64,000 nt of DNA, taken from positions 124,001 to 188,000 of the forward strand of contig NZ_CP029354.1 in assembly GCF_003130795.1 (NCBI RefSeq), read 5' to 3'. This stretch comes from Azospirillum thermophilum (lineage in GTDB: Bacteria; Pseudomonadota; Alphaproteobacteria; Azospirillales; Azospirillaceae). The translations under genes were made by a program, and so were the position numbers. This document shows, piece after piece, positions 1 to 64,000 of the stretch. The notes beneath the pieces were generated by a model. That model made no database searches. It was not told the origin of the DNA and worked only from the letters and a program-made list of their open reading frames with translations. The number at the start of each line of letters is the position of its first letter. Position 1 is the first letter of the stretch.

Positions 1-144
1 CGGGAGGAGGGGGTGCACACCCATCCGATCGGGTCGGAGATCCAGGTCTATGCCGATCCCGACCGCGTCTTCGTCTTCTCCCCCGCCGGCCAGCTCGTCG
101 CCGCCCCCGGCTGGCGGCAGGGCCGGCTGCGCAACATCGCGTGA
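1..144 (+). CDS. glpS: Glycerol ABC transporter ATP-binding protein GlpS, C-terminal fragment
   Basis: The window opens inside this gene; only the last 47 codons before TGA at 142-144 are visible. The fragment contains HPIGSEIQVYADPDRVFVFSP, typical of the TOBE-like C-terminal domain of a MalK/UgpC-type import ATPase. It ends 10 nt before a second ATPase gene. Two consecutive ATPases followed by two permeases, a small DUF2160 protein, a large binding protein and glycerol kinase is the order of the Rhizobium leguminosarum glycerol importer (glpSTPQUV, glpK), so it is assigned GlpS by context. The nucleotide-binding half lies outside the window, so its Walker motifs cannot be checked. Confidence 0.75.
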   Translation, partial: REEGVHTHPIGSEIQVYADPDRVFVFSPAGQLVAAPGWRQGRLRNIA

Positions 145-154
145 GGGCCGGCCC

Positions 155-1240
155 ATGGCGACCATCCATTTCGACGATCTCGGCCACTCCTACCACCCGA
201 ACCCCACGCGCCCGGAGGACTATGCGCTCCGCCGACTGTCGCAGGAGTGGGAGGACGGCAAGGCCTACGCCCTGCTGGGTCCCTCCGGCTGCGGCAAGTC
301 CACGCTGCTGAACATCATCTCCGGCCTGCTGGTGCCGAGCGAGGGGCGCGTGCTGTTCGACGGCGTCGACGTCACCCGCCGCACCCCGGAGGAGCGGAAC
401 ATCGCCCAGGTGTTCCAGTTCCCGGTGATCTACGACACCATGTCGGTGTACGAGAACCTCGCCTTCCCGCTGCGCAACCGCAAGGTCCCGGAGGCCGAGG
501 TCGACCGCCGCGTCCGCGAGGTGGCCGACGCCCTCGACCTCACCGCCGACCTGAAGCGCCGCGCCCAGCGGCTGACCCCGGACGCCAAGCAGAAGATCTC
601 CATGGGCCGCGGGCTGGTGCGCTCCGACGTGGCGGCGATCCTGTTCGACGAGCCGCTGACCGTCATCGACCCGCACACCAAGTGGCTGCTGCGCCGCAAG
701 CTGCGCCAGATCCACGAGGACTACCGGGTCAGCATGATCTACGTGACCCACGACCAGGTGGAGGCGCTGACCTTCGCCGACCGGGTCGCGGTGATGTACG
801 AGGGCGCCATCGTCCAGCTCGGCACCCCGCAGGAGCTGTTCGAGACGCCGCAGCACACCTTCGTCGGCTACTTCATCGGCAGCCCCGGCATCAACCTGAT
901 GCCCTGCGCCGTCGGCGCCGACCAGGTGACGGTGGACGGCACCGTCATCCCGCTCGCCTCGGGCAGCACCGCCGCCCTGCCGGCGCGCGACGGCCGCTTC
1001 GAGCTGGGCATCCGGCCGGAGTTCCTGGAGCTGACGCGCAGCGGCGCGGCCGGCGCCGTCCCGGTGCAGGTGGTGGGGGTGGACGACCTCGGCACCTCCA
1101 AGCTCGCGACGCTGCGGCTGGGCGCCCACACGCTGAAGGCCCGGCTGGGCGAGGAGCAGGAGGTCCCGGCGCTCGACGCCGCGGTCCGCTTCCCGCCGCG
1201 CTGGACCAGGCTCTACCGCGACAGCCACCTCGTCGCCTGA
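155..1240 (+). CDS. glpT: Glycerol ABC transporter ATP-binding protein GlpT
   Basis: A 361-residue cytoplasmic ATPase that would power glycerol import as a heterodimer with GlpS. The Walker A motif GPSGCGKST is at residues 42-50 and Walker B is in AAILFDEPLT; the H-loop reads YVTHDQVEA. A C-terminal TOBE-like domain covers roughly residues 235-361. The ABC signature (normally LSGGQ) is degenerate, reading LTPDAKQKISMGRG. In a heterodimeric pair this implies that one of the two composite ATP sites depends on the partner. The start is ATG at 155 (MATIHFDD), 10 nt after the glpS stop; a longer open frame from position 50 only covers the glpS end. glpP follows after 48 nt. Confidence 0.88.
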   Translation: MATIHFDDLGHSYHPNPTRPEDYALRRLSQEWEDGKAYALLGPSGCGKSTLLNIISGLLVPSEGRVLFDGVDVTRRTPEERNIAQVFQFPVIYDTMSVYENLAFPLRNRKVPEAEVDRRVREVADALDLTADLKRRAQRLTPDAKQKISMGRGLVRSDVAAILFDEPLTVIDPHTKWLLRRKLRQIHEDYRVSMIYVTHDQVEALTFADRVAVMYEGAIVQLGTPQELFETPQHTFVGYFIGSPGINLMPCAVGADQVTVDGTVIPLASGSTAALPARDGRFELGIRPEFLELTRSGAAGAVPVQVVGVDDLGTSKLATLRLGAHTLKARLGEEQEVPALDAAVRFPPRWTRLYRDSHLVA

Positions 1241-1288
1241 GTCCGAGAACACGTCGAAAACCAGATAACGGAGGGAGGAACCGGACCC

Positions 1289-2160
<872 letters not shown>

Positions 2161-2164
<4 letters not shown>

Positions 2165-3030
2165 GCAAGGCCGCAGTCCTCGCCCCCGGCTCGCTGGCGT
2201 CGCCCGCCTCGCTGCGCCGCAGCGGCAGCCGGGTCTCCACCCGGACGCTGGTCCTGGTCTTCTACATCGTCTTCCTGATGCTGCCCATCTACTGGATGGT
2301 CAACATGTCGCTGAAGACGAACGAGGAGATCCTGTCGGGCCTGACGCTGTTCCCGCGCAACCCGACGCTCCAGAACTACGTCACCATCTTCACCGACCCG
2401 AGCTGGTACGGCGGCTACCTCAACTCCATCCAGTACGTGGTGCTGAACACCGTCATCTCGCTGCTGGTGGCGCTGCCGGCGGCCTACGCCTTCTCGCGCT
2501 ACCGCTTCATCGGCGACAAGCACGTCTTCTTCTGGCTGCTGACCAACAAGATGGCGCCGCCGGCGGTGTTCCTGCTGCCCTTCTTCCAGCTCTACTCCAC
2601 GGTCGGGCTGTTCGACACCCACATCGCGGTGGCGCTGGCGCACTGCCTGTTCAACGTGCCGCTGGCGGTGTGGATCCTCGAAGGCTTCATGTCCGGCGTG
2701 CCGCGCGAGGTGGACGAGATGGCCTTCATGGACGGCTACAGCCTGCCGCGCTTCTTCGTCACGATCTTCATGCCGATGATCCGCGCCGGCATCGGGGTCA
2801 CCGCCTTCTTCTGCTTCATGTTCAGCTGGGTGGAGCTGCTGCTGGCGCGCACCCTGACCTCGGTCAACGCCAAGCCGATCGTCGCGGTGATGACCCGCAC
2901 GGTCAGCGCATCGGGCATGGACTGGGGGCTGCTGGCGGCGGCGGGCGTGCTGACCATCCTGCCCGGCGCGCTGGTCATCTGGTTCGTGCGCAACTACATC
3001 GCCAAGGGCTTCGCCCTGGGCCGCGTCTGA
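2161..3030 (+). CDS. glpQ: Glycerol ABC transporter permease GlpQ
   Basis: A 289-residue permease of the MalG/UgpE family and the second transmembrane subunit of the glycerol importer. An N-terminal segment RTLVLVFYIVFLMLPIYWMV is the first helix. The cytoplasmic EAA loop appears as PREVDEMAFMDGYSLPRFF. Six hydrophobic segments can be followed to the C-terminus, which ends IWFVRNYIAKGFALGRV, a typical end for this family. It starts within the stop of glpP (ATGA) and is followed after 13 nt by glpU. This GlpQ is a permease and is not the glycerophosphodiesterase that carries the same symbol in enterobacteria. Confidence 0.87.
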
Positions 3031-3043
3031 CGGAGCCGTTCCC

Positions 3044-3322
3044 ATGGACCTGCAATGGATGGCCTGGACGCTGCCCACGGCCCTGTTCTTCACCGCCATC
3101 GCCCTCATGCTCGCCGGCATGACGGTGTGGGAGCTGGTGTCCCCCACCGTCGAGCGGCGCGGCCTCCTGCCGATGCGCACGACGCGGGGCGACCGGCTGT
3201 TCATCGGCCTGCTCGGCAGCGCCTTCATCCATCTCGGCTGGCTGGCGGCGACGGAGGCGCCGCTGTGGGGGGCGTCCATCCTCGCCCTCGCCTGGATCAT
3301 CGCCGTGATGCGCTACGGCTGA
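3044..3322 (+). CDS. glpU: Small membrane protein GlpU (DUF2160 family)
   Basis: A 92-residue protein with two to three hydrophobic segments (about residues 10-30, 50-68 and 72-90) separated by a basic loop containing RRGLLPMRTTRGDR. The size, layout and position between the permeases and binding protein match DUF2160 proteins of rhizobial glycerol operons (GlpU). No catalytic motif is visible. Its role in transport is undefined; an accessory or stabilising membrane subunit is an inference. ATG 3044 is preceded by CGGAG at 3031-3035. Confidence 0.82.
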   Translation: MDLQWMAWTLPTALFFTAIALMLAGMTVWELVSPTVERRGLLPMRTTRGDRLFIGLLGSAFIHLGWLAATEAPLWGASILALAWIIAVMRYG

Positions 3323-3377
3323 TCCGCCTTCAATCACCAGAGAGTGACCACCAACACATCCGAAACTGGGAGGATTC

Positions 3378-5165
<1,788 letters not shown>

Positions 5166-5190
5166 TCGCGCCGCGCGGTGCCGTTCGTTC

Positions 5191-5220
5191 GGGGGCGGCC
5201 GGTCGCCGCCCCCGTTTCTT
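5191..5220 (+). terminator. Intrinsic terminator between glpV and glpK
   Basis: A perfect 9-bp stem, GGGGGCGGC (5191-5199) with GCCGCCCCC (5205-5213), encloses a 5-nt loop and is followed by GTTTCTT. It lies 26 nt after the glpV stop. The T tract is short, so readthrough into glpK is plausible; glpK could therefore be partly read from the transporter promoter or have its own promoter in 5221-5292. Confidence 0.7.
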
Positions 5221-5292
5221 CCTGTGACGCACAGTTTCCTGATAAACGGGTAACCGCCGCGCCGCTGCGACGCGCGGGGAAGGGGAAGCCGC

Positions 5293-6795
<1,503 letters not shown>

Positions 6796-6972
6796 CCGGG
6801 AGGCGCCGCGCGCCGGGGCGGCCTGTGACTCCATTGCAACTGCGAACGATTGCGCACCGAGCGCGGCTGCACACCACATCCCGCAGACCGGGCCGGTGTG
6901 ATATCAGGGTAAGGTGATGAACCGATCCTGAGGCCGGTGCTCCGCCGGCCACCTCCAGTAGAGACGCCGGTC

Positions 6973-7980
6973 ATGAAGCTGAAACGCATCGTCATCGCTG
7001 CGGTGGCCCTGGCCCTGCTCGCCGCCGGGGGATTCTACGGCTGGCAGGCGATGCAGGGCCGCCGCCTGCCCGCCGGATTCGCCTCCGGCAACGGCCGGAT
7101 CGAGGCGAACGAGATCGACGTCGCCACCAAGTTCGCCGCCCGCATCCTGACCGTCCCGGTGGAGGAGGGCGACCTGGTGGAGGAGGGGGCGGTCGTCGCC
7201 ACGCTCGACATCCGCGAGCTGGAGGCGCAGCTCCGCTCCGCCCAGGCGCAGCTCCGCCAGTCGCGCCAGTCGCGCGAGGAGGCGGCCTTCACCATCGCCC
7301 AGCGCGAGAGCGAGGCCGACTTCGCCGCCAAGGAGCTGGAGCGGGCGCTGGTCCTGTTCGGCAACGGCCATGTCTCGCAGCAGCGGGTCGATCAGGCGCG
7401 CAACCAGCGCCGCACCGCCGACGCCGCGCTGAATGCCGCGCGCAGCCGCCTCGGCAGTGCGGAGGAGGCCATCGCGGCGGCGGCCGGCGAGGTCGACCGG
7501 CTGCAGGATCTGGTGAACGAGGGGGTGCTGAAGGCCCCGCGCAAGTCCCGCGTGCTCTACCGCCTCGCCGAGCCGGGGGAGGTGCTGGCGGCCGGCGGCA
7601 AGGTGGTCACGCTGCTCGACCTCTCCAACGTCTACATGACCTTCTTCCTGCCGACCGATACCGCCGGCACGCTGGCGGTGGGGGCGGAGGCGCGGCTGCT
7701 GCTCGACCCGCTGCCCGACCTCGCGGTGCCGGCCGCCGTCTCCTTCGTGGCGCCGCGCGCCCAGTTCACGCCCAAGCAGGTGGAGACGCGGACCGAGCGC
7801 GACCGCATGATGTTCCGCGTCAAGGCCCGCGTGCCCGAGGCGCTGGTCACCCGCCATATCGAGCGGGTGAAGACCGGCGTCACCGGCGTGGCCTTTGTCA
7901 GGCTCGACCCCAAGGCGGTCTGGCCGGACTGGCTCGAATCGCGCCTGACCAAACCGGAGGCGCAAGGGGCCGGATCATGA
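6973..7980 (+). CDS. HlyD-family periplasmic adaptor (YhiI-like)
   Basis: A 335-residue membrane fusion protein. An N-terminal anchor helix (residues 5-22) is followed by a lipoyl half-motif around [16 protein letters not shown], a long coiled-coil hairpin (about residues 75-190, rich in Arg/Gln/Glu) and the second lipoyl half, ending in a beta-barrel. The upstream frame adds 12 codons, but ATG 6973 begins the classical signal anchor MKLKRIVIA. Its stop overlaps the next gene (ATGA at 7977). It would bridge the downstream RbbA/YhhJ-type ABC exporter to an outer-membrane channel, which is not encoded nearby. Substrate unknown. Confidence 0.85.
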
Positions 7981-10726
7981 CCGCCCCGGCCGTCCGGCTC
8001 GCCGGGGTCAGCCACCGCTACGGCGGGACGGTGGCGCTGCAGGGGATCGAGCTGGAGATCCCCGCCGGCATCAGCGTCGCCATCATCGGCCCGGACGGGG
8101 TGGGCAAGTCCAGCCTGCTGGGCCTGATCGCCACCGCCAAGACGCTGCAGGCCGGCCGGGTGGAGGTGCTGGGCACCGATCTGGCCGACCGGGCGGGCCG
8201 CACGGCGCTGCAGCCGCGCATCGCCTACATGCCGCAGGGGCTGGGCCGCAACCTCTACGCCGACCTCAGCGTGCGCGAGAACCTGGAGTTCTTCGGACGG
8301 CTCTTCGGGCTCGACAAGGCCGGGCGCGCCGCCCGCATCGCCGACCTGCTGGAGGCGACCGGGCTCGCCCCCTTTCCCGACCGGCCGGCGGGCAAGCTGT
8401 CCGGCGGCATGAAGCAGAAGCTCGGCCTGTGCTGCGCGCTGCTGCACGACCCGGACCTGCTGATCCTGGACGAGCCGACCACCGGCGTCGACCCGCTGTC
8501 CCGCCGCCAGTTCTGGGAGCTGATCGCCCGCATCCGCGCCTCGCGCGCCGGCATGACGGTGCTGGTCGCCACCTCCTACATGGACGAGGCGGAGCGCTTC
8601 GACCAGGTGCTGATGATGAATGCCGGCCGGCTGCTCGCCCAGGACAGCCCGGCGGCGCTGAAGGCCCGGCACGGGGCGTCCGACCTGGAGGAGGCCTTCA
8701 TCGCCCTGCTGCCGGAGGAGGACCGCCGCGGCCACGAACGGCTGGTCGTCCCGCCGCGCCCGGACGGCGCCGACCGGGAGGTGCCGGCGATCGAGGCGCG
8801 CGGCCTGACCCGGCGCTTCGGCGACTTCACCGCGGTGGACCATGTCAGCTTCCGCATCGGCAAGGGGGAGATCTTCGGCTTCCTCGGCTCCAACGGCTGC
8901 GGCAAGACCACCACCATGAAGATGCTGACCGGCCTGCTGCCCGCCACCGAGGGCGAGGCGCGGCTGTTCGGCGGGCCGGTGGAGCCCAACGACCTGGAGA
9001 CCCGCCGGCGCGTCGGCTACATGACGCAGGCCTTCTCGCTCTACGGCGAGCTGTCGGTGCGGCAGAACCTGACCCTGCACGCCCGGCTGTTCGGGCTGCC
9101 GGGGACCGGGCCGCGCATCGACCGGCTGGTGGAGCGCTTCGACCTTGCCGACCATCTCGACGCGGTGGCGGACAGCCTGCCGCTCGGCATCCGGCAGCGC
9201 CTGTCGCTGGCGGTGGCGGTGCTGCACGATCCGGAGCTGCTGATCCTCGACGAGCCGACCTCCGGCGTCGATCCGGTGGCGCGCGACCAGTTCTGGCGCG
9301 ACCTGATCGCGCTGTCCGCGACCAGGGCGTCACCATCTTCGTCTCGACCCACTTCATGAACGAGGCGGCGCGCTGCGACCGCGTCGCCTTCATGAGCGCC
9401 GGCCGCGTCATCGCCGAGGGGCCGCCCGACGAGCTGCGCCGGCAGCAGAACGCCGCGACGCTGGACGACGCCTTCATCGGCTTCATGCGCCAGGCGGAAG
9501 GGGAGGAGGAGCCGTCCGCCCAGGGCAAGGGGGAGGCGCCCGCCGCCCCCGTCGCGTCCCCCGTCCTGCCGTCCGGGGGGAGCGGGGGCGGGACCGGGCG
9601 CGGCCCGTCGCGCCGCCGGCTGCTCGCCTATGCGTGGCGGGAGGCGCTGGAGCTGCGCCGCGACCCGGTGCGGCTGACCGTGGCGCTGCTCGGCACCGTG
9701 CTGCTGATGCTGGTCTTCGGCTTCGGCATCACGATGGACGTGGAGGACCTGACCTTCACCGTGCTCGACCGCGACCAGTCGGCGGAGAGCCGCGCCTATG
9801 TCGAGCAGTTCGCCAATTCCCGCACCTTCGTCGCGACGCCGCCGGTGGCGAGCCAGCGCGAGCTGGAGCTGCGGCTGCAGCGCGGCGAGACGGCGCTGGC
9901 CATCGAGATCCCGCCGGACTTCGGCCGCGACCTGCGCCGCGGGCGGGAGACCGAGGTGGCGGTGACCATCGACGGCGCCATGCCCTTCCGGGCCGAGACG
10001 ATCCAGGGCTATGTCGCCAGCCTGCACCAGCGCTTCCTCCAGGATCAGGCCCTGCTGGCCGGGGCGGCGCTGCCGGCGCCGCCGGCGCAGATCGAGACGC
10101 GCTACCGCTACAACCAGGCCTTCCGCAGCCTGGACGCCATGGTGCCGGCCGACATCGGCCTGCTGCTGATCTTCATCCCCGCCATCCTGGCGGCCCTGGG
10201 CGTGGTGCGCGAGAAGGAGCTGGGCTCCATCACCAACCTCTACGTCACCCCGGTCACCCGGCTGGAGTTCCTGCTCGGCAAGCAGATTCCCTATGTGGTG
10301 CTGGCCTGCCTGAACCTGCTGCTGATGCTGGCGATGGCGGTGACGCTGTTCGGCGTCCCGGTGAAGGGCAGCCTGGCCGGGCTGCTGCTCGGCGGCTTCG
10401 CCTATGTCTGCGCCACGACGGCGCTGGGGCTGCTGATCTCGGTCTTCACCGCGACCCAGACCGCGGCGGTCTTCGGCACCGCCATCCTGACGATGACGCC
10501 GGCGACCCAGTTCTCCGGCCTGCTGCAGCCGGTCTCGACGCTGGAGGGGCCGGCCTACGTCATCGGCACGCTGTTCCCCACCACCCATTTCCTGAAACTG
10601 TCGGTCGGCGCCTTCACCAAGGGCCTGGGATTCGTCGACCTGCTTCCCTTCATCGCGGCGACGGCCGCCTTCGTGCCGGTCTATCTGGCGCTGGGCGTGC
10701 TGTTCCTGCCGAAACAGGAGCGCTGA
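7977..10726 (+). pseudogene. RbbA-type ABC transporter (two ATPase domains plus permease), frameshifted
   Basis: As read, the gene is split. Codons from 7977 encode two ABC domains: Walker [10 protein letters not shown] and signature LSGGMKQ in the first, GSNGCGKTT and LPLGIRQ in the second. The frame then runs off into a false end at 9359. The following segment, [15 protein letters not shown] onward, is in another frame and continues through a permease domain with about six membrane segments to 10726. Adding one C to TCC at 9315-9317 restores [19 protein letters not shown] and gives 916 residues, close to the 911 of E. coli RbbA. It is either a recent pseudogene or, more likely, a base-calling error. 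It sits between the adaptor and a second permease. Confidence 0.85.
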
Positions 10727-10729
10727 GCC

Positions 10730-11853
10730 ATGCGCTTCCTCCGCAACAGCCTCGTGCTCGCCCGCAAGGAATGGATCAGCCTGCTGCGCGACGTGTTCAT
10801 GCTGGGCTTCGTCATCTATTCCTTCACCTTCGCCATCCACAGCCACGCCACCGGCATCTCGCACGAGCTGCGCAACGCCGCCATCGCGGTGGTGGACGAG
10901 GACGGCTCCACCCTGTCGCAGCGGCTGATCTCCGCCTTCCGCGCGCCGGAGTTCCAGCCGCCGGTGCTGATCCGCGACGGGCAGGTCGATCCCGGCATGA
11001 ACGCCGCGCGCTACACCTTCGTGCTCGACATCCCGCCGAACTTCCAGGCGGACGTGCTGGCCGGGCGCAGCCCGACCCTGCAGTTGCTGGTCGACGCCAC
11101 CGCGATGATGCAGGCGGGCATCGGCGCCGGGACCATCCAGGGCATCCTGGACGACGAGCTTGCCCGCTTCGTCCGGCGCGGCGTGCCGGCCTCGCCGGCG
11201 CGGATCGGCCTGCAGCTCCGCGTCGCCTTCAACCAGGGGCTCGACACCCGCTGGTTCATGGGCATCATGTCGGTGGTCAACAACGTCACCATGCTGGCCG
11301 TGCTGCTGGCCGGCGCCGCCCTGATCCGCGAGCGGGAGCACGGCACGCTGGAGCATCTGCTGGTCATGCCCGTCCGCCCGGCGGAGATCATGACCGCCAA
11401 GGTGCTGGCCAACGGCGCGGTCATCCTGCTGCTGACCATGGTGGCGCTGTTCGTGGTGGTGCGCGGCGTGCTCGACGTGCCGCTGGCCGGCTCGGTCCCG
11501 CTGTTCCTGGCGGGCACGGCGCTCTACCTGTTCTTCGCCACCGCACTCGGCATCTTCCTCGGCACGGTGGCCCAGTCGATGCCGCAGATGGGGCTGCTGT
11601 TCATCCTGATCGTGCTGCCGATGAACCTGCTGTCCGGCGGCAACACCCCGCTGGAGAGCGAGCCGAAATGGCTGCAGATGGTCATGCAGCTCTCCCCTCC
11701 ACCCATTACGTCGCCTTCGCCCAGACCATCCTGTTCCGCGGCGCCGGGCTGGACGTCGTCTGGCCGCGCTTCGCCGCGACCATCGGCATCGGCGCCCTGT
11801 TCTTCGCCGTCAGCCTGATGCGCTTCCGCCGCCATCTGGCGAGCTTCCGATAA
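10730..11853 (+). pseudogene. ABC-2 type permease (YhhJ-like), frameshifted near its end
   Basis: An ABC-2 export permease with an N-terminal helix, a large extracytoplasmic domain (about residues 45-170) and five C-terminal helices, including NNVTMLAVLLAGAALIRE and MGLLFILIVLPMNLLSGG. The reading frame is lost at the CCCC run 11694-11697: the annotated frame ends in nonsense at 11818, whereas the next frame continues STHYVAFAQTILFRGAGLD to LASFR at 11853. One additional C gives 374 residues, essentially the length of E. coli YhhJ. It begins 3 nt after the rbbA-like gene and would pair with it. Confidence 0.85.
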
Positions 11854-11906
11854 GGGCTTACCCTGACACCCCGGACCCTGCCCCTAAATCCCTGCCGTCA
11901 TTACGG

Positions 11907-11927
11907 TTGACCGACACCAGGGGTCAA
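11907..11927. promoter_or_regulatory. Inverted repeat upstream of fixL
   Basis: TTGACC (11907-11912) and GGTCAA (11922-11927) form an inverted repeat with a 9-nt spacer in the 120-nt gap between the efflux permease and fixL. The half sites resemble FNR/FixK halves, but the spacing is wider than the usual 4-nt core. A regulator site for fixL is therefore only a possibility. Confidence 0.3.
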
Positions 11928-11973
11928 CTAATCTAGAACCTGAGGTTATGACCGCAGGTTGAGGAAGACGATT

Positions 11974-13509
11974 TTGGCCGACGGTTCCGGGGAGGCATCG
12001 GGCGACATCCTGTCGCGGTTCCAGGCGATGCTGGACACCGTTCCCGACGGTGTCGTGATCATGGACGCCCGGGGGCTGATCCAGGCCTTCAACCCGGCCT
12101 GCGAGGGCCTGTTCGGCTGGACCGCCGCCGAGGTGATCGGGCACAACGTCAAGATGCTGATGCCGTCCCCCTACCGGGAGGAGCATGACGGCTATCTCGA
12201 CCGCTACCAGCGTACGGGGGAGCGGCGGATCATCGGCATCGGGCGCGAGGTGACCGGCCTGCGCAAGGACGGCAGCACCTTCCCCATGGAGCTGTCGGTC
12301 GGCGAGGCGCAGGGCGGCCCGCCGGTCTATATCGGCATCATCCGCGACATCAGCGGGCGCAAGCGCGCCGAGGCCGAGCTGCGCGAGCGCGAGGCGCGGC
12401 TGACCTCGATCCTGGAGACGGTGCCCGACGCCATCGTGGTGATCGACGAGCGCGGGCTGATCCAGTCCTTCAGCCCGGCGGCGGAGCGGCTGTTCGGCTA
12501 TGCCGCCGCCGAGGTCGTCGGCTGCAACGTCAAGATGCTGATGCCCTCGCCCCACCGCGAGCAGCACGACGGCTATCTCGAACATTACCTGACCACCGGG
12601 GAGCGGCGGATCATCGGCATCGGCCGCATCGTCACCGGCCAGCGCAAGGACGGCACCAGCTTCCCCATGGAGCTGGCGGTGGGCGAGGTCAATCTCGGCG
12701 GGCGGCGGATGTTCACCGGCTTCGTCCGCGACCTGACCGAGCGGCAGGCGACCGAGAAGCGGATGCAGGAGCTGCAGGCCGAGCTTCTGCATGTCGGGCG
12801 GGTCAGCGCCATGGGCCAGATGGCCTCCACCCTGGCGCACGAGCTGAACCAGCCGCTGACCGCCATCATCAACTACGTCAAGGCCACCCGCCGGCTGCTC
12901 GACCGCATCGACGGCCCCGGCGTCGCCAAGGTGGTGGAGACGATGGACAAGGCGGCGCAGCAGGCGACCCGCGCCGGCCAGATCATCCGCCGCCTGCGCG
13001 ACTTCATCGAGAAGGGCCACACCGACCGCAGCGTCGAGTCCCTCAACAAGGTGGTGGAGGAGGCGAGCGCGCTGGCGCTGGTCGGCGCCAAGCAGAGCGG
13101 CGTGCGCGTCCGCCTGTCGCTCGATCCCGGCGACGGGCTGGTGCTGATCGACAAGATCCAGATCCAGCAGGTGGTGCTGAACCTGATCCGCAACGCCATC
13201 GAGGCGATGGCGGAGTGCGAGCGGCGCGACCTGGAGGTCGCCACCGGCCCCGACGCCGAGGCGGCCGGGCTGATGCGGGTGACGGTGTGCGACACCGGGC
13301 CCGGCCTGTCGGAGGAGGTGCTGGCCCGCCTGTTCCAGCCCTTCGTCACCACCAAGGAGAAGGGCATGGGGCTCGGCCTGTCGATCTGCCGGTCGATCGT
13401 CGATTCCCACGGCGGGCGGCTGTGGCAGGAACGGACGGAGGAGGGCACCGCCTTCCATTTCACCGTGCCGGTCGCCGAATTGAGGGACGGGCCGGAGGGC
13501 GGGGCATGA
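11974..13509 (+). CDS. fixL: Oxygen-sensing histidine kinase FixL, with two heme-type PAS domains
   Basis: A soluble 511-residue kinase, with no membrane segment. Numbered from TTG 11974 (GAGGAAG at 11961-11967 is a good ribosome site), PAS-1 is about residues 12-125 and PAS-2 about 135-250. Each carries the FixL heme signature: REEHDGYL (His71) then GIGRE (Arg91), and REQHDGYL (His198) then GIGRI (Arg218). These correspond to the proximal His and distal Arg of Bradyrhizobium FixL (H200, R220). The phosphoacceptor is in AHELNQPL (His289), followed by N-box NLIRNAIEA and G-boxes DTGPGLS and GMGLGLS. The stop overlaps fixJ. It should phosphorylate FixJ when oxygen is low. A TTG start 15 nt upstream is possible. 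Confidence 0.88.
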
Positions 13510-14192
13510 GCGCCGTTGCTCAGCCGGCGGCACCGCCGACCGTCTTCATCGTCGACGACGACGACGCGGTGCGCGATTCCCTGGCGGTCCTGCTGGAATC
13601 CGAAGGGCTGCGGACGGAGTGCTTCTCCTCGCCGGTGGAGTTCCTCGACTCGGGCGCCGCGGCCCGGCCGGGCTGCCTGCTGACCGACGTCCGCATGCCG
13701 GAGATGACCGGCCTCGATTTGCAGGAGCGGCTGGTCAGCGAGGGGCGCTGCCTGCCGGTGATCGTCATCACCGGCCATGCCGACGTTCCGCTCGCCGTCC
13801 GCGCCATGAAGGCCGGCGCCCACGACTTCGTGGAGAAGCCGTTCGACGACGAGGCGCTGATCGCCAGCGTGCGGACGGCGCTGGCCCGGACGGTTCCGGT
13901 TCCCGCCGCCGCTCCTGCCGCCGCTTCCACCCGGGCCGCCCCGCCGCCGGCCCCCGAGGGACCGCCGCCGGAGATCGCCGGGCGGCTCGCCCTGCTGACC
14001 CCGCGCGAGCGCGACGTGCTGGGTCTGCTGGTCGAGGGCAAGTCGAACAAGGTGATCGCCCACGAGCTGTCGATCAGTCCGCGCACCGTCGAAATCCACC
14101 GGGCGCGCGTGATGGAGAAGATGCAGGCCGACAGCCTGCCGGCCCTGGTCCGCATGGCGCTGGCCGCCGGCCCGTCTGCAACGTCCTCTTGA
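13506..14192 (+). CDS. fixJ: Response regulator FixJ
   Basis: A 228-residue two-domain regulator. The receiver domain (residues 10-125) shows [10 protein letters not shown] acidic pocket, the phospho-Asp in [12 protein letters not shown], the T/S in VIVITGH and the invariant Lys in FVEKPFDD. A 30-residue Ala/Pro-rich linker is unusually long. The LuxR/NarL-type DNA-binding domain starts at [19 protein letters not shown] and includes [16 protein letters not shown]. It overlaps fixL by ATGA and is its cognate partner; FixJ-P activates fixK-type promoters in rhizobia. A FixK-like box overlaps its stop codon. Confidence 0.93.
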
Positions 14193-14202
14193 GACAGATC
14201 AA
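14189..14202. promoter_or_regulatory. FixK/FNR-type box ahead of the lone receiver gene
   Basis: TTGAG-ACAG-ATCAA, one base from the consensus TTGAT-N4-ATCAA. It overlaps the fixJ stop and lies 124 nt before the GTG start of the single-domain response regulator. This is a suitable place for a FixK-dependent promoter that would feed back on the FixLJ pathway. Confidence 0.55.
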
Positions 14203-14325
14203 ATACGCGCCGCATACGCATAAGCCCGTATTACCGGCCGGAGAGCGCCGACTTATTGTCTCCACCATGCGGAGCACGCGCTGTCATGCGGCTCCGCCGG
14301 TTCGAATTGGTGGCTGGAGGCGGTC

Positions 14326-14724
14326 GTGACCGCGCAAAGTGAAGGTCTGGTCTATATCGTCGACGACGACGACCCCGTGCGCGACTCCATGAAGGTGCTT
14401 CTGGAAGCCTGCGCCTATGACGTTCGGGATTTCACCTCCTGCGGCGACTTCATCGAGCAGTTCGACGGCGACCCGCGGGCCTGCCTGCTGCTGGACCTGC
14501 ATCTGCCGGTGATGAGCGGCCTGGAGTTCATGGAGCGCTACCGCAAGGCGCTGAACGGCATGCCCGTCATCATGGTGACCGGCCGCGGCGACGCCGCCAC
14601 GGCCGCCCGCGCCCGCGACGCCGGCGTGTCGATCGTGCTGGAGAAGCCGTTCGACGAGGACGTGCTGCTCGACGAGATCCACCGGCTGCTGCCGCAGAAG
14701 GAACCGGTGCCGGTCGCCCCGTAA
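14326..14724 (+). CDS. Single-domain response regulator (FixJ-like receiver)
   Basis: A 132-residue protein that is only a receiver domain. It shows the acidic pocket IVDDDDPVRDS, the phospho-Asp in LLLDLHLPVMSG, MVTGRG and the conserved Lys in VLEKPFDE. No output domain follows. It is closely related to the FixJ receiver in wording of the motifs. GTG 14326 has TGGAGG just upstream. Placed between fixJ and fixK and preceded by a FixK-like box, it could act as a phosphate sink or brake on FixL, comparable in logic to FixT, though FixT is not a receiver protein. Confidence 0.82.
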   Translation: MTAQSEGLVYIVDDDDPVRDSMKVLLEACAYDVRDFTSCGDFIEQFDGDPRACLLLDLHLPVMSGLEFMERYRKALNGMPVIMVTGRGDAATAARARDAGVSIVLEKPFDEDVLLDEIHRLLPQKEPVPVAP

Positions 14725-14759
14725 GGGGGTATCCGGCCCCCCGTACGCAAAGCCCCCGA

Positions 14760-14775
14760 TACGTAGGTCTACGTA
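14760..14775. promoter_or_regulatory. Palindrome resembling FixJ sites upstream of fixK
   Basis: TACGTAG-GT-CTACGTA is a perfect 7-bp inverted repeat, 130 nt before the fixK start. The reverse complement of the right arm reads GTACGTAG, matching the GTAMGTAG element proposed for FixJ binding in the Sinorhizobium fixK promoter. A further copy of CGTACGCA occurs at 14742-14749 and at 14772-14779. The remaining leader (14776-14905) shows no other clear element. Confidence 0.5.
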
Positions 14776-14905
14776 CGCATCTTTCCTTAGGTACTAATAC
14801 GATCTGCACAGACAGCAGTTTCGTCGCTAGGTTCTGGTCATCGAACGGCGCCACGGTCCGGACCCAGGGAACAGGGTCGCCGCGGAGCCCACCGCAAAGC
14901 CGGGG

Positions 14906-15661
14906 ATGACAGTCATGGCCGCTCAGCTCACCACCCTCACCCGTACCGCCCAGCCCTTCCGCGGCTTCATCGCCGCCAGCGCGGCGCGGGAGCTGTCCCC
15001 GGCCGGGACGACCCTGGGCGCGCGTCCGGTCGAGAGCGATCCGCTGGCCACCGTCGGCACGCTGCGTTGCGTCGAGCGCGACATGGCGGTCTTCTCCGAA
15101 GGGGACGACGCCGACTCCGTCTACCGCGTCGTCGACGGCATGATCCGCCTGCACAAGCTGCTGCCCGACGGGCGGCGCCAGGTGGTCGGCTTCCTGCAGG
15201 CCGGCGACATGCTGGGGCTGTCGGTCGGCGGCCTCTACATCTACACGGCCGAGGCGGTCACCACGTCGAGCCTGCGCCGCATCCCGCGCGAGCGTCTGGA
15301 CAGCCTGATGGACGAGCAGCCGGCCCTGGCCCGCAAGCTGCTGACCACCATGACCACCGAGCTGGTGGCCGCCCAGGACCAGATGCTGCTGCTGGGCCGC
15401 AAGACCGCGGCGGAGAAGCTGGCCTCCTTCCTGATCGCGCTCGGCAAGCGCGCCGCGGCCCGCACCCCCGGCTGCCGCCGGGTCGAGCTGCCGATGAGCC
15501 GCACGGACATCGCCGACTATCTGGGCCTGACCACCGAGACCGTCTCGCGCGGCTTCACCAAGCTGAAGACCGCCCGCCTGATCCGCCTGCTGGAAGGCAA
15601 CCGGGTCGAGCTGGTGGACCAGGACGCGCTCGCCGACATGGCCGGCTGCTGCTGCGGCTGA
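14906..15661 (+). CDS. fixK: CRP/FNR-family regulator FixK
   Basis: A 250-residue transcription factor. An N-terminal extension of about 45 residues leads into a cyclic-nucleotide-binding-like beta roll (about residues 50-140), a dimerisation helix, and a winged helix with recognition motif SRTDIADYLGLTTETVSRGFTKL. This FixK-type helix contains E and SR contacts for TTGAT half sites. No N-terminal FNR cysteine cluster is present, so it is not an iron-sulfur FNR. The protein ends in MAGCCCG, three consecutive cysteines. It sits directly downstream of fixLJ and a FixJ-like palindrome. ATG 14915 is an alternative start. It ends 9 nt from the convergent atpG end. Confidence 0.9.
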   Translation: MTVMAAQLTTLTRTAQPFRGFIAASAARELSPAGTTLGARPVESDPLATVGTLRCVERDMAVFSEGDDADSVYRVVDGMIRLHKLLPDGRRQVVGFLQAGDMLGLSVGGLYIYTAEAVTTSSLRRIPRERLDSLMDEQPALARKLLTTMTTELVAAQDQMLLLGRKTAAEKLASFLIALGKRAAARTPGCRRVELPMSRTDIADYLGLTTETVSRGFTKLKTARLIRLLEGNRVELVDQDALADMAGCCCG

Positions 15662-15670
15662 GGCGCGGCG

Positions 15671-16539
15671 TCAGGCCCTTCCCCGAGGGCGCGCCGCCGG
15701 GCGGAAGGCGCCGGCGGACAGCTCGATCACCTCGTTGGTGATGTCCTCCTGCCGCAGGCGGCGTTCGGCGGCGACCAGTTCGGCCAGCTTCTCGTCGACA
15801 TTCTGGCGGGCGGACACCATGACGGAGAGGCGGGCGGCATTCTCCGCCGCGAAGCTCTCCATCGCCGCCAGCGCGATCTGCGCGAAGAGATACTCGTCCA
15901 CCAGCCGCTCGACGAGCCGCCGCGGCTCCAGGTTGGTCAGCGGCGCCGGCCGGTTCGGATGGCCGTCCAGCCGGCCGAGGTCGACCGGCAGCAGGGCCTC
16001 GCGCCGGATCGTCCCGCTCCCCGTCCCGGTGCGGGCGTAGATCACCTGCAGGCCGCGCAGCGCGCCGCTCCGCGCCCGCTCGTCGATCGCTCCTGCCACC
16101 AGCCGGCAGGTGGCGAGCACCGCGTCGGTGTGCGTCGCCATCGCCGCCGACCAGCCGACGGGAATGCCGCGCTCCTCCGCCAGCACCTGACCGCGGCTGC
16201 CGACGATCCACAGCTCTCCCGCCTCCTCGCCGGCCGCGGCCAGCAGCCGTTCGGCGAAGCCGCCGACGAAGCCGTGCTCTGCGGTGAAGAGGATGGTCAG
16301 GAGGGCCGCATGGCCGTCGCCAGTCCCGTTCGTCGCCGGCCAGCGGGCCGGCGGCTCCTCCAGCAGCGAGACGGCGCGGGCCAGGGCGCCGGCGATGACG
16401 CCGGCATAGGCGCGGATGCCGGGCAGCGCCGCCCCGGCCTGCTGCTGCCGCACCGCGGCCAGCGAGCGCATGGCGTCCACCACCTGGCGGAGCCCGTCGA
16501 TGCTCTGCCGCCGGGCCGTGACCTCGGCCAGCCGCTCCG

Positions 16540-16543
<4 letters not shown>
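15671..16543 (-). CDS. atpG: N-type ATPase subunit gamma
   Basis: The 290-residue central-stalk subunit. The N-terminal helix reads ERLAEVTARRQSIDGLRQV; the C-terminal helix contains MVSARQNVDEKLAEL and RRLRQEDITNEVIELSAGA, which is the gamma signature region. It is divergent in the middle, as usual for N-ATPase gamma. ATG 16543 overlaps the atpA stop (ATGA). It is the last gene of the operon in the order D-C-Q-R-B-E-F-A-G, which is specific to N-ATPases. The frame is open further upstream, but only as a shadow of atpA. Confidence 0.9.
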
Positions 16544-18045
<1,502 letters not shown>

Positions 18046-18794
18046 CGCTCATCAGCTCCTTCCCGGCGCGGGCCAGCGCGTCGCGCCAGCTCTCGGCCAG
18101 GATCAGGCCGGGAAACCGCAGCTCCACCCCGGCGACGAGATCGGGATCGACCTCCAGGTCGAGGCGCACCGGCCGGCCGAGCAGGGCGGACAGCCGCTGC
18201 GTCCAGGCGGCCCGCTGCGCGTCGCCGGGGTCGGCGGCGGCGGCCATCGCGATCCGCCCGTCCGCCGGCAGCAGGGCGTCGCGCCGCTCCGCCGGCAGGG
18301 CGGCGAGGGCGGCGCAGGCCCGCTCGAACAGCAGCGGCGTCGCGTCGGGCGCCAGGTCGCGCAGCAGCCGCTGCGACAGGCCGGTGCCGAGCGCCAGCGC
18401 GCTGCGCTTCAGCGACTGCAGCGCGTCGCCGCGCTCGTCGGCGATGCGGGCGCGGGCCTCGGCCAGCAGCCGGTCGGCCTCGGCCCGCGCCTTGTCGAGA
18501 AGGGCGGCGCGCTCGGCCTCCGCCGCGGCCAGCGCGTCGGCGATGCTGCGGTCGTGCTCGGCGGCGATGCCCGCCCGCTCGGCCTCCACCGCGCGGCTGG
18601 CCGTCTCGGCGGCGGCCTGCAGCGCGGCGGCGGCGGCGCGGTTGCCGGCGGTCTCCGCCTCCCGCGCCGCGATGACCGCCAGCACGGGCCGGTAGAGGAA
18701 GCGGCGCAGCAGCCACACCAGCACCAGGAAGTTCACCGCCTGGAGCAGGATCGTCCAGCCGTCGATGGTCATGACGCCCCCCGTCCCGGCGCGG

Positions 18795-19034
18795 TCAGAC
18801 GAAGGGGTTGGCGAACAGCAGCAGCAGCGCCACGACGAGGCAGTAGATCGCCATCGTCTCGATCATGGCGAGGCCGACGAACAGCGTCCGCGACAGGGTG
18901 TTGGCCGCTTCCGGCTGGCGGGCGATGGCCTCCATGGCGGCGGCGACCGCCCGCCCCTCCGCCAGCGCCGGCCCGATGGCGCCGAAGGAGACCGCGAGGG
19001 CCGCGGCGATGATGCTGATGATCTGCGGGGTCAT
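18795..19034 (-). CDS. atpE: N-type ATPase subunit c (rotor ring)
   Basis: A 79-residue hairpin of two membrane helices joined by the polar loop IARQPEA, with the C-terminus [10 protein letters not shown]. The ion-binding carboxylate lies in [11 protein letters not shown]. The first helix carries a second acidic residue in [10 protein letters not shown], at the place where the Ilyobacter Na+ ring has its ligand Gln32. The second-helix sequence ET-M differs from the Na+ ligand pattern ES-T. Two carboxylates per protomer are typical of N-ATPase rings. It begins 6 nt after atpB. Confidence 0.93.
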
Positions 19035-19040
19035 GTCCTG

Positions 19041-19715
19041 TCACCCTCTCTCGATCGTCCCGACCGCGCCGCCGATGAAGACGGCCGCCAGGATGGTGAA
19101 GATGTAGGCCTGCACCAGGCCGGTCAGCAGCTCCAGCGCCATCAGCGGCACGGGAACGAACAGGCCGGCCAGCGCCAGCACGATTCCGATGACGAACTCG
19201 CCGCTCATCACATTGCCGAACAGCCGCACCATCAGCGAGAAGGCGCGGGTGACCTCGCCGACGAGGTTCAGCGGCAGCATGACGACGGTCGGCTCGGCGA
19301 AGCCCTTCAGATAGCCGCGCAGGCCGCGGGCGCGCAGCCCGTAGAACTGGGTGGCGGCGAAGACGGTCAGCGCCAGCGCCGCCGCCGTCTCCAGCGAGGC
19401 GGTCGGCGGATGCACGCCGGGCAGCAGCCCCGACAGGTTGGCGACGGCGAGATAGAGGAACAGCGTGCCGAGCAGCGGCAGGAACGGGCGGGGGTCGCCC
19501 TGCATGGCGTCGGCGATCTGCCGCTCGATGGTCTGCACCACCAGCTCCAGCGCCGTCTGCAGCCGGCCGGGCGCGTCGGGCGACAGCCGGCGGGTGGCGA
19601 GCGCCGAGGCCCCCGCCATGACGGCCATGATCCCCCAGGTGGTGACCACCGGCAGCGTGACCGGCACCGGCCCGACGGTGAAGAGCGTGACGGTGGCGAG
19701 CGGGGAGGCGGTCAC
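19041..19715 (-). CDS. atpB: N-type ATPase subunit a
   Basis: A 224-residue membrane subunit forming the ion half-channels against the c ring. The essential stator Arg is in FSLMVRLFGNVMSGE (about residue 167), followed by the helix TGLVQAYIFTILAAVFIGGAVG. Five to six membrane segments are visible. Length and motifs fit AtpB of N-ATPases. ATG 19715 overlaps the atpR stop at 19712-19714. Confidence 0.93.
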   Translation of the reverse strand: MTASPLATVTLFTVGPVPVTLPVVTTWGIMAVMAGASALATRRLSPDAPGRLQTALELVVQTIERQIADAMQGDPRPFLPLLGTLFLYLAVANLSGLLPGVHPPTASLETAAALALTVFAATQFYGLRARGLRGYLKGFAEPTVVMLPLNLVGEVTRAFSLMVRLFGNVMSGEFVIGIVLALAGLFVPVPLMALELLTGLVQAYIFTILAAVFIGGAVGTIERG

Positions 19716-20008
19716 GGCAGCCTCCCCGGCTCGCCCCTGGCCGCGCGGGCCAGCAGGACGCGCCGCGCCAGCTCGAAGCCGGCCAGCGCGCCGAGCAGGG
19801 CCGCCGCCCCCTGCAGCGCAGCGGCGGCCAGCACCCCGGCGGCGAGCGCGAAGCGCGCCACATGCAGGGCGACGCCGCGGAGCGCCGCGCCGCCGGTGAC
19901 CAGCCGCAGCTCCAGCGCCAGCCCGCGGAAGAAGGCGACCGCCAGCAGGGCGCCGCCGAGGGCCCCGGCCAGGAAGAGGGCCAGGAGGAGGGGGAGGTGG
20001 GCGGTCAT
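19712..20008 (-). CDS. atpR: N-type ATPase accessory membrane protein AtpR
   Basis: A 98-residue protein with about three hydrophobic segments (residues 3-28, 45-68 and 65-85) and several Arg residues, including RGLALELR after the first helix. AtpR is found only in N-ATPase operons. Conserved polar residues are thought to contact the c-ring carboxylates during assembly, but this is family knowledge and is not shown here. ATG 20008 lies 5 nt beyond the atpQ stop. The same frame is open far upstream through atpQ into atpC, which is explained by a missing base in atpC. Confidence 0.85.
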   Translation of the reverse strand: MTAHLPLLLALFLAGALGGALLAVAFFRGLALELRLVTGGAALRGVALHVARFALAAGVLAAAALQGAAALLGALAGFELARRVLLARAARGEPGRLP

Positions 20009-20013
20009 CTCGG

Positions 20014-20364
20014 TCACTCCCTGTGGATGCGGTCCCAGGCCATGCGGCAGCCCAGGACGAGGCCGGCGAACAGCAGCGAGACGGTCCAGAAGATGCCCGG
20101 CCCCTCCCCGCCGCCGGGCGGACCGCCGAGGCTGCGGTCGAGCCAGCGCCCGGCGAACAGCCCCAGCAGGGTCGGCGTCACCACCAGCCAGCCGAGCGCG
20201 CCGATCAGCGCCAGGTTGCGCGCCATCGGCCGCTCGCCGGTGGCCAGCCAGCGCTCGCGCCGTTCGCGGTGGCGCCGCACGGGCTCGGCCAGGCGACGGC
20301 CCCCCGGATCGGCGCCGGAACCGGCATCGGAATCGGCGCCGGGATCGGGCTGGCGGCCGGTCAT
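20014..20364 (-). CDS. atpQ: N-type ATPase accessory protein AtpQ (AtpI-like)
   Basis: A 116-residue protein. A polar, Arg-rich N-terminal 50 residues precede two membrane helices: LALIGALGWLVVTPTLLG and IFWTVSLLFAGLVLGCRMAW. This matches the ATPase_gene1/AtpI-like family, and its second place after atpC identifies AtpQ. Probably an assembly or Mg2+-related accessory factor, as suggested for AtpI. ATG 20364 would overlap the atpC stop as ATGA once the suspected missing base in atpC is restored. Confidence 0.85.
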   Translation of the reverse strand: MTGRQPDPGADSDAGSGADPGGRRLAEPVRRHRERRERWLATGERPMARNLALIGALGWLVVTPTLLGLFAGRWLDRSLGGPPGGGEGPGIFWTVSLLFAGLVLGCRMAWDRIHRE

Positions 20365-20815
20365 GATCCGCCCCCCTCCGCCCGTCCTGCAGGCCGCCGG
20401 GGCCGTAGCCGCCCGGTCGGCGGTCGGGCCGCAGGTAGGACAGCATGTGGCGCACGGCGGTCAGGTGCAGGTGCTGCGCGCCGGTGCGGGCCGCGGCCTC
20501 CTCGCTCTCGCTCCGGCGGAAGCGGGCCAGCACCTCCTCCTCCAGCCGGTGCAGGTCGTCGCCGACCACCGCCTCGGCCGTCGCCACGGCGATGCGCCCG
20601 CCGTCCTCGACGGAGAGGACGCCGCCGCGCACGGCGCAGAACCCCTCGCCGCCGTCCTCGCGCCGCCAGGACAGGACGGACACGGCGAGCGCCGTCAGGA
20701 AGTCGGCGTGGCCGCGCCGGATGCCGAAGCTGCCGGTCGGATCCTCCGCCCGCAGATGCGCGATGCCGTCGAGCTCGGCGACGATGGCGGTCGGGGTGGT
20801 GATGACGAGATGCAT
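20361..20815 (-). CDS. atpC: N-type ATPase subunit epsilon (probable one-base deletion at its end)
   Basis: The regulatory central-stalk subunit. The beta-sandwich domain (MHLVITTPTAIVAELDG, GSFGIRRGHADFLTAL, RGGVLSVEDGG) is followed by a short helical tail with RRSESEEAAART. As read, the frame has no stop where expected and runs on to 19712 through atpQ and atpR. Adding one base to the six-C run at 20371-20376 ends the protein in RRGGGS with a TGA overlapping the atpQ ATG, the usual coupling in this operon, and gives 151 residues. The coordinates assume that correction. ATG 20815 lies 11 nt after the atpD stop. Confidence 0.85.
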
Positions 20816-20826
20816 CGGCCGCTCCC

Positions 20827-22352
<1,526 letters not shown>

Positions 22353-22374
22353 TCACGGATGCTCCGGCCGGGGA

Positions 22375-22388
22375 ATGATCCGGATCAA
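22375..22388. promoter_or_regulatory. FixK/FNR-type box between the N-ATPase operon and the phosphorylase gene
   Basis: ATGAT-CCGG-ATCAA, one base from TTGAT-N4-ATCAA, lies 74 nt upstream of atpD (minus) and 80 nt upstream of the plus-strand phosphorylase gene. It is the only such element seen in the 166-nt divergent region. It could activate one or both directions under low oxygen through the FixK encoded at 14906. Confidence 0.6.
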
Positions 22389-22467
22389 AAAGTTACACGC
22401 CCCGCGGCATGGCTGCCGCGCAGGTTGAGCGCCGCTGCCATGCGCGGGCGGGGCATACACTTTCGGG

Positions 22468-23961
22468 ATGCTGACCCTAAGACGCCTCCCGATCGACACC
22501 TTCCGCGAGAACGTCGCGTTCCTCAACCGGGGCTGCACCGGCTACCATGTCGAGGATTTCCTCGGCCTCGGCCGGGTGGAGGTGCGGGGCGACGGGCGCT
22601 CGCTGCTCGCCGTGCTGAACCTCGTGGACGATCCCGCCATCCTGGGGCCGGAGGAGATCGGGCTGTCGCAGTCGGCCTTCCGCCATCTCGGCCTGCCGGA
22701 GGGATCGCCGGTCCATCTCGTCCCGCCGACCCCGCCGGTCAGCTTCGACCGGGTGCGCGACAAGGTGCTGGGCGCCACGCTGTCGCCGGAGGATCTGCGG
22801 CGGATCATCGCCGACATCACCGACCACCGCTATTCCAAGATCGAGATCGCCGCCTTCCTGATCGCCTGCGCCAGCTTCATGACGACCGAGGAGGTGCTGG
22901 GCCTGACCCGCGCGATGGTCGCGGCCGGCGCCCGGCTCGACTGGGACGGGGTGCGGCCGATCGTCGACAAGCACTGCATCGGCGGCATCCCCGGCAACCG
23001 CACCTCGATGATCGTGGTGCCGATCGTCGCCGCCCACGGGCTGCCGATCCCCAAGACCTCCTCGCGGGCCATCACCTCGCCGGCCGGCACCGCCGACACC
23101 ATGGAGGTGCTGGCGAATGTCGACGTGCCGGTCGAGCGCATGCAGGAGCTGGTGCGCGAGGCCAGGGGCTGCCTCGTCTGGGGCGGCCACGTCCGGCTGT
23201 CGCCCGCCGACGACATCCTGATCTCGGTCGAACGGCCGCTCGCCATCGACACGCGCGAGCAGCTCGTCGCCTCGATCCTGTCGAAGAAGGTGGCGGCGGG
23301 CTCCAGCCATCTGGTGGTGGACATCCCGGTCGGCCCGACCGCCAAGGTCCGCTCGATGGCCGAGGCGGCGCGGCTGCGCAAGCTGTTCGAGCATGTCGGC
23401 GACCAGCTCGGCCTGTCGCTCGACGTCGCGGTGACCGACGGGTCGCAGCCGGTCGGCCGCGGCATCGGCCCGGTGCTGGAGGCGCGCGACGTGATGGCGG
23501 TGCTGCGCGGCGATCCGGCGGCACCCGCCGACCTGCGCGACCGCGCCCTGCTGCTCGCCGGGCGCATCCTGGAGTTCGATCCGGCCGTGCGCGGCGGCGC
23601 CGGCATCGCCATCGCCCGGCAGATCCTGGAGTCCGGACGGGCGCTGGCGGCGATGGAGCGCATCATGGCGATGCAGGGTCCGCCGCCGGCCGCAGCCACC
23701 CTCGGCACGCTGGTGGCGGAGATCCCGTCGCCGGCCGAGGGGGTGGTGACCGCCATCGACTGCTTCCGCATCGCCCGCATCGCGCGGCTGGCCGGCGCCC
23801 CCAACGACAAGGGGGCCGGCATCGACCTGCTGCGCAAGGTGGGCGACCCGGTGCGCCGGGGCGAGCCGCTCTACCGCATCCACGCCCGTACCGGCGCCGA
23901 CTTCGCCTTCGCCCAGAGCTTCGCGCTGGAGGAGACCGGAGTCTCGGTCGCCATGCCCTGA
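22468..23961 (+). CDS. Thymidine/AMP phosphorylase family protein (long form)
   Basis: A 497-residue glycosyltransferase-fold phosphorylase. An N-terminal domain of about 85 residues, absent from short DeoA, resembles that of archaeal AMP phosphorylases. The phosphate/nucleoside core follows: [34 protein letters not shown] and [17 protein letters not shown]. The C-terminal domain has [11 protein letters not shown] and [10 protein letters not shown]. Expected reaction: phosphorolysis of AMP or a pyrimidine nucleoside to base plus sugar phosphate. The long form argues for nucleotide use, but the bacterial substrate cannot be set from sequence alone. The next gene follows after 23 nt. Divergent from atpD with a FixK-like box between. 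Confidence 0.85.
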
Positions 23962-23984
23962 CCCATCCCGTGGGAGCCCGTGCC

Positions 23985-25598
23985 ATGACTGGACGTCCTG
24001 CAAGCCTGTCGCTGACCTTCCATGGGGCCGCCGGCGCCGTGACCGGCTCCTGCTTCCGGCTGCGGACGCCGGAGGGCGACGTGCTGATCGACTGCGGCCT
24101 GTTCCAGGGCACCAAGACGATCAAGGAGCTGAACTACCGGCCCTTCCCCTTCGATCCCGCCTCGATCCGCGCGGTGCTGCTGACCCATGCCCACATCGAC
24201 CATTCCGGGCTGATCCCCAAGCTGACGCGGCTGGGCTTCCGCGGCCGCATCCATGCGACGGCGGGCACGGTGGACCTGCTGGAATACATGCTGCCCGACA
24301 GCGGCTACATCCAGGAGACGGAGGTGGAGCGGCTGAACCGCCGCAACCGGCAGCGCGGCCGGGCCGCCGTCCAGCCGATCTACACGCAGGAGGACGCGAT
24401 CCGTTCGCTGCGCCGCCTGCGGGCGGCGGACTATGACGACTGGATCGACGTGATCCCCGGCCTGCGCGCCCGCTTCTGGCGGGCCGGGCACATCCTGGGC
24501 TCGGCCTCCGTCGAGGTCGAGGTGGGGCGGGCGGCCGGCTCCCCGCCGGTGCGGCTGCTGTTCTCCGGCGACCTCGGCCCCGGCGGCAAGAGCTTCCACG
24601 CCGACGCCGACGGGCCGGAGCGGCCGGACTGGATGGTGCTGGAGACGACCTACGGCGACCGCGACCGCCAGGACGTCGACGAGGCCGGGCGGCAGGCCCT
24701 GCTGTGCCAGGAGGTGAAGGCGGCGCTGGCGGCCGGCGGCACGCTGGTCATCCCGACCTTCGCGGTGGAGCGCACGCAGGAGCTGCTCTACGACCTCGAC
24801 CGGCTGTTCGACACCGGCCGGCTGCCGGCGGTGGAGGTCTTCCTCGACTCGCCGCTGGCCGATGCGGTGACCGGGGTGTTCCGCCGCCATCTCGACGATC
24901 TGGAGACCGACGGCGACCCCTTCGGCCGGGCCAACCTGCACCACATCCGCAGCGTGGCGGAGAGCCAGTCGCTGAACAGCCTCGCCGGCGGGGCGATCAT
25001 CATGGCGGCGAGCGGCATGTGCGACGCCGGCCGCATCCGCCACCACCTGAAGAACCGCCTGTGGCGCCCGCAGGACACCGTGCTGCTGGTGGGCTACCAG
25101 GCGCCGGGCACGCTCGGCCGCATGCTGCAGCAGGGGGTGCAGCGCGTGCGCATCCATGGCGAGGAGGTGCAGGTCCGCGCCCGCATCCGCTCGCTCGACG
25201 TCTATTCCGGCCATGCCGACCGCTCCGCCCTGCTGGAGTGGGTGGAGGAGCGCAAGGGCGTCGACCGCGGCCTGTTCCTCGTCCATGGCGAGCCGGAGGC
25301 GCGCGCCTCGATCCGGCAGGCGCTGCTCGACCGCGGCTGGAGCCCGGAGTCCGTGGAGCTGCCCGACCTCGACGAGACGGTGGACCTGACCGCCGCCCAT
25401 CCGGCGCCGCAGCCGGCGACGGCGGAAGCCCGCCTCGCCCCGCCGGCCCTGGCCGGCAGCGACTGGCACAACCGCTATGCCCAGGCGCTGCTGTCGCTCG
25501 GCCGCGTGCTGGACGCCGCCCCGGACGACGCGGCTCGCGAGCGGATCCTCGCCCGCGTGCAGGAGGCGCTCGCCAACGGGCAGGCGCCGGCGGGCTGA
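23985..25598 (+). CDS. Beta-CASP metallo-beta-lactamase RNase-like protein
   Basis: A 537-residue protein of the RNA-processing metallo-beta-lactamase group (Ysh1/CPSF73-like). The zinc motif is THAHIDHSG (about residue 64). Later motifs are the His in FWRAGHILGSA, Asp in LFSGDLG, beta-CASP motifs LVIPTFAVERTQE and AASGMCDAGRIRHH, and the terminal YSGHADR and LVHGEPE. The last 60 residues are a predicted helical tail not needed for the fold. It likely acts on RNA in the cytoplasm. It follows the phosphorylase gene and is probably co-transcribed. ATG 23985. Confidence 0.88.
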   Translation: MTGRPASLSLTFHGAAGAVTGSCFRLRTPEGDVLIDCGLFQGTKTIKELNYRPFPFDPASIRAVLLTHAHIDHSGLIPKLTRLGFRGRIHATAGTVDLLEYMLPDSGYIQETEVERLNRRNRQRGRAAVQPIYTQEDAIRSLRRLRAADYDDWIDVIPGLRARFWRAGHILGSASVEVEVGRAAGSPPVRLLFSGDLGPGGKSFHADADGPERPDWMVLETTYGDRDRQDVDEAGRQALLCQEVKAALAAGGTLVIPTFAVERTQELLYDLDRLFDTGRLPAVEVFLDSPLADAVTGVFRRHLDDLETDGDPFGRANLHHIRSVAESQSLNSLAGGAIIMAASGMCDAGRIRHHLKNRLWRPQDTVLLVGYQAPGTLGRMLQQGVQRVRIHGEEVQVRARIRSLDVYSGHADRSALLEWVEERKGVDRGLFLVHGEPEARASIRQALLDRGWSPESVELPDLDETVDLTAAHPAPQPATAEARLAPPALAGSDWHNRYAQALLSLGRVLDAAPDDAARERILARVQEALANGQAPAG

Positions 25599-25638
25599 GG
25601 CGCCCGCCGGTCCCGGCGGCTACCCAGTGGCCGCCCGG

Positions 25639-25884
25639 TCAGTGGTCGCCCAGCTTGTGGGCGACCTCCCTGGTCAGCCTCTCGGCGATCTCGATCGAGC
25701 GGCGGCGGTCCTCCGCATGCATGTCGGGCATCGGCTCGGCCTGCACCGGGAAGGACTCGTGCAGGCAGAAGCCGCGGCCCTTGGCGCAGACCATCACCTC
25801 GTAGCTGCGCTGGTCCTCGTTGAACATGCACTCGGATTCGAAGCCCTGGGCATCGGTTTCGGCCCACATCATGGTCTTGCTCAT
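25639..25884 (-). CDS. Small conserved-looking protein of unknown function
   Basis: An 81-residue soluble protein starting MSKTMMWAETDAQGF. It has three cysteines (SECMF, VCAKGRGFC) and a C-terminal amphipathic helix RRRSIEIAERLTREVAHKL. No known motif is recognised. The composition and codon use look like a real gene, and no better frame covers the segment. It is convergent with the beta-CASP gene and lies 146 nt upstream of no clear partner; the gap 25885-26029 shows nothing identifiable. Confidence 0.55.
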   Translation of the reverse strand: MSKTMMWAETDAQGFESECMFNEDQRSYEVMVCAKGRGFCLHESFPVQAEPMPDMHAEDRRRSIEIAERLTREVAHKLGDH

Positions 25885-26029
25885 GCCGCTCTGGTCCCTT
25901 CGCAGAAGCCGGGTGACGATGCGTTCATCAACCCGTCGGGGACCAGTCTGTCACCGCTCGGGAGCGGGATCCATGGCCGGCGACGCCGCAGCCCCGGACC
26001 GTGCCGCGGCGGCCGTCGCCAGTCCGCCG

Positions 26030-26692
26030 TCACCAGTCCGCCGGGCAGCCGCGGCAGCCGGTCATCAGCGTGTTCTGGAAGATCGCGAAGCGGATCCTCG
26101 TCCCCTCCATCACCGCGTCCGACAGGTTGGCGTTCGCCAGCTTCGCCTCCTGAAGGTCGGCGCCTTCCAGGTTGGCGCCCGACAGGTCGGCCTTGTCCGC
26201 CCGGACCGCCTCCAGGCTCGCGGCGGTGAGGTCGGCGCCGCGCAGGTCCGCCCCGGTCGCCCGCGCGAATTCGAGGTTGGCCCCCCTCAGCCGGGCCCCG
26301 GTCAGCTTGGCCCCCTGAAGGAAGGCGGTGCGCAGGTCCGCCCCGTCGAGGATGGCGCCCGACAGGTCGGCGCCGCGCAGGTCGGCGTGGCGCAGGTCGG
26401 CCCGCATCAGGTTGGCGCCGCGCAGATCGGCGCCGGGCAGCGCGATGCTGCGGAGGTTGCGGTGGCGCAGGTCGAGACCCGGACAGACGGCCTTCGCCAC
26501 CAGGCGGCAGCCGGCGACCTCGCCGGGCCGCTCCTCCTCCCCGCCTCCCGGCGCGGGCGCGGCCTCCCCGCCTTCCGAAAGGACGCCTCCCGAGAGGACG
26601 GCTGTGCCGCCGGTTTCCTGGGCCGGGACGGCTGACGCTCCGGCAAGCGCGATGAGGCCGGACAGGCCCAGCGCGCGCAGCAGATTGCTCAT
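26030..26692 (-). CDS. Exported pentapeptide-repeat protein
   Basis: A 220-residue protein. The signal peptide LGLSGLIALAGASAVPA ends near residue 24, followed by a Gly/Pro/Glu-rich linker (residues 28-60). From about residue 72 to 205 it consists of A(D/N)LXX pentapeptides (ADLRGANLMRADLRHADLRG and so on), which form a right-handed quadrilateral beta helix. Two Cys pairs flank the domain, including GCRGCPADW at the end. Function unknown; a periplasmic location is likely. It follows the PQQ dehydrogenase gene on the same strand after 66 nt. Confidence 0.82.
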   Translation of the reverse strand: MSNLLRALGLSGLIALAGASAVPAQETGGTAVLSGGVLSEGGEAAPAPGGGEEERPGEVAGCRLVAKAVCPGLDLRHRNLRSIALPGADLRGANLMRADLRHADLRGADLSGAILDGADLRTAFLQGAKLTGARLRGANLEFARATGADLRGADLTAASLEAVRADKADLSGANLEGADLQEAKLANANLSDAVMEGTRIRFAIFQNTLMTGCRGCPADW

Positions 26693-26722
26693 CGATCATC
26701 TCCACGGACGGGGGGCGGGGCC

Positions 26723-26750
26723 GGGCGGGGAGAGCGCTCTCCCCCCGCCC
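26723..26750 (-). terminator. GC-rich hairpin after the PQQ dehydrogenase gene
   Basis: GGGCGGGGAGAGC pairs with GCTCTCCCCCCGCCC around a loopless centre with one bulge. It lies just after the PQQ dehydrogenase stop and before the pentapeptide gene on the minus strand. No T tract follows, so partial termination or RNA stabilisation are both possible. Confidence 0.4.
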
Positions 26751-26758
26751 CCGGCGCC

Positions 26759-28645
26759 CTACTTGGCGCTCGACACCTTCACGTCGGCCAGCTTGAACAC
26801 CCAGAAGGACCCGCCCTGGGTCACCCGCGTCGTCAGGTCCGCGAGGTCGCCGCCCCACAGCGGCACGGCACCGCCGTAGCCGGTGGTGATGCCGACATAC
26901 TGCACCCCGTCGAGCTCCCAGGTGACCGGCGACGAGACGATCCCCGAGCCGGTCTGGAACTTCCACAGCTCCTCGCCGGTCCTGGCGTTGAACGCCTTGA
27001 CGAAGCCGTCGCCGGTGCCGGTGAAGACGAGGTTGCCGGCGGTCGCCAGGGTCCCGGCCCACAGCGGCAGCTCCTCCTTGTGCTCCCAGACGATCTTCCC
27101 GGTCCCGGGATCGAGCGCCCGCAGGACGCCGACATGGTCGTCGAACATCTTGTGGATGCGGAACCCCATGCCGAGATAGGCGGAGCCGGGGTTGTAGCCG
27201 ACATGTTCGGTCCAGTAGTCCTCCTTCCAGTGGTTGGCCGCGATGTAGAACAGCCTGGTGTCCTCGCTGTAGGACATCGGGTTCCAGTTCTTGCCGCCGA
27301 GGAAGGGCGGGGAGACCTCGACCGGCTTGCCGCGCTTCTCGCCCTCGGCCGGCAGGGGCGGGCGCTGGCCCTCCACCTCGATCGGGCGGCCGGTCTTCAG
27401 GTCGATGCCCTTGGCCCAGGTGATGCCGTCGACGAAGGGCCAGGCCGCCAGCACGCTGTTCGGCTTGTTGGGCTCGCCGCCCGCCGTCGCCAGCTTCACC
27501 CGGTCGGTGACGTAGAAGAAGCCGTTGCGGTCGGCATGCGCCGTCGCCTTGACCGTCTTGCCGTTCGCGTCCGTGTAGTCGAACAGGACCAGCTCGTTGT
27601 TGCCGGAGAAGTCCCAGGCGTCGTTCGGGGTGTGCTGGTAGAAGCCCTTCAGCTCGCCGGTGCCCGGATCGACATAGGCCTGGCCGGAGGTGTAGAGGCT
27701 GTCGCCCGGCCAGCGCGCCCAGCCGTTCCACGGCGCCGGGTTGCCGGTGCCGATGACGATGGTGTTGGTCTCGACGTCGAAGGTGGCGCTCTGCCACGGC
27801 GCGCCGCCGCCGTGGCTCCAGGCCTCGACGAGCTGGCCGTCCTTGCCGCGCGGCCAGGAGGGAGCCTGCGGATTGCCGGTCGGGGTGCTGTCCTTGCCGT
27901 CCAGCCGGCCCATGTGCCCTTCGACCAGCGGGCGCATCCACACCTCCTCGCCGGTCTCGGGATCGCGGGCGAACAGGCGCCCGACCACGCCGAACTCGTC
28001 GCCGGAGGATCCGTGGATCAGCAGCACCTTGCCGGTCTTCTGGTCCCGCACGACGGTCGGGGCGCCGGTCATGGTGTAGCCGACCTTGTGGTCGGCGAAC
28101 TTCTTCTTCCAGACGACCTTGCCGGTGTCCTTGTTCAGCGCGACGATCGAGGCGTCGAGCGTCCCGAAGAACACCTTGTCGCCGTATATCGCCGCGCCGC
28201 GGTTCACCACGTCGCAGCAGGGCCGGATGTCGTCGGGCAGCCGGTGGGCATAGGACCACAGCCGCTTGCCCGTCTTGGCGTCGAGGGCGAACATGCGCGA
28301 GTAGGAGGCGGTGACGTAGATCACCCCGTCATGCACCAGCGCCTGCGTCTCCTGCCCGCGCTGCTTCTCGTCGCCGAAGGAGAAGGACCAGGCCGGCACC
28401 AGCCGGGACACGGTCTCGGCATTGATCTGGGCGAGGGGGCTGTAGCGCTTGCCCTCCACGCCCATGCCGTACATCAGCACGTCCCTGGTGGTCCTGGCGT
28501 CGCCGGCGATGTCGTCCCAGGTGACCGGCCCGGCGGTCGCCGCCCCCGGCGGCACCAGGGCGAGAAGGGCGGCGACGGCGGCGGCAAGCCCGAGACCATG
28601 GGCGGCGCGCGGCCGTCGGCGGGTGGTGTTGGACGAAAGTGTCAT
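26759..28645 (-). CDS. PQQ-dependent alcohol dehydrogenase (quinoprotein, ExaA/PedE-like)
   Basis: A 628-residue periplasmic quinoprotein. The signal peptide LGLAAAVAALLALVPPGAATA is followed by an eight-bladed propeller built of W-motifs such as ALDAKTGKRLW and ALDPGTGKIVWEH. The adjacent cysteines of the active-site disulfide are in IRPCCDVVNRG. PQQ/metal ligands are visible: Glu in GSSGDEFG, Asn in GTGNPAPWNG and the catalytic Asp in DAWDFSG. The residue two after that Asp is Ser, where lanthanide enzymes have Asp, so a Ca2+ enzyme is expected. It oxidises primary alcohols and passes electrons to a cytochrome c. ATG 28645 has GGGGGA upstream. The divergent two-component pair may control it. 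Confidence 0.9.
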   Translation of the reverse strand: MTLSSNTTRRRPRAAHGLGLAAAVAALLALVPPGAATAGPVTWDDIAGDARTTRDVLMYGMGVEGKRYSPLAQINAETVSRLVPAWSFSFGDEKQRGQETQALVHDGVIYVTASYSRMFALDAKTGKRLWSYAHRLPDDIRPCCDVVNRGAAIYGDKVFFGTLDASIVALNKDTGKVVWKKKFADHKVGYTMTGAPTVVRDQKTGKVLLIHGSSGDEFGVVGRLFARDPETGEEVWMRPLVEGHMGRLDGKDSTPTGNPQAPSWPRGKDGQLVEAWSHGGGAPWQSATFDVETNTIVIGTGNPAPWNGWARWPGDSLYTSGQAYVDPGTGELKGFYQHTPNDAWDFSGNNELVLFDYTDANGKTVKATAHADRNGFFYVTDRVKLATAGGEPNKPNSVLAAWPFVDGITWAKGIDLKTGRPIEVEGQRPPLPAEGEKRGKPVEVSPPFLGGKNWNPMSYSEDTRLFYIAANHWKEDYWTEHVGYNPGSAYLGMGFRIHKMFDDHVGVLRALDPGTGKIVWEHKEELPLWAGTLATAGNLVFTGTGDGFVKAFNARTGEELWKFQTGSGIVSSPVTWELDGVQYVGITTGYGGAVPLWGGDLADLTTRVTQGGSFWVFKLADVKVSSAK

Positions 28646-28658
28646 GCGTTTCCCCCGA

Positions 28659-28742
28659 CTGTTCTGCTGTTCGACTGTTCCGGCCCGGCCACCGCCACCG
28701 GACCTCCAGGTTCCGGCGGCCCAGGTTCCACCGGCAGGTTCC
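28659..28742. repeat. Two sets of short direct repeats upstream of the PQQ dehydrogenase gene
   Basis: CTGTTC occurs three times at exact 8-nt intervals (28659, 28667, 28675), and CAGGTTCC three times at 14-15 nt intervals (28707, 28722, 28735). Both lie in the leader just before the minus-strand start at 28645. They could bind a regulator or be slippage products. An inverted pair GAGCGGTGCCG (28790-28800) and CGGCACCGCTC (28864-28874) lies further upstream. Confidence 0.5.
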
Positions 28743-29186
28743 GGCGTCCCAGAGTCCGGCGACAGGATCCGGTGAAGGTGAGCGGTGCCGGCCGCGCACA
28801 TCCCTCCGGATGAAACGTCGGCGGGAGGTCGTGCCGGCCGCTCACCAAGATGAACCTGCGGGACGGCACCGCTCCTCGGACCCTGGTCAAATGGCAAGCG
28901 GTTGAGTGCCGGCGAATGCATCCCTTCCTTTGAAATGCAAAGCCATGCTTGCCGCAGCCATTATTTCCGCAGACAGTCAGTTTTGCTATCCAACAATCGG
29001 AGGATGATATAATCGCACTTGCTCCGGGATATTTTCATGGAGCAGCCGGGAAAATTTCCCGTCCGTTCTTCTTCGCCGGATCGCGGTTCGCCGGCTCTTG
29101 CGTAGGATAGTCACAACGGCGGATGGAATCGGCCGGGGATGGTTTGCTACCCTTCCGCCGCTGGTCTTGCCGCCGGGAGGGGAACC
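28743..29186. promoter_or_regulatory. Divergent control region of the PQQ dehydrogenase and sensor kinase genes
   Basis: A stretch of about 440 nt without a credible gene. From about 28890 to 29060 it is clearly richer in A+T than its surroundings, as expected of promoters. It holds a perfect palindrome CGGGAAA-A-TTTCCCG at 29047-29061, about 126 nt before the kinase start. No classical FNR box or sigma-54 site was found by eye. Confidence 0.45.
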
Positions 29187-30518
29187 GTGTCGCTGAAGCT
29201 GCGCATGCTGATGCTGATCGGCCTTTTCCTGGTCCTGCTGGCCGGCACCGGAGGCGTGGTGATGATCGCCAACGCCCGCGAGGCCGTTCAGGCGGAGATG
29301 CGCTCCGTCCTCAACCTCGCGGTTGCGCTGGGCGGCACGGCGCGGCTTTCCGACGCGCAGGCGTTCAACGCGCTCGGGCTGCGCCATCTGCGCGTCGTCG
29401 AGGCGGGGGAGCCGGTGCCGCCGTCCGGCCCGTCCGCCGCCGGCGCCCCGTCCTGGTTCGTCGCCCTGATCGGGGTCGGCATCCAGGACCGCATCCTCGA
29501 CCGGCCGGGGGGCCCCGCCCTGCGGCTGATCGCCGAGCCGGACGACGAGATCGCCGAGGTGTGGGAGGATATGACCGGTCTCGCCCTGGCGATGCTGGTG
29601 ACCGGCGCCCTGCTGCTGGCCGCGGCCTGGGTTGCGGTGGACCGGGCGCTGCGGCCGCTCGACCGCTTCGCCGAGGCGATGGACCGGCTGCGGGCCGGCA
29701 CCTACGAGGTCCGGTTCGACGGGGGGGAGGTGCCGGAGCTGGCGCGGCTCGGCGCCGGCATCGTCGCGCTGACCCGCGCGCTCGCCGCCGCCGAGGCGGA
29801 AAGCCGCCGGCTCGGCCATCAGCTCGTCGCGGCGCAGGATACCGAACGGCGGGAGATCGCCCGCGACCTTCATGACGAGCTCGGCGCCGCCCTGTTCGGC
29901 ATCAAGGTAGATGCCGGCCGCATCCTGCGCCTGGGCGATCCGGCCGCCGCGGCGGGAACGGCCGCCGCTGAAACGGTGGAGCGCGCGCGGTCCATCCTGA
30001 CCACGGCCGACACCGTCCACCGGCTGAGCCGCCGCATCCTGAAGCGTCTGCGCCCGGCCGTCCTCGACCAGCTTCCGCTGGGGGAGGCGCTGGGCGAGCT
30101 GGTCGGGGAGTGGAGCCGCCGCCAGCCGGGCGTGCGCTGGACGTTCGACCTGCGCACCGATCCGGACGGAGAGGGCCTCGACGGGCTGGACGAGGCGCTG
30201 CGGATCACCGTCTACCGGCTGGTCCAGGAATCGCTGGTCAACGCGCTGCGCCACGCGCGCCCCTCGACGGTCGCCGTCTCGGTCCGCGTGACGGAGGGGG
30301 AGATGGCCATCCGCATCGCCGACGACGGCCCCGGGGTCGACGCGCGCGCGGTGGGGCCGGAGACGGGCTCCTCCGGCGGCTTCGGGATTTCCGGCATGGA
30401 GGAGCGCGTCCGGGCGCTGGGCGGCCAGCTCGTCATCGGCTGCGGCGACCTGGGCGGCACGGAGGTGTGCGCCCGGCTGCCGGTGCGGCGGGACCGGCTG
30501 GCGGAGCGGGCGGCATGA
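29187..30518 (+). CDS. Membrane histidine kinase, NarX/UhpB type (HisKA_3)
   Basis: A 443-residue sensor. Helix 1 (LRMLMLIGLFLVLLAGTGGVVMI) and helix 2 (GLALAMLVTGALLLAAAWVAV, about residue 135) bracket a periplasmic domain of about 95 residues, followed by a HAMP-like segment. The phosphoacceptor motif is ERREIARDLHDELGAALFG, typical of HisKA_3. The HATPase has VQESLVNALRHA and ADDGPG. GTG 29187 is preferred because GGGAGGGG lies just before it; an open frame exists from 29139. It overlaps the response regulator. Pairs of this kind control PQQ alcohol oxidation in Pseudomonas, and here the dehydrogenase is divergent. Confidence 0.88.
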   Translation: MSLKLRMLMLIGLFLVLLAGTGGVVMIANAREAVQAEMRSVLNLAVALGGTARLSDAQAFNALGLRHLRVVEAGEPVPPSGPSAAGAPSWFVALIGVGIQDRILDRPGGPALRLIAEPDDEIAEVWEDMTGLALAMLVTGALLLAAAWVAVDRALRPLDRFAEAMDRLRAGTYEVRFDGGEVPELARLGAGIVALTRALAAAEAESRRLGHQLVAAQDTERREIARDLHDELGAALFGIKVDAGRILRLGDPAAAAGTAAAETVERARSILTTADTVHRLSRRILKRLRPAVLDQLPLGEALGELVGEWSRRQPGVRWTFDLRTDPDGEGLDGLDEALRITVYRLVQESLVNALRHARPSTVAVSVRVTEGEMAIRIADDGPGVDARAVGPETGSSGGFGISGMEERVRALGGQLVIGCGDLGGTEVCARLPVRRDRLAERAA

Positions 30519-31147
30519 ACCGGACGATCCTGCTGGTCGACGACCATCCCGTCGTCCGCGCCGGCTGCCGGAGCCTTCTGGCCGAGGCCGGCCCCTACCG
30601 CCTGGTGGAGGCGGCGGACGTGGCGGCCGCGCTCGACCTCTGGCAGCGCGAGCGGCCGGATGCGGTGGTCCTCGACCTCAACCTGCCGGGCGACGGGAGC
30701 GGCCTGGATCTCCTGCGCCGGATGCTCGCCGGACAGCCCGGCCTGCCGGTGCTGATCTTCAGCATGCATGACGACCCGGCCATCGCCGCCCGCGCCCTGA
30801 AGGCCGGGGCCAAGGGATACATCACCAAGAACGACGCCCCCGACACGCTGGCCGCCGCCGTCGACAGCGTGCTGGCCGGCCGCATCTGGCTCGATGCCGC
30901 GATGGCCCGCGAGCTGGCGCTGATGACGCTGGCGCCGCCCTCCGACCCGCTGTCCGCCCTGACCGCCCGCGAACAGCAGATCCTGGCGCTGATCGGCCGG
31001 GGGCTGACCGCCGCCGCCATCGCCCAACGGCTCGGCATCAGCCACAAGACCGTCGCCAACGCCTGCACCCAGATCAAGGACAAGCTGGGCGCCGACAGCC
31101 CGCGCGCCCTGATCCGCATCGCCATCGACAGCGGGCTGGCCCGCTGA
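30515..31147 (+). CDS. NarL/FixJ-family response regulator
   Basis: A 210-residue regulator. The receiver has LLVDDHPVVR, phospho-Asp in VVLDLNLPGDGSG, and Lys in AGAKGYITKND. The C-terminal LuxR-type helix-turn-helix is LTAREQQILALIGRGLTAAAIAQRL with SHKTVANACTQIKDKL. It overlaps its kinase by ATGA (30515-30518) and is its evident partner. Likely targets are the divergent quinoprotein gene and its own operon, inferred from position. Confidence 0.9.
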   Translation: MNRTILLVDDHPVVRAGCRSLLAEAGPYRLVEAADVAAALDLWQRERPDAVVLDLNLPGDGSGLDLLRRMLAGQPGLPVLIFSMHDDPAIAARALKAGAKGYITKNDAPDTLAAAVDSVLAGRIWLDAAMARELALMTLAPPSDPLSALTAREQQILALIGRGLTAAAIAQRLGISHKTVANACTQIKDKLGADSPRALIRIAIDSGLAR

Positions 31148-31192
31148 CCCGGTCCGGGGCGGGCGGTGGACGGCGTGCCGGCCGATCCGCCG

Positions 31193-31702
31193 TCAGCGAC
31201 CCTTCAGCGGGAAGACCCGGGGCTCCGCGTCGAGCCCGCGCTGCAGGACGATCGCCGGGCTGTCGGGGAGCCGGTCCGGCGTCAGCCTGTTGAAGGCGCC
31301 CCGCTGGTAGATCCAGATGGCCTGACCGCCGGTCTGCTCCACCAGGGTCAGATTGTAGGCGCCCTGCTGGCTGGCGGAAGCGATGTTGCCCGTACCGAAC
31401 TGGGCGGTGCCGGCGAGGTTGGACTCCCCGCTCTGCGAGACCGCAGCGGTGTTCGCGGTCCCCACCTGGATGGAGACGGCCCTGTTCCGGCCGGCCTGGA
31501 TCTGGGACGCGACGGGGCCGCGGCCGGTCTGGGCGACCGGCCCGGCCGCCTGGTCCGCCGTCGGCGGGCTCCGGTCGCCGCCGGCTTGCCGGTGCGCGGC
31601 CGTGAGCTCGTCGAGGATCGTCGCCTGCAGGATGGACGCCTCGTCGGCCATGGCCGGAACGCCGCAAAGCAGCGTGGCGAGGAGCGGCAGTGTGTGACGC
31701 AT
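31193..31702 (-). CDS. csgB: Curlin-repeat protein, CsgB-like (minor subunit/nucleator)
   Basis: A 169-residue secreted protein. A signal peptide (HTLPLLATLLCGVPAMA) and a polar N-terminal 50 residues are followed by about five curlin repeats of the form QxGxxNxxxxxQ (IQAGRNRA, IQVGTANTAAVSQ, AQFGTGNIASASQ). It ends in a basic tail REPRVFPLKGR-like segment, a feature also of E. coli CsgB. Few repeats and a charged C-terminus suggest the nucleator, whereas the upstream gene looks like the main subunit. ATG 31702; the gap to the upstream gene is 71 nt. Confidence 0.75.
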   Translation of the reverse strand: MRHTLPLLATLLCGVPAMADEASILQATILDELTAAHRQAGGDRSPPTADQAAGPVAQTGRGPVASQIQAGRNRAVSIQVGTANTAAVSQSGESNLAGTAQFGTGNIASASQQGAYNLTLVEQTGGQAIWIYQRGAFNRLTPDRLPDSPAIVLQRGLDAEPRVFPLKGR

Positions 31703-31773
31703 GGGGTGCTTTCCCTTCCGCGATGGGCCGGGCGGGCGCGGGGGAAAGGCGTCCCTCTCCCCCGCCGCCCCCG

Positions 31774-32949
31774 TCAGCGCTGCACCTGCAGGACGGCGTT
31801 GCTGCGGCCGAACTGCGTCGCGGTGGCGACGTTGGCGGTGCCGGTCCGCTCCTGGGTCTGGATGATGCCGTTGTCGACGCCGACCTGGACGGCGTAGGCG
31901 GCGTTGGACAGGCCCGCCTGGGTCTGGATCACCGTGTTGTCGAAGCCGAACTGACGGGAGGAGGCCAGATTCTCCCGCCCGCCCTGGGTCTGCGTCGCCT
32001 CGTTCCTGGAACCGGCCTGCAGGATGGAGGCCTCGTTGTTTCTGCCGGTCTGGGTCTGCATCGCCTCGTTCAGGCGGCCGGTCTGCAGGATGCCGGCCTC
32101 CAGGGCGCCGCCGTCCTGAAGCTGGACCGCATCGTTGTTGTGGCCGGACTGCCGGGCGGTGGCGCGGTTGCCCTTGGCGCCGGCGTTGGTCTGTTCCTGC
32201 ACGGCGCCGTTGCCGGTACCGGTCTGGAGGATGGTCGCCTCGTGCTTGCCGGTGCCGCCCTGGGTCTGCTGGGCCTTGTTGTCGTCGCCGGACTGGACCA
32301 CGCGGGCGACGTTGCCGGCCGCGGTCTGGACCTGCCTGGACTCGTTGCGGTTGCCGGCCTGCAGGGCGATGGCCAGCTGGTCCTCGCCCTTCTGGTTCTG
32401 CGTCGACGTGTTGCGCTTGCCCGCCTGGACGGCCAGCGCCAGGTTGTCCTTCGAGCCGTTGGCCTGGGTCTGGGTCGATTTGTTGCGGTCGCCGACCTGC
32501 AGGGTGGCGGCGATGTTGCCCTGCGAGCCCTTCGACTGCTTCTGGGTGGCCTTGTTGCGGTCGCCGATCTGCACCGCGGCGGCCAGATTGTCCTGCGAGC
32601 CGTCGGCCTGGGTCTGGGTGATCGTGTTCTTCCTGCCGAACTGGCCGGCGATGGCGAGGTCGTTGCCGACGTCGGCGCCGGTCTGGCTCTGGGTGGCGCG
32701 GTTGCCCTGGCCGGCCTGCACGACATAGGCGTCGTTGAGGGTGTTCAGCTTCCCGCCGCCCTGGGTCTGCTTCGAGAGGTTCTCGGAGCCGCCCTGGACC
32801 GCGACCGCGCTGTTCACGCTGCCGGACTGGTCCTGCATGGCGTCGTTGGCATAGCCGACCTGGAGGATGTAGACGTCGTTGGCCGAACCGGCCAGCGCCG
32901 CGCCGCCCATGGCGACGAGAGCGGCGGATGCGAGAAGAATGGTGCGCAT
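31774..32949 (-). CDS. csgA: Large curlin-repeat protein, CsgA-like, with 16 repeats
   Basis: A 391-residue secreted amyloid-type protein. The signal peptide TILLASAALVAMGGAALA precedes 16 copies of QxGxxNxxxxQxQ (for example LQVGDRNKSTQTQ, VQAGKRNTSTQNQ, LQTGRLNEAMQTQ), spaced about 20-25 residues apart and filling the whole mature chain. E. coli CsgA has five repeats in 131 mature residues. The Gln/Asn ladders should stack as a beta solenoid in extracellular fibres. ATG 32949 with AAAGGTG upstream is chosen over a GTG at 32961. It belongs with csgG and csgF upstream and the CsgB-like gene downstream. Confidence 0.85.
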   Translation of the reverse strand: MRTILLASAALVAMGGAALAGSANDVYILQVGYANDAMQDQSGSVNSAVAVQGGSENLSKQTQGGGKLNTLNDAYVVQAGQGNRATQSQTGADVGNDLAIAGQFGRKNTITQTQADGSQDNLAAAVQIGDRNKATQKQSKGSQGNIAATLQVGDRNKSTQTQANGSKDNLALAVQAGKRNTSTQNQKGEDQLAIALQAGNRNESRQVQTAAGNVARVVQSGDDNKAQQTQGGTGKHEATILQTGTGNGAVQEQTNAGAKGNRATARQSGHNNDAVQLQDGGALEAGILQTGRLNEAMQTQTGRNNEASILQAGSRNEATQTQGGRENLASSRQFGFDNTVIQTQAGLSNAAYAVQVGVDNGIIQTQERTGTANVATATQFGRSNAVLQVQR

Positions 32950-33048
32950 TGTGGTTTTCACCTTTCGTCAAAAATAATCGGAGCGCCTGTCAAAGTGGAC
33001 ATCGGAGGCCGCGTCGCGATCCGGCCGGTCCTGGGCCAGATCCCCACG

Positions 33049-33067
33049 GCCGATCGGACCGATCGGC
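33049..33067. repeat. Perfect palindrome between csgG and csgA-like genes
   Basis: GCCGATCGG-A-CCGATCGGC is a 9-bp perfect inverted repeat in the 263-nt gap between the csgG stop and the csgA-like start. It could be a regulator site for a promoter specific to the fibre subunits or a transcript hairpin after csgG. No T tract follows on the minus strand. The rest of the gap shows no gene. Confidence 0.45.
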
Positions 33068-33212
33068 GCAAGCGGTGTGGAGGCCCGTGACGGGCACGGG
33101 CCGGACGCCTGGCGGGCAAGTCCCGCGGCACGGCTTCCTGGCGAAATGTCCTAACGAACGGGAGGCTGGAGGGGCCGGGGAACCGGAAACCGGTCTCCGG
33201 CCCGTCATGCGG

Positions 33213-34388
33213 TCAGGAGGCCGGCGGCGCCGGGGTTGCCGCCTCGGCCGCCCGGGTGGGAGGGGTGGTTTCCTCCGGCGCCGGCGTGGCGGAGGGGGAC
33301 ATCGGCGCGGCACCGGGAGGCAGCACGCCGGGCGGCAGCCGCTGTCCGGGCAGCGGGTTCTGTCCGCCGGGGACGATGTAGGTCGGGCCGGGCGCCGGCG
33401 CGCTGGGCTGGACCGGCGGGGTCATCCTCTCCTCGCCCTCCTCGCCCCCCTTGCCGTCGATCGGGGCGCGGCGGGGCGGCGGGGCCACCTGGATGTCCTC
33501 CGGCGTCGCCTTGATGGTGGTGACGTTGAAGACGCCGTCCCGCTCCTGCCAGTACCTGTCGATCAGCGGCTGGGCGAGCCCCATGTCCTGGAGCCGCCAG
33601 TATCCGTCGATCAGCCCCTCCACGATGAGGCTGTGCACCGCCTTCTCGACCGCCGACTTGACGGCCAGCGTCACCGGCTCGTTGGTGGTGAAGCCCGTCT
33701 CGATCTCCAGCAGGTCCTTGAAGCCGACATAGCGGAAGGCGCCGCCCTTGAGGCCCGCCGAATAGATGGTCTTGGAGACGTTGACCGACTTCAGCACCTC
33801 GCCGGTCTGGGTGGAAACGGCGCGCAGGAACACCGTCACCGTGTCCCGGCGGTAATCCGCGTTGCCCCCGACGCCGAGAAAGCGCGCGCCGAAGCCGCCG
33901 GTCAGCGTGTTGCTGTCGTATCCGATGATGCCGCCTTCCAGCATGATGCCGGCATAGGTCAGCGGCGGCAGAGGCGGCAGGCCGTTGCCGCCATACTGGT
34001 CGCGGGTCACGCGGATGAGCTGGCGTTCCTGCAGCAGGGACGGCAGCGCCGCGCGCTCCACCGTGCGGAACCAGGAACGGTTGCCGGCGCGCTCCAACGC
34101 GTTGATCAGGATCGCGGTGCCGCCCTGGGTGACGGCGCGGGAATATTCGCTGAAGCTCTCGTTCGGCTTGTTCTGGCCGGTCTGGTCCTCGAACCGGTAG
34201 ACGGCCACCGCGATCTTGTGCGCCGGCGGCGGCAGGGACTGGAGCGAGTCGAGGGCGACGGTCTTGTATTCCTGCTGCACGGGTTCGGAGAAGGCCAGTT
34301 CCGGGCGGCTGGCGCCGGGGGCGCCGGCGCAGGCCGACAGGGCGGCCGTCCCGGCGGCGGCCAGCAGAAGCTTGCGAAGCACACGCAT
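33213..34388 (-). CDS. csgG: Curli secretion channel lipoprotein CsgG with proline-rich tail
   Basis: A 391-residue outer-membrane lipoprotein forming the nonameric channel for curlin export. The lipobox is LSAC with Cys20. The CsgG core spans about residues 45-290 (KIAVAVYRFEDQTGQNK, SRAVTQGGTAILINAL, NADYRRDTVTVFLRAVST). The family is normally about 280 residues; here about 100 extra residues rich in Pro, Ala, Thr and Glu follow, and their role is unknown. csgF lies upstream in the same operon. Confidence 0.92.
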   Translation of the reverse strand: MRVLRKLLLAAAGTAALSACAGAPGASRPELAFSEPVQQEYKTVALDSLQSLPPPAHKIAVAVYRFEDQTGQNKPNESFSEYSRAVTQGGTAILINALERAGNRSWFRTVERAALPSLLQERQLIRVTRDQYGGNGLPPLPPLTYAGIMLEGGIIGYDSNTLTGGFGARFLGVGGNADYRRDTVTVFLRAVSTQTGEVLKSVNVSKTIYSAGLKGGAFRYVGFKDLLEIETGFTTNEPVTLAVKSAVEKAVHSLIVEGLIDGYWRLQDMGLAQPLIDRYWQERDGVFNVTTIKATPEDIQVAPPPRRAPIDGKGGEEGEERMTPPVQPSAPAPGPTYIVPGGQNPLPGQRLPPGVLPPGAAPMSPSATPAPEETTPPTRAAEAATPAPPAS

Positions 34389-34556
34389 GGTCGAAATCTC
34401 TCGGCGGAAGTCCGGCGTCCGGTCGCGCGCGCCCGTTGCCCGGCCCGCGCATGCGGCGGCGGGCGGGCCGTCAGGCGAAGACGCCGGGACGGATTTGCGA
34501 AGGCGCTGGGCTCGAGCAGGGATCGGGGAACGGTCCCCGGATCGCCCGCTGCCGGA

Positions 34557-35003
34557 TCACCTGCCGGCGGCGCTGCCGGCCAGCGGTACGTCGTAGACGG
34601 TCTGCGCCCCGGTATCGAGGTTCTGCAGGACGATGCGCCGGGTCTGCCCGTCGGCGTTCGGGCTGATCGAGACCTTCGAGCTGCCCAGCGTGTAGTTGCC
34701 GGAATTCTGCGACAGCACGCTGTCGATGGCGTTGCCGTTGACGCCCTGCGTCACCTGCTGCTGGAGCTGTTCGTTCAGAAGGGCCTGCGGGTTCTGCCGG
34801 TCGAGCAGGCTGAACGGATCGACGGCACTGGGATCCTTGTATTTGTCGATGGCGTTCGCGATGCCCAGCAGGTGGGAGCTGTTGAACGGATCGCCCCCGA
34901 AGGACGGGTTGACCGGCCGATAGACGAGCTGTCCCGAATGGGCCGCACCACCGGCGCAGGCCAACAGGGAGCCGATAACAATAGCGTTTCTGACCCCGGC
35001 CAT
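34557..35003 (-). CDS. csgF: Curli assembly factor CsgF
   Basis: A 148-residue exported protein. The signal peptide ends near residue 23, and the mature N-terminus GQLVYRPVNPSFGGDPFNSS is the hallmark CsgF segment that inserts into the CsgG pore. A helical linker and a C-terminal beta domain (NYTLGSSKVSISPN, RRIVLQNLDTG) follow. It is the first gene of the operon F-G-A-B. No csgE or csgD homologue is seen nearby. The gap to csgG is 168 nt. Confidence 0.9.
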   Translation of the reverse strand: MAGVRNAIVIGSLLACAGGAAHSGQLVYRPVNPSFGGDPFNSSHLLGIANAIDKYKDPSAVDPFSLLDRQNPQALLNEQLQQQVTQGVNGNAIDSVLSQNSGNYTLGSSKVSISPNADGQTRRIVLQNLDTGAQTVYDVPLAGSAAGR

Positions 35004-35343
35004 AGCGGCATTCCTTATGATTGTCTCTATTGTCGGTCGGCGCCCGGGGCGCTGACGGAGAGTATTAGGAATTCTCTATTCAGTTCTCTGATTTACTTGC
35101 TGAACAGACCATATCGATGGGATTGGGTCGGGAACAACGGGGGGAAAGAGGTATCGGCTTTGGGAGGAATTGGTTCGAAATCGCATCCAAAACAGCGCGG
35201 TTCGCCGGCGGTGAGGAGGCGGCCTCTCGAAATGGGGCGGTGTCCGGGCTACTACCGGGAGAAGCCGGGCGGCGCAATTGGAGATTGTTTCACAGGGACG
35301 GCCGCGCCGGCGGCGCCCCCGCCTCCCGCCGGCCGGGGCGGGA
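35004..35343 (-). promoter_or_regulatory. Leader/promoter region of the curli operon
   Basis: 340 nt with no credible gene. The segment 35020-35130 is rich in A+T and contains GAATTCTC flanked by repeated TTCTCT (35070-35090), consistent with a promoter for csgF. At 35307-35332, CCGGCGG pairs with CCGCCGG, a possible weak terminator hairpin for the upstream minus-strand sqr operon, without a T tract. Confidence 0.4.
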
Positions 35344-36627
35344 TCACGGGAAGGTGTTGCGCCCGCGCAGCATCGCATTCCAGTAGAGGTGCGGGAAAAG
35401 ACGGGTCTTGGCGATCCAGGCGCTGCGACGGGGCTTCGTGCTGTCCCACGGCAGGGAGGGCATCAGCTTGCCATTGTAGCCGAATTCGGCGAGCACCACC
35501 TTGCCGTGCTCGACGGTCAGGGGACAGGATCCGTACCCGTCATAGACGGCACAGGGGCTTCGCCCGTCCAGCACCGACAGCACGTTGAGGACCACGACCG
35601 GCGCCTGTCTGCGCACGGCGGCGGCGGTTTTCGCGTTGGGTGCCGAGCATGCGTCGCCCAATCCGAAGATCGTCCCGTAGCGGGTGTGCTGCAGGGTGTG
35701 GTGGTCGACCTCCACCCACCCCGCGGCGTTGACCAGCGGGCTGGCGCGCACCGCGTCCGGCGTCGTCTGCGGCGGGGTCACGTGAAGGAGATCGAAGCTC
35801 TCCTCCCGCAGGGAGACGGCGCCGCCGTCGCCCCGGACCTCGAACCAGGCCTTGCGCGCCGGACCATCGACCTTTCTCAGGACGGACTGGAAGGTGATCC
35901 GGGCGCCGTAGCGCCGGACATAGCCTTCCAGGCTGGGGACATAGTCCGGAACACCGAACAGCACCGCGTTGGCGTTGTGGAACCGGACGTCGATGGCGTC
36001 GAGCACCCCCCGCCTCTCCCACGTGCTGCAGGACAGGTAGAGCGCCTTTTGCGGTGCGCCGGCGCATTTGATCGGCATCTCGGGCTGGGTGAACAGCGCC
36101 CGCCCTCCGCGCAGCGCGCGCACCAGCGCCCAGGTGTAGGGCGCCGTGTCGATCCGGTAGTTGGAGGTGACGCCGTTGCGCCCCAGGGTCTCGGCGAGCC
36201 CTTCGATGGCGGTCCAGTCCAGCTTGATGCCGGTGCAGACGACCAGCACCCGGTAGCGGATGCGGTCGCCGCCCTGCAGAACCACCGTGGCGTGTTCCGG
36301 CTCGAAGGCGGTTGCCGTGTTCCGGATCCAGGTCACGCCGTCCGGAAGCAGGGCCGCCTGCGGCCGCACGGTGCGCCGCACGTCCAGGACGCCGGCGCCG
36401 ACCAGCGTCCATCCCGGCTGGTAATGGTGTTCGGCCCTCGGCTCGACCATGACGATCGAACAGTCCGGGCGCCGGCGCCGCAGGCCGGCCGCCACGGCGA
36501 CGCCGGCACAGCCGCCGCCGACGACGAGCACGTCGCAGGAGATCGTGGGCGCCCGTCCCGCCGCGCGGCCGGGTGCGGGATGGCCGGCGCAGGGCGCCGC
36601 GCCGTCCCCGGAAGCGATCCTGTCCAT
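35344..36627 (-). CDS. sqr: Sulfide:quinone oxidoreductase, type II (SQRDL-like)
   Basis: A 427-residue flavoprotein that oxidises sulfide, or a persulfide acceptor reaction, and reduces quinone at the membrane. The FAD dinucleotide loop is VVGGGCAGVAVA (about residues 34-45). The type II signature PIKCAGAPQKALYLS carries the first redox Cys, and the second is in GLGDACSAPNAKTAAAV. The C-terminal amphipathic region HLYWNAMLRGRNTF would anchor it. It is the last gene of a six-gene operon, 6 nt after the MFS gene. In this setting it could consume sulfide formed or used by the cysteine-synthase-fold enzyme. Confidence 0.9.
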   Translation of the reverse strand: MDRIASGDGAAPCAGHPAPGRAAGRAPTISCDVLVVGGGCAGVAVAAGLRRRRPDCSIVMVEPRAEHHYQPGWTLVGAGVLDVRRTVRPQAALLPDGVTWIRNTATAFEPEHATVVLQGGDRIRYRVLVVCTGIKLDWTAIEGLAETLGRNGVTSNYRIDTAPYTWALVRALRGGRALFTQPEMPIKCAGAPQKALYLSCSTWERRGVLDAIDVRFHNANAVLFGVPDYVPSLEGYVRRYGARITFQSVLRKVDGPARKAWFEVRGDGGAVSLREESFDLLHVTPPQTTPDAVRASPLVNAAGWVEVDHHTLQHTRYGTIFGLGDACSAPNAKTAAAVRRQAPVVVLNVLSVLDGRSPCAVYDGYGSCPLTVEHGKVVLAEFGYNGKLMPSLPWDSTKPRRSAWIAKTRLFPHLYWNAMLRGRNTFP

Positions 36628-36633
36628 GCCGCG

Positions 36634-37869
36634 TCACGCCGACTGGAGTTGCGGGGCCCGTGCCACGGCCGGGGTCTCGCGGATCGGCAGGTTCAGCAGC
36701 GCCGCCGCAAAGGCGAGCACGACATCGGCATACCACATCCAGTCGAAGCTCCCGAACCGCGCGACGGCCAGGCCGCCGAGCCAGGCGCCGAGGAACCCGC
36801 CGATCTGGTGGAACATCAGCGCCATGCCGAACAGGGTGCCGATCCGGCTGCTCCCGAACAGCTTGGCGATCACGCCGATGGTCGGCGGCACCGTCGCGAG
36901 CCAGGTCAGCCCCAGCCCCGCCGCGAAGATGTAGAAGGTGAGCTCGTCCTTCGGCCCGACGAGGTAGAGCGAGACGAAGAGCCCGCGCAGGCCGTAGATC
37001 CAGAACAGGATGTACCTGTTCTCGAAACGCTGGCTGAGGAGCCCGGCCAGAAAGCTGCCCGCGATGTTGGTCAGTCCGATGATGGACAGCGCCCAGCTGG
37101 CGACGCTCGCGGACTGGCCGCAGAGCCGGACCTCGCCCGGCATGTGGGTCATCAGGAAGGCGATGTGGAAGCCGCAGGTGAAGAAGCCGGCCGTGAGCAG
37201 GAGATAGCTCGGAACCGTCAGGGCGTGGCGGATGGACGCCAGGGCGCCCCCGCCGGCCCCCGGCAGCAGGTCGCCGCCCGCCTCCCCGCCGGCCTCCCGC
37301 GGCTGTCCGCGCAGGGCCAGCGCCAGGGGCAGCGCGGCCAGGGCCACGGCCGCCAGCGACCACATCGCGCCCGCCCATCCCAGCACGACGATCAGCTTCT
37401 GCGTCACCGGCGGAAACAGGAACTGGCCGATGGATCCGCCGGTGCTGATGACGTTCGCCGCCATCGGCCGCTTCGCCGCCGGCAGCCGCCGGGCGGTGGC
37501 GCCGATCAGGACCGAGAAGCTGCCGATCCCGGTGCCGACCGCCGGCAGGATGCCGAGCGCCAGGACGACCGCCCACACGCCGTCGACCAGCGGCAGCATG
37601 GCGTTGCCCAGCACCAGGAGAAGCATCCCGGCCGCGAGCACCCGCCCGGCCCCGTAACGGTCGGCCGCCGCGCCGGCGACCGGCTGGATCGCGCCCCAGA
37701 TGAACTGGGCCATCGCCAGGGCGAGGCTGATGACGGAAATGTCGAGCCCGGTCGCGAAGATCAGATCGGGGACGAACAGGCCCATCGTCTGCCGCGATCC
37801 CATGGTGACGAGCATCACGGTTCCCGCCGCCACCGCGACCATGCTCCAGCGCGCCGTGTCTGTGGCCAT
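36634..37869 (-). CDS. MFS transporter
   Basis: A 411-residue protein with 12 predicted membrane helices and the major facilitator motif A-like loop (AADRYGAGRVLAAG, between helices 2 and 3). The first helix region reads MGSRQTMGLFVPDLIFATG. It resembles the OFA/monocarboxylate-like branch, but no substrate can be assigned. ATG 37869 has GGGAACGGGG upstream. It is placed between the methyltransferase and sqr, so it may export the product of this operon. Confidence 0.83.
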   Translation of the reverse strand: MATDTARWSMVAVAAGTVMLVTMGSRQTMGLFVPDLIFATGLDISVISLALAMAQFIWGAIQPVAGAAADRYGAGRVLAAGMLLLVLGNAMLPLVDGVWAVVLALGILPAVGTGIGSFSVLIGATARRLPAAKRPMAANVISTGGSIGQFLFPPVTQKLIVVLGWAGAMWSLAAVALAALPLALALRGQPREAGGEAGGDLLPGAGGGALASIRHALTVPSYLLLTAGFFTCGFHIAFLMTHMPGEVRLCGQSASVASWALSIIGLTNIAGSFLAGLLSQRFENRYILFWIYGLRGLFVSLYLVGPKDELTFYIFAAGLGLTWLATVPPTIGVIAKLFGSSRIGTLFGMALMFHQIGGFLGAWLGGLAVARFGSFDWMWYADVVLAFAAALLNLPIRETPAVARAPQLQSA

Positions 37870-37910
37870 GATCCCCGTTCCCTTCACTGCCGGTGCATGA
37901 CGGTGCGGCA

Positions 37911-38753
37911 TCACAGCCGCCGCGCGGCGACCACGTGGGCCGCCATCGGAATGCGGATGACGCCGTCGCGCAGGTACCGCCTCTCGACGTCCGCCGCCAT
38001 GTCGCTGCGGATGCGCCGGGCGGTCGCCTCGTCCTGCTCGCGCAGCCGCGCGCCCGACCGGACCGACGCGGTGTGCTCGGCCCAGTAGAGGTGGTCGGCG
38101 CTGGGAACCTGCCAGTCGACGCGGACGGTGCGGGTCGAGACGCTCTCCGCATCGAAGCCGTTCGAGCGCAGCAGCCCGATCCGGGCGCGGTCGTCGCACA
38201 GTTCGAGGTAGGACGGCCCCCGCGGCACCCGGCTGTCCCGCGCGGCGTGGGCGTCGAGCGCGCGTTCCAGGACGCCGGCCCCTTCGTTCAGCGCGCCGTC
38301 GGCCCAGATGGTCAGGGCGAGCCGCCCCCCCGGCCGCAGCACGCGCGCGATCTCGGAGAAGGCCCGCTGGAGGTCGGCGAAATGCTGGACGCCGAAATTC
38401 ACCACGGCGGCGTCGAACTCCCCGTCCTCCAGCGGCAGGCGATGGACGTCGCCCTGGAGAAACCTGACCTCCGGATAGCGCGCCCGCGCCCGGTCGATCA
38501 TGCTCGCGGAGAAGTCGAGCCCCGTCGCGGCGGCTCCGCCGGAGCGCGCGGCGTCCGCCGCATAGCCGAGGCCGGTCGCGAGGTCGAGAAGACGCACCCC
38601 GTCCAGCGGGGCGACGGCCTCGATGAGGGCCGGAACGAAGGCGTTGGTCAGGCCTTCCCAGCAGTCGCCGTAAAGCCCGGAAACGGACTCCCAGCCGTCA
38701 TGTTCGAACCGGTGGAACTCCTTGAGTTCATCCGGCAGGAAATCGAGCGTCAT
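37911..38753 (-). CDS. SAM-dependent class I methyltransferase (UbiE-like)
   Basis: A 280-residue enzyme. SAM-binding motif I is LLDLATGLGYAADAA (residues about 54-68), the acidic motif II is TGLDFSASMIDRAR, and motif III is FDAAVVNFGVQHF. Motif IV RVLRPGGRLALTIWA follows. The C-terminal 110 residues form a substrate cap. Acceptor unknown; membership of a cysteine/O-acetylserine operon suggests a small amino-acid or thiol acceptor, but this is inference. It lies 21 nt after the cysteine-synthase-like gene. Confidence 0.85.
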   Translation of the reverse strand: MTLDFLPDELKEFHRFEHDGWESVSGLYGDCWEGLTNAFVPALIEAVAPLDGVRLLDLATGLGYAADAARSGGAAATGLDFSASMIDRARARYPEVRFLQGDVHRLPLEDGEFDAAVVNFGVQHFADLQRAFSEIARVLRPGGRLALTIWADGALNEGAGVLERALDAHAARDSRVPRGPSYLELCDDRARIGLLRSNGFDAESVSTRTVRVDWQVPSADHLYWAEHTASVRSGARLREQDEATARRIRSDMAADVERRYLRDGVIRIPMAAHVVAARRL

Positions 38754-38774
38754 GCAAAGATCCCGGAATTATCG

Positions 38775-39701
38775 TCAGTGTTTGAAGTACCACAGCCCAT
38801 GGTCGTAGATGATCGCCAGGATCTTGTGCGTCTTGGTGGCCCGGTGCGACAGCGACTGCGCGACGTGCAGGCACGCGGCGGAGCTGTTGCCGACGAAGTA
38901 TCCGGTGCGGGCCGCGAACTCCCGCTGGGTCGCGGCCATCTCCTCGGCGCTGACGGGGGCCGCATGGCTGACCATGCTCCAGTCGACCATGGGCGGCGCC
39001 ACCCCGACGGACGCCCCTTCCAGACGGTGGTCGACGAAGACGCCGTTGCGCGAATCGCATCCCGCGGGCTCCACCAGCACCACCTCGACGTCGTAGCCGG
39101 CCGTCCGCAGCGCGCGCGCGACGCCCGACAGGCAGGCGCCGGTGCCGGCGCAGGAGACGAAGGTCAGCGACGTCACCTCGTCCCGCGCGGCGAGCTGGCC
39201 GGCGATCTCCGGTCCGGTCTCGAACTCGTGCGCCGCCAGACTGGCCGGATTGTTGAACTGGTCGGTGTAATGGTACTGCCTGCCCAGCTCCTTGCCCCTG
39301 GCCAGGTGCCACTCCACCACCTCGCGCGGGGTGGCGCCGGCCTCCAGCATCGGGATGCCGATGAGCCTGGCCCCGAACATCTCCAGGCAGCGGCGCTTGA
39401 CCGGACTGAAGCCGAGGCCCACCGCCAGCTCGACCGGCACGCCGATGTCGCGGCAGGCGACGGCCAGGCCGAAGCCGAAGTTGCCCCCGGTCTTCTCGAT
39501 CACCGTGGTGACGCCGGGAACGATCTCGCCCCGGTCGAGCGCCCGCTGAACGATGTGCCTCGCGGCACGGACCTTGTGGCTGCCTCCCGGATTGTTGCAT
39601 TCCAGCTTGACGAGCACCCCGGGGAGCAATTCGAGGAGTGGCGTCGCGACGGGCGCGGCCGTCGGCCGGCCCGTCGGCGGATTCTGTTCGACTGCGCGCA
39701 T
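38775..39701 (-). CDS. Divergent PLP enzyme of the cysteine synthase (fold type II) family
   Basis: A 308-residue enzyme. The PLP lysine is in NNPGGSHKVRAAR, where standard CysK has NPGGSVKDR. The substrate loop usually reading TSGNTG is KTGGNFGFG. The phosphate-binding loop GTGACLSG replaces GTGGT. The C-terminal serine element VGNSSAAC is present. The fold and beta-replacement chemistry are therefore likely kept, with an altered amino-acid-carboxylate loop that argues against ordinary cysteine synthase specificity. O-acetylserine from the co-encoded CysE is the natural donor substrate; the nucleophile is unknown. ATG 39701 has GGGAAGG upstream. Confidence 0.82.
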   Translation of the reverse strand: MRAVEQNPPTGRPTAAPVATPLLELLPGVLVKLECNNPGGSHKVRAARHIVQRALDRGEIVPGVTTVIEKTGGNFGFGLAVACRDIGVPVELAVGLGFSPVKRRCLEMFGARLIGIPMLEAGATPREVVEWHLARGKELGRQYHYTDQFNNPASLAAHEFETGPEIAGQLAARDEVTSLTFVSCAGTGACLSGVARALRTAGYDVEVVLVEPAGCDSRNGVFVDHRLEGASVGVAPPMVDWSMVSHAAPVSAEEMAATQREFAARTGYFVGNSSAACLHVAQSLSHRATKTHKILAIIYDHGLWYFKH

Positions 39702-39793
39702 TCGCGGCCTTCCCTATCGCGATCGATGGCGTCGGCACGGCCCCGCACCGGCCATCGCGGCCCGGAGCCGGTGCCGGGGAACCGAGGGTCTGC

Positions 39794-40555
39794 TCAGTGG
39801 TATCGGCCCAGGTCGTAGCGGGCCTCGGCGAAGCTGCAGGAGATGCGCTCCTTGCCGGCGCCGAGGTTCTTTCTCTTCACCTGCAGCGGCCCGACCGCCC
39901 GGGTGTTGTCGAGGTGCGTTCCGCCGCAGGGGATGACATGCCCCTCGCATTCCCAGTAGCGGGCGTCCGGGACGGTGTCGTGGGAGTAGGTCCTGATGTC
40001 GCTCGCCCGCTCGACGAAGCCGTTGGCGAGGGTCTCGATGGTCCTGATCTCGGTCTCCGTGAAGCGGTCCCGGACCCGGAAGTCGAACCGGGCGCCGTCC
40101 GGCTTGATGTGGCATCCGATCACGTCGAGGTCGGCGCGCACCATGCCGATGGCGATATAGAGGAGGTGCGAGGCGGTGTGGCTCAGCGACAGCCGGCTGC
40201 GCCGGTCGGCGTCGATCTCGATTTCGGCGGCCTCGCCGGCGGCGAGACGGCTCAACGCGGCGACGTCGTCCGGATGGACGATGTGCTGGATCACCCCGCC
40301 GGCCTCGATGTCGGGGACGTCCGGCAGGTTGACGGGGCTGCCGTAGAGCTTCCGCGCGCCGATGAACCGCAGGACCTCGCCGCCGGCCGTGCGGATGACG
40401 CCGCAATCGGCCTCCTGCCCGCCGCCCTCGGGATAGGCGACCGTCGCGTCCAGCTCGACATGGTCGGCGCCGGTCTTGACCACGGCGGCCGTGCAGCGCT
40501 TCCGGTAGGCATCCTCGTAGTAGAGCTTGCGGGTGGCTCGGCTGAGCATCGTCAT
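39794..40555 (-). CDS. alaX: AlaX-type alanyl-tRNA editing protein
   Basis: A 253-residue free-standing editing domain related to the C-terminal half of AlaRS. It keeps the YPEGGGQ loop (about residue 41) and the zinc motifs HTASHLL (HxxxH) and CGGTHLDNT (CxxxH). The length fits the AlaX-L/II group, which deacylates mischarged Ser- or Gly-tRNA(Ala). Here it is embedded in an operon with serine acetyltransferase and a cysteine-synthase-like enzyme. It may thus remove a non-protein amino acid made by this operon, or excess Ser, from tRNA. It is 92 nt upstream of the PLP gene. Confidence 0.88.
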   Translation of the reverse strand: MTMLSRATRKLYYEDAYRKRCTAAVVKTGADHVELDATVAYPEGGGQEADCGVIRTAGGEVLRFIGARKLYGSPVNLPDVPDIEAGGVIQHIVHPDDVAALSRLAAGEAAEIEIDADRRSRLSLSHTASHLLYIAIGMVRADLDVIGCHIKPDGARFDFRVRDRFTETEIRTIETLANGFVERASDIRTYSHDTVPDARYWECEGHVIPCGGTHLDNTRAVGPLQVKRKNLGAGKERISCSFAEARYDLGRYH

Positions 40556-40661
40556 CTGGTCGATCCTGGTTTTCTGGGAACAATCGGGAAAGCCGGTCCG
40601 GTGCCCGGCGCCCGGAGTGGGCGGCCCGGGGGCAGGCGGGCGGGCGGGCGGCTGCGGCCGG

Positions 40662-41378
40662 TCAGCCCTGTATCGGTCCCGGCGCGGCCGGCCGCGCGGC
40701 GGGCATCTGGAAGACGCCGCGCTCGGTGCGGGTGATCTGGAGCGCCGTCTTCAGCATGACGGTCGAGCCCGAGGGGATGTCCTCCTTGATCACGCAGTGC
40801 GGCCCGATGAAGACGTCGTCGCCGATGGTGACCGGGCCGAAGATCCGGGAGAAGGCGCCGATCTGGACGCGGTTGCCGATGGTCGGATGCCGCTTCGCCG
40901 CGGGGTTGCCGGCGATGCCGGTCGCCCCGAGCGTGACGCTGCCGAGCACGTAGCAGTCGTCGCCGATCCGGGTGGTCTCGCCGATCACGGTTCCATAGCC
41001 GTGGTCGAGGATGAAGCGCAGGCCGATGCTGCAGCGGTGGTGGATTTCCGCCCCCGACAGCAGCTTTCCCCGGCAGGAGATCAGGTGCGCGTTGGCGTCG
41101 AGCTCTTCCGCCGTCGCCAGATCCCGGCATTCCGGAGAGGTCGCCAGCGCGTGCGCCAGCCGGTAGTGCAGCACGGCCCGGTAGGAGGAATAGGCGTGGG
41201 CGACCCGGTGGGAATCATTGTTCGCCGCGGGATCCTTCTTCGTGAAGACATCCAGGTCGCCGCAGGCGACGTTGACGACGGACTCGAACACCCTGTGTGA
41301 AATCACGCCTTTCGTGAAGGCCGGAGTACAGCAGTCGTACAGAGCCGCTTGCAGCAAGTTTCTGATGGATTCTTCCAT
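40662..41378 (-). CDS. cysE: Serine O-acetyltransferase CysE
   Basis: A 238-residue hexapeptide-repeat acetyltransferase that makes O-acetylserine from serine and acetyl-CoA. The helical N-terminal domain (residues 1-120) is followed by the left-handed beta helix. Active-site segments are IHHRCSIG and DHGYGTVIGETT, then KRHPTIGN and the hexapeptides VQIGAF, VTIGDD, VFIGPH. The C-terminal tail is short and lacks the usual Ile end that binds cysteine synthase; it ends APGPIQG. ATG 41378 is chosen; a TTG 51 nt upstream keeps the frame open. It is the first gene of the six-gene operon. Confidence 0.9.
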   Translation of the reverse strand: MEESIRNLLQAALYDCCTPAFTKGVISHRVFESVVNVACGDLDVFTKKDPAANNDSHRVAHAYSSYRAVLHYRLAHALATSPECRDLATAEELDANAHLISCRGKLLSGAEIHHRCSIGLRFILDHGYGTVIGETTRIGDDCYVLGSVTLGATGIAGNPAAKRHPTIGNRVQIGAFSRIFGPVTIGDDVFIGPHCVIKEDIPSGSTVMLKTALQITRTERGVFQMPAARPAAPGPIQG

Positions 41379-41660
41379 TAAGCGCCTCGCCGATGAAGGG
41401 TTTCGGTATGCCGCCGGAAAATATATCAATCGAATTCATCAAGTCTTTTGGCGGCCACACCAAAGTATGATGGAAATCAAAATCTCATTCGATTGTGTTT
41501 CATATAATTGTATGTCGCCTCTGCAAGGATATTTCATTTCCCTTATGTATCGATAAATTATGCAGGTGTGACGCCAGCGCAAAGGAAATTTTCCAATAAG
41601 CCACGACATGCGACAAAAACGCGCATTTTCTTCTGCAGGGAAGTAATTTTCTTGCTGAGC
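41379..41660 (-). promoter_or_regulatory. AT-rich region upstream of the cysE operon
   Basis: About 280 nt, strikingly richer in A+T than anything else in the window, with runs such as AATATATC and TGTTTCATATAATTG. No frame looks like a gene. It should contain the promoter of the six-gene operon. Such a composition break can also mark the edge of an acquired segment. Confidence 0.5.
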
Positions 41661-41756
41661 ATGGAATGGCCGGCGGGGCGCCGGACCCGGGGCTTGCGTG
41701 CTCCCCGGCAGGGGGCAGCCGCTATTGTCCCCCGGAGGGGATTGGCGGGCGCGGGG

Positions 41757-41804
41757 GGCACGCGGCCCGGAAGACGGCCCGGCACGCCGCCCGGAAGACG
41801 GTCA
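41757..41804. repeat. Two tandem 24-bp repeats
   Basis: Two adjacent 24-bp units beginning GGCACGC and containing CCCGGAAGACGG (41757-41780 and 41781-41804) differ at only a few positions. They lie in the non-coding 41661-41906 stretch between the cysE operon and the hemerythrin gene. The 16-bp palindrome GCCGGCGC-GCGCCGGC at 41883-41898 just after the hemerythrin stop may be its terminator stem. Confidence 0.5.
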
Positions 41805-41906
41805 GGAAGAGGGGATGGGCATCGTCTTCGGGCATGCCGCTGTCCTGGGGCCGGAGCCCCCCGGGCAGGGCGCGGTTCGACCGCCGGCGCGCGCCGGCCT
41901 GTTGGA

Positions 41907-42404
41907 TCAGGCGGACGCCTGCGCGTCGGCGAGCTGCGCGTCCTGCTCCGGCGTCAGCACCTCGTCCACCGCGGCGAGCAGGCTGCCCTCCTCCTTCTGG
42001 ATATGCAGGACGAGGCCGTCGACCAGCTCCCGGCCGAAATAGCGGAAGACCGGCCAGGTCTCCTCGTCGAACCCCTCGCGCAGGGCGAGGTCGCACAGCC
42101 GGGCGAGGCGGCGGGCCAGCGGCAGCAGCGTCTGGTGGTCGGCGTCGAGGTCGGCCGTCAGCTCATAGGCGCCGGCGGCGGCGATCCGCGGGAACAGCGC
42201 CTCCTCCAGCGCGAAATGACGCTCCAGCTCGCGGCCAAGCTCGGGCGACAGGTCGGCCAGCAGCTTGCGGGCGTCCGGCTCGTCGCAGGCCGGCGGGCGG
42301 TCCTCCCCGGTGAGGACGAGGAAGCGGTCGAGCGCGTTCAGCAGGTCGATGGCGCGGTGATGGTCCTCGTGCAGGAGCTGGCCGGTCCGGCTGTCGGCGT
42401 GCAT
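41907..42404 (-). CDS. Hemerythrin HHE-domain protein
   Basis: A 165-residue four-helix protein with di-iron ligands in the expected order: LLHEDHHRAID (about residue 13-17), ELERHFALEEALF (about 62-66), DLDADHQTLL (about 88) and LVLHIQKEE (about 134-138). Such proteins bind O2 or NO or help repair iron centres under nitrosative stress. ATG 42404 is chosen because homologous helices start just after it. It is divergent from a DNR/NnrR-type regulator, with an NnrR-type palindrome between. Confidence 0.85.
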   Translation of the reverse strand: MHADSRTGQLLHEDHHRAIDLLNALDRFLVLTGEDRPPACDEPDARKLLADLSPELGRELERHFALEEALFPRIAAAGAYELTADLDADHQTLLPLARRLARLCDLALREGFDEETWPVFRYFGRELVDGLVLHIQKEEGSLLAAVDEVLTPEQDAQLADAQASA

Positions 42405-42475
42405 GGGGGTGGCTTTCTCGCTTGCGGTCGGAAGAGACGTCGGCCGCACCATAGGTGCTTCGCGGCGAAAAGTCG

Positions 42476-42489
42476 TTGCGCCAGCGCAA
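42476..42489. promoter_or_regulatory. NnrR/DNR-type palindrome
   Basis: TTGCG-CCAG-CGCAA, a perfect inverted repeat of the NnrR/DNR class, lies 72 nt upstream of the hemerythrin gene (minus) and 79 nt upstream of the CRP/FNR gene (plus). It is well placed to make both NO-responsive. Confidence 0.65.
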
Positions 42490-42567
42490 TCATTGCCCTC
42501 CGGCCCGTCCCGTCCCGGGGGCGCCCCTTGCTTGTCGCCGGCGGGGGAGTGGCGTAGAGGTTGGGCC

Positions 42568-43278
42568 ATGACCATCGCTCCCGATCCCGCCGTCCTCCAT
42601 GGCATGCCGCTGTTCGCCGGGCTCGACGCCGCGGCGCTGGCCGACGTGGTCCGTCAGGCGCGGACCGCCCGCATTCCCAAGGGGGCGCAGATCTTCGCCC
42701 AGGGCGACGAGGGGGCGGGCGGCCACGCGCTGATCGACGGGCGGGTGAAGATCGTCCAGACCGGGGCGGAGGGGCAGCAGGTCGTCATCCGCTTCATCGG
42801 GCCGGGGGAGATGTTCGGCACGCTGGCGATGTTCATGGGCGGTGTCTATCCGGCGGGCGCCGTCGCCGTGGCCGACTGCGTCGAGATCCGCTGGACGCCC
42901 GCCGCCATGACGGCACTGATGGAGCGGCATCCGCGCATCGCGCTGAACGCGCTCGGGATCATCGGCGGCCGGCTGGCCGAGGTGCAGGACCGGCTGCGGG
43001 AGCTGTCGACCCAGCGGGTGGAGCGGCGCATCGCCCATGCCCTGCTGCGGCTGGTCCGGCAGGCCGGGCGGCGGGTGGAGGCGGGGGTGGAGATCGGCTT
43101 CCCGCTGTCGCGCCAGGATCTGGCGGAGATGACCGGCACCACGCTCCACACCGTCAGCCGCACCCTGTCGGCCTGGGAGGCGCAGGGGCTGGTGGAGAGC
43201 GGGCGCCAGCATGTGGTGATCCGCAAGCCGCACGCCCTGGTCGCCATCGCCGAGGATCTGCCGCCGGCCTCCCGCTGA
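42568..43278 (+). CDS. CRP/FNR-family regulator, NnrR/DNR-like
   Basis: A 236-residue regulator with a beta-roll sensor domain (PLFAGLDAAALADVV, GRVKIVQTG), a dimerisation helix and a winged helix LSRQDLAEMTGTTLHTVSRTLSAW. The TVSR recognition helix is of the DNR/NnrR type. It has no FNR cysteine cluster. DNR-type proteins sense NO through heme. It is flanked by two perfect TTGCG-N4-CGCAA sites and by hemerythrin, DUF1858 and NnrS-like genes, so control of NO and nitrite metabolism is likely. Confidence 0.85.
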   Translation: MTIAPDPAVLHGMPLFAGLDAAALADVVRQARTARIPKGAQIFAQGDEGAGGHALIDGRVKIVQTGAEGQQVVIRFIGPGEMFGTLAMFMGGVYPAGAVAVADCVEIRWTPAAMTALMERHPRIALNALGIIGGRLAEVQDRLRELSTQRVERRIAHALLRLVRQAGRRVEAGVEIGFPLSRQDLAEMTGTTLHTVSRTLSAWEAQGLVESGRQHVVIRKPHALVAIAEDLPPASR

Positions 43279-43303
43279 CGCCTGCCCGCCGCCGCCCGCC
43301 TGC

Positions 43304-43317
43304 TTGCGCCGGCGCAA
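43304..43317. promoter_or_regulatory. NnrR/DNR-type palindrome
   Basis: TTGCG-CCGG-CGCAA, a second perfect copy of the site at 42476, lies 63 nt before the DUF1858 gene. It probably drives the DUF1858, MIP18 and NnrS-like genes. Confidence 0.65.
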
Positions 43318-43379
43318 AGTCGCCGGACGGGCCCCGGCCTATCCTGGCGCCGGTTGGATCGCAGGATGGAGCCCTTCCC

Positions 43380-43769
43380 ATGGCCGCGGACCCTTCGCCG
43401 CCCCGTCCCGACGCCGTGCCGTCCGCCGACGAGGCGGCCGCCCGGATGACCGTCGGCGAGCTGTTGCGGCAACGGCCGGCGCTGGTCGCCGTCTTCGTCA
43501 GGCGCCGCATGGCCTGCCCCGGCTGCGCCATGGCCCCCTTCATGACGCTGGGCGAGGTGGCGGACGCCTACGGCCTGCCGGTCGGCGCCCTGCTGTCCGA
43601 CCTGGGGCTGGCGGGTGCCACCCATTCTCCCGCCCATTCGCCTGAAAGCTTGCGCGGGATCAAAGAGCCGGCCGGCCCCGCGCCGCATCATGCCCATTGC
43701 CCGCCGCGGCGGCGGGAGGTGGAGGGCAGCAATGGCAATGCCGGAATTCCTGAACCGCTGGACCCGTAA
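43380..43769 (+). CDS. DUF1858 (redox disulfide) domain protein
   Basis: A 129-residue protein. Residues 22-80 form a DUF1858 domain: MTVGELLRQRPALVAVFVRR then the redox pair CPGCAMAPFMTLGEVADAYG. This domain is typical of proteins next to hybrid-cluster and NO-related genes. The last 50 residues are low-complexity, His/Pro-rich and overlap the next gene by 38 nt, so the natural end may differ. ATG 43380. Confidence 0.75.
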   Translation: MAADPSPPRPDAVPSADEAAARMTVGELLRQRPALVAVFVRRRMACPGCAMAPFMTLGEVADAYGLPVGALLSDLGLAGATHSPAHSPESLRGIKEPAGPAPHHAHCPPRRREVEGSNGNAGIPEPLDP

Positions 43770-44109
43770 GGCCGCCGACGCCAACGGCCGGCCGCCCCGT
43801 CCGGCCCCGGAGACTCCCGGGGAGATCGTCCGCGAGGCGCTGCGCACCGTGCTGGATCCGGAGGTCGGCGTGAATATCGTCGATCTCGGCCTCGTCTACG
43901 CCGTCGAGGCGACGGAGGAGCGCGTGCGGACCGACATCACCCTGACGACCCCGACCTGCCCGCTGGGCGAGACGGTCGCCGAGGATGCGCGGGCGGCGAT
44001 CCGGCAGGCGCTGCCCGGCGTGCGCGACCTCAGCGTCCGGCTGGTGTGGGAGCCGGCCTGGACCCCTGCGATGATGAGCGACGATGCACGCCGGCAGCTC
44101 GGCTGGTGA
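43732..44109 (+). CDS. MIP18/DUF59-family metal-sulfur cluster protein
   Basis: A 125-residue protein with the MIP18 core: EALRTVLDPEVGVNIVDLGLVYAV, ITLTTPTCPLGE with the conserved Cys, and VRLVWEPAWTPAMM. Relatives (SufT, PaaD) help mature Fe-S proteins. ATG 43732 has GGAGGTGGAGGG upstream. It overlaps genes on both sides, so it is translationally linked to the DUF1858 and NnrS-like genes. Role in Fe-S repair during NO stress is an inference from context. Confidence 0.82.
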   Translation: MAMPEFLNRWTRKAADANGRPPRPAPETPGEIVREALRTVLDPEVGVNIVDLGLVYAVEATEERVRTDITLTTPTCPLGETVAEDARAAIRQALPGVRDLSVRLVWEPAWTPAMMSDDARRQLGW

Positions 44110-45235
44110 TCCGGCCGCCGCATCGGCTCCGGCTCCGGTGACCCGGTCCCTGCCGGTGCGGCTGGGCCGGGCGCCGCTGCTGGCGCTCGCCGCGCTCTCC
44201 ATGCTGGCGGGCGTCGCCGGGGGGCTGGCGCGGCTGGGGGTGGCGCTGCCGGGACCGGCCGCCGACCTGACCCTGCATCACGGCCCGCTGATGGTGGCCG
44301 GCCTGTTCGGCACGGTCATCGGGCTGGAACGCGCCGTCGCCGCCGGCGCGCGCTGGACCTTCCTCGGTCCCCTCGCCTCCGGCCTCGCCGGGCTGCTCCT
44401 GGTGGCCGGCGGTCCGGTGGGGGTGGCGGCGGGCCTGTTCGCGCTGGCCGGACTCGTGATGCTGGCGGGCGGTCTCGTCATGGCCGTGCGTCATCCGGCG
44501 CTGCACACGGCGGTGCTGGCGGGCGGCGGCGCCTGCTGGCTGGCCGGCAACCTCGTCTGGCTGGCGGGGCGTCCGCTGGCCGAGGCGGTGCCCTGGTGGA
44601 TCGGCTTCCTCGTCCTGGTCATCGCCGGCGAACGGCTGGAACTGAGCCGCCTGCTGAAGCCGCCGCCGGGGCGGACGGCGCTGTTCCTCGCCGCCGCCGC
44701 CCTGCTTGCCGGCGGGATCGTGCTGTCGTCCCTGGACCGGGCGGGGGAGCTGGCGCCGGTCGGGCCGGGGCTGCTGGCGCTGGCGGCCTGGCTGCTGCGC
44801 TACGACATCGCCCGCCGGACGGTGCGGCAGGGCGGCCTCGTCCGCTATGTCGCCGTCTGCCTGCTCGGCGGCTATGGCTGGCTGGCGGCCGGCGGCCTGC
44901 TCGCCCTCTCGGATGCCGCCTTCGCGCGGGACGCCGCGCTGCATGCGGTCTTCCTCGGCTTCGTGCTGACCATGGTGTTCGCCCATGCGCCGATCATCCT
45001 GCCGGCCCTGCTGAAGGTGACGGTGCCCTACCGGCCGCTCTTCTACCTGCATGTCGCGATCCTGCACGGTTCGCTGGCGCTGCGGCTGCTGGCGGACCTG
45101 ACGGACCGGGTCGAGCTGCGGGCCTGCGGCGGCCTCGGCAACGCCCTCGCGATCCTGGTCTTTGCGGCTATGACCGTGGCCTCGGCCGTCCGGGGTAGGA
45201 CAGCCGGTCGCAGGGGGCCGCCCTCCGCGCCTTGA
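44084..45235 (+). CDS. NnrS-like polytopic membrane protein
   Basis: A 383-residue protein with about 11 hydrophobic helices. The second helix region contains TLHHGPLMVAGLFGTVIGLERAVA, with histidines as in heme-binding NnrS-type or heme-copper-like proteins found in denitrification clusters. More His residues lie in VFAHAPIILPALL and YLHVAILHGSLALRL. It may protect against NO or reactive iron species. It overlaps the MIP18 gene by 26 nt, and an FNR-type box overlaps its stop. Confidence 0.7.
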   Translation: MHAGSSAGDPAAASAPAPVTRSLPVRLGRAPLLALAALSMLAGVAGGLARLGVALPGPAADLTLHHGPLMVAGLFGTVIGLERAVAAGARWTFLGPLASGLAGLLLVAGGPVGVAAGLFALAGLVMLAGGLVMAVRHPALHTAVLAGGGACWLAGNLVWLAGRPLAEAVPWWIGFLVLVIAGERLELSRLLKPPPGRTALFLAAAALLAGGIVLSSLDRAGELAPVGPGLLALAAWLLRYDIARRTVRQGGLVRYVAVCLLGGYGWLAAGGLLALSDAAFARDAALHAVFLGFVLTMVFAHAPIILPALLKVTVPYRPLFYLHVAILHGSLALRLLADLTDRVELRACGGLGNALAILVFAAMTVASAVRGRTAGRRGPPSAP

Positions 45236-45245
45236 CCACAGTCAA
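45232..45245. promoter_or_regulatory. FNR/DNR-type box
   Basis: TTGAC-CACA-GTCAA, a perfect inverted repeat with the 4-nt core spacing of the CRP/FNR family, overlaps the stop of the NnrS-like gene. It lies 83 nt before the next CRP/FNR regulator gene. Confidence 0.65.
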
Positions 45246-45327
45246 GTGAGCGGGAAGCACCCTTGGGTAGCGTGGCCGGGCGATTCCACCCCCTGCGCCT
45301 GCGCGCCGAGCCCGAGGGTCGATCCCG

Positions 45328-46029
45328 ATGGACCTGAATGTCGCCTATCATGTGGCGAACGCCCCGGCCTTCACCCTGCTGCCGGAGGAGGACCGCCGCC
45401 GCCTCGTCTCCTACAGCGCGCTGCGCGGCTTCGCCGCCGGGGATCTGCTGGTGCCCGCCGACTCGCCGGCGCAGGAGTTCCTGCTCCTGCTGACGGGAAG
45501 CGCCGTGCTGGGCCGCTCGGGCGAGGGGAAGGGGCAGGAGATCTGCTGCACCGGCGACCTGATCGGCTTCGAGGCCGTGCTCGACGGCGGGACCCACGTC
45601 GCCGACGCGCGGGCGCTGACCGAGGGGCTGGCGCTCGGCGTGCCGGCGGAGCCCTTCCGCGACCATCTCGCCGCCCGCTTCGACGTGATGCTGGGGCTGC
45701 TGGCCGCGACCTCCGCCCGCATGCGCGCGACCGTCCACGAGATCACCGAGATCAAGCTGCTCTCGACCACCCGGAGGCTGGCCAGCTTCCTGCTGGGGCT
45801 GGCCAGGGCCCAGACCGGCCCGGCCGCGCGCGGGCCGCAGCGCATCCTGCTGCCCTGCGAGAAGCACATGCTGGCGGAGCGGCTGGGCATGCAGCCGGAA
45901 AGCCTGTCGCGGGCCTTCGCCAAGCTGCGCGGCATCGGGGTGACGACGCGGCGCGACCAGGCGGTGGCGATCGCCAGCCTGGAAGAGCTGACGCACTTCT
46001 GCGGCGACCCCGACGGGACGTCGCAGTGA
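45328..46029 (+). CDS. CRP/FNR-family regulator
   Basis: A 233-residue regulator. The sensor beta roll (FLLLLTGSAVLGRSG, CCTGDLIGFEAVLDGG) includes adjacent cysteines near residue 72. The DNA-binding helix-turn-helix KHMLAERLGMQPESLSRAFAKLRGIG has an ESLSR recognition helix similar to that of other CRP/FNR proteins in this block. No N-terminal Fe-S cluster is visible. It precedes a second regulator gene by 47 nt and the heme d1 genes, pointing to control of nitrite reduction. Confidence 0.82.
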   Translation: MDLNVAYHVANAPAFTLLPEEDRRRLVSYSALRGFAAGDLLVPADSPAQEFLLLLTGSAVLGRSGEGKGQEICCTGDLIGFEAVLDGGTHVADARALTEGLALGVPAEPFRDHLAARFDVMLGLLAATSARMRATVHEITEIKLLSTTRRLASFLLGLARAQTGPAARGPQRILLPCEKHMLAERLGMQPESLSRAFAKLRGIGVTTRRDQAVAIASLEELTHFCGDPDGTSQ

Positions 46030-46076
46030 TACCGGCCGAACCAGAGAGCCGGGCCAGTGGAAGGAGGAAGGGTGTC

Positions 46077-46868
46077 ATGGGTTGCACCGCCAGTGTGTGC
46101 ATGGTGCGGGATGCCGGGTTGCCGACCGGGCGCTGCCGCGGCCGGGCCTGCCGCAGCCGCCGGCTGGACCCGCAGTCGGTCCTCGGCCTGCCGATGTTCG
46201 AGGGGCTGCCGGCCGAGCAGGTGCAGCAGCTCCTCTCCGGCGCGCAGGTCGGCGTCTTCCCGCCGCGCACCTCGCTGTTCGACGCCGGCTCCAGGGCCGA
46301 CGCCTTCTACATCCTGCTGCGCGGCCGGGTGAAGCTGTTCGCGCTGACCGAGGACGGCAAGGAGAGCATCGTCGAGATCATCCATCCCGTCAGCACCTTC
46401 GCCGAGGCCGCCATGTTCGCCAGCGGCAACTACCCGGTCAGCGCCGGGACGATCGAGGAGGCCGACCTGGTGCGGGTGCGCGCCCGGCCCTTCCTCGCCT
46501 GCCTGCGGAACAACCCGGAGCTCGCGCGCCGCATCCTCGCAGCGCTATGCCGCTGGAACCGCCGGCTGAACGGCGAGCTGCGCGCGCTGAAGGAACTGAC
46601 GCCGATCCGCCGGCTGGCCGGCTTCCTGCTGACCCTCGCCCCCGACGGCGAGGGGGAGGCGGTGATCGAGCTGCCGCTGAAGAAGGCCGTCATCGCCAGC
46701 CGCCTCGGCATGGAGCCGGAGAGCCTGTCGCGGGCGCTGGCGCGGCTGCGCGACGTCGGCGTCAGCTCGCGCGGGCGGACGGTGGAGGTCGCCTGCCTGG
46801 AGACGCTGCGCGCCTTCTACGCCAGCGAGCGGCCGGCCGGCGCCCAGGGGATGGCGCGATCGACCTGA
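46077..46868 (+). CDS. CRP/FNR-family regulator with cysteine-rich N-terminus
   Basis: A 263-residue regulator. AAGGAGGAAGG 8 nt before ATG 46077 fixes the start. The N-terminal 25 residues carry Cys3, Cys8, Cys20 and Cys25, a spacing unlike that of E. coli FNR but compatible with metal or Fe-S binding. The beta roll (FYILLRGRVKLFALTEDGK) and helix-turn-helix KAVIASRLGMEPESLSRALARLRDVG follow. Further cysteines are in FLACLRNN and ALCRW. It is just upstream of nirE and is a candidate activator of the heme d1 operon. Confidence 0.84.
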   Translation: MGCTASVCMVRDAGLPTGRCRGRACRSRRLDPQSVLGLPMFEGLPAEQVQQLLSGAQVGVFPPRTSLFDAGSRADAFYILLRGRVKLFALTEDGKESIVEIIHPVSTFAEAAMFASGNYPVSAGTIEEADLVRVRARPFLACLRNNPELARRILAALCRWNRRLNGELRALKELTPIRRLAGFLLTLAPDGEGEAVIELPLKKAVIASRLGMEPESLSRALARLRDVGVSSRGRTVEVACLETLRAFYASERPAGAQGMARST

Positions 46869-46881
46869 CCGAAGCCTCGAC

Positions 46882-46895
46882 ATAACCAAAGTCAA
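46882..46895. promoter_or_regulatory. Degenerate FNR-type site ahead of nirE
   Basis: ATAAC-CAAA-GTCAA keeps one perfect GTCAA half and the 4-nt spacing, with two mismatches in the other half. It is 79 nt upstream of nirE, in the 105-nt gap after the regulator gene. Confidence 0.4.
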
Positions 46896-46973
46896 GGATG
46901 CGCCGGCCGCCCGGCGGCAGGCTGGCGAACAGACGGGAATCCCCCCGCAGTCTCACATCCGGTGGAACCATCC

Positions 46974-47756
46974 ATGACGGTTGGACGGGTATTTCTGGTG
47001 GGTGCCGGTCCGGGCGATCCCGACCTGCTCACCGTCAAGGCGCGGCGGCTGATCGAGGCGGCGGACACCGTCGTCTACGACCGGCTGGTCGGGGCGGGCG
47101 TGCTGGATCTGGTGCCGCGGCGGGCCGAGCGCATCTTCGTCGGCAAGGAGCCGCGCCGCCACGCCGTCCCGCAGGAGGAGATCAACGGGCTGCTCTGCCG
47201 GCTGGCGCTGGCCGGGCGGCAGGTGGTCCGGCTGAAGGGCGGCGATCCCTACATCTTCGGCCGCGGCAGCGAGGAGGCCCTGGCCGCCGCCGCCGCCGGC
47301 ATCCCCTTCGAGATCGTGCCCGGCGTCACCGCCGCCTGCGGCTGCGGCGCCTATGCCGGTATCCCGCTGACCCACCGCGGGCTTGCCACCGGCGTGCGCT
47401 TCGTCACCGGCCATTGCCGCGGCGACGAGGAGCTGGACCTCAACTGGGCGAGCCTCGCCGACCCGCAGACGACGCTGGTCTTCTACATGGCGCTGATGAA
47501 CCTGGGCGAGATCCGGCACCGGCTGGTCGCCGCCGGCCTGCCGGCCGCCACCCCGGTCGCCATCGTGTCGAACGGCACGACCGACGCGCAGGTGATGCTG
47601 ACCGCCACGCTGGCCGACGTCGTGGAGCGCGTGGCCGAACGGCCGCTGCCGTCGCCCTGCCTGACCATCATCGGGCAGGTGGTCGCGCTGGCGCCGCAGC
47701 TCGCCTGGACGGCCGCCGCCGCGGCCCCGCCGGTGGCGGAGGCCGTCGGTGCGTAG
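46974..47756 (+). CDS. nirE: Uroporphyrinogen-III C-methyltransferase NirE
   Basis: A 260-residue SUMT. It converts uroporphyrinogen III to precorrin-2 with two SAM, the first dedicated step toward heme d1. Motifs: VFLVGAGPGDPDLLTVKA at the N-terminus, LKGGDPYIFGRG (about residue 85), EIVPGVTAACGCGAYAGIPLTHR, and FYMALMNLG. The fused CysG dehydrogenase/ferrochelatase part is absent. Heading nirC-F-D-L-G-H-J, it is named NirE rather than CobA. It overlaps nirC by 8 nt. Confidence 0.92.
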   Translation: MTVGRVFLVGAGPGDPDLLTVKARRLIEAADTVVYDRLVGAGVLDLVPRRAERIFVGKEPRRHAVPQEEINGLLCRLALAGRQVVRLKGGDPYIFGRGSEEALAAAAAGIPFEIVPGVTAACGCGAYAGIPLTHRGLATGVRFVTGHCRGDEELDLNWASLADPQTTLVFYMALMNLGEIRHRLVAAGLPAATPVAIVSNGTTDAQVMLTATLADVVERVAERPLPSPCLTIIGQVVALAPQLAWTAAAAAPPVAEAVGA

Positions 47757-48135
47757 CCGCCTGCCGCTGCTGGCCGGGGCCGTGGTGCTGCTGGCCGCCG
47801 CCGTCCAGGCGGGGGAGCCGCCGCCAAGCCCGGATCCGTCGCGTCCGGAGATGTCCGCCGCCCGGCGGGCGGAGCTCGGCCGGATGCTGGTGCATGACTG
47901 CGGCTCCTGCCACGGCTTGACGATGAAGGGCGGGCTCGGCGCGCCGCTGCTGCCGGAGGGGCTGGCCGGCAAGGATCCCGACGCGCTGGCGCAGCTCGTG
48001 CTGGAGGGCATCGCGGGGACGCCGATGCCGCCCTGGGCGCCGCTGCTGTCGCGGGACGAGGCGCGCTGGATGATCGACCAACTGCGCGAGGGCCGGCTAC
48101 GCGAGGGCCGGCTGCGCGAGGGGAAACGGGAATGA
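47749..48135 (+). CDS. nirC: Periplasmic c-type cytochrome NirC
   Basis: A 128-residue monoheme cytochrome c. A signal peptide (LPLLAGAVVLLAAAVQA) precedes the heme motif CGSCH at about residue 51; the axial Met is probably in GTPMPPWAPL. NirC donates electrons to cytochrome cd1 or takes part in heme d1 maturation. GTG 47749 overlaps nirE. The C-terminal tail is a 15-bp tandem repeat encoding REGRL units (48082-48122). Confidence 0.85.
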   Translation: MRSRLPLLAGAVVLLAAAVQAGEPPPSPDPSRPEMSAARRAELGRMLVHDCGSCHGLTMKGGLGAPLLPEGLAGKDPDALAQLVLEGIAGTPMPPWAPLLSRDEARWMIDQLREGRLREGRLREGKRE

Positions 48136-49361
48136 CCGGACGGATGTCCATGATGCGCGGCGCGCTGCTCGGGCTGATTCTCGGCGCGCTGCCCGCCGCC
48201 TCCTTCTTCGCCTCCGCCGTCTCCGCGGCGGAGCTGCGCGGCACCGGCGATCTCGGCATCGTCGTGGAGCGGGCGGCCGGCCGGGTGATGGTGGTGGAGA
48301 ACAGCCACCGCCGGACGCTGGCCTCGGTGGAGGGGCTGGGCGACCTCAGCCATGCCTCCGCCGTCTTCTCCCGCGATGCGCGCTATGCCTTCGTCTTCGG
48401 GCGCGACGGCGGCCTCAGCAAGGTCGATCTCCTGACCGCGACCGTGGTGAAGCGCGTCCAGCAGGCCGGCAACAGCATCGGCGGCGCCATCTCCGAGGAC
48501 GGGCGGCTGGTGGCGGTGGCGAACTACGAGCCGGGCGGCGTGCGCGTCTTCGACGCCGACAGCCTGGATCCCGTCGCCGACATCCCCGCGGAATACGGCC
48601 CGGCCGGCGAGGCCGGCGCCGCCCGGCCGCGGTCGAAGGTGGTCGGGCTGGAGGATGCGCCGGGCAACCGCTTCGTCTTCAGCCTCTACGATGCCGGGGA
48701 GATCTGGATCGCCGATCTCTCCGATCCCGCCGCCCCGGCGGTGCGCAAGTTCACGGGCATCGGGCGCCAGCCCTACGACGCGCTGGTGACGCCCGACGGC
48801 CGCCACTACATCGCCGGCCTGTTCGGCGAGGACGGGCTGGCCGTGCTCGACCTGTGGAACCCGGACAAGGGGGTGCGGCGGGTGCTCGACGGCTACGGCC
48901 GCGGCGAGCAGCCGCTGCCCGTCTACAAGATGCCGCACCTGGAAGGCTGGGGATTCGCCGACGGCAAGGTCTTCCTGCCCGCCATCGGCCGGCACGAGGT
49001 GCTGGTGGTCGACGCGACGACCTGGCAGGAGGTCGGGCGCATCGCCGTCGCCGGCCAGCCGGTCTTCGTCATGGCGCGGCCGGACGGGCGGCAGATCTGG
49101 GTGAACTTCGCGCTGCCCGACAATCATCTCGTCCAGGTGCTCGACGTGCCCTCGCTGGCGGTCGCCGCCACCCTCACCCCCGGCAAGGGCGTGCTGCACA
49201 TGGAGTTCACGCCGCGCGGCGAGCAGGTGTGGGTGTCGGTGCGCGACCTCGACACCGTGCGGATCTACGACACCGGCAGCCTGCGGGAGGTCTCGACCCT
49301 GCCCGCCGACAAGCCGAGCGGCATCTTCTTCACCGCCCGCGCGCACAGGATCGGGCTATGA
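48132..49361 (+). CDS. nirF: Heme d1 biosynthesis protein NirF
   Basis: A 409-residue propeller protein required for the late steps of heme d1 synthesis. A hydrophobic N-terminal signal segment (residues 9-32) precedes beta-propeller repeats related to the d1 domain of NirS. Examples are DLGIVVERAAGRVMVVE, GDLSHASAVFSRDARYAFVFG and LEGWGFADGKVFLPAIGRHE. The signal suggests periplasmic location. It overlaps nirC and nirD by ATGA. Confidence 0.92.
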   Translation: MTGRMSMMRGALLGLILGALPAASFFASAVSAAELRGTGDLGIVVERAAGRVMVVENSHRRTLASVEGLGDLSHASAVFSRDARYAFVFGRDGGLSKVDLLTATVVKRVQQAGNSIGGAISEDGRLVAVANYEPGGVRVFDADSLDPVADIPAEYGPAGEAGAARPRSKVVGLEDAPGNRFVFSLYDAGEIWIADLSDPAAPAVRKFTGIGRQPYDALVTPDGRHYIAGLFGEDGLAVLDLWNPDKGVRRVLDGYGRGEQPLPVYKMPHLEGWGFADGKVFLPAIGRHEVLVVDATTWQEVGRIAVAGQPVFVMARPDGRQIWVNFALPDNHLVQVLDVPSLAVAATLTPGKGVLHMEFTPRGEQVWVSVRDLDTVRIYDTGSLREVSTLPADKPSGIFFTARAHRIGL

Positions 49362-49816
49362 CCGCGCCGGACCCGCTCGACCGCCAGCTTCTCGACCGCT
49401 TCCAGCGGGACTTCCCCCTCGACCCGCGCCCCTACGCCCGCATCGCCGAGCGGCTCGGCTGCGGCGAGGCGGAGGTGCTGGACCGCCTGGCGCGGCTGAC
49501 GGACTCCGGGGCGATCGGACGCATCGGCGTCACGCTGCGCCCCAACACGGTGGGGGCGAGCACGCTGGCGGCCCTGGATGTCCCGCCCGGCCGGCTGGAG
49601 GCGGTCGCCGCCGCGGTCAGCGCGGTGGAGGAGGTCAACCACAACTACCAGCGCGAGGGCAGCCCGAACCTGTGGTTCGTGGTGACGGCGCCGACCCGGC
49701 CGCGGCTGGACGCGGCGCTGGAACGCATCGCCGCGGAGACCGGCCTGCCCGTGCTCGACCTGCCGATGGAGGCGGGATACCACCTCGACCTGGGATTCGC
49801 GCTATGGGATCGATGA
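49358..49816 (+). CDS. nirD: Siroheme decarboxylase subunit NirD
   Basis: A 152-residue Lrp/AsnC-like protein. The helix-turn-helix-like N-terminus (LDRQLLDRFQRDFPLDPRPYA, LTDSGAIGRIG) is followed by an alpha/beta domain with VNHNYQREGSPNLWFVV. NirD, L, G and H together decarboxylate siroheme to 12,18-didecarboxysiroheme. The HNYxRE loop carries residues important in the NirD/G half. Starts in the nirF stop. Assigned by position as the first of the four. Confidence 0.88.
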   Translation: MTAPDPLDRQLLDRFQRDFPLDPRPYARIAERLGCGEAEVLDRLARLTDSGAIGRIGVTLRPNTVGASTLAALDVPPGRLEAVAAAVSAVEEVNHNYQREGSPNLWFVVTAPTRPRLDAALERIAAETGLPVLDLPMEAGYHLDLGFALWDR

Positions 49817-50364
49817 GGGCCGATGGAGCGGTTGCGGATCCGGCGGCTGCGGATCCTGCAATCGATGATCCTGCAGTCGATGCCGGGCGCCTCCTGCACC
49901 GGCTGCGCCGCGGCCTGCCGCTGGTCGAGCGGCCCTATGCCGCCATCGCCGGCGAGCTCGGAATCGGCGAGCAGGATGTCCTGCGCGCCCTGGCGCATCT
50001 CATCGAGGCCGGGGCGGTCGGCCGCTTCGGCGTCATCGTCGATCACCAGGCGCTCGGCTACACCGCCAACGCCATGGTGGTGTGGGACGTCCCGGCGGAG
50101 CGGATCGACGAGGCCGGCCGGCGGATCGCCGCCTGCGGCGGCGTCTCGCTCTGCTATCGCCGCACGCCGCGGCCCCCCGTATGGCCCTATGCCCTCTACA
50201 CCATGATCCACGGCCGCAGCCGCGACGAGGTCGCCGGGCGCGTGCAGCGCATCGCCGCCCGCTGCGGGCTGGAGGAGGCGGACCGCCGCATCCTCTTCAC
50301 CGTGCGCCGCTTCAAGCAGACCGCCGGCTGCTATGGCCGCACCGAGGGGGGAGGGCAGCGATGA
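49813..50364 (+). CDS. nirL: Siroheme decarboxylase subunit NirL
   Basis: A 183-residue paralogue of NirD with the same two-domain layout (RPYAAIAGELGIGEQDVL, AGAVGRFGVIVDHQALGYTANAMVVWDV). Its C-terminus LFTVRRFKQTAGCY is the NirL-type ending. ATG 49813 overlaps the nirD stop; the first 30 residues are a low-complexity Asp/Ala/Pro stretch. An in-frame ATG at 49804 is also possible. Confidence 0.85.
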   Translation: MRADGAVADPAAADPAIDDPAVDAGRLLHRLRRGLPLVERPYAAIAGELGIGEQDVLRALAHLIEAGAVGRFGVIVDHQALGYTANAMVVWDVPAERIDEAGRRIAACGGVSLCYRRTPRPPVWPYALYTMIHGRSRDEVAGRVQRIAARCGLEEADRRILFTVRRFKQTAGCYGRTEGGGQR

Positions 50365-50852
50365 CCGCCACCACCAACACCGCCGCCGCCAACACCGCCG
50401 CCGAAACGCTCGACGCGGTCGACCGCGCCCTGGTCAACCGCCTGCAGGACGGCATCGCGGTGGAACGGCGTCCCTTCGCCGGCATCGCCGCCGACCTCGC
50501 CCTGTCGGAGGAGGAGGTGGCCGGCCGGGTGGCGGCGCTGGTCGGGCGGGGCGTGCTCAGCCGCTTCGGGCCGATGGTCCATGCCGAACGGCTGGGCGGC
50601 GGCCTCACCCTGGCCGCCCTGGCGGTGCCGGCCGACGACTTCGACCGCGTCGCCGCAATCGTCAACGGCTTTCCGGAGGTCGCGCACAATTACGCCCGGC
50701 AGCATGCGCTGAACATGTGGTTCGTCGTGGCGACCGAACGGCCGGACCGCGTGGATACGGTGCTGCGGGCCATCGCGCAGGCGACCGGCCTGCCGGTGCG
50801 CAACTTCCCCAAGCTTGCCGAATATACGCTGGATCTGAGGTTCCGGGCATGA
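50361..50852 (+). CDS. nirG: Siroheme decarboxylase subunit NirG
   Basis: A 163-residue Lrp-like subunit with VAHNYARQHALNMWFVVAT, the HNYxR motif of the D/G type, and the ending EYTLDLRFRA typical of NirG. ATG 50361 directly follows GGAGGG; it overlaps nirL and nirH by 4 nt each. The N-terminus holds a short Thr/Asn/Ala repeat (NTAAANTAAE). Confidence 0.86.
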   Translation: MTATTNTAAANTAAETLDAVDRALVNRLQDGIAVERRPFAGIAADLALSEEEVAGRVAALVGRGVLSRFGPMVHAERLGGGLTLAALAVPADDFDRVAAIVNGFPEVAHNYARQHALNMWFVVATERPDRVDTVLRAIAQATGLPVRNFPKLAEYTLDLRFRA

Positions 50853-51373
50853 CCGCAGGACCGACCGCACAATTGCCGGCAGAGCCGCCCGCCGACCGGC
50901 TTGACGACACCGACCGCCGGCTGATCCGCGCGACCCAGGCCGGTCTGCCGGCCGGTCCGGCCCCCTTCGACACCGTCGCCGACGACCTCGGCCTGCCGGT
51001 GGCGGAGGTGCTGGAGCGGTTCCGCCGGCTGCTGGCCGCCGGCGTCATCCGCCGCATCGCCGCGGTGCCCAACCACTACCGCCTCGGCTACACTGCCAAC
51101 GGCATGAGCGTGTGGGAGGTGCCGGCCGACCGGGTGGACGAGGCCGGGCGGCAGTTCGCCGCCCTTCCCTGGGTCAGCCACTGCTACCGCCGGCCGGCCG
51201 ATCCGCCCGACTGGCCCTACACCCTCTTCGCCATGGTCCATGCCCGGAGCCGCGGCGAGGTGGAGGCCCTGGTGGCGGAGATGGCCGCCTTCCTGGGCGA
51301 CCGCTGCCGCAGCCATGCCGTGCTCTACAGCACCCGCATCCTGAAGAAGACCGGGTTCCGCCTGACCGCCTGA
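50849..51373 (+). CDS. nirH: Siroheme decarboxylase subunit NirH
   Basis: A 174-residue subunit closely similar to NirL here (PNHYRLGYTANGMSVWEVP, SHCYRRPADPPDWPYTLFAMVHAR). Its ending STRILKKTGFRLTA matches NirH. It starts within the nirG stop and is followed after 30 nt by nirJ. All four decarboxylase genes are separate in this genome. Confidence 0.87.
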   Translation: MTAGPTAQLPAEPPADRLDDTDRRLIRATQAGLPAGPAPFDTVADDLGLPVAEVLERFRRLLAAGVIRRIAAVPNHYRLGYTANGMSVWEVPADRVDEAGRQFAALPWVSHCYRRPADPPDWPYTLFAMVHARSRGEVEALVAEMAAFLGDRCRSHAVLYSTRILKKTGFRLTA

Positions 51374-51403
51374 GGCCCGGCCCCGGCGAAGGAGACCGCC
51401 AGC

Positions 51404-52588
51404 ATGTTCCGTCTCAGCCAGTTCATGCACGACCTCGCCGCACCGGAACCTGCCGCATCGGGCCGCCGCCCGCCGGCCGGCACCGGCGGCCCGATGGGGC
51501 AGGCTCCGGTGGTGATCTGGAACCTCGTGCGCCGCTGCAACCTCGGCTGCCTGCACTGCTACTCCTTCTCCGCCGACCACGACTTCCCGGGCGAGCTGAC
51601 GACGGCGGAGGCCTTCGCCGTGCTCGATGACCTCCACCTCTCCGGGGTGCGGGTGCTGATCCTGTCGGGGGGCGAGCCGATGATGCGGCCGGACCTGCCG
51701 CGCATCGCCGCGCGGGCGAAGGCGATGGGCTTCTATGTCGGGCTGTCGACCAACGGCACGCTGATCGACGAGCGGCGCATCGGCGAGGTGGCGGAGGTCG
51801 GCTACGACTATGTCGGCATCAGCCTGGACGGCATGGAGGAGACGCACGACCGCTTCCGCCGCCGCGCCGGCGCCTTCGCCGAGGCGTTGCGCGGCATCCG
51901 CCTGTGCCGGGAGGCCGGCCTGCGCGTCGGCATCCGCCTGACCCTGACCGAGACGACGGCGCGCGACCTGCCGGCGCTGATCGGCTTGATGGATCGCGAG
52001 TCCATCGACAAATTCTATCTCTCGCACCTGAACTATGCCGGGCGCGGCGACGTAAACAGGCGTGCCGATGCATTGAAGGCGACGACGCGAGGGGTGATGG
52101 AGCAGCTGTTCGATCTGGCGCTGAGCGATGTCCGCTCCGGCCGCCGGCGGGAAATCGTGACCGGCAACAACGACGCCGACGGCGTCTACCTGCTGTGGTG
52201 GGCGCGGCAGCGCTTCCCGGAGAAGCTGCCGGCGCTGCAGGCGCGGCTGCGCCGCTGGGGCGGCAACGCCTCCGGCGTCGGGATCGCCAACATCGACACG
52301 CAGGGCGACGTCCACCCCGACACCATGTGGGGCCACCACCGGCTGGGCAATGTCCGCTACCGCTCCTTCGGCGCCATCTGGAACGACCTCGGCGACCCGC
52401 TGATGGCGGTGCTGAAGACCCGGCCGCGTCCGGTCAAGGGCCGCTGCGCCGGCTGCGCCCATCTCGCCATCTGCAACGGCAACACGCGCATCCGCGCGGA
52501 AAAGACGACCGGGGACACCTGGGCGGAGGATCCCGGCTGCTACCTGAGCGACGCCGAGACGGCGCCGCTGCCGGAGACGGTGCAGTGA
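51404..52588 (+). CDS. nirJ: Radical SAM heme d1 biosynthesis protein NirJ
   Basis: A 394-residue radical SAM enzyme that acts on didecarboxysiroheme to give the dione-type precursor by removing propionate side chains. The 4Fe-4S site is CNLGCLHCY (about residues 46-54). SAM-binding motifs are LSGGEPMMRPDL and STNGTLID. A SPASM-like C-terminal cluster site has CAGCAHLAICNGNTR and a final Cys in DPGCYLSD. ATG 51404 follows AAGGAG. Its stop overlaps the next gene as GTGA. Confidence 0.93.
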   Translation: MFRLSQFMHDLAAPEPAASGRRPPAGTGGPMGQAPVVIWNLVRRCNLGCLHCYSFSADHDFPGELTTAEAFAVLDDLHLSGVRVLILSGGEPMMRPDLPRIAARAKAMGFYVGLSTNGTLIDERRIGEVAEVGYDYVGISLDGMEETHDRFRRRAGAFAEALRGIRLCREAGLRVGIRLTLTETTARDLPALIGLMDRESIDKFYLSHLNYAGRGDVNRRADALKATTRGVMEQLFDLALSDVRSGRRREIVTGNNDADGVYLLWWARQRFPEKLPALQARLRRWGGNASGVGIANIDTQGDVHPDTMWGHHRLGNVRYRSFGAIWNDLGDPLMAVLKTRPRPVKGRCAGCAHLAICNGNTRIRAEKTTGDTWAEDPGCYLSDAETAPLPETVQ

Positions 52589-53376
52589 CCCGGCTGCCGC
52601 CGGACCGCGCGCCGGCCGCCGATACCGGACTCCTCCTCTTCGCCCACGGCACGCCCGACGGCAGCGGCGGCACCATCGCCGCGGCGGTGGCGGCGGCCCT
52701 GACGGCGCGCGGCCGTTTCGCGGAGGTGGCGGCCTGCTTCTCCCGCCAGTCGCCGTCCCCGGCCGCCGCCCTGGCGGCCATGCGCTCGCCGCGGGTTCTG
52801 GTGGCGCCCCTGCTGACCTGCCGCGGCGGGCTGGCGACCCGCGTCCTGCCCGCGCTGCTCGCCGAGGCCGGGCAGCCGGAACGCTGGTCGATCCTGCCGC
52901 CGCTCGGCGAACTGCCGGACATCGCCGGCATCGCCCGCGACCTCGTGCAGGCGGCGTTGGCCGGCACCGGCCTGTCGCCCGGCGACGTCGCCGTCCTGGT
53001 CGCCGGCCATGGCAGCTCCCGCGACTCCGCCTCCCGCGCGGCGACGGAGGCGCTGGCGCGGACGCTCGCGTCGTCGGGCGGCTATGGCGGCGTCGGCACC
53101 GTCTTCCTCAGCGAGGAGCCGGTCGCCTCCGACTGGCGCCGGGTCACGGCGGCGCAGCGGGTGGTGGTGGTCCCCTTCCTGCTGTCCGGCGGCAACCACG
53201 AGGAGCACGATTTGCCGGCCCTGCTGCGCGAGGGCGGCGGCGGTCTCGACGGCCGCGAGATCGACGGCCGCCGCCTCTGGCTGACCCCGGCGATGGGCCG
53301 CCATCCCGCCATTCCGGCCCTGGTCGAGGCGGCGGCGCTCGCCGCCGCGGACGCACCGGAGCCGCAGGACCGTTGA
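52585..53376 (+). CDS. CbiX-like chelatase (sirohydrochlorin ferrochelatase candidate)
   Basis: A 263-residue protein with two CbiX-type halves: FAHGTPDGSGG near residue 20 and AGHGSSRDSASR near residue 137, the second followed by VVVPFLLSGGNHEEHDLP. The active-site His of each half is visible. Placed directly after nirJ by GTGA overlap, it likely inserts iron into sirohydrochlorin, the step between NirE and NirDLGH that is otherwise missing here. Cobalt chelation is the alternative. GTG start. Confidence 0.8.
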   Translation: MTRLPPDRAPAADTGLLLFAHGTPDGSGGTIAAAVAAALTARGRFAEVAACFSRQSPSPAAALAAMRSPRVLVAPLLTCRGGLATRVLPALLAEAGQPERWSILPPLGELPDIAGIARDLVQAALAGTGLSPGDVAVLVAGHGSSRDSASRAATEALARTLASSGGYGGVGTVFLSEEPVASDWRRVTAAQRVVVVPFLLSGGNHEEHDLPALLREGGGGLDGREIDGRRLWLTPAMGRHPAIPALVEAAALAAADAPEPQDR

Positions 53377-53490
53377 TCCAACGGCCTTGCCGCGTGCCGC
53401 CGCTCCCGCTACTCTTTCTCCCGACACCACCCGACCCATGTCCGCAGTCGGCAGGCGCCCTCTCCCGTGGAGGCGGCGCGTTGATCCGCA

Positions 53491-53600
53491 TTGTGCATCC
53501 CCTGCACAACGGCGGTATACGAATGGGTCGGCCAAACTGTTGACCGACAAGGAAAAATGACGGAACGACCCATTGTGCAGCGGAAACACTCTGCACAATG
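53491..53600. promoter_or_regulatory. Two inverted repeats sharing the half site TTGTGCA
   Basis: TTGTGCA-TCCCC-TGCACAA occurs at 53491-53509 and CATTGTGCAG-N10-CTGCACAATG at 53571-53600, within the 375-nt gap between the CbiX-like gene and hemC. The four half sites are identical over seven bases. They look like a dimeric or tetrameric regulator target, or an RNA hairpin pair. The rest of the gap has no gene. Confidence 0.6.
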
Positions 53601-53656
53601 CGCCCAACGCCGCACCTCCGGCGCGGACGCCGGGAACCACCGGCGCGGCCGCGGAC

Positions 53657-53670
53657 TTGACCGTCATCAA
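53657..53670. promoter_or_regulatory. FNR/FixK-type box upstream of hemC
   Basis: TTGAC-CGTC-ATCAA lies 82 nt before hemC, matching the CRP/FNR consensus except one base. It would place this hemC copy under low-oxygen or NO control with the heme d1 genes. Confidence 0.6.
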
Positions 53671-53751
53671 ACGAATCGGACGTGGGATCGGTGACGATGG
53701 GGCGTCGCCGGGACGCAGGGTTCCGGCCGCCCGCAAGAAGGAGTTCCCCGA

Positions 53752-54690
53752 ATGCCCCCGGTCCGGATCGGTACGCGCGGCAGCCCCCTGGCGCTGGCGC
53801 AGGCCCATGAGGTGCGCGGCCGGCTGGTCGAGGCCTTTGCGCATCTGGCCGAACCGGGCGCCGTCGAGATCGTGGTCATCAGCACCACCGGCGACCGCAT
53901 CCTCGACCGCACGCTGGCTGCGGCCGGCGGCAAGGGCCTCTTCACCAAGGAGATCGAGGAGGCCTTGCAGGACGGCCGCATCGACCTCGCGGTCCACTCC
54001 ATGAAGGACGTGCCGACCCGCCTGCCCGAGGGGATGGAGATCGCCGCCCTGCTGCCGCGGGAGGACCCGCGCGACGTGCTGATCTCCCGCTGCGGCGGCG
54101 GGCTGGACGATCTGCCGGCGGGGGCCGTGGTCGGGACGGCGGGGCTCCGCCGCCAGGCGCAGGTGCTGGAGCGGCGGCCCGACCTCAGGGTGGTGCCGCT
54201 GCGCGGCAATGTGCAGACCCGGCTGTCGCGGATGGCGGCGGGGGAGGTGGATGCGACCCTGCTGGCGCTGGCCGGCCTCCGCCGCCTCGGCCTCACCGAC
54301 CCCATCGCCCCCACGCTGGCGGTGGGCGTGCTGGAGGTGGAGGAGATGCTGCCGGCGGTCGCCCAGGGCGCCATCGGGATCGAGATCCGTTCGGCCGACA
54401 GCGCCACCCGCCGGCTGGTGGAGCGGCTGGACTGCGTCGACACGGCGTGCCGGGTAACGGCGGAGCGTGCCTTCCTCGCCGCCCTCGACGGCTCCTGCCG
54501 CACGCCGATCGCCGGCCTTGCGGTGCTGGAGGACGGGCAACTGACGCTGTCGGGCAAGGTGCTGTCGCCGGACGGCCGCACCGGCTTCGCCATCCGCCGC
54601 AGCGCCCCGCGCAGCGACGCCGCCCGGCTGGGGACCGAGGCGGGGATGGAGATCGCGGCCCGGCTGCCGCCCGGCTTCCTCTGCGTCTGA
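53752..54690 (+). CDS. hemC: Hydroxymethylbilane synthase (porphobilinogen deaminase)
   Basis: A 312-residue enzyme joining four porphobilinogens into hydroxymethylbilane. It starts RIGTRGSPLALAQA; the substrate-binding segment is AVHSMKDVPTRLP and GTAGLRRQAQ, with LRGNVQTRL. The dipyrromethane-cofactor Cys is in LDGSCRTPIAG. ATG 53752 has AAGGAG upstream. Next to heme d1 genes and an FNR-type box, it may be an extra copy supplying uroporphyrinogen III for denitrification; whether a housekeeping copy exists is outside this window. Confidence 0.93.
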   Translation: MPPVRIGTRGSPLALAQAHEVRGRLVEAFAHLAEPGAVEIVVISTTGDRILDRTLAAAGGKGLFTKEIEEALQDGRIDLAVHSMKDVPTRLPEGMEIAALLPREDPRDVLISRCGGGLDDLPAGAVVGTAGLRRQAQVLERRPDLRVVPLRGNVQTRLSRMAAGEVDATLLALAGLRRLGLTDPIAPTLAVGVLEVEEMLPAVAQGAIGIEIRSADSATRRLVERLDCVDTACRVTAERAFLAALDGSCRTPIAGLAVLEDGQLTLSGKVLSPDGRTGFAIRRSAPRSDAARLGTEAGMEIAARLPPGFLCV

Positions 54691-54708
54691 CGGAGCGGGA
54701 GCCGGCCG

Positions 54709-55428
54709 TCACTCGGTGGCGGCCGGCCGGGGCGGACGGTCGGCCAGCAGCCGGCTCTCGCAGGCGGCGGCCAGCGTGGCGACGTCGCCGATGCGGACGA
54801 GGTCGCTGCGCGTCGTGGTGACGCCGAGCGGCCGCAGCCGGGCGAACATGCGCGACAGGCTCTCCGGATTGACCCCCAGCACGGCGGCGATGGTCCGCTT
54901 CTCGTAGGGCAGGCGGATGGTCGCCGGCCCCTCATGCTGGGCGGCGAGCGACAGCAGGAAGGCGACCAGCCGGTCGATGGGCGGCGTGCCGCGCAGCTCG
55001 GCATTCTCCAGCCGCAGCGAGCGGAGCAGGCGCGAGGTGCCCTCCAGCACCGCGAAGGCCATGGCGGCGCTCTCGGCGACATGGCGGTGGAAGGGCTCGC
55101 CCAGCACGGCGACCGCCGCGACCTCGTCCAGCGCGCGGGCGGCGGCGGCATGGGGGGCGCCGTCCAGCACCGTCTCCAGCCCCACCACGTCCCCGGCCGA
55201 CAGGACGGCCATCATCCGCTCGCGCTCCGCCGAGGCGGGGGTGGTCAGCTCGACATGGCCGTGGACGAGGATGAAGAACTGCCGGTCCCGGCCCTGGGCG
55301 CCGGGCAGCCGGTCGCCCGGCCGGAAGGCGGCGAGCCTCGCATAGCCGCCCAGCCGGTCCAGGTCGGCCTGCGGCACGCTGCGCAGCAGCGCGCAGGCCC
55401 CGAGCGCGTTGACGAGCGTAACATCCAT
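54709..55428 (-). CDS. CRP/FNR-family regulator
   Basis: A 239-residue regulator. The beta roll holds FFILVHGHVELTTP and SAGDVVGLETVLDG; the helix-turn-helix is KRTIAAVLGVNPESLSRMFARLRPLG, with the same ESLSR-type recognition helix as the genes at 45328 and 46077. No Fe-S cysteine cluster is present. It converges on hemC (18 nt between stops) and is preceded by an FNR-type box at 55494. It closes the heme d1 block. Confidence 0.83.
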   Translation of the reverse strand: MDVTLVNALGACALLRSVPQADLDRLGGYARLAAFRPGDRLPGAQGRDRQFFILVHGHVELTTPASAERERMMAVLSAGDVVGLETVLDGAPHAAAARALDEVAAVAVLGEPFHRHVAESAAMAFAVLEGTSRLLRSLRLENAELRGTPPIDRLVAFLLSLAAQHEGPATIRLPYEKRTIAAVLGVNPESLSRMFARLRPLGVTTTRSDLVRIGDVATLAAACESRLLADRPPRPAATE

Positions 55429-55493
55429 CCCGCGAGCCCCGATGCGAGGGAAAACAGCAGGATGACGCTAACCGTCGCCGCTTCCGGGCGACC

Positions 55494-55507
55494 TTGATGT
55501 TGGTCAA
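55494..55507. promoter_or_regulatory. FNR-type box upstream of the minus-strand regulator
   Basis: TTGAT-GTTG-GTCAA lies 66 nt upstream of the CRP/FNR gene ending at 55428, consistent with autoregulation or cross-regulation. The rest of 55429-55665 shows nothing else identifiable. Confidence 0.55.
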
Positions 55508-55665
55508 GACGCCGGCGGCGGCAGCGGTTCCACTCGCCGTGACTTGCCGGCTGCTCGCCGATGCCTGGGCAGGGGGCCTGTTTGTCCTGCGGGCCATTCA
55601 CCGGCGCGGCGGTGCTCCCTGCCGGACGTCTATGCCGATCGGACTAACCCTGCGGGGCCGCCGGA

Positions 55666-55989
55666 TCAGAACCCGCCGTCGCCGGCCGGGCCGCCGATCA
55701 GGTTCAGCGGGCAGTGGCAGGTCGGGCAGCTCAGCCGCGCCAGCAGGGCGGAGCGTTCCTCCGCCGTCAGGCCGGCGCCGGCGACGCGGACGGCCTCGTC
55801 GATCAGGCGGCGGTGGTAGGCGGTGGCGCCGCAGCCCTGGTCCAGGGCGCCCCTCATGTCGTCGGTCGGCAGCATCTGCAGGGCGGCGGCCGGTCCGGGC
55901 AGGCCGGCAACGGTCCCGCCGACGGTCCCGCCGATGGCGAGGGCGCCGAAGCCACGCAGGAAACGGCGACGGTCGGCAAGGGATGCCAT
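55666..55989 (-). CDS. Tat-signal protein with C-terminal CxxCxC motif
   Basis: A 107-residue exported protein. The twin-arginine signal is DRRRFLRGFGALAIGG, followed by a hydrophobic stretch to about residue 38. The mature 65 residues contain GCGATAYHRRLIDEA and end with LSCPTCHCPLNLIGGP, whose Cys cluster may hold a metal. ATG 55989 has AGGAGGA upstream. Function unknown; Tat export suggests folding with a cofactor before transport. Confidence 0.65.
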   Translation of the reverse strand: MASLADRRRFLRGFGALAIGGTVGGTVAGLPGPAAALQMLPTDDMRGALDQGCGATAYHRRLIDEAVRVAGAGLTAEERSALLARLSCPTCHCPLNLIGGPAGDGGF

Positions 55990-56087
55990 GGCTCCTCCTG
56001 GTACGTCCTGGTGTCCGGGTCCCGGCGCCCGGCCGGTCCGGCGGACCATAGCACGCTGCCGCGCCCCGGCCTAGATGACGACCCGGC

Positions 56088-57539
56088 CTAGATGACCACC
56101 CCCGCCATCGCCGGGGTCTGGTCCAGCGCGTCGGCCAGGATGCCCAGCATGCGCCGGGTCTCCTCGCGGCCGTTGGGGGCGCCCAGGCAGATGCGCAGGG
56201 CCTCCGGCGGCGCCCCCGGCCCCGGGGCCGATCCCGGCCCGGCCACCGCGAAGGCGTCGCTCGGGACCGCCGCGATGCCGTGGGCGTGCAGGTGGGTGGC
56301 GAACTCCCCGCGCGTCCAGGGCGGCGGCAGGCGGAGCCACAGGTGGAAGCCCTCGGGATGCGCCAGCGCGTGCCCGGCCGGCAGCAGGGCGGCCGCCAGG
56401 CGCTGGCGGGCCGCCGCCTCGGTCCGGATGGCGTCCAGCATCAGCCCGGCGGTCCCGTCCTCGACCCAGCGGGTGGCGACGGCGGCGAGCAGCGGCGGGG
56501 TGGCCAGCACGGTCGCCCGCTGCGCCCCGGCCAGCCGCGCCGCCTGCCGGGCGTCGGGGGCGGCGACATAGGTGATGCGCAGTCCCGGCGCCACGCATTT
56601 GGCGAGCCCGGCCAGATGGAAGGTCATGTCGGGCGCCAGCGCCGCGATGGGCGGCTCCGCCGCCGTCGGCAGGACGCCGTAGATGTCGTCCTCGATGACC
56701 GGCACGCCGTGCTCGCGCGCCAGGGCGGCGACGGCCTGCCGGCGCTCGGCATCCATCGTGGCGGTGGTCGGGTTGTGCAGGGTCGGCGTGCAGTAGAGCG
56801 CCTTCGGCCGGTGGCGGCGGAAAGCCTCGCGCAGCGCGTCGGGATCGAGCCCGCGCTCGTCGAGCGGAACCCCGGCCACGGTCAGGCCGAGCTGCCGCGC
56901 CGCCGCCTTGAAGCCGGGATAGGTCAGGGCCTCGGCACAGACGGTGTCGCCGGGCCGCGCCAGCAGGGTCAGCAGCGCCAGCAGCGCGCTCTGCGTGCCG
57001 GGGCAGACCACCAGCCGCTCCGCCGTCAGGCCGGGCAGGCGGCGGCCCAGCCAGCGCAGCCCGGCGGCGCGGTCGCGGGACCCCGCCGCCATGTCGGGAT
57101 AGCGCAGCAGGCTGCGCAGGTCCGCCTCGGCCGCCGCCTGCACCATGCCCCGGCGCACCCGATCCAGCAGCTCGGGCTGTTCGGGCAGCGGCGGCTGGTT
57201 CATCGTCATGTCGATGAAGCCGCCGTCCTCGGCGCGCTCCGCCGCGGCCGTGGCCGTGGCAATGGCCGTCGCCGCGGGGCTGTCCGCAGCCCGCACGAAG
57301 GTGCCCTGGCCCACCCGCGCGTCGAGCAGGCCGCGCCGCCGCGCCTCGGCATAGGCGCGGCTGATGGTGGTGAAGTCCAGGCCGAGCTGGCCGGCGAGCG
57401 TGCGCTGCGGCGGCAGCCGCTGCCCCGGCACCAGCCGCCCGTCGCGGATGTCCTCGGCGATGCGGTCCGCGATGGCGAGATAGACCGGCTTGTCCTTGCC
57501 GGCGATGTCAGGAAGCCAAGCCGTCCGTCCCGATTGCAT
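56088..57539 (-). CDS. MocR/PdxR-type GntR regulator with aminotransferase domain
   Basis: A 483-residue protein. The N-terminal GntR winged helix (AIADRIAEDIRDGRLVPGQ, QRTLAGQLGLDFTTISRAYAE) is joined by a linker to a fold-type I PLP domain (about residues 110-480). The PLP lysine is in HLAGLAKCVAPGLR, the cofactor Asp region in VIEDDIYG and the ring-stacking region in PGTQSALLALL. MocR proteins regulate PLP, amino acid or GABA metabolism. No target gene is adjacent. Confidence 0.88.
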   Translation of the reverse strand: MQSGRTAWLPDIAGKDKPVYLAIADRIAEDIRDGRLVPGQRLPPQRTLAGQLGLDFTTISRAYAEARRRGLLDARVGQGTFVRAADSPAATAIATATAAAERAEDGGFIDMTMNQPPLPEQPELLDRVRRGMVQAAAEADLRSLLRYPDMAAGSRDRAAGLRWLGRRLPGLTAERLVVCPGTQSALLALLTLLARPGDTVCAEALTYPGFKAAARQLGLTVAGVPLDERGLDPDALREAFRRHRPKALYCTPTLHNPTTATMDAERRQAVAALAREHGVPVIEDDIYGVLPTAAEPPIAALAPDMTFHLAGLAKCVAPGLRITYVAAPDARQAARLAGAQRATVLATPPLLAAVATRWVEDGTAGLMLDAIRTEAAARQRLAAALLPAGHALAHPEGFHLWLRLPPPWTRGEFATHLHAHGIAAVPSDAFAVAGPGSAPGPGAPPEALRICLGAPNGREETRRMLGILADALDQTPAMAGVVI

Positions 57540-57642
57540 CTCTTCGTCCCTGTCGGCCCCGCACCCTCTTATGGCCGCGCCGGACGGGCCATGCAAGGGG
57601 GCGGGGCGGCCGGCTTTCCGGCGCATCAATCCATACAATTGG

Positions 57643-59127
57643 TCAGGGCGCCAGGAACACCGTGTCGCGCCGGACGTCCTGGTCGCCGCTCCCGTCCTCC
57701 GGTACGAGGTGGAAGGCCAGCGGGGTCGAGGTGGCGGCCAGGGACGACGGCGGGACGCGGACATAGACGCGGTAGCTGTCGACCGCGTTGGCGTGGGCGG
57801 ACAGGCTCAGCCGGTCGGCTTCCCCGGCGGTGCCGGCAAGGCCCAGCGTGGCCCCGGCCGGCCCCGACAGGGTCAGGCGGTAGCGCGTCCCGGCCAGCGT
57901 CATGTTGGCGATCTTGACGGTGTAGGCGTTCTGGATGCGCCCGTCGGCAAGCTGCACGAACAGCGGGGCCCGGTCGCGCAGCACCGAGATGTCGGAGCGC
58001 GGCTTCAGCGCCAGCCCGATGCCCATCAGCCCGGCCACCACGACGATCAGCAGGGTGTAGACGATGGTCCGCGGGCGGATCCAGCGGTAGGGCGCCGCCG
58101 GCCGGCCGGTCGCCTTGGCGGCCTGCGCCGCCTGGGTGTCGTAGCGGATGAGGTCGCCCGGACGGCCGATGCGGGCCATCACGTCGTTGCAGGCGTCGAT
58201 GCACAGGCCGCAGCTGATGCACTCCATCTGGATGCCGTCGCGGATGTCGATGCCGGTCGGGCAGACCTGGACGCAGGCGCCGCAGTCGATGCAGTCGCCG
58301 AGGCCGTCCGCCGCCCGCTCGTCCCAGCCCTGGCTCTTGCGCACCGGCGCCCGCCCCTCGCCGCGCCAATCCTGGTAGGTGACGACCAGGCTCTCCTCGT
58401 CCAGCATGGCGGCCTGGATGCGCGGCCACGGGCAGACGTAGATGCACATCTGCTCCCGCATGAAGCCGGCCATGGCGTAGGTGCAGGCGGCGAAGAACAG
58501 GATGGACCAGACGGCCGGCGCCGGCGCCTGGAACCGCAGCAGGTCGGCGACCAGGGCCGGGGCGTCGGTGAAGTAGAAGACGCCGATGGCCCCGGTCGCC
58601 AGCGCCACCAGCAGCCAGCCGGCATGCTTCACCAGCTTCCTGGCGATCCAGCCGGCGGTCCAGGGGTGGCGGTCCAGCCGGATGCGGTCGCCGCGGTCGC
58701 CCTCGACCAGACGCTCGATCCAGATGTAGAGGTCGGTCCACACCGTCTGGGGGCAGCTGTAGCCGCACCACACCCGTCCGGCGAGCGCGGTCGCCAGGAA
58801 CAGCCCGACCGCCGCCAGGATCATGGCGCCGGTGACGTAGTAGATCTGCTGCGGCCAGAGCTCGACCGCGAACAGGTAGAAGCGCTGGTTGCCCAGGTCC
58901 AGCAGCACGGCCTGGCCCGGCGCGTCCGGCCCGCGGTCCCAGCGCAGCCAGGGCAGCAGGGCGAACAGGGCGAGCAGGACCGTCCCGGTCGCCGTCTTGA
59001 TCCGCCGGTAGCGGCCGCGCACCGCCTTGGGGTGGATCTTGCGGTGCGGGGCATAGGCGGGCGGCGCGGCCTGCGCCACTGCCGAACCGCCGGAGGAGGA
59101 AGCGAGGCCTGTCGCCCTGTTTTGCAT
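57643..59127 (-). CDS. ccoG: Cytochrome oxidase accessory protein CcoG/RdxA/FixG
   Basis: A 494-residue membrane Fe-S protein. Five to six helices include the first at LLALFALLPWL. GRVWCGYSCPQTVW (about residue 120) carries conserved cysteines, and two 4Fe-4S ferredoxin motifs are CIDCGACVQVCPTG and CISCGLCIDACNDV. A C-terminal IgG-like periplasmic domain (residues 380-494) ends the protein. CcoG acts in copper delivery to cbb3 oxidase. No ccoNOQP or ccoHIS genes are next to it here, unlike the usual order. Confidence 0.92.
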   Translation of the reverse strand: MQNRATGLASSSGGSAVAQAAPPAYAPHRKIHPKAVRGRYRRIKTATGTVLLALFALLPWLRWDRGPDAPGQAVLLDLGNQRFYLFAVELWPQQIYYVTGAMILAAVGLFLATALAGRVWCGYSCPQTVWTDLYIWIERLVEGDRGDRIRLDRHPWTAGWIARKLVKHAGWLLVALATGAIGVFYFTDAPALVADLLRFQAPAPAVWSILFFAACTYAMAGFMREQMCIYVCPWPRIQAAMLDEESLVVTYQDWRGEGRAPVRKSQGWDERAADGLGDCIDCGACVQVCPTGIDIRDGIQMECISCGLCIDACNDVMARIGRPGDLIRYDTQAAQAAKATGRPAAPYRWIRPRTIVYTLLIVVVAGLMGIGLALKPRSDISVLRDRAPLFVQLADGRIQNAYTVKIANMTLAGTRYRLTLSGPAGATLGLAGTAGEADRLSLSAHANAVDSYRVYVRVPPSSLAATSTPLAFHLVPEDGSGDQDVRRDTVFLAP

Positions 59128-59333
59128 GGAGCACCCGATTGCATTGATCGCATCTGGGTGATTTGTATGTCTTAATGTATGGGTCACGCAACGGAATTGA
59201 TGGCATCGCGACAGCGCGCCGCATAGGCCGTCCGGGCTGTTGGCGGGCGGCGGGCCGTCGGGTAGTGCTGTCCCGGCCCCGCCGGTTCCGCGTCGTGCGG
59301 AAGGCGGCCCTCGAAGATGGAAAGGCATAGCCC

Positions 59334-59375
59334 ATGCAGTCGCCCGTGCAATCGCCCGTGCAATCGCCCATGCAG
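59334..59375 (+). repeat. 12-bp tandem repeat containing four possible start codons
   Basis: Units of the type (A/G)TGCAATCGCCC recur at 59334, 59346, 59358 and 59370. Each begins with ATG or GTG in the frame of the GNAT gene. No strong Shine-Dalgarno sequence is seen before any of them. Confidence 0.65.
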
Positions 59376-59981
59376 ACGACGCTCCGGACAGACCGGCTGC
59401 TGCTGCGGCCCTGGCGCGACGATGATCTCGACGCCTTCTTCCGGCTCTCCCGCGACCCCGCGGTGATGGAGTTCCTGCTGCCGCTGGCCGACCGCGCGGC
59501 CAGCGATGCCGCCGTGGCCCGCCTGCGGGACCATGGCGAGCGGCACGGCTTCTGCTTCTGGGCGCTGGAGTTGCCCGGCGTCAGCCCCTTCATCGGCTTC
59601 GCCGGGCTGATGCAGGTCGCGTACGAGGCGCATTTCACGCCGGCGGTGGAGATCGGCTGGCGTCTCGGGTCCGCCTTCTGGGGGCGGGGCTATGCGACGG
59701 AGGCGGCCGGACGGGCGCTTGCCCATGGGTTCGAGGATCTCGGCCTGGAGGAGATCGTCGCGCTGACCGTTCCGGCCAACCGGCGCTCCCGGGCCGTCAT
59801 GGAGCGGCTGGGCATGAGCCGGTCGGAGCGGGATGATTTCGCTCATCCGCGCGTACCGGAGGGCCACCCGCTGAAACGGCATGTGCTCTATCGTCTGCGC
59901 CGGCAGGACTGGGCGACGCGCCCCGCTGCAGGCGGCGGCCGAACCCCACCGTCCGCGCGATCAGCAGAAGCGGGAAGGTGA
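59334..59981 (+). CDS. GNAT acetyltransferase (RimJ-like)
   Basis: A 215-residue GNAT. Core features are TDRLLLRPWRDDDLDAFF (beta1-alpha1), EIGWRLGSAFWGRGYATEA with the acetyl-CoA loop RGYATEA, and ALTVPANRRSRAVMERLGM. The ending HVLYRLRRQDW resembles RimJ-like N-acetyltransferases, so the last 20 residues may be adventitious. The first 13 codons are a 12-bp repeat (QSPV, QSPV, QSPM) holding ATG, GTG, GTG and ATG at 12-nt spacing; ATG 59370 (MQTTLRTDR) would give a typical 203-residue enzyme. Substrate unknown. Confidence 0.83.
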   Translation: MQSPVQSPVQSPMQTTLRTDRLLLRPWRDDDLDAFFRLSRDPAVMEFLLPLADRAASDAAVARLRDHGERHGFCFWALELPGVSPFIGFAGLMQVAYEAHFTPAVEIGWRLGSAFWGRGYATEAAGRALAHGFEDLGLEEIVALTVPANRRSRAVMERLGMSRSERDDFAHPRVPEGHPLKRHVLYRLRRQDWATRPAAGGGRTPPSARSAEAGR

Positions 59982-60150
59982 GCCGTTCCCGTTCCGCGCA
60001 CTCGTAATGCCAGGGGTGCCCCTGCGGGTCGCCGGCCCAGTGGGGCTGGCCCTTCAGGATCGGCGCGCCGCAGCAGACGCAGAGCGGACGCCGGGAGATC
60101 CCGGTATCGGAAGCGGGCGGAGGTACGGCGGGCACGGGCATCGCAGTCAT
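59797..60150 (-). CDS. Small CxxC-type protein of unknown function (uncertain extent)
   Basis: An open frame whose N-terminal half looks genuine: LCVCCGAPILKGQPHWAGDP and WHYECAERERLTFPLLLIA give a CVCC...C pattern that could bind zinc. Its 3' half runs antiparallel beneath the GNAT gene for 185 nt, and from about 59960 the composition looks like a shadow, so the real end may be earlier or hidden by a frameshift. Start ATG 60150 or 60219. No family recognised. Confidence 0.4.
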   Translation of the reverse strand: MTAMPVPAVPPPASDTGISRRPLCVCCGAPILKGQPHWAGDPQGHPWHYECAERERLTFPLLLIARTVGFGRRLQRGASPSPAGADDRAHAVSAGGPPVRADERNHPAPTGSCPAAP

Positions 60151-60314
60151 GATGGCCTCGCGGCAGGCGAAAGCCCCCGTCGAATATCCCGCGGTGCCGC
60201 TGTCGGGGGTGATCTCCATCAATTCCGTCCCGCATATCACACCGGAAGCCTGACGATTGTCCGCGGCCTGTGTCCGCCGCGCCACGCTGCCGCGACGGCC
60301 TGCCGGACGCCCCG

Positions 60315-60848
60315 TCAGGTGGACCGGGGGCGGCCCGGTGCCGTCAGCGGCGTCACCACCGGGCGCGGCGCCGGCGGAACCGCGGACCCGGTCGGCGCCG
60401 TCACCCCTCCCGCTCCCCCCTGCGGCACCGGCGGAAGCACCGGAGGGGGAAGCGAGGCCAGGGCACGGGAGGCGAAATCCCGCTCGAACTCGAAGTTGGG
60501 GCCGGGGAAGCGCTGCAGCAGCATCTCGTAGGTGGCCCGCGCCACGTTGGCGCAGCCGAGGATGCGGAACATCTCGCCCTGGCGCAGCAGCGCCTCGGCC
60601 TCCGAGTTGGGATGGTAGTAGCCGATGCTGGTGGAAACCGCGTACCAGCGGTGATAGGCCGCCCACATCGCCTGGACCTGCGGCCCCTCGCAGCGCCCGG
60701 CCTCGATCGCCTTCTCCAGGGCCTGCCGATACTCCGTGTCGGGGGCGGGAGAGGACATCATGCAGCCGGCGACGGCGAGCGTCGCGGTCAGCAGGGCGGC
60801 CAGGGGGGCCGCAACGGCGGCGGGGGTGCGCTTCGGCATCGGGGCCAT
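60315..60848 (-). CDS. Hypothetical lipoprotein
   Basis: A 177-residue protein with a lipobox (LAVAGC, Cys about residue 29) after a hydrophobic signal. The middle (residues 38-125) is helical, with DTEYRQALEKAIEAGRCEGP, MWAAYHRWY and ARATYEMLLQRFPG. The C-terminal 50 residues are Pro/Val/Ala-rich. No family recognised. Probably anchored in the outer or inner membrane. Confidence 0.65.
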   Translation of the reverse strand: MAPMPKRTPAAVAAPLAALLTATLAVAGCMMSSPAPDTEYRQALEKAIEAGRCEGPQVQAMWAAYHRWYAVSTSIGYYHPNSEAEALLRQGEMFRILGCANVARATYEMLLQRFPGPNFEFERDFASRALASLPPPVLPPVPQGGAGGVTAPTGSAVPPAPRPVVTPLTAPGRPRST

Positions 60849-60984
60849 TCCGGTCTTGCGGTTTTCCGCCAGTGAAGCCTACCGCGATTAAAGCGCGGTT
60901 CACGCTTGCGCGCCGCGCTGCGATCCCATAGGACGGCCCCGCGGCCGGTACGGACGCCGGTCCTGCGACGGGGAGGGGAAGGGG

Positions 60985-62166
60985 ATGCCGAAGTCCAGTT
61001 TGTCCGCGACGGTCGCTGTCATGGCCGTCGCTGCGATCGCCGGCCCGGCCGCCGCCGATACGGTCAAGGTCGGGGTGATCGGTCCGTTCTCCGGCCCCTA
61101 CGCCTTGTTCGGCAAGGGGTTCCGCACGGGCGTCGAGGCCTATGTCGCCGAGCATGGCCGCAAGGCCGGCGGACATGATGTGGAGTTCGTCTACAAGGAT
61201 CTGGACGGCCCCAGCCCGGCGCGGGCCAAGGCGCTGGCGCAGGAGCTGGTGGTCAAGGACCGCGTCGGCTATCTGGCCGGCTTCTACCTCACGCCCAACG
61301 CGCTGGCGGTGACCCCCCTGCTGGAGGAGGCGAAGGTGCCGCTGGTGGTGTTCAACGCCGCGACCTCCGCGATCACGGAAAAGAGCCCCTACGTCGTCCG
61401 CACCTCCTTCACCATGTGGCAGAACACCGTTCCGGCGGCCCAGGTGGCGGTGCGGCAGGGGGCCAGGAAGGTCGCCATCGCGGTCAGCGACTACGCGCCG
61501 GGCATCGACGCCGAGACGGCCTTCCGCAAGTCGTTCGAGGCGTCGGGCGGCACGGTGGTCGAAGCGGTCCGCATGGCGCTCAGCATGACCGACTTCGCCC
61601 CGGTGATGCAGCGGCTGGCGGACTCCGGGGCCGACACGGTGTTCGCCTTCCTGCCGAGCGGGCCGGCCACCCTCGGCTTCGTCAAGGCCTTCCACCAGAC
61701 CGGGCTGAAGGACAAGGGGATCCGGCTGCTGACGACCGGCGACCTCGTGCCGGAACCGGACCTGCCGGCGCTGGGGGAGGCCGGGCTCGGCATCCTCTCC
61801 ACCTATCATTATGCGGTCTCGCACGACTCGCCGGAGAATGCGCGGTTCCTGGCGGCGGTGGAGAAGGCCGGCGGCAAGCGGTCGGAGGTCACCATGGCGA
61901 CGGTGGCCGCCTATGACGGGGCCCACCTGCTCTACCGGATGATCGGGGCGGCCGGGGCGGAACGGGCGCCGGACAAGGCGCTGGCCGCGGTGAAGGACTA
62001 TGGCTGGATCAGCCCGCGCGGCCCGGTGCGCATCGATCCGCAGTCGCGCCACATCCGCCAGACCGTCTATCTGCGCGTCGTCGAACGGAAGGACGGCACC
62101 TATCTCAACCGCGAGCTGGACGCTTTCCCCGACCAGCCCGACCACGGCTTCGGCCTGGGGAGGTAG
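60985..62166 (+). CDS. Branched-chain amino-acid-type ABC substrate-binding protein
   Basis: A 393-residue periplasmic binding protein of the LivJ/Peripla_BP_6 family. The signal peptide ends AGPAAA; the mature chain starts DTVKVGVIGPFSGPYALFGKGF. Further family marks are YLTPNALAVTPLLEEAKVPLV and TVAAYDGAHLLYRMI. No cognate permease or ATPase genes follow, so it is an orphan here. It converges on the ROK gene (15 nt). Confidence 0.87.
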   Translation: MPKSSLSATVAVMAVAAIAGPAAADTVKVGVIGPFSGPYALFGKGFRTGVEAYVAEHGRKAGGHDVEFVYKDLDGPSPARAKALAQELVVKDRVGYLAGFYLTPNALAVTPLLEEAKVPLVVFNAATSAITEKSPYVVRTSFTMWQNTVPAAQVAVRQGARKVAIAVSDYAPGIDAETAFRKSFEASGGTVVEAVRMALSMTDFAPVMQRLADSGADTVFAFLPSGPATLGFVKAFHQTGLKDKGIRLLTTGDLVPEPDLPALGEAGLGILSTYHYAVSHDSPENARFLAAVEKAGGKRSEVTMATVAAYDGAHLLYRMIGAAGAERAPDKALAAVKDYGWISPRGPVRIDPQSRHIRQTVYLRVVERKDGTYLNRELDAFPDQPDHGFGLGR

Positions 62167-62181
62167 CCGGACCCGGTCCCC

Positions 62182-63381
62182 TCACAGCATGCCGACGGCG
62201 AGGCTGGGGGCCGACAGGAACCCCTCCATCGCCAGCGCAATGCCGCCCATCGGCACCGCGTCCGGGCCGAGCGGGGAGACCAGCAGCCGCAGATCCCTCC
62301 GCAGCGGCTCCAGCGCATGCTCCTCCAGCGCGCGGTGCAGGTGGGGCAGGATCAACCCGGCCACCGTCGACAGGTTGCCGCCCAGCACCACCAGGCCGGG
62401 GTCGGTCAGGTTGACGAGGTGGGACAGGGCGAATCCCAGATGGCGCCCGGCCTCCGCCAGCACCTGCGCCACGGCGGCATCGCCGGCGCGGGCGGCGACG
62501 GCGACGCTCGCGAGGTCGGGCAGGGTCCGGCCCCGTTCGGCGGTCCGCGCCAGGATCGCCGGCTCCGACACATACGTCTCCAGGCAGCCGCGCTTGCCGC
62601 AGGCGCAGGGCCGGCCGCCGGGCACCACCGTGACATGCCCGACCTCGCCCGCGAAGCCGTGGGAGCCGCGATAGAGCCGCCCGCCGAGGAAGAGCCCGCC
62701 GCCCACCCCGGAATGGCCGGTCAGGTAGATGAAGTCCTCCACGCCGCGGCACAGGCCGAACAGCCGCTCCGCCATGGCGGCGGCCTTGGTGTCGTTGTCC
62801 ACCTGGACCGGCATGCCCAGCGCCTCCTCCAGCAGGGGGCGGATCGGCGTGTCGCGCCAGCCCAGGTTGGGAGCGAGCACCAGGCGGCCGCTATGGTCCA
62901 TCAGCCCGGGAAGCCCGACCCCGATCCCGCGCACCGGCGGTGCCGTGGCCCCCGACCCGCCGGTGGCGGGCGGACGGCTGGCGGCCACCGCCTCGTCGAT
63001 GCCCCGATGCAGGCGGTCCAGCGCGGTGGAGATGTCGGTGCTGCCGGCGATCTGCAGATGCTCCAGCACAATGCCGGCCAGCGTGGTGGTGACGATGCGG
63101 ATGGTCCCGGGTTCCAGCCGCGCCCCGACCAGCAGGCCGGCGGCCGGCGCGATGCTCAGCGCCGTTTCCGGGCGCCCGATGCGGCGCGCCCGCGGAGCGT
63201 CCGTCCGCTCCACCAGCCCGTCCTCCAGCATCTGCGTCACGATCGCCGAGGTCGTCGCCTTGTCCAGCCCGGTCAGCCGGCTCAGGTCGCGCTGGGCGCA
63301 GCCGGGATTCTCGCGCAGCGCGTGGAAGACCTTCGTTCTGTTCAGGCGGCGGATCGCGGCCGAATTGACCCTGGGCAGCAT
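62182..63381 (-). CDS. ROK-family transcriptional regulator (NagC/XylR-like)
   Basis: A 399-residue regulator. The N-terminal winged helix (residues 12-75) includes QRDLSRLTGLDKATTSAIVTQM. The ROK sugar-kinase-like domain has GIGVGLPGLMD, VDNDTKAAAMAE, FAGEVGHVTV and the zinc motif CACGKRGCLE. It is divergent from a sugar ABC transporter ATPase gene, which it most likely represses in the absence of substrate. Confidence 0.9.
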   Translation of the reverse strand: MLPRVNSAAIRRLNRTKVFHALRENPGCAQRDLSRLTGLDKATTSAIVTQMLEDGLVERTDAPRARRIGRPETALSIAPAAGLLVGARLEPGTIRIVTTTLAGIVLEHLQIAGSTDISTALDRLHRGIDEAVAASRPPATGGSGATAPPVRGIGVGLPGLMDHSGRLVLAPNLGWRDTPIRPLLEEALGMPVQVDNDTKAAAMAERLFGLCRGVEDFIYLTGHSGVGGGLFLGGRLYRGSHGFAGEVGHVTVVPGGRPCACGKRGCLETYVSEPAILARTAERGRTLPDLASVAVAARAGDAAVAQVLAEAGRHLGFALSHLVNLTDPGLVVLGGNLSTVAGLILPHLHRALEEHALEPLRRDLRLLVSPLGPDAVPMGGIALAMEGFLSAPSLAVGML

Positions 63382-63577
63382 GCGCGGTTCCGTCTTTGGA
63401 AGGTCCGTCTCCGGGAGGATGCGTCATACCCTGAAGAGCCGGGCCAAAGCCATCCTTCCGCGCCTTGACGGGCATCGCAAACAAGCATACGCTCCCTTTT
63501 GTTCGACGGTCTATTTAATTCGCGGCAAGCCTTAGAAACCAAAAGTCCGTCACGCCGCGCGCAGGGATGGGACAACC
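63382..63577. promoter_or_regulatory. Divergent region between ROK regulator and sugar ABC operon
   Basis: 196 nt with an A+T-richer core at 63480-63545 (TTTTGTTCGACGG, CTATTTAATTCGC), the expected location of the divergent promoters and ROK operator. No perfect palindrome was found by eye. Confidence 0.4.
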
Positions 63578-64000
63578 ATGGCGGAGCCGATCCTGTCGGC
63601 ATCCGGCGTCACGAAGTGCTTCGGGCCCGTCGAGGTCCTCCATGGGGTGGATTTCGCCGTTCATGCCGGCGAAGTGCACGCCCTGGTCGGCGAGAACGGG
63701 GCCGGCAAATCGACGCTGATGCGAATACTCGCCGGCTATCATCAGCCGACGTCGGGCACGATCTGCGTGGACGGCCGGCCGGCCGTCTTCGCCGGCAGCG
63801 GCCCGGCGGAGGCGCTGGGCATCGTGCTGATCCACCAGGAGTTCAACCTTGCCGAACACCTGACGGTGGAAGAGAACGTCTTCCTCGGCCGCGAGCTGCG
63901 GCGCGGTCTCTTCCTCGACAAGCGCACCATGCAGGACCGTTGCCGGGCCGTGCTCGCGGAGCTGGAATGCCCGATCGATCCGCGGCTGCGGGTGCGGGAC
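63578..64000 (+). CDS. Sugar ABC transporter ATP-binding protein, N-terminal part
   Basis: The window ends inside this gene; 141 codons are present. It is a monosaccharide-type (RbsA/XylG/MglA) ATPase: Walker A GENGAGKST (about residues 38-46), Q-loop IVLIHQEFNLAEHLTVEENVFLG, followed by the RbsA-typical spacing. A second ATPase domain is expected beyond the window. It is divergent from the ROK regulator and probably heads a sugar importer operon. Confidence 0.88.
   Translation, partial: MAEPILSASGVTKCFGPVEVLHGVDFAVHAGEVHALVGENGAGKSTLMRILAGYHQPTSGTICVDGRPAVFAGSGPAEALGIVLIHQEFNLAEHLTVEENVFLGRELRRGLFLDKRTMQDRCRAVLAELECPIDPRLRVRD

What the first reader, a model, noticed from the sequence alone, without database searches (positions are those of the whole stretch)
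35344..41378. Unusual six-gene operon: CysE, AlaX, cysteine-synthase-like enzyme, methyltransferase, MFS transporter and SQR
Seen: six minus-strand genes with short spacers (6, 41, 21, 92 and 106 nt) starting with serine acetyltransferase and ending with sulfide:quinone oxidoreductase. Known: CysE makes O-acetylserine, cysteine-synthase folds replace the acetyl group with a nucleophile, AlaX clears mischarged tRNA, SQR oxidises sulfide. Inference: the set could make, methylate and export an O-acetylserine-derived amino acid, with AlaX protecting translation; or it could be a sulfide/cysteine homeostasis module. I do not recognise this combination as a described pathway.
Basis: partly seen in the sequence, partly recalled or inferred. 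Interest (0 to 1): 0.78.

Follow-up and report, generated by a model that had tools for sequence, protein, structure and literature searches.

The report
Operon for an exported O-acetylserine-derived amino acid
Six neighbouring genes in a bacterium look like a small factory that turns O-acetylserine into an unusual amino acid, pumps it out and protects the cell's own protein synthesis from it; the same core set recurs in distant bacteria, but the product has not been shown.

Summary
In detail: six minus-strand genes (cysE, alaX, CysK-like PLP enzyme, methyltransferase, MFS transporter, sulfide:quinone oxidoreductase) with gaps of 106, 92, 21, 41 and 6 nt. The full six-gene set was seen only here. 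A core inside it is conserved: cysE, alaX, a transporter and this PLP enzyme lie together in Burkholderiales, Pseudomonas, Kushneria, Dyella and Vibrio (of 33 loci: cysE 30, alaX 29, transporter 31). The methyltransferase recurs in two P. cichorii loci and a Salmonella plasmid, each with an AzlC amino-acid exporter in place of the usual MFS. The PLP enzyme belongs to a distinct family (KTGG[N/S]FG where CysK has TSGNTG), and the genome has an ordinary CysK and CysEs besides. Best reading: biosynthesis and export of a non-protein amino acid made from O-acetylserine, AlaX clearing it from tRNA(Ala), the methyltransferase tailoring it here. The SQR looks intact but is not part of the conserved core. 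The nucleophile, hence the product, is not determined; diaminopropionate, methylated to BMAA in this variant, is one candidate and is unproven. Ten full-text searches of an open-licence library gave no paper recognisably describing the cluster.

The parts
40662..41378 (-). serine O-acetyltransferase-like gene (cysE paralogue), first gene; predicted to make O-acetylserine
   Evidence: TIGR01172 126 bits, under cut-off; three over-cut-off CysE genes elsewhere in the genome; homologue near the PLP gene in 30 of 33 loci
39794..40555 (-). alaX: free-standing alanyl-tRNA editing protein, HTASH and CGGTH motifs present
   Evidence: near the PLP gene in 29 of 33 loci
38775..39701 (-). fold-type II PLP enzyme, distant relative of CysK/CysM, with EKTGGNFG loop; predicted beta-substitution on O-acetylserine
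37911..38753 (-). class I SAM methyltransferase, relative of those in the P. cichorii (45%) and Salmonella plasmid (33%) clusters; predicted tailoring enzyme
36634..37869 (-). MFS transporter, no significant blastp match to the MFS of the other clusters (best E 0.04); predicted exporter
35344..36627 (-). sulfide:quinone oxidoreductase-like flavoprotein with cysteines in KCAGAP and GYGSCPL; not part of the conserved core

Best explanation
A small biosynthetic gene cluster for an exported non-protein amino acid. CysE makes O-acetylserine (inferred from family). The specialised CysK-like PLP enzyme replaces the acetyl group with a nucleophile other than, or besides, sulfide (inferred from fold and altered substrate loop). 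In this genome a methyltransferase methylates the product (inferred) and an MFS carrier exports it (inferred). AlaX hydrolyses the product, or serine piled up by the pathway, from tRNA(Ala), protecting the producer (inferred). Shown here: the genes, their linkage across bacteria, presence of the catalytic motifs, and that the usual MFS is replaced in the methyltransferase-positive loci. In the flank clustering no further gene family was shared across lineages apart from a MocR-type regulator (most flank genes were not annotated), so the nucleophile is probably a common small metabolite. Ammonia (giving 2,3-diaminopropionate) or sulfide (giving cysteine) would leave a side chain that a methyltransferase could modify. 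The SQR would be a local addition, for instance keeping sulfide from competing in the beta-substitution; that step is a guess.
For: Linkage: of 33 loci found through the PLP protein alone, cysE is present in 30, alaX in 29, the usual MFS in 29, AzlC in 2. Two of the three without cysE (L021, L022) start at a contig end inside the cluster; the third, L024, is told under evidence against. In L027 cysE/alaX, alaX/MFS and MFS/PLP each overlap by 4 bp. The transporter slot holds different exporters: MFS, AzlCD (P. cichorii; AzlC in Salmonella), EamA/DMT (Xenorhabdus plasmid), another MFS (window). The four methyltransferase-positive loci lack the usual MFS. The loop KTGG[N/S]FG replaces CysK's PTSGNTG: the ten profile-found loci not in the first scan have TGG-F in 10 of 10, three with N and seven with S. 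The genome's own CysK is 58% identical to E. coli CysK with the normal loop. The Salmonella and Xenorhabdus PLPs have TGGNTG and share a CD....G.F..H..E stretch (the stretch is in 23 of 28 rows of A1). The Xenorhabdus plasmid also carries alaX, a full valine-tRNA ligase and an L-serine ammonia-lyase. A coronamic acid cluster on a P. tremae plasmid ends in an alanyl-tRNA editing gene and a LysE exporter, an independent case of AlaX beside a non-protein amino acid pathway.
Against: No product is known and no chemistry is shown. The genome has a second pair, PRK10717 'cysteine synthase A' then AlaX then 3-mercaptopyruvate sulfurtransferase, with no exporter seen among the ORFs read there, so AlaX beside a CysK relative need not mean self-protection. 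alaX is absent in L035 and L043 although flanks are present; L024 has 3.4 kb upstream of the PLP gene without any core gene, its downstream side being cut off. In L043 the PLP frame has an internal stop. The SQR and this MFS have no conserved link. The first-scan loci were recruited largely by the peptide IEKTGGNF (in 32 of 33), so their loop is not independent evidence, and outside that set the loop's Asn is often Ser. The Salmonella/Xenorhabdus PLPs group with the main family at 92/82 only, with unlike composition and two long branches in the tree, and score better against CysK than against the window enzyme. One of three methyltransferase relatives at 32-36% also sits beside an EamA transporter but no cysE, alaX or PLP gene of this kind was found near any of the three, so the methyltransferase family is not confined to such clusters.
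Confidence: 0.66

Rival explanations
1. Cysteine or serine overflow module: the PLP enzyme is a cysteine synthase, the transporter exports cysteine or O-acetylserine, AlaX clears Ser- or Cys-tRNA(Ala), and SQR removes excess sulfide.
For: PLP fold and sequence nearest to cysteine synthases; SQR with both cysteine motifs in the operon; own PRK10717-AlaX-sulfurtransferase neighbourhood.
Against: Genome already has CysK and three over-cut-off CysE genes; substrate loop differs from CysK and CysM; SQR in 0 of 33 and 0 of 18 other loci; the methyltransferase, and the extra ValRS on the Xenorhabdus plasmid, are not needed for cysteine.
Confidence: 0.2
2. A special case of the best explanation: the product is 2,3-diaminopropionate in the four-gene form and beta-N-methylamino-alanine (BMAA) in the methyltransferase form, by cysteine-synthase-like amination of O-acetylserine and then N-methylation, as Brenner and colleagues proposed for a cycad.
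For: The gene set matches that proposal (cysteine-synthase-like protein, then methyltransferase; passages of PMC9414260); the same passages report that AlaRS charges BMAA, which would explain AlaX.
Against: No special affinity to the diaminopropionate synthase SbnA (133.5 bits against a cut-off of 349.95; cysKM scores higher); the methyltransferase substrate is unknown; the same passages report that added BMAA did not inhibit heterotrophic bacteria.
Confidence: 0.14
3. Chance neighbours: alaX and cysE next to unrelated genes.
For: This MFS and the SQR are linked nowhere else seen; PLP gene in 1 of 82 genomes of the host's family at E 1e-60.
Against: Core linkage across beta- and gammaproteobacteria at 48-66% PLP identity.
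Confidence: 0.04

Closest known systems
Hypothetical BMAA route of Brenner et al. (as summarised in passages of PMC9414260)
   Same: cysteine-synthase-like enzyme plus methyltransferase acting on a beta-substituted alanine; product charged by AlaRS
   Different: a hypothesis from cycad ESTs; no CysE, AlaX or exporter in the passages read
D-cycloserine pathway (DcsE/DcsD, recalled; O-ureido-L-serine synthase 3x43 is a hit)
   Same: dedicated serine acetyltransferase plus CysK-like enzyme using a non-sulfur nucleophile, plus exporter (recalled)
   Different: the further Dcs enzymes are not among the six genes; they were not searched for in the genome
Coronamic acid cluster of Pseudomonas (P. tremae plasmid)
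   Same: ends with an alanyl-tRNA editing protein followed by a LysE-family exporter
   Different: cma-type genes (names from the record; chemistry recalled); no cysE or CysK-like gene in the stretch shown
SbnA 2,3-diaminopropionate synthesis
   Same: CysK-fold enzyme for a beta-amino alanine
   Different: window enzyme 133.5 bits against a cut-off of 349.95; the genome has a separate over-cut-off SbnA-family gene
PRK10717 cysteine synthase - AlaX - sulfurtransferase neighbourhood (own genome)
   Same: CysK relative next to AlaX
   Different: no cysE or methyltransferase seen beside it; TAGNTG loop; AlaX closer to AlaXM (231.9 bits, also under its cut-off of 300)

Membership tests
O-acetylserine sulfhydrylase (CysK/CysM equivalog) | score over curated NCBIfam cut-off | tested here: not met
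   168.9 vs 344.15 (cysKM), 150 vs 350.95 (cysK), 138.7 vs 394.2 (cysM)
O-acetylserine sulfhydrylase (CysK/CysM equivalog) | TSGNTG substrate loop (meaning of the motif recalled) | tested here: not met
   window has TGGNFG; E. coli CysK, CysM and own CysK have TSGNTG. In relatives TGG[N/S]FG; first-scan rows are biased towards IEKTGGNF by the search pattern
O-acetylserine sulfhydrylase (CysK/CysM equivalog) | makes cysteine from O-acetylserine and sulfide | not testable with these tools
   needs an enzyme assay
Fold-type II PLP enzymes (PALP) | PALP domain with Schiff-base lysine | tested here: met
   162.8 bits vs 35; K43 aligned with the CysK lysine and invariant in A1; model pLDDT 90, TM 0.71-0.82 to the cysteine synthases listed
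2,3-diaminopropionate synthase SbnA | score over TIGR03945 cut-off | tested here: not met
   133.5 vs 349.95; own SbnA-family gene scores 363.3
AlaX trans-editing proteins | SAD domain with HxxxH and CxxxH metal site (site recalled) | tested here: met
   HTASH and CGGTH in the window protein; of 27 near-full-length rows, window included, 27 have HxxxH and 26 CGGTH (L025 CGGLH); three short rows L019, L021, L032 left out; tRNA_SAD 24.4 bits vs cut-off 24
AlaX trans-editing proteins | AlaXM equivalog score | tested here: not met
   118.6 vs 300; the genome's other AlaX 231.9, also under
Sulfide:quinone oxidoreductase | cysteine pair and FAD-type fold | tested here: met
   KCAGAP and GYGSCPL aligned with two DUF442-type SQR homologues; catalytic role of the cysteines recalled
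Sulfide:quinone oxidoreductase | score over the SQR_III_seleno cut-off | tested here: not met
   193.1 vs 525
BMAA biosynthesis | demonstrated product | not testable with these tools
   no metabolite data; the passages read give only hypotheses
Conserved six-gene operon | all six families co-located elsewhere | tested here: not met
   SQR 0 of 33 and 0 of 18, this MFS 0 of 33 and 0 of 18

The most novel reading that the evidence does not exclude
This is a bacterial operon for BMAA-type amino acids: CysE and the TGG-type PLP enzyme make 2,3-diaminopropionate from O-acetylserine and ammonia, the methyltransferase converts it to beta-N-methylamino-alanine, the carrier exports it, and AlaX deacylates the mischarged tRNA(Ala). 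As far as I know (recall, plus the ten text searches) it would be the first gene set for BMAA and the first trans-editing factor shown to act as the immunity gene of a biosynthetic cluster.
Probability: 0.12. Interest if true: 0.92.

Novelty: new variant of a known kind. Interest (0 to 1): 0.62.

Why it matters
It points to a scattered family of very small amino-acid clusters in which a tRNA proofreading enzyme appears to be the immunity gene. That gives a search handle (AlaX beside an exporter and a PLP enzyme) for non-protein amino acids, and makes a long-open question, whether a cysteine-synthase-like enzyme plus a methyltransferase can make BMAA, testable with purified enzymes.

Tried and rejected
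Plasmid search with the window PLP at E 1e-40 gave no match; the Salmonella plasmid cluster came up only through the methyltransferase. The Salmonella cluster DNA had no match in E. coli genomes. Methyltransferase relatives at E 1e-45 in 3 of 398 drawn genomes besides the window's own had no cysE, alaX or PLP gene of this kind nearby. Rfam and promoter scans of the region gave nothing useful. The Neisseria and Sinorhizobium MFS neighbours were uninformative. SbnA membership was rejected on score. GC content inside the operon is that of its surroundings, with dips at both ends (35.0-36.0 and 41.0-42.0 kb), so composition does not mark it as foreign. That all six genes form a conserved unit was rejected. 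My first statement that TGGNFG is invariant in the family was withdrawn on checking: the first scan selected for that peptide, and 7 of 10 independent loci have TGGSFG.

Ten text searches were made in an open-licence library. 'AlaX' with O-acetylserine and 'biosynthetic gene cluster' gave 0 papers; 'alanyl-tRNA editing protein' with Pseudomonas gave 0; the others were seen as listings. Passages were read in PMC9414260 and PMC8762117 (not relevant); no paper was read whole.
Full report
OBSERVATION. They are divergent relatives.

THE GENOME ALREADY HAS THE HOUSEKEEPING SET. Elsewhere it carries a CysK 58% identical to E. coli CysK with the normal TSGNTG loop, three CysE genes over the cut-off, a 903-aa frame with the strongest SAD match, which I take to be AlaRS, and another AlaX. 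The window genes are extra copies. At E 1e-60 the PLP gene occurs in 1 of 82 genomes of the host's family, its own.

CONSERVED CORE. A scan for the PLP protein gave 33 loci in beta- and gammaproteobacteria, among them Paraburkholderia, Caballeronia, Rugamonas, Verminephrobacter, Roseateles, Dyella, Kushneria, Vibrio, Advenella, Candidatus Endobugula and many Pseudomonas. Within 7 kb of the PLP gene, cysE is found in 30 of 33, alaX in 29, one MFS family in 29, AzlC in 2, methyltransferase in 2, a MocR-type regulator in 14, SQR in 0 and the window's MFS type in 0. L021 and L022 begin at a contig end inside the cluster. L024 has 3.4 kb of upstream sequence without any core gene and is cut off downstream. 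L035 and L043 lack alaX although the flanks are there. L045 has only a short MFS match. A draw of 398 genomes of the phylum gave 2 (one is the window's own), and 390 of the order of the other gave 2. So the cluster is rare and scattered.

THE METHYLTRANSFERASE VARIANT. In two P. cichorii loci the order is cysE, methyltransferase, AzlC, AzlD, alaX, PLP. A Salmonella serovar India plasmid has alaX divergent from PLP, cysE, methyltransferase, AzlC. These methyltransferases are 45% (P. cichorii) and 33% (Salmonella) identical to the window's and share the SVRSGA and PMAA stretches. None of the four methyltransferase-positive loci has the usual MFS; the window's own MFS matches it only at E 0.04. 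I read this as an exporter changed together with its cargo, an inference from three lineages.

THE PLP ENZYME. CysK, CysM and own CysK have TSGNTG, own SbnA SSGNLG, the PRK10717 enzyme TAGNTG. The window family has KTGGNFG in 28 of 28 rows of A1, but that count is biased: the first scan used IEKTGGNF as one of its patterns, and 32 of 33 loci contain it. In the ten loci found by profile and not by the first scan, TGG and F are kept in 10 of 10 while the Asn is kept in 3 and is Ser in 7. A change at an otherwise conserved loop residue makes plain CysK chemistry less likely, but does not tell the nucleophile. The Salmonella and Xenorhabdus enzymes have TGGNTG and share a CD....G.F..H..E stretch with the family. 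The tree puts them beside it with 92/82 support, short of strong, with warnings on composition and long branches, and by blastp they score higher against CysK than against the window enzyme. The model is confident (pLDDT 90) and matches cysteine synthases, with beta-cyanoalanine and O-ureidoserine synthases among the hits.

ALAX AS SELF-PROTECTION. The cluster AlaX keeps its HxxxH and CGGTH motifs. A Xenorhabdus plasmid with a PLP-cysE-EamA set also carries alaX, an entire valine-tRNA ligase and an L-serine ammonia-lyase; the ligase is 78% identical to the E. coli enzyme over the 504 residues compared. A coronamic acid cluster on a P. tremae plasmid ends in an alanyl-tRNA editing gene followed by a LysE exporter. 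Both fit AlaX as an immunity gene. Against this, the window's own genome has PRK10717 - AlaX - sulfurtransferase with no exporter seen beside it, so AlaX can also go with ordinary cysteine-type metabolism.

THE SQR. It keeps both cysteine motifs and is 59-60% identical to the two SQR proteins aligned, which are fused to DUF442 and lie with an MBL-fold hydrolase and transporter genes; that these are sulfide-detoxification operons is recalled. It starts 6 nt after the MFS gene and is probably co-transcribed, but was in none of the other clusters. In the genus, 4 of 45 genomes have a match at E 1e-60, the three besides the window's at 36-38% identity.

PRODUCT. Not determined. In the flank clustering no further family was shared across lineages besides the regulator, though most flank genes were not annotated; so a common nucleophile is likely. 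The methyltransferase is added to an otherwise similar set, so the primary product should have a methylatable group. Diaminopropionate (methylated: BMAA) and cysteine (methylated: S-methylcysteine) fit; cyanoalanine fits less. The review PMC9414260 (passages only) says that a cysteine-synthase-like protein plus a methyltransferase was proposed for BMAA and that AlaRS charges BMAA; it also says that added BMAA did not inhibit heterotrophic bacteria. I give the full BMAA reading 0.12.

VERDICT. Real, with a conserved core, and not found described in the texts searched; a new variant of the known kind 'biosynthetic cluster for a non-protein amino acid with self-resistance'.

Noticed in passing
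L075 (Xenorhabdus sp. TH1 plasmid NZ_CP147736.1) 34-9059: Plasmid with alaX, full valine-tRNA ligase, L-serine ammonia-lyase, EamA exporter, cysE and TGGN-type PLP enzyme; looks like a cluster with two translation-level immunity genes.
   Followed up: partly
L123 (P. tremae plasmid NZ_CP066271.1) 1958-8224: Coronamic acid gene cluster ends with an alanyl-tRNA editing protein and a LysE-family exporter.
   Followed up: partly
L055 (Salmonella serovar India plasmid NZ_CP022016.1) 3642-7514: alaX divergent from PLP-cysE-methyltransferase-AzlC on a large plasmid, close to cobalamin genes (an L,D-transpeptidase gene lies between).
   Followed up: partly
L060-L062, L064-L067 (unnamed Pseudomonas-genus genomes): Seven PLP enzymes of this family have Ser in place of the loop Asn (TGGSFG).
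   Followed up: partly
L110 6222-8913 (own genome C2): PRK10717 cysteine synthase, AlaX and 3-mercaptopyruvate sulfurtransferase genes in a row, a second CysK-relative/AlaX pair.
   Followed up: partly
G000:C3:341953-342840 (L098): Own genome carries an over-cut-off SbnA-family diaminopropionate synthase gene on the same contig as the window.
   Followed up: no
L124 (Cetobacterium somerae plasmid NZ_CP092523.1) 5443-7747: A gene annotated as PLP-dependent aminotransferase family (possibly a MocR regulator) divergent from a lone AlaX-like gene 31% identical to the window AlaX; perhaps an orphan resistance gene.
   Followed up: no
L054 (Comamonas endophytica plasmid) 6001-6759: AlaX relative 49% identical to the window's, with one internal stop and no cysE or PLP gene annotated in the stretch.
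   Followed up: no
window 31774-35003: Minus-strand genes that read like curlin repeats and CsgG/CsgF-type curli genes (recognised by eye only).
   Followed up: no
L032 (Candidatus Endobugula sertula): A bryozoan symbiont fragment with MFS and PLP (51%) genes of the core; its cysE and alaX matches are only partial.
   Followed up: no
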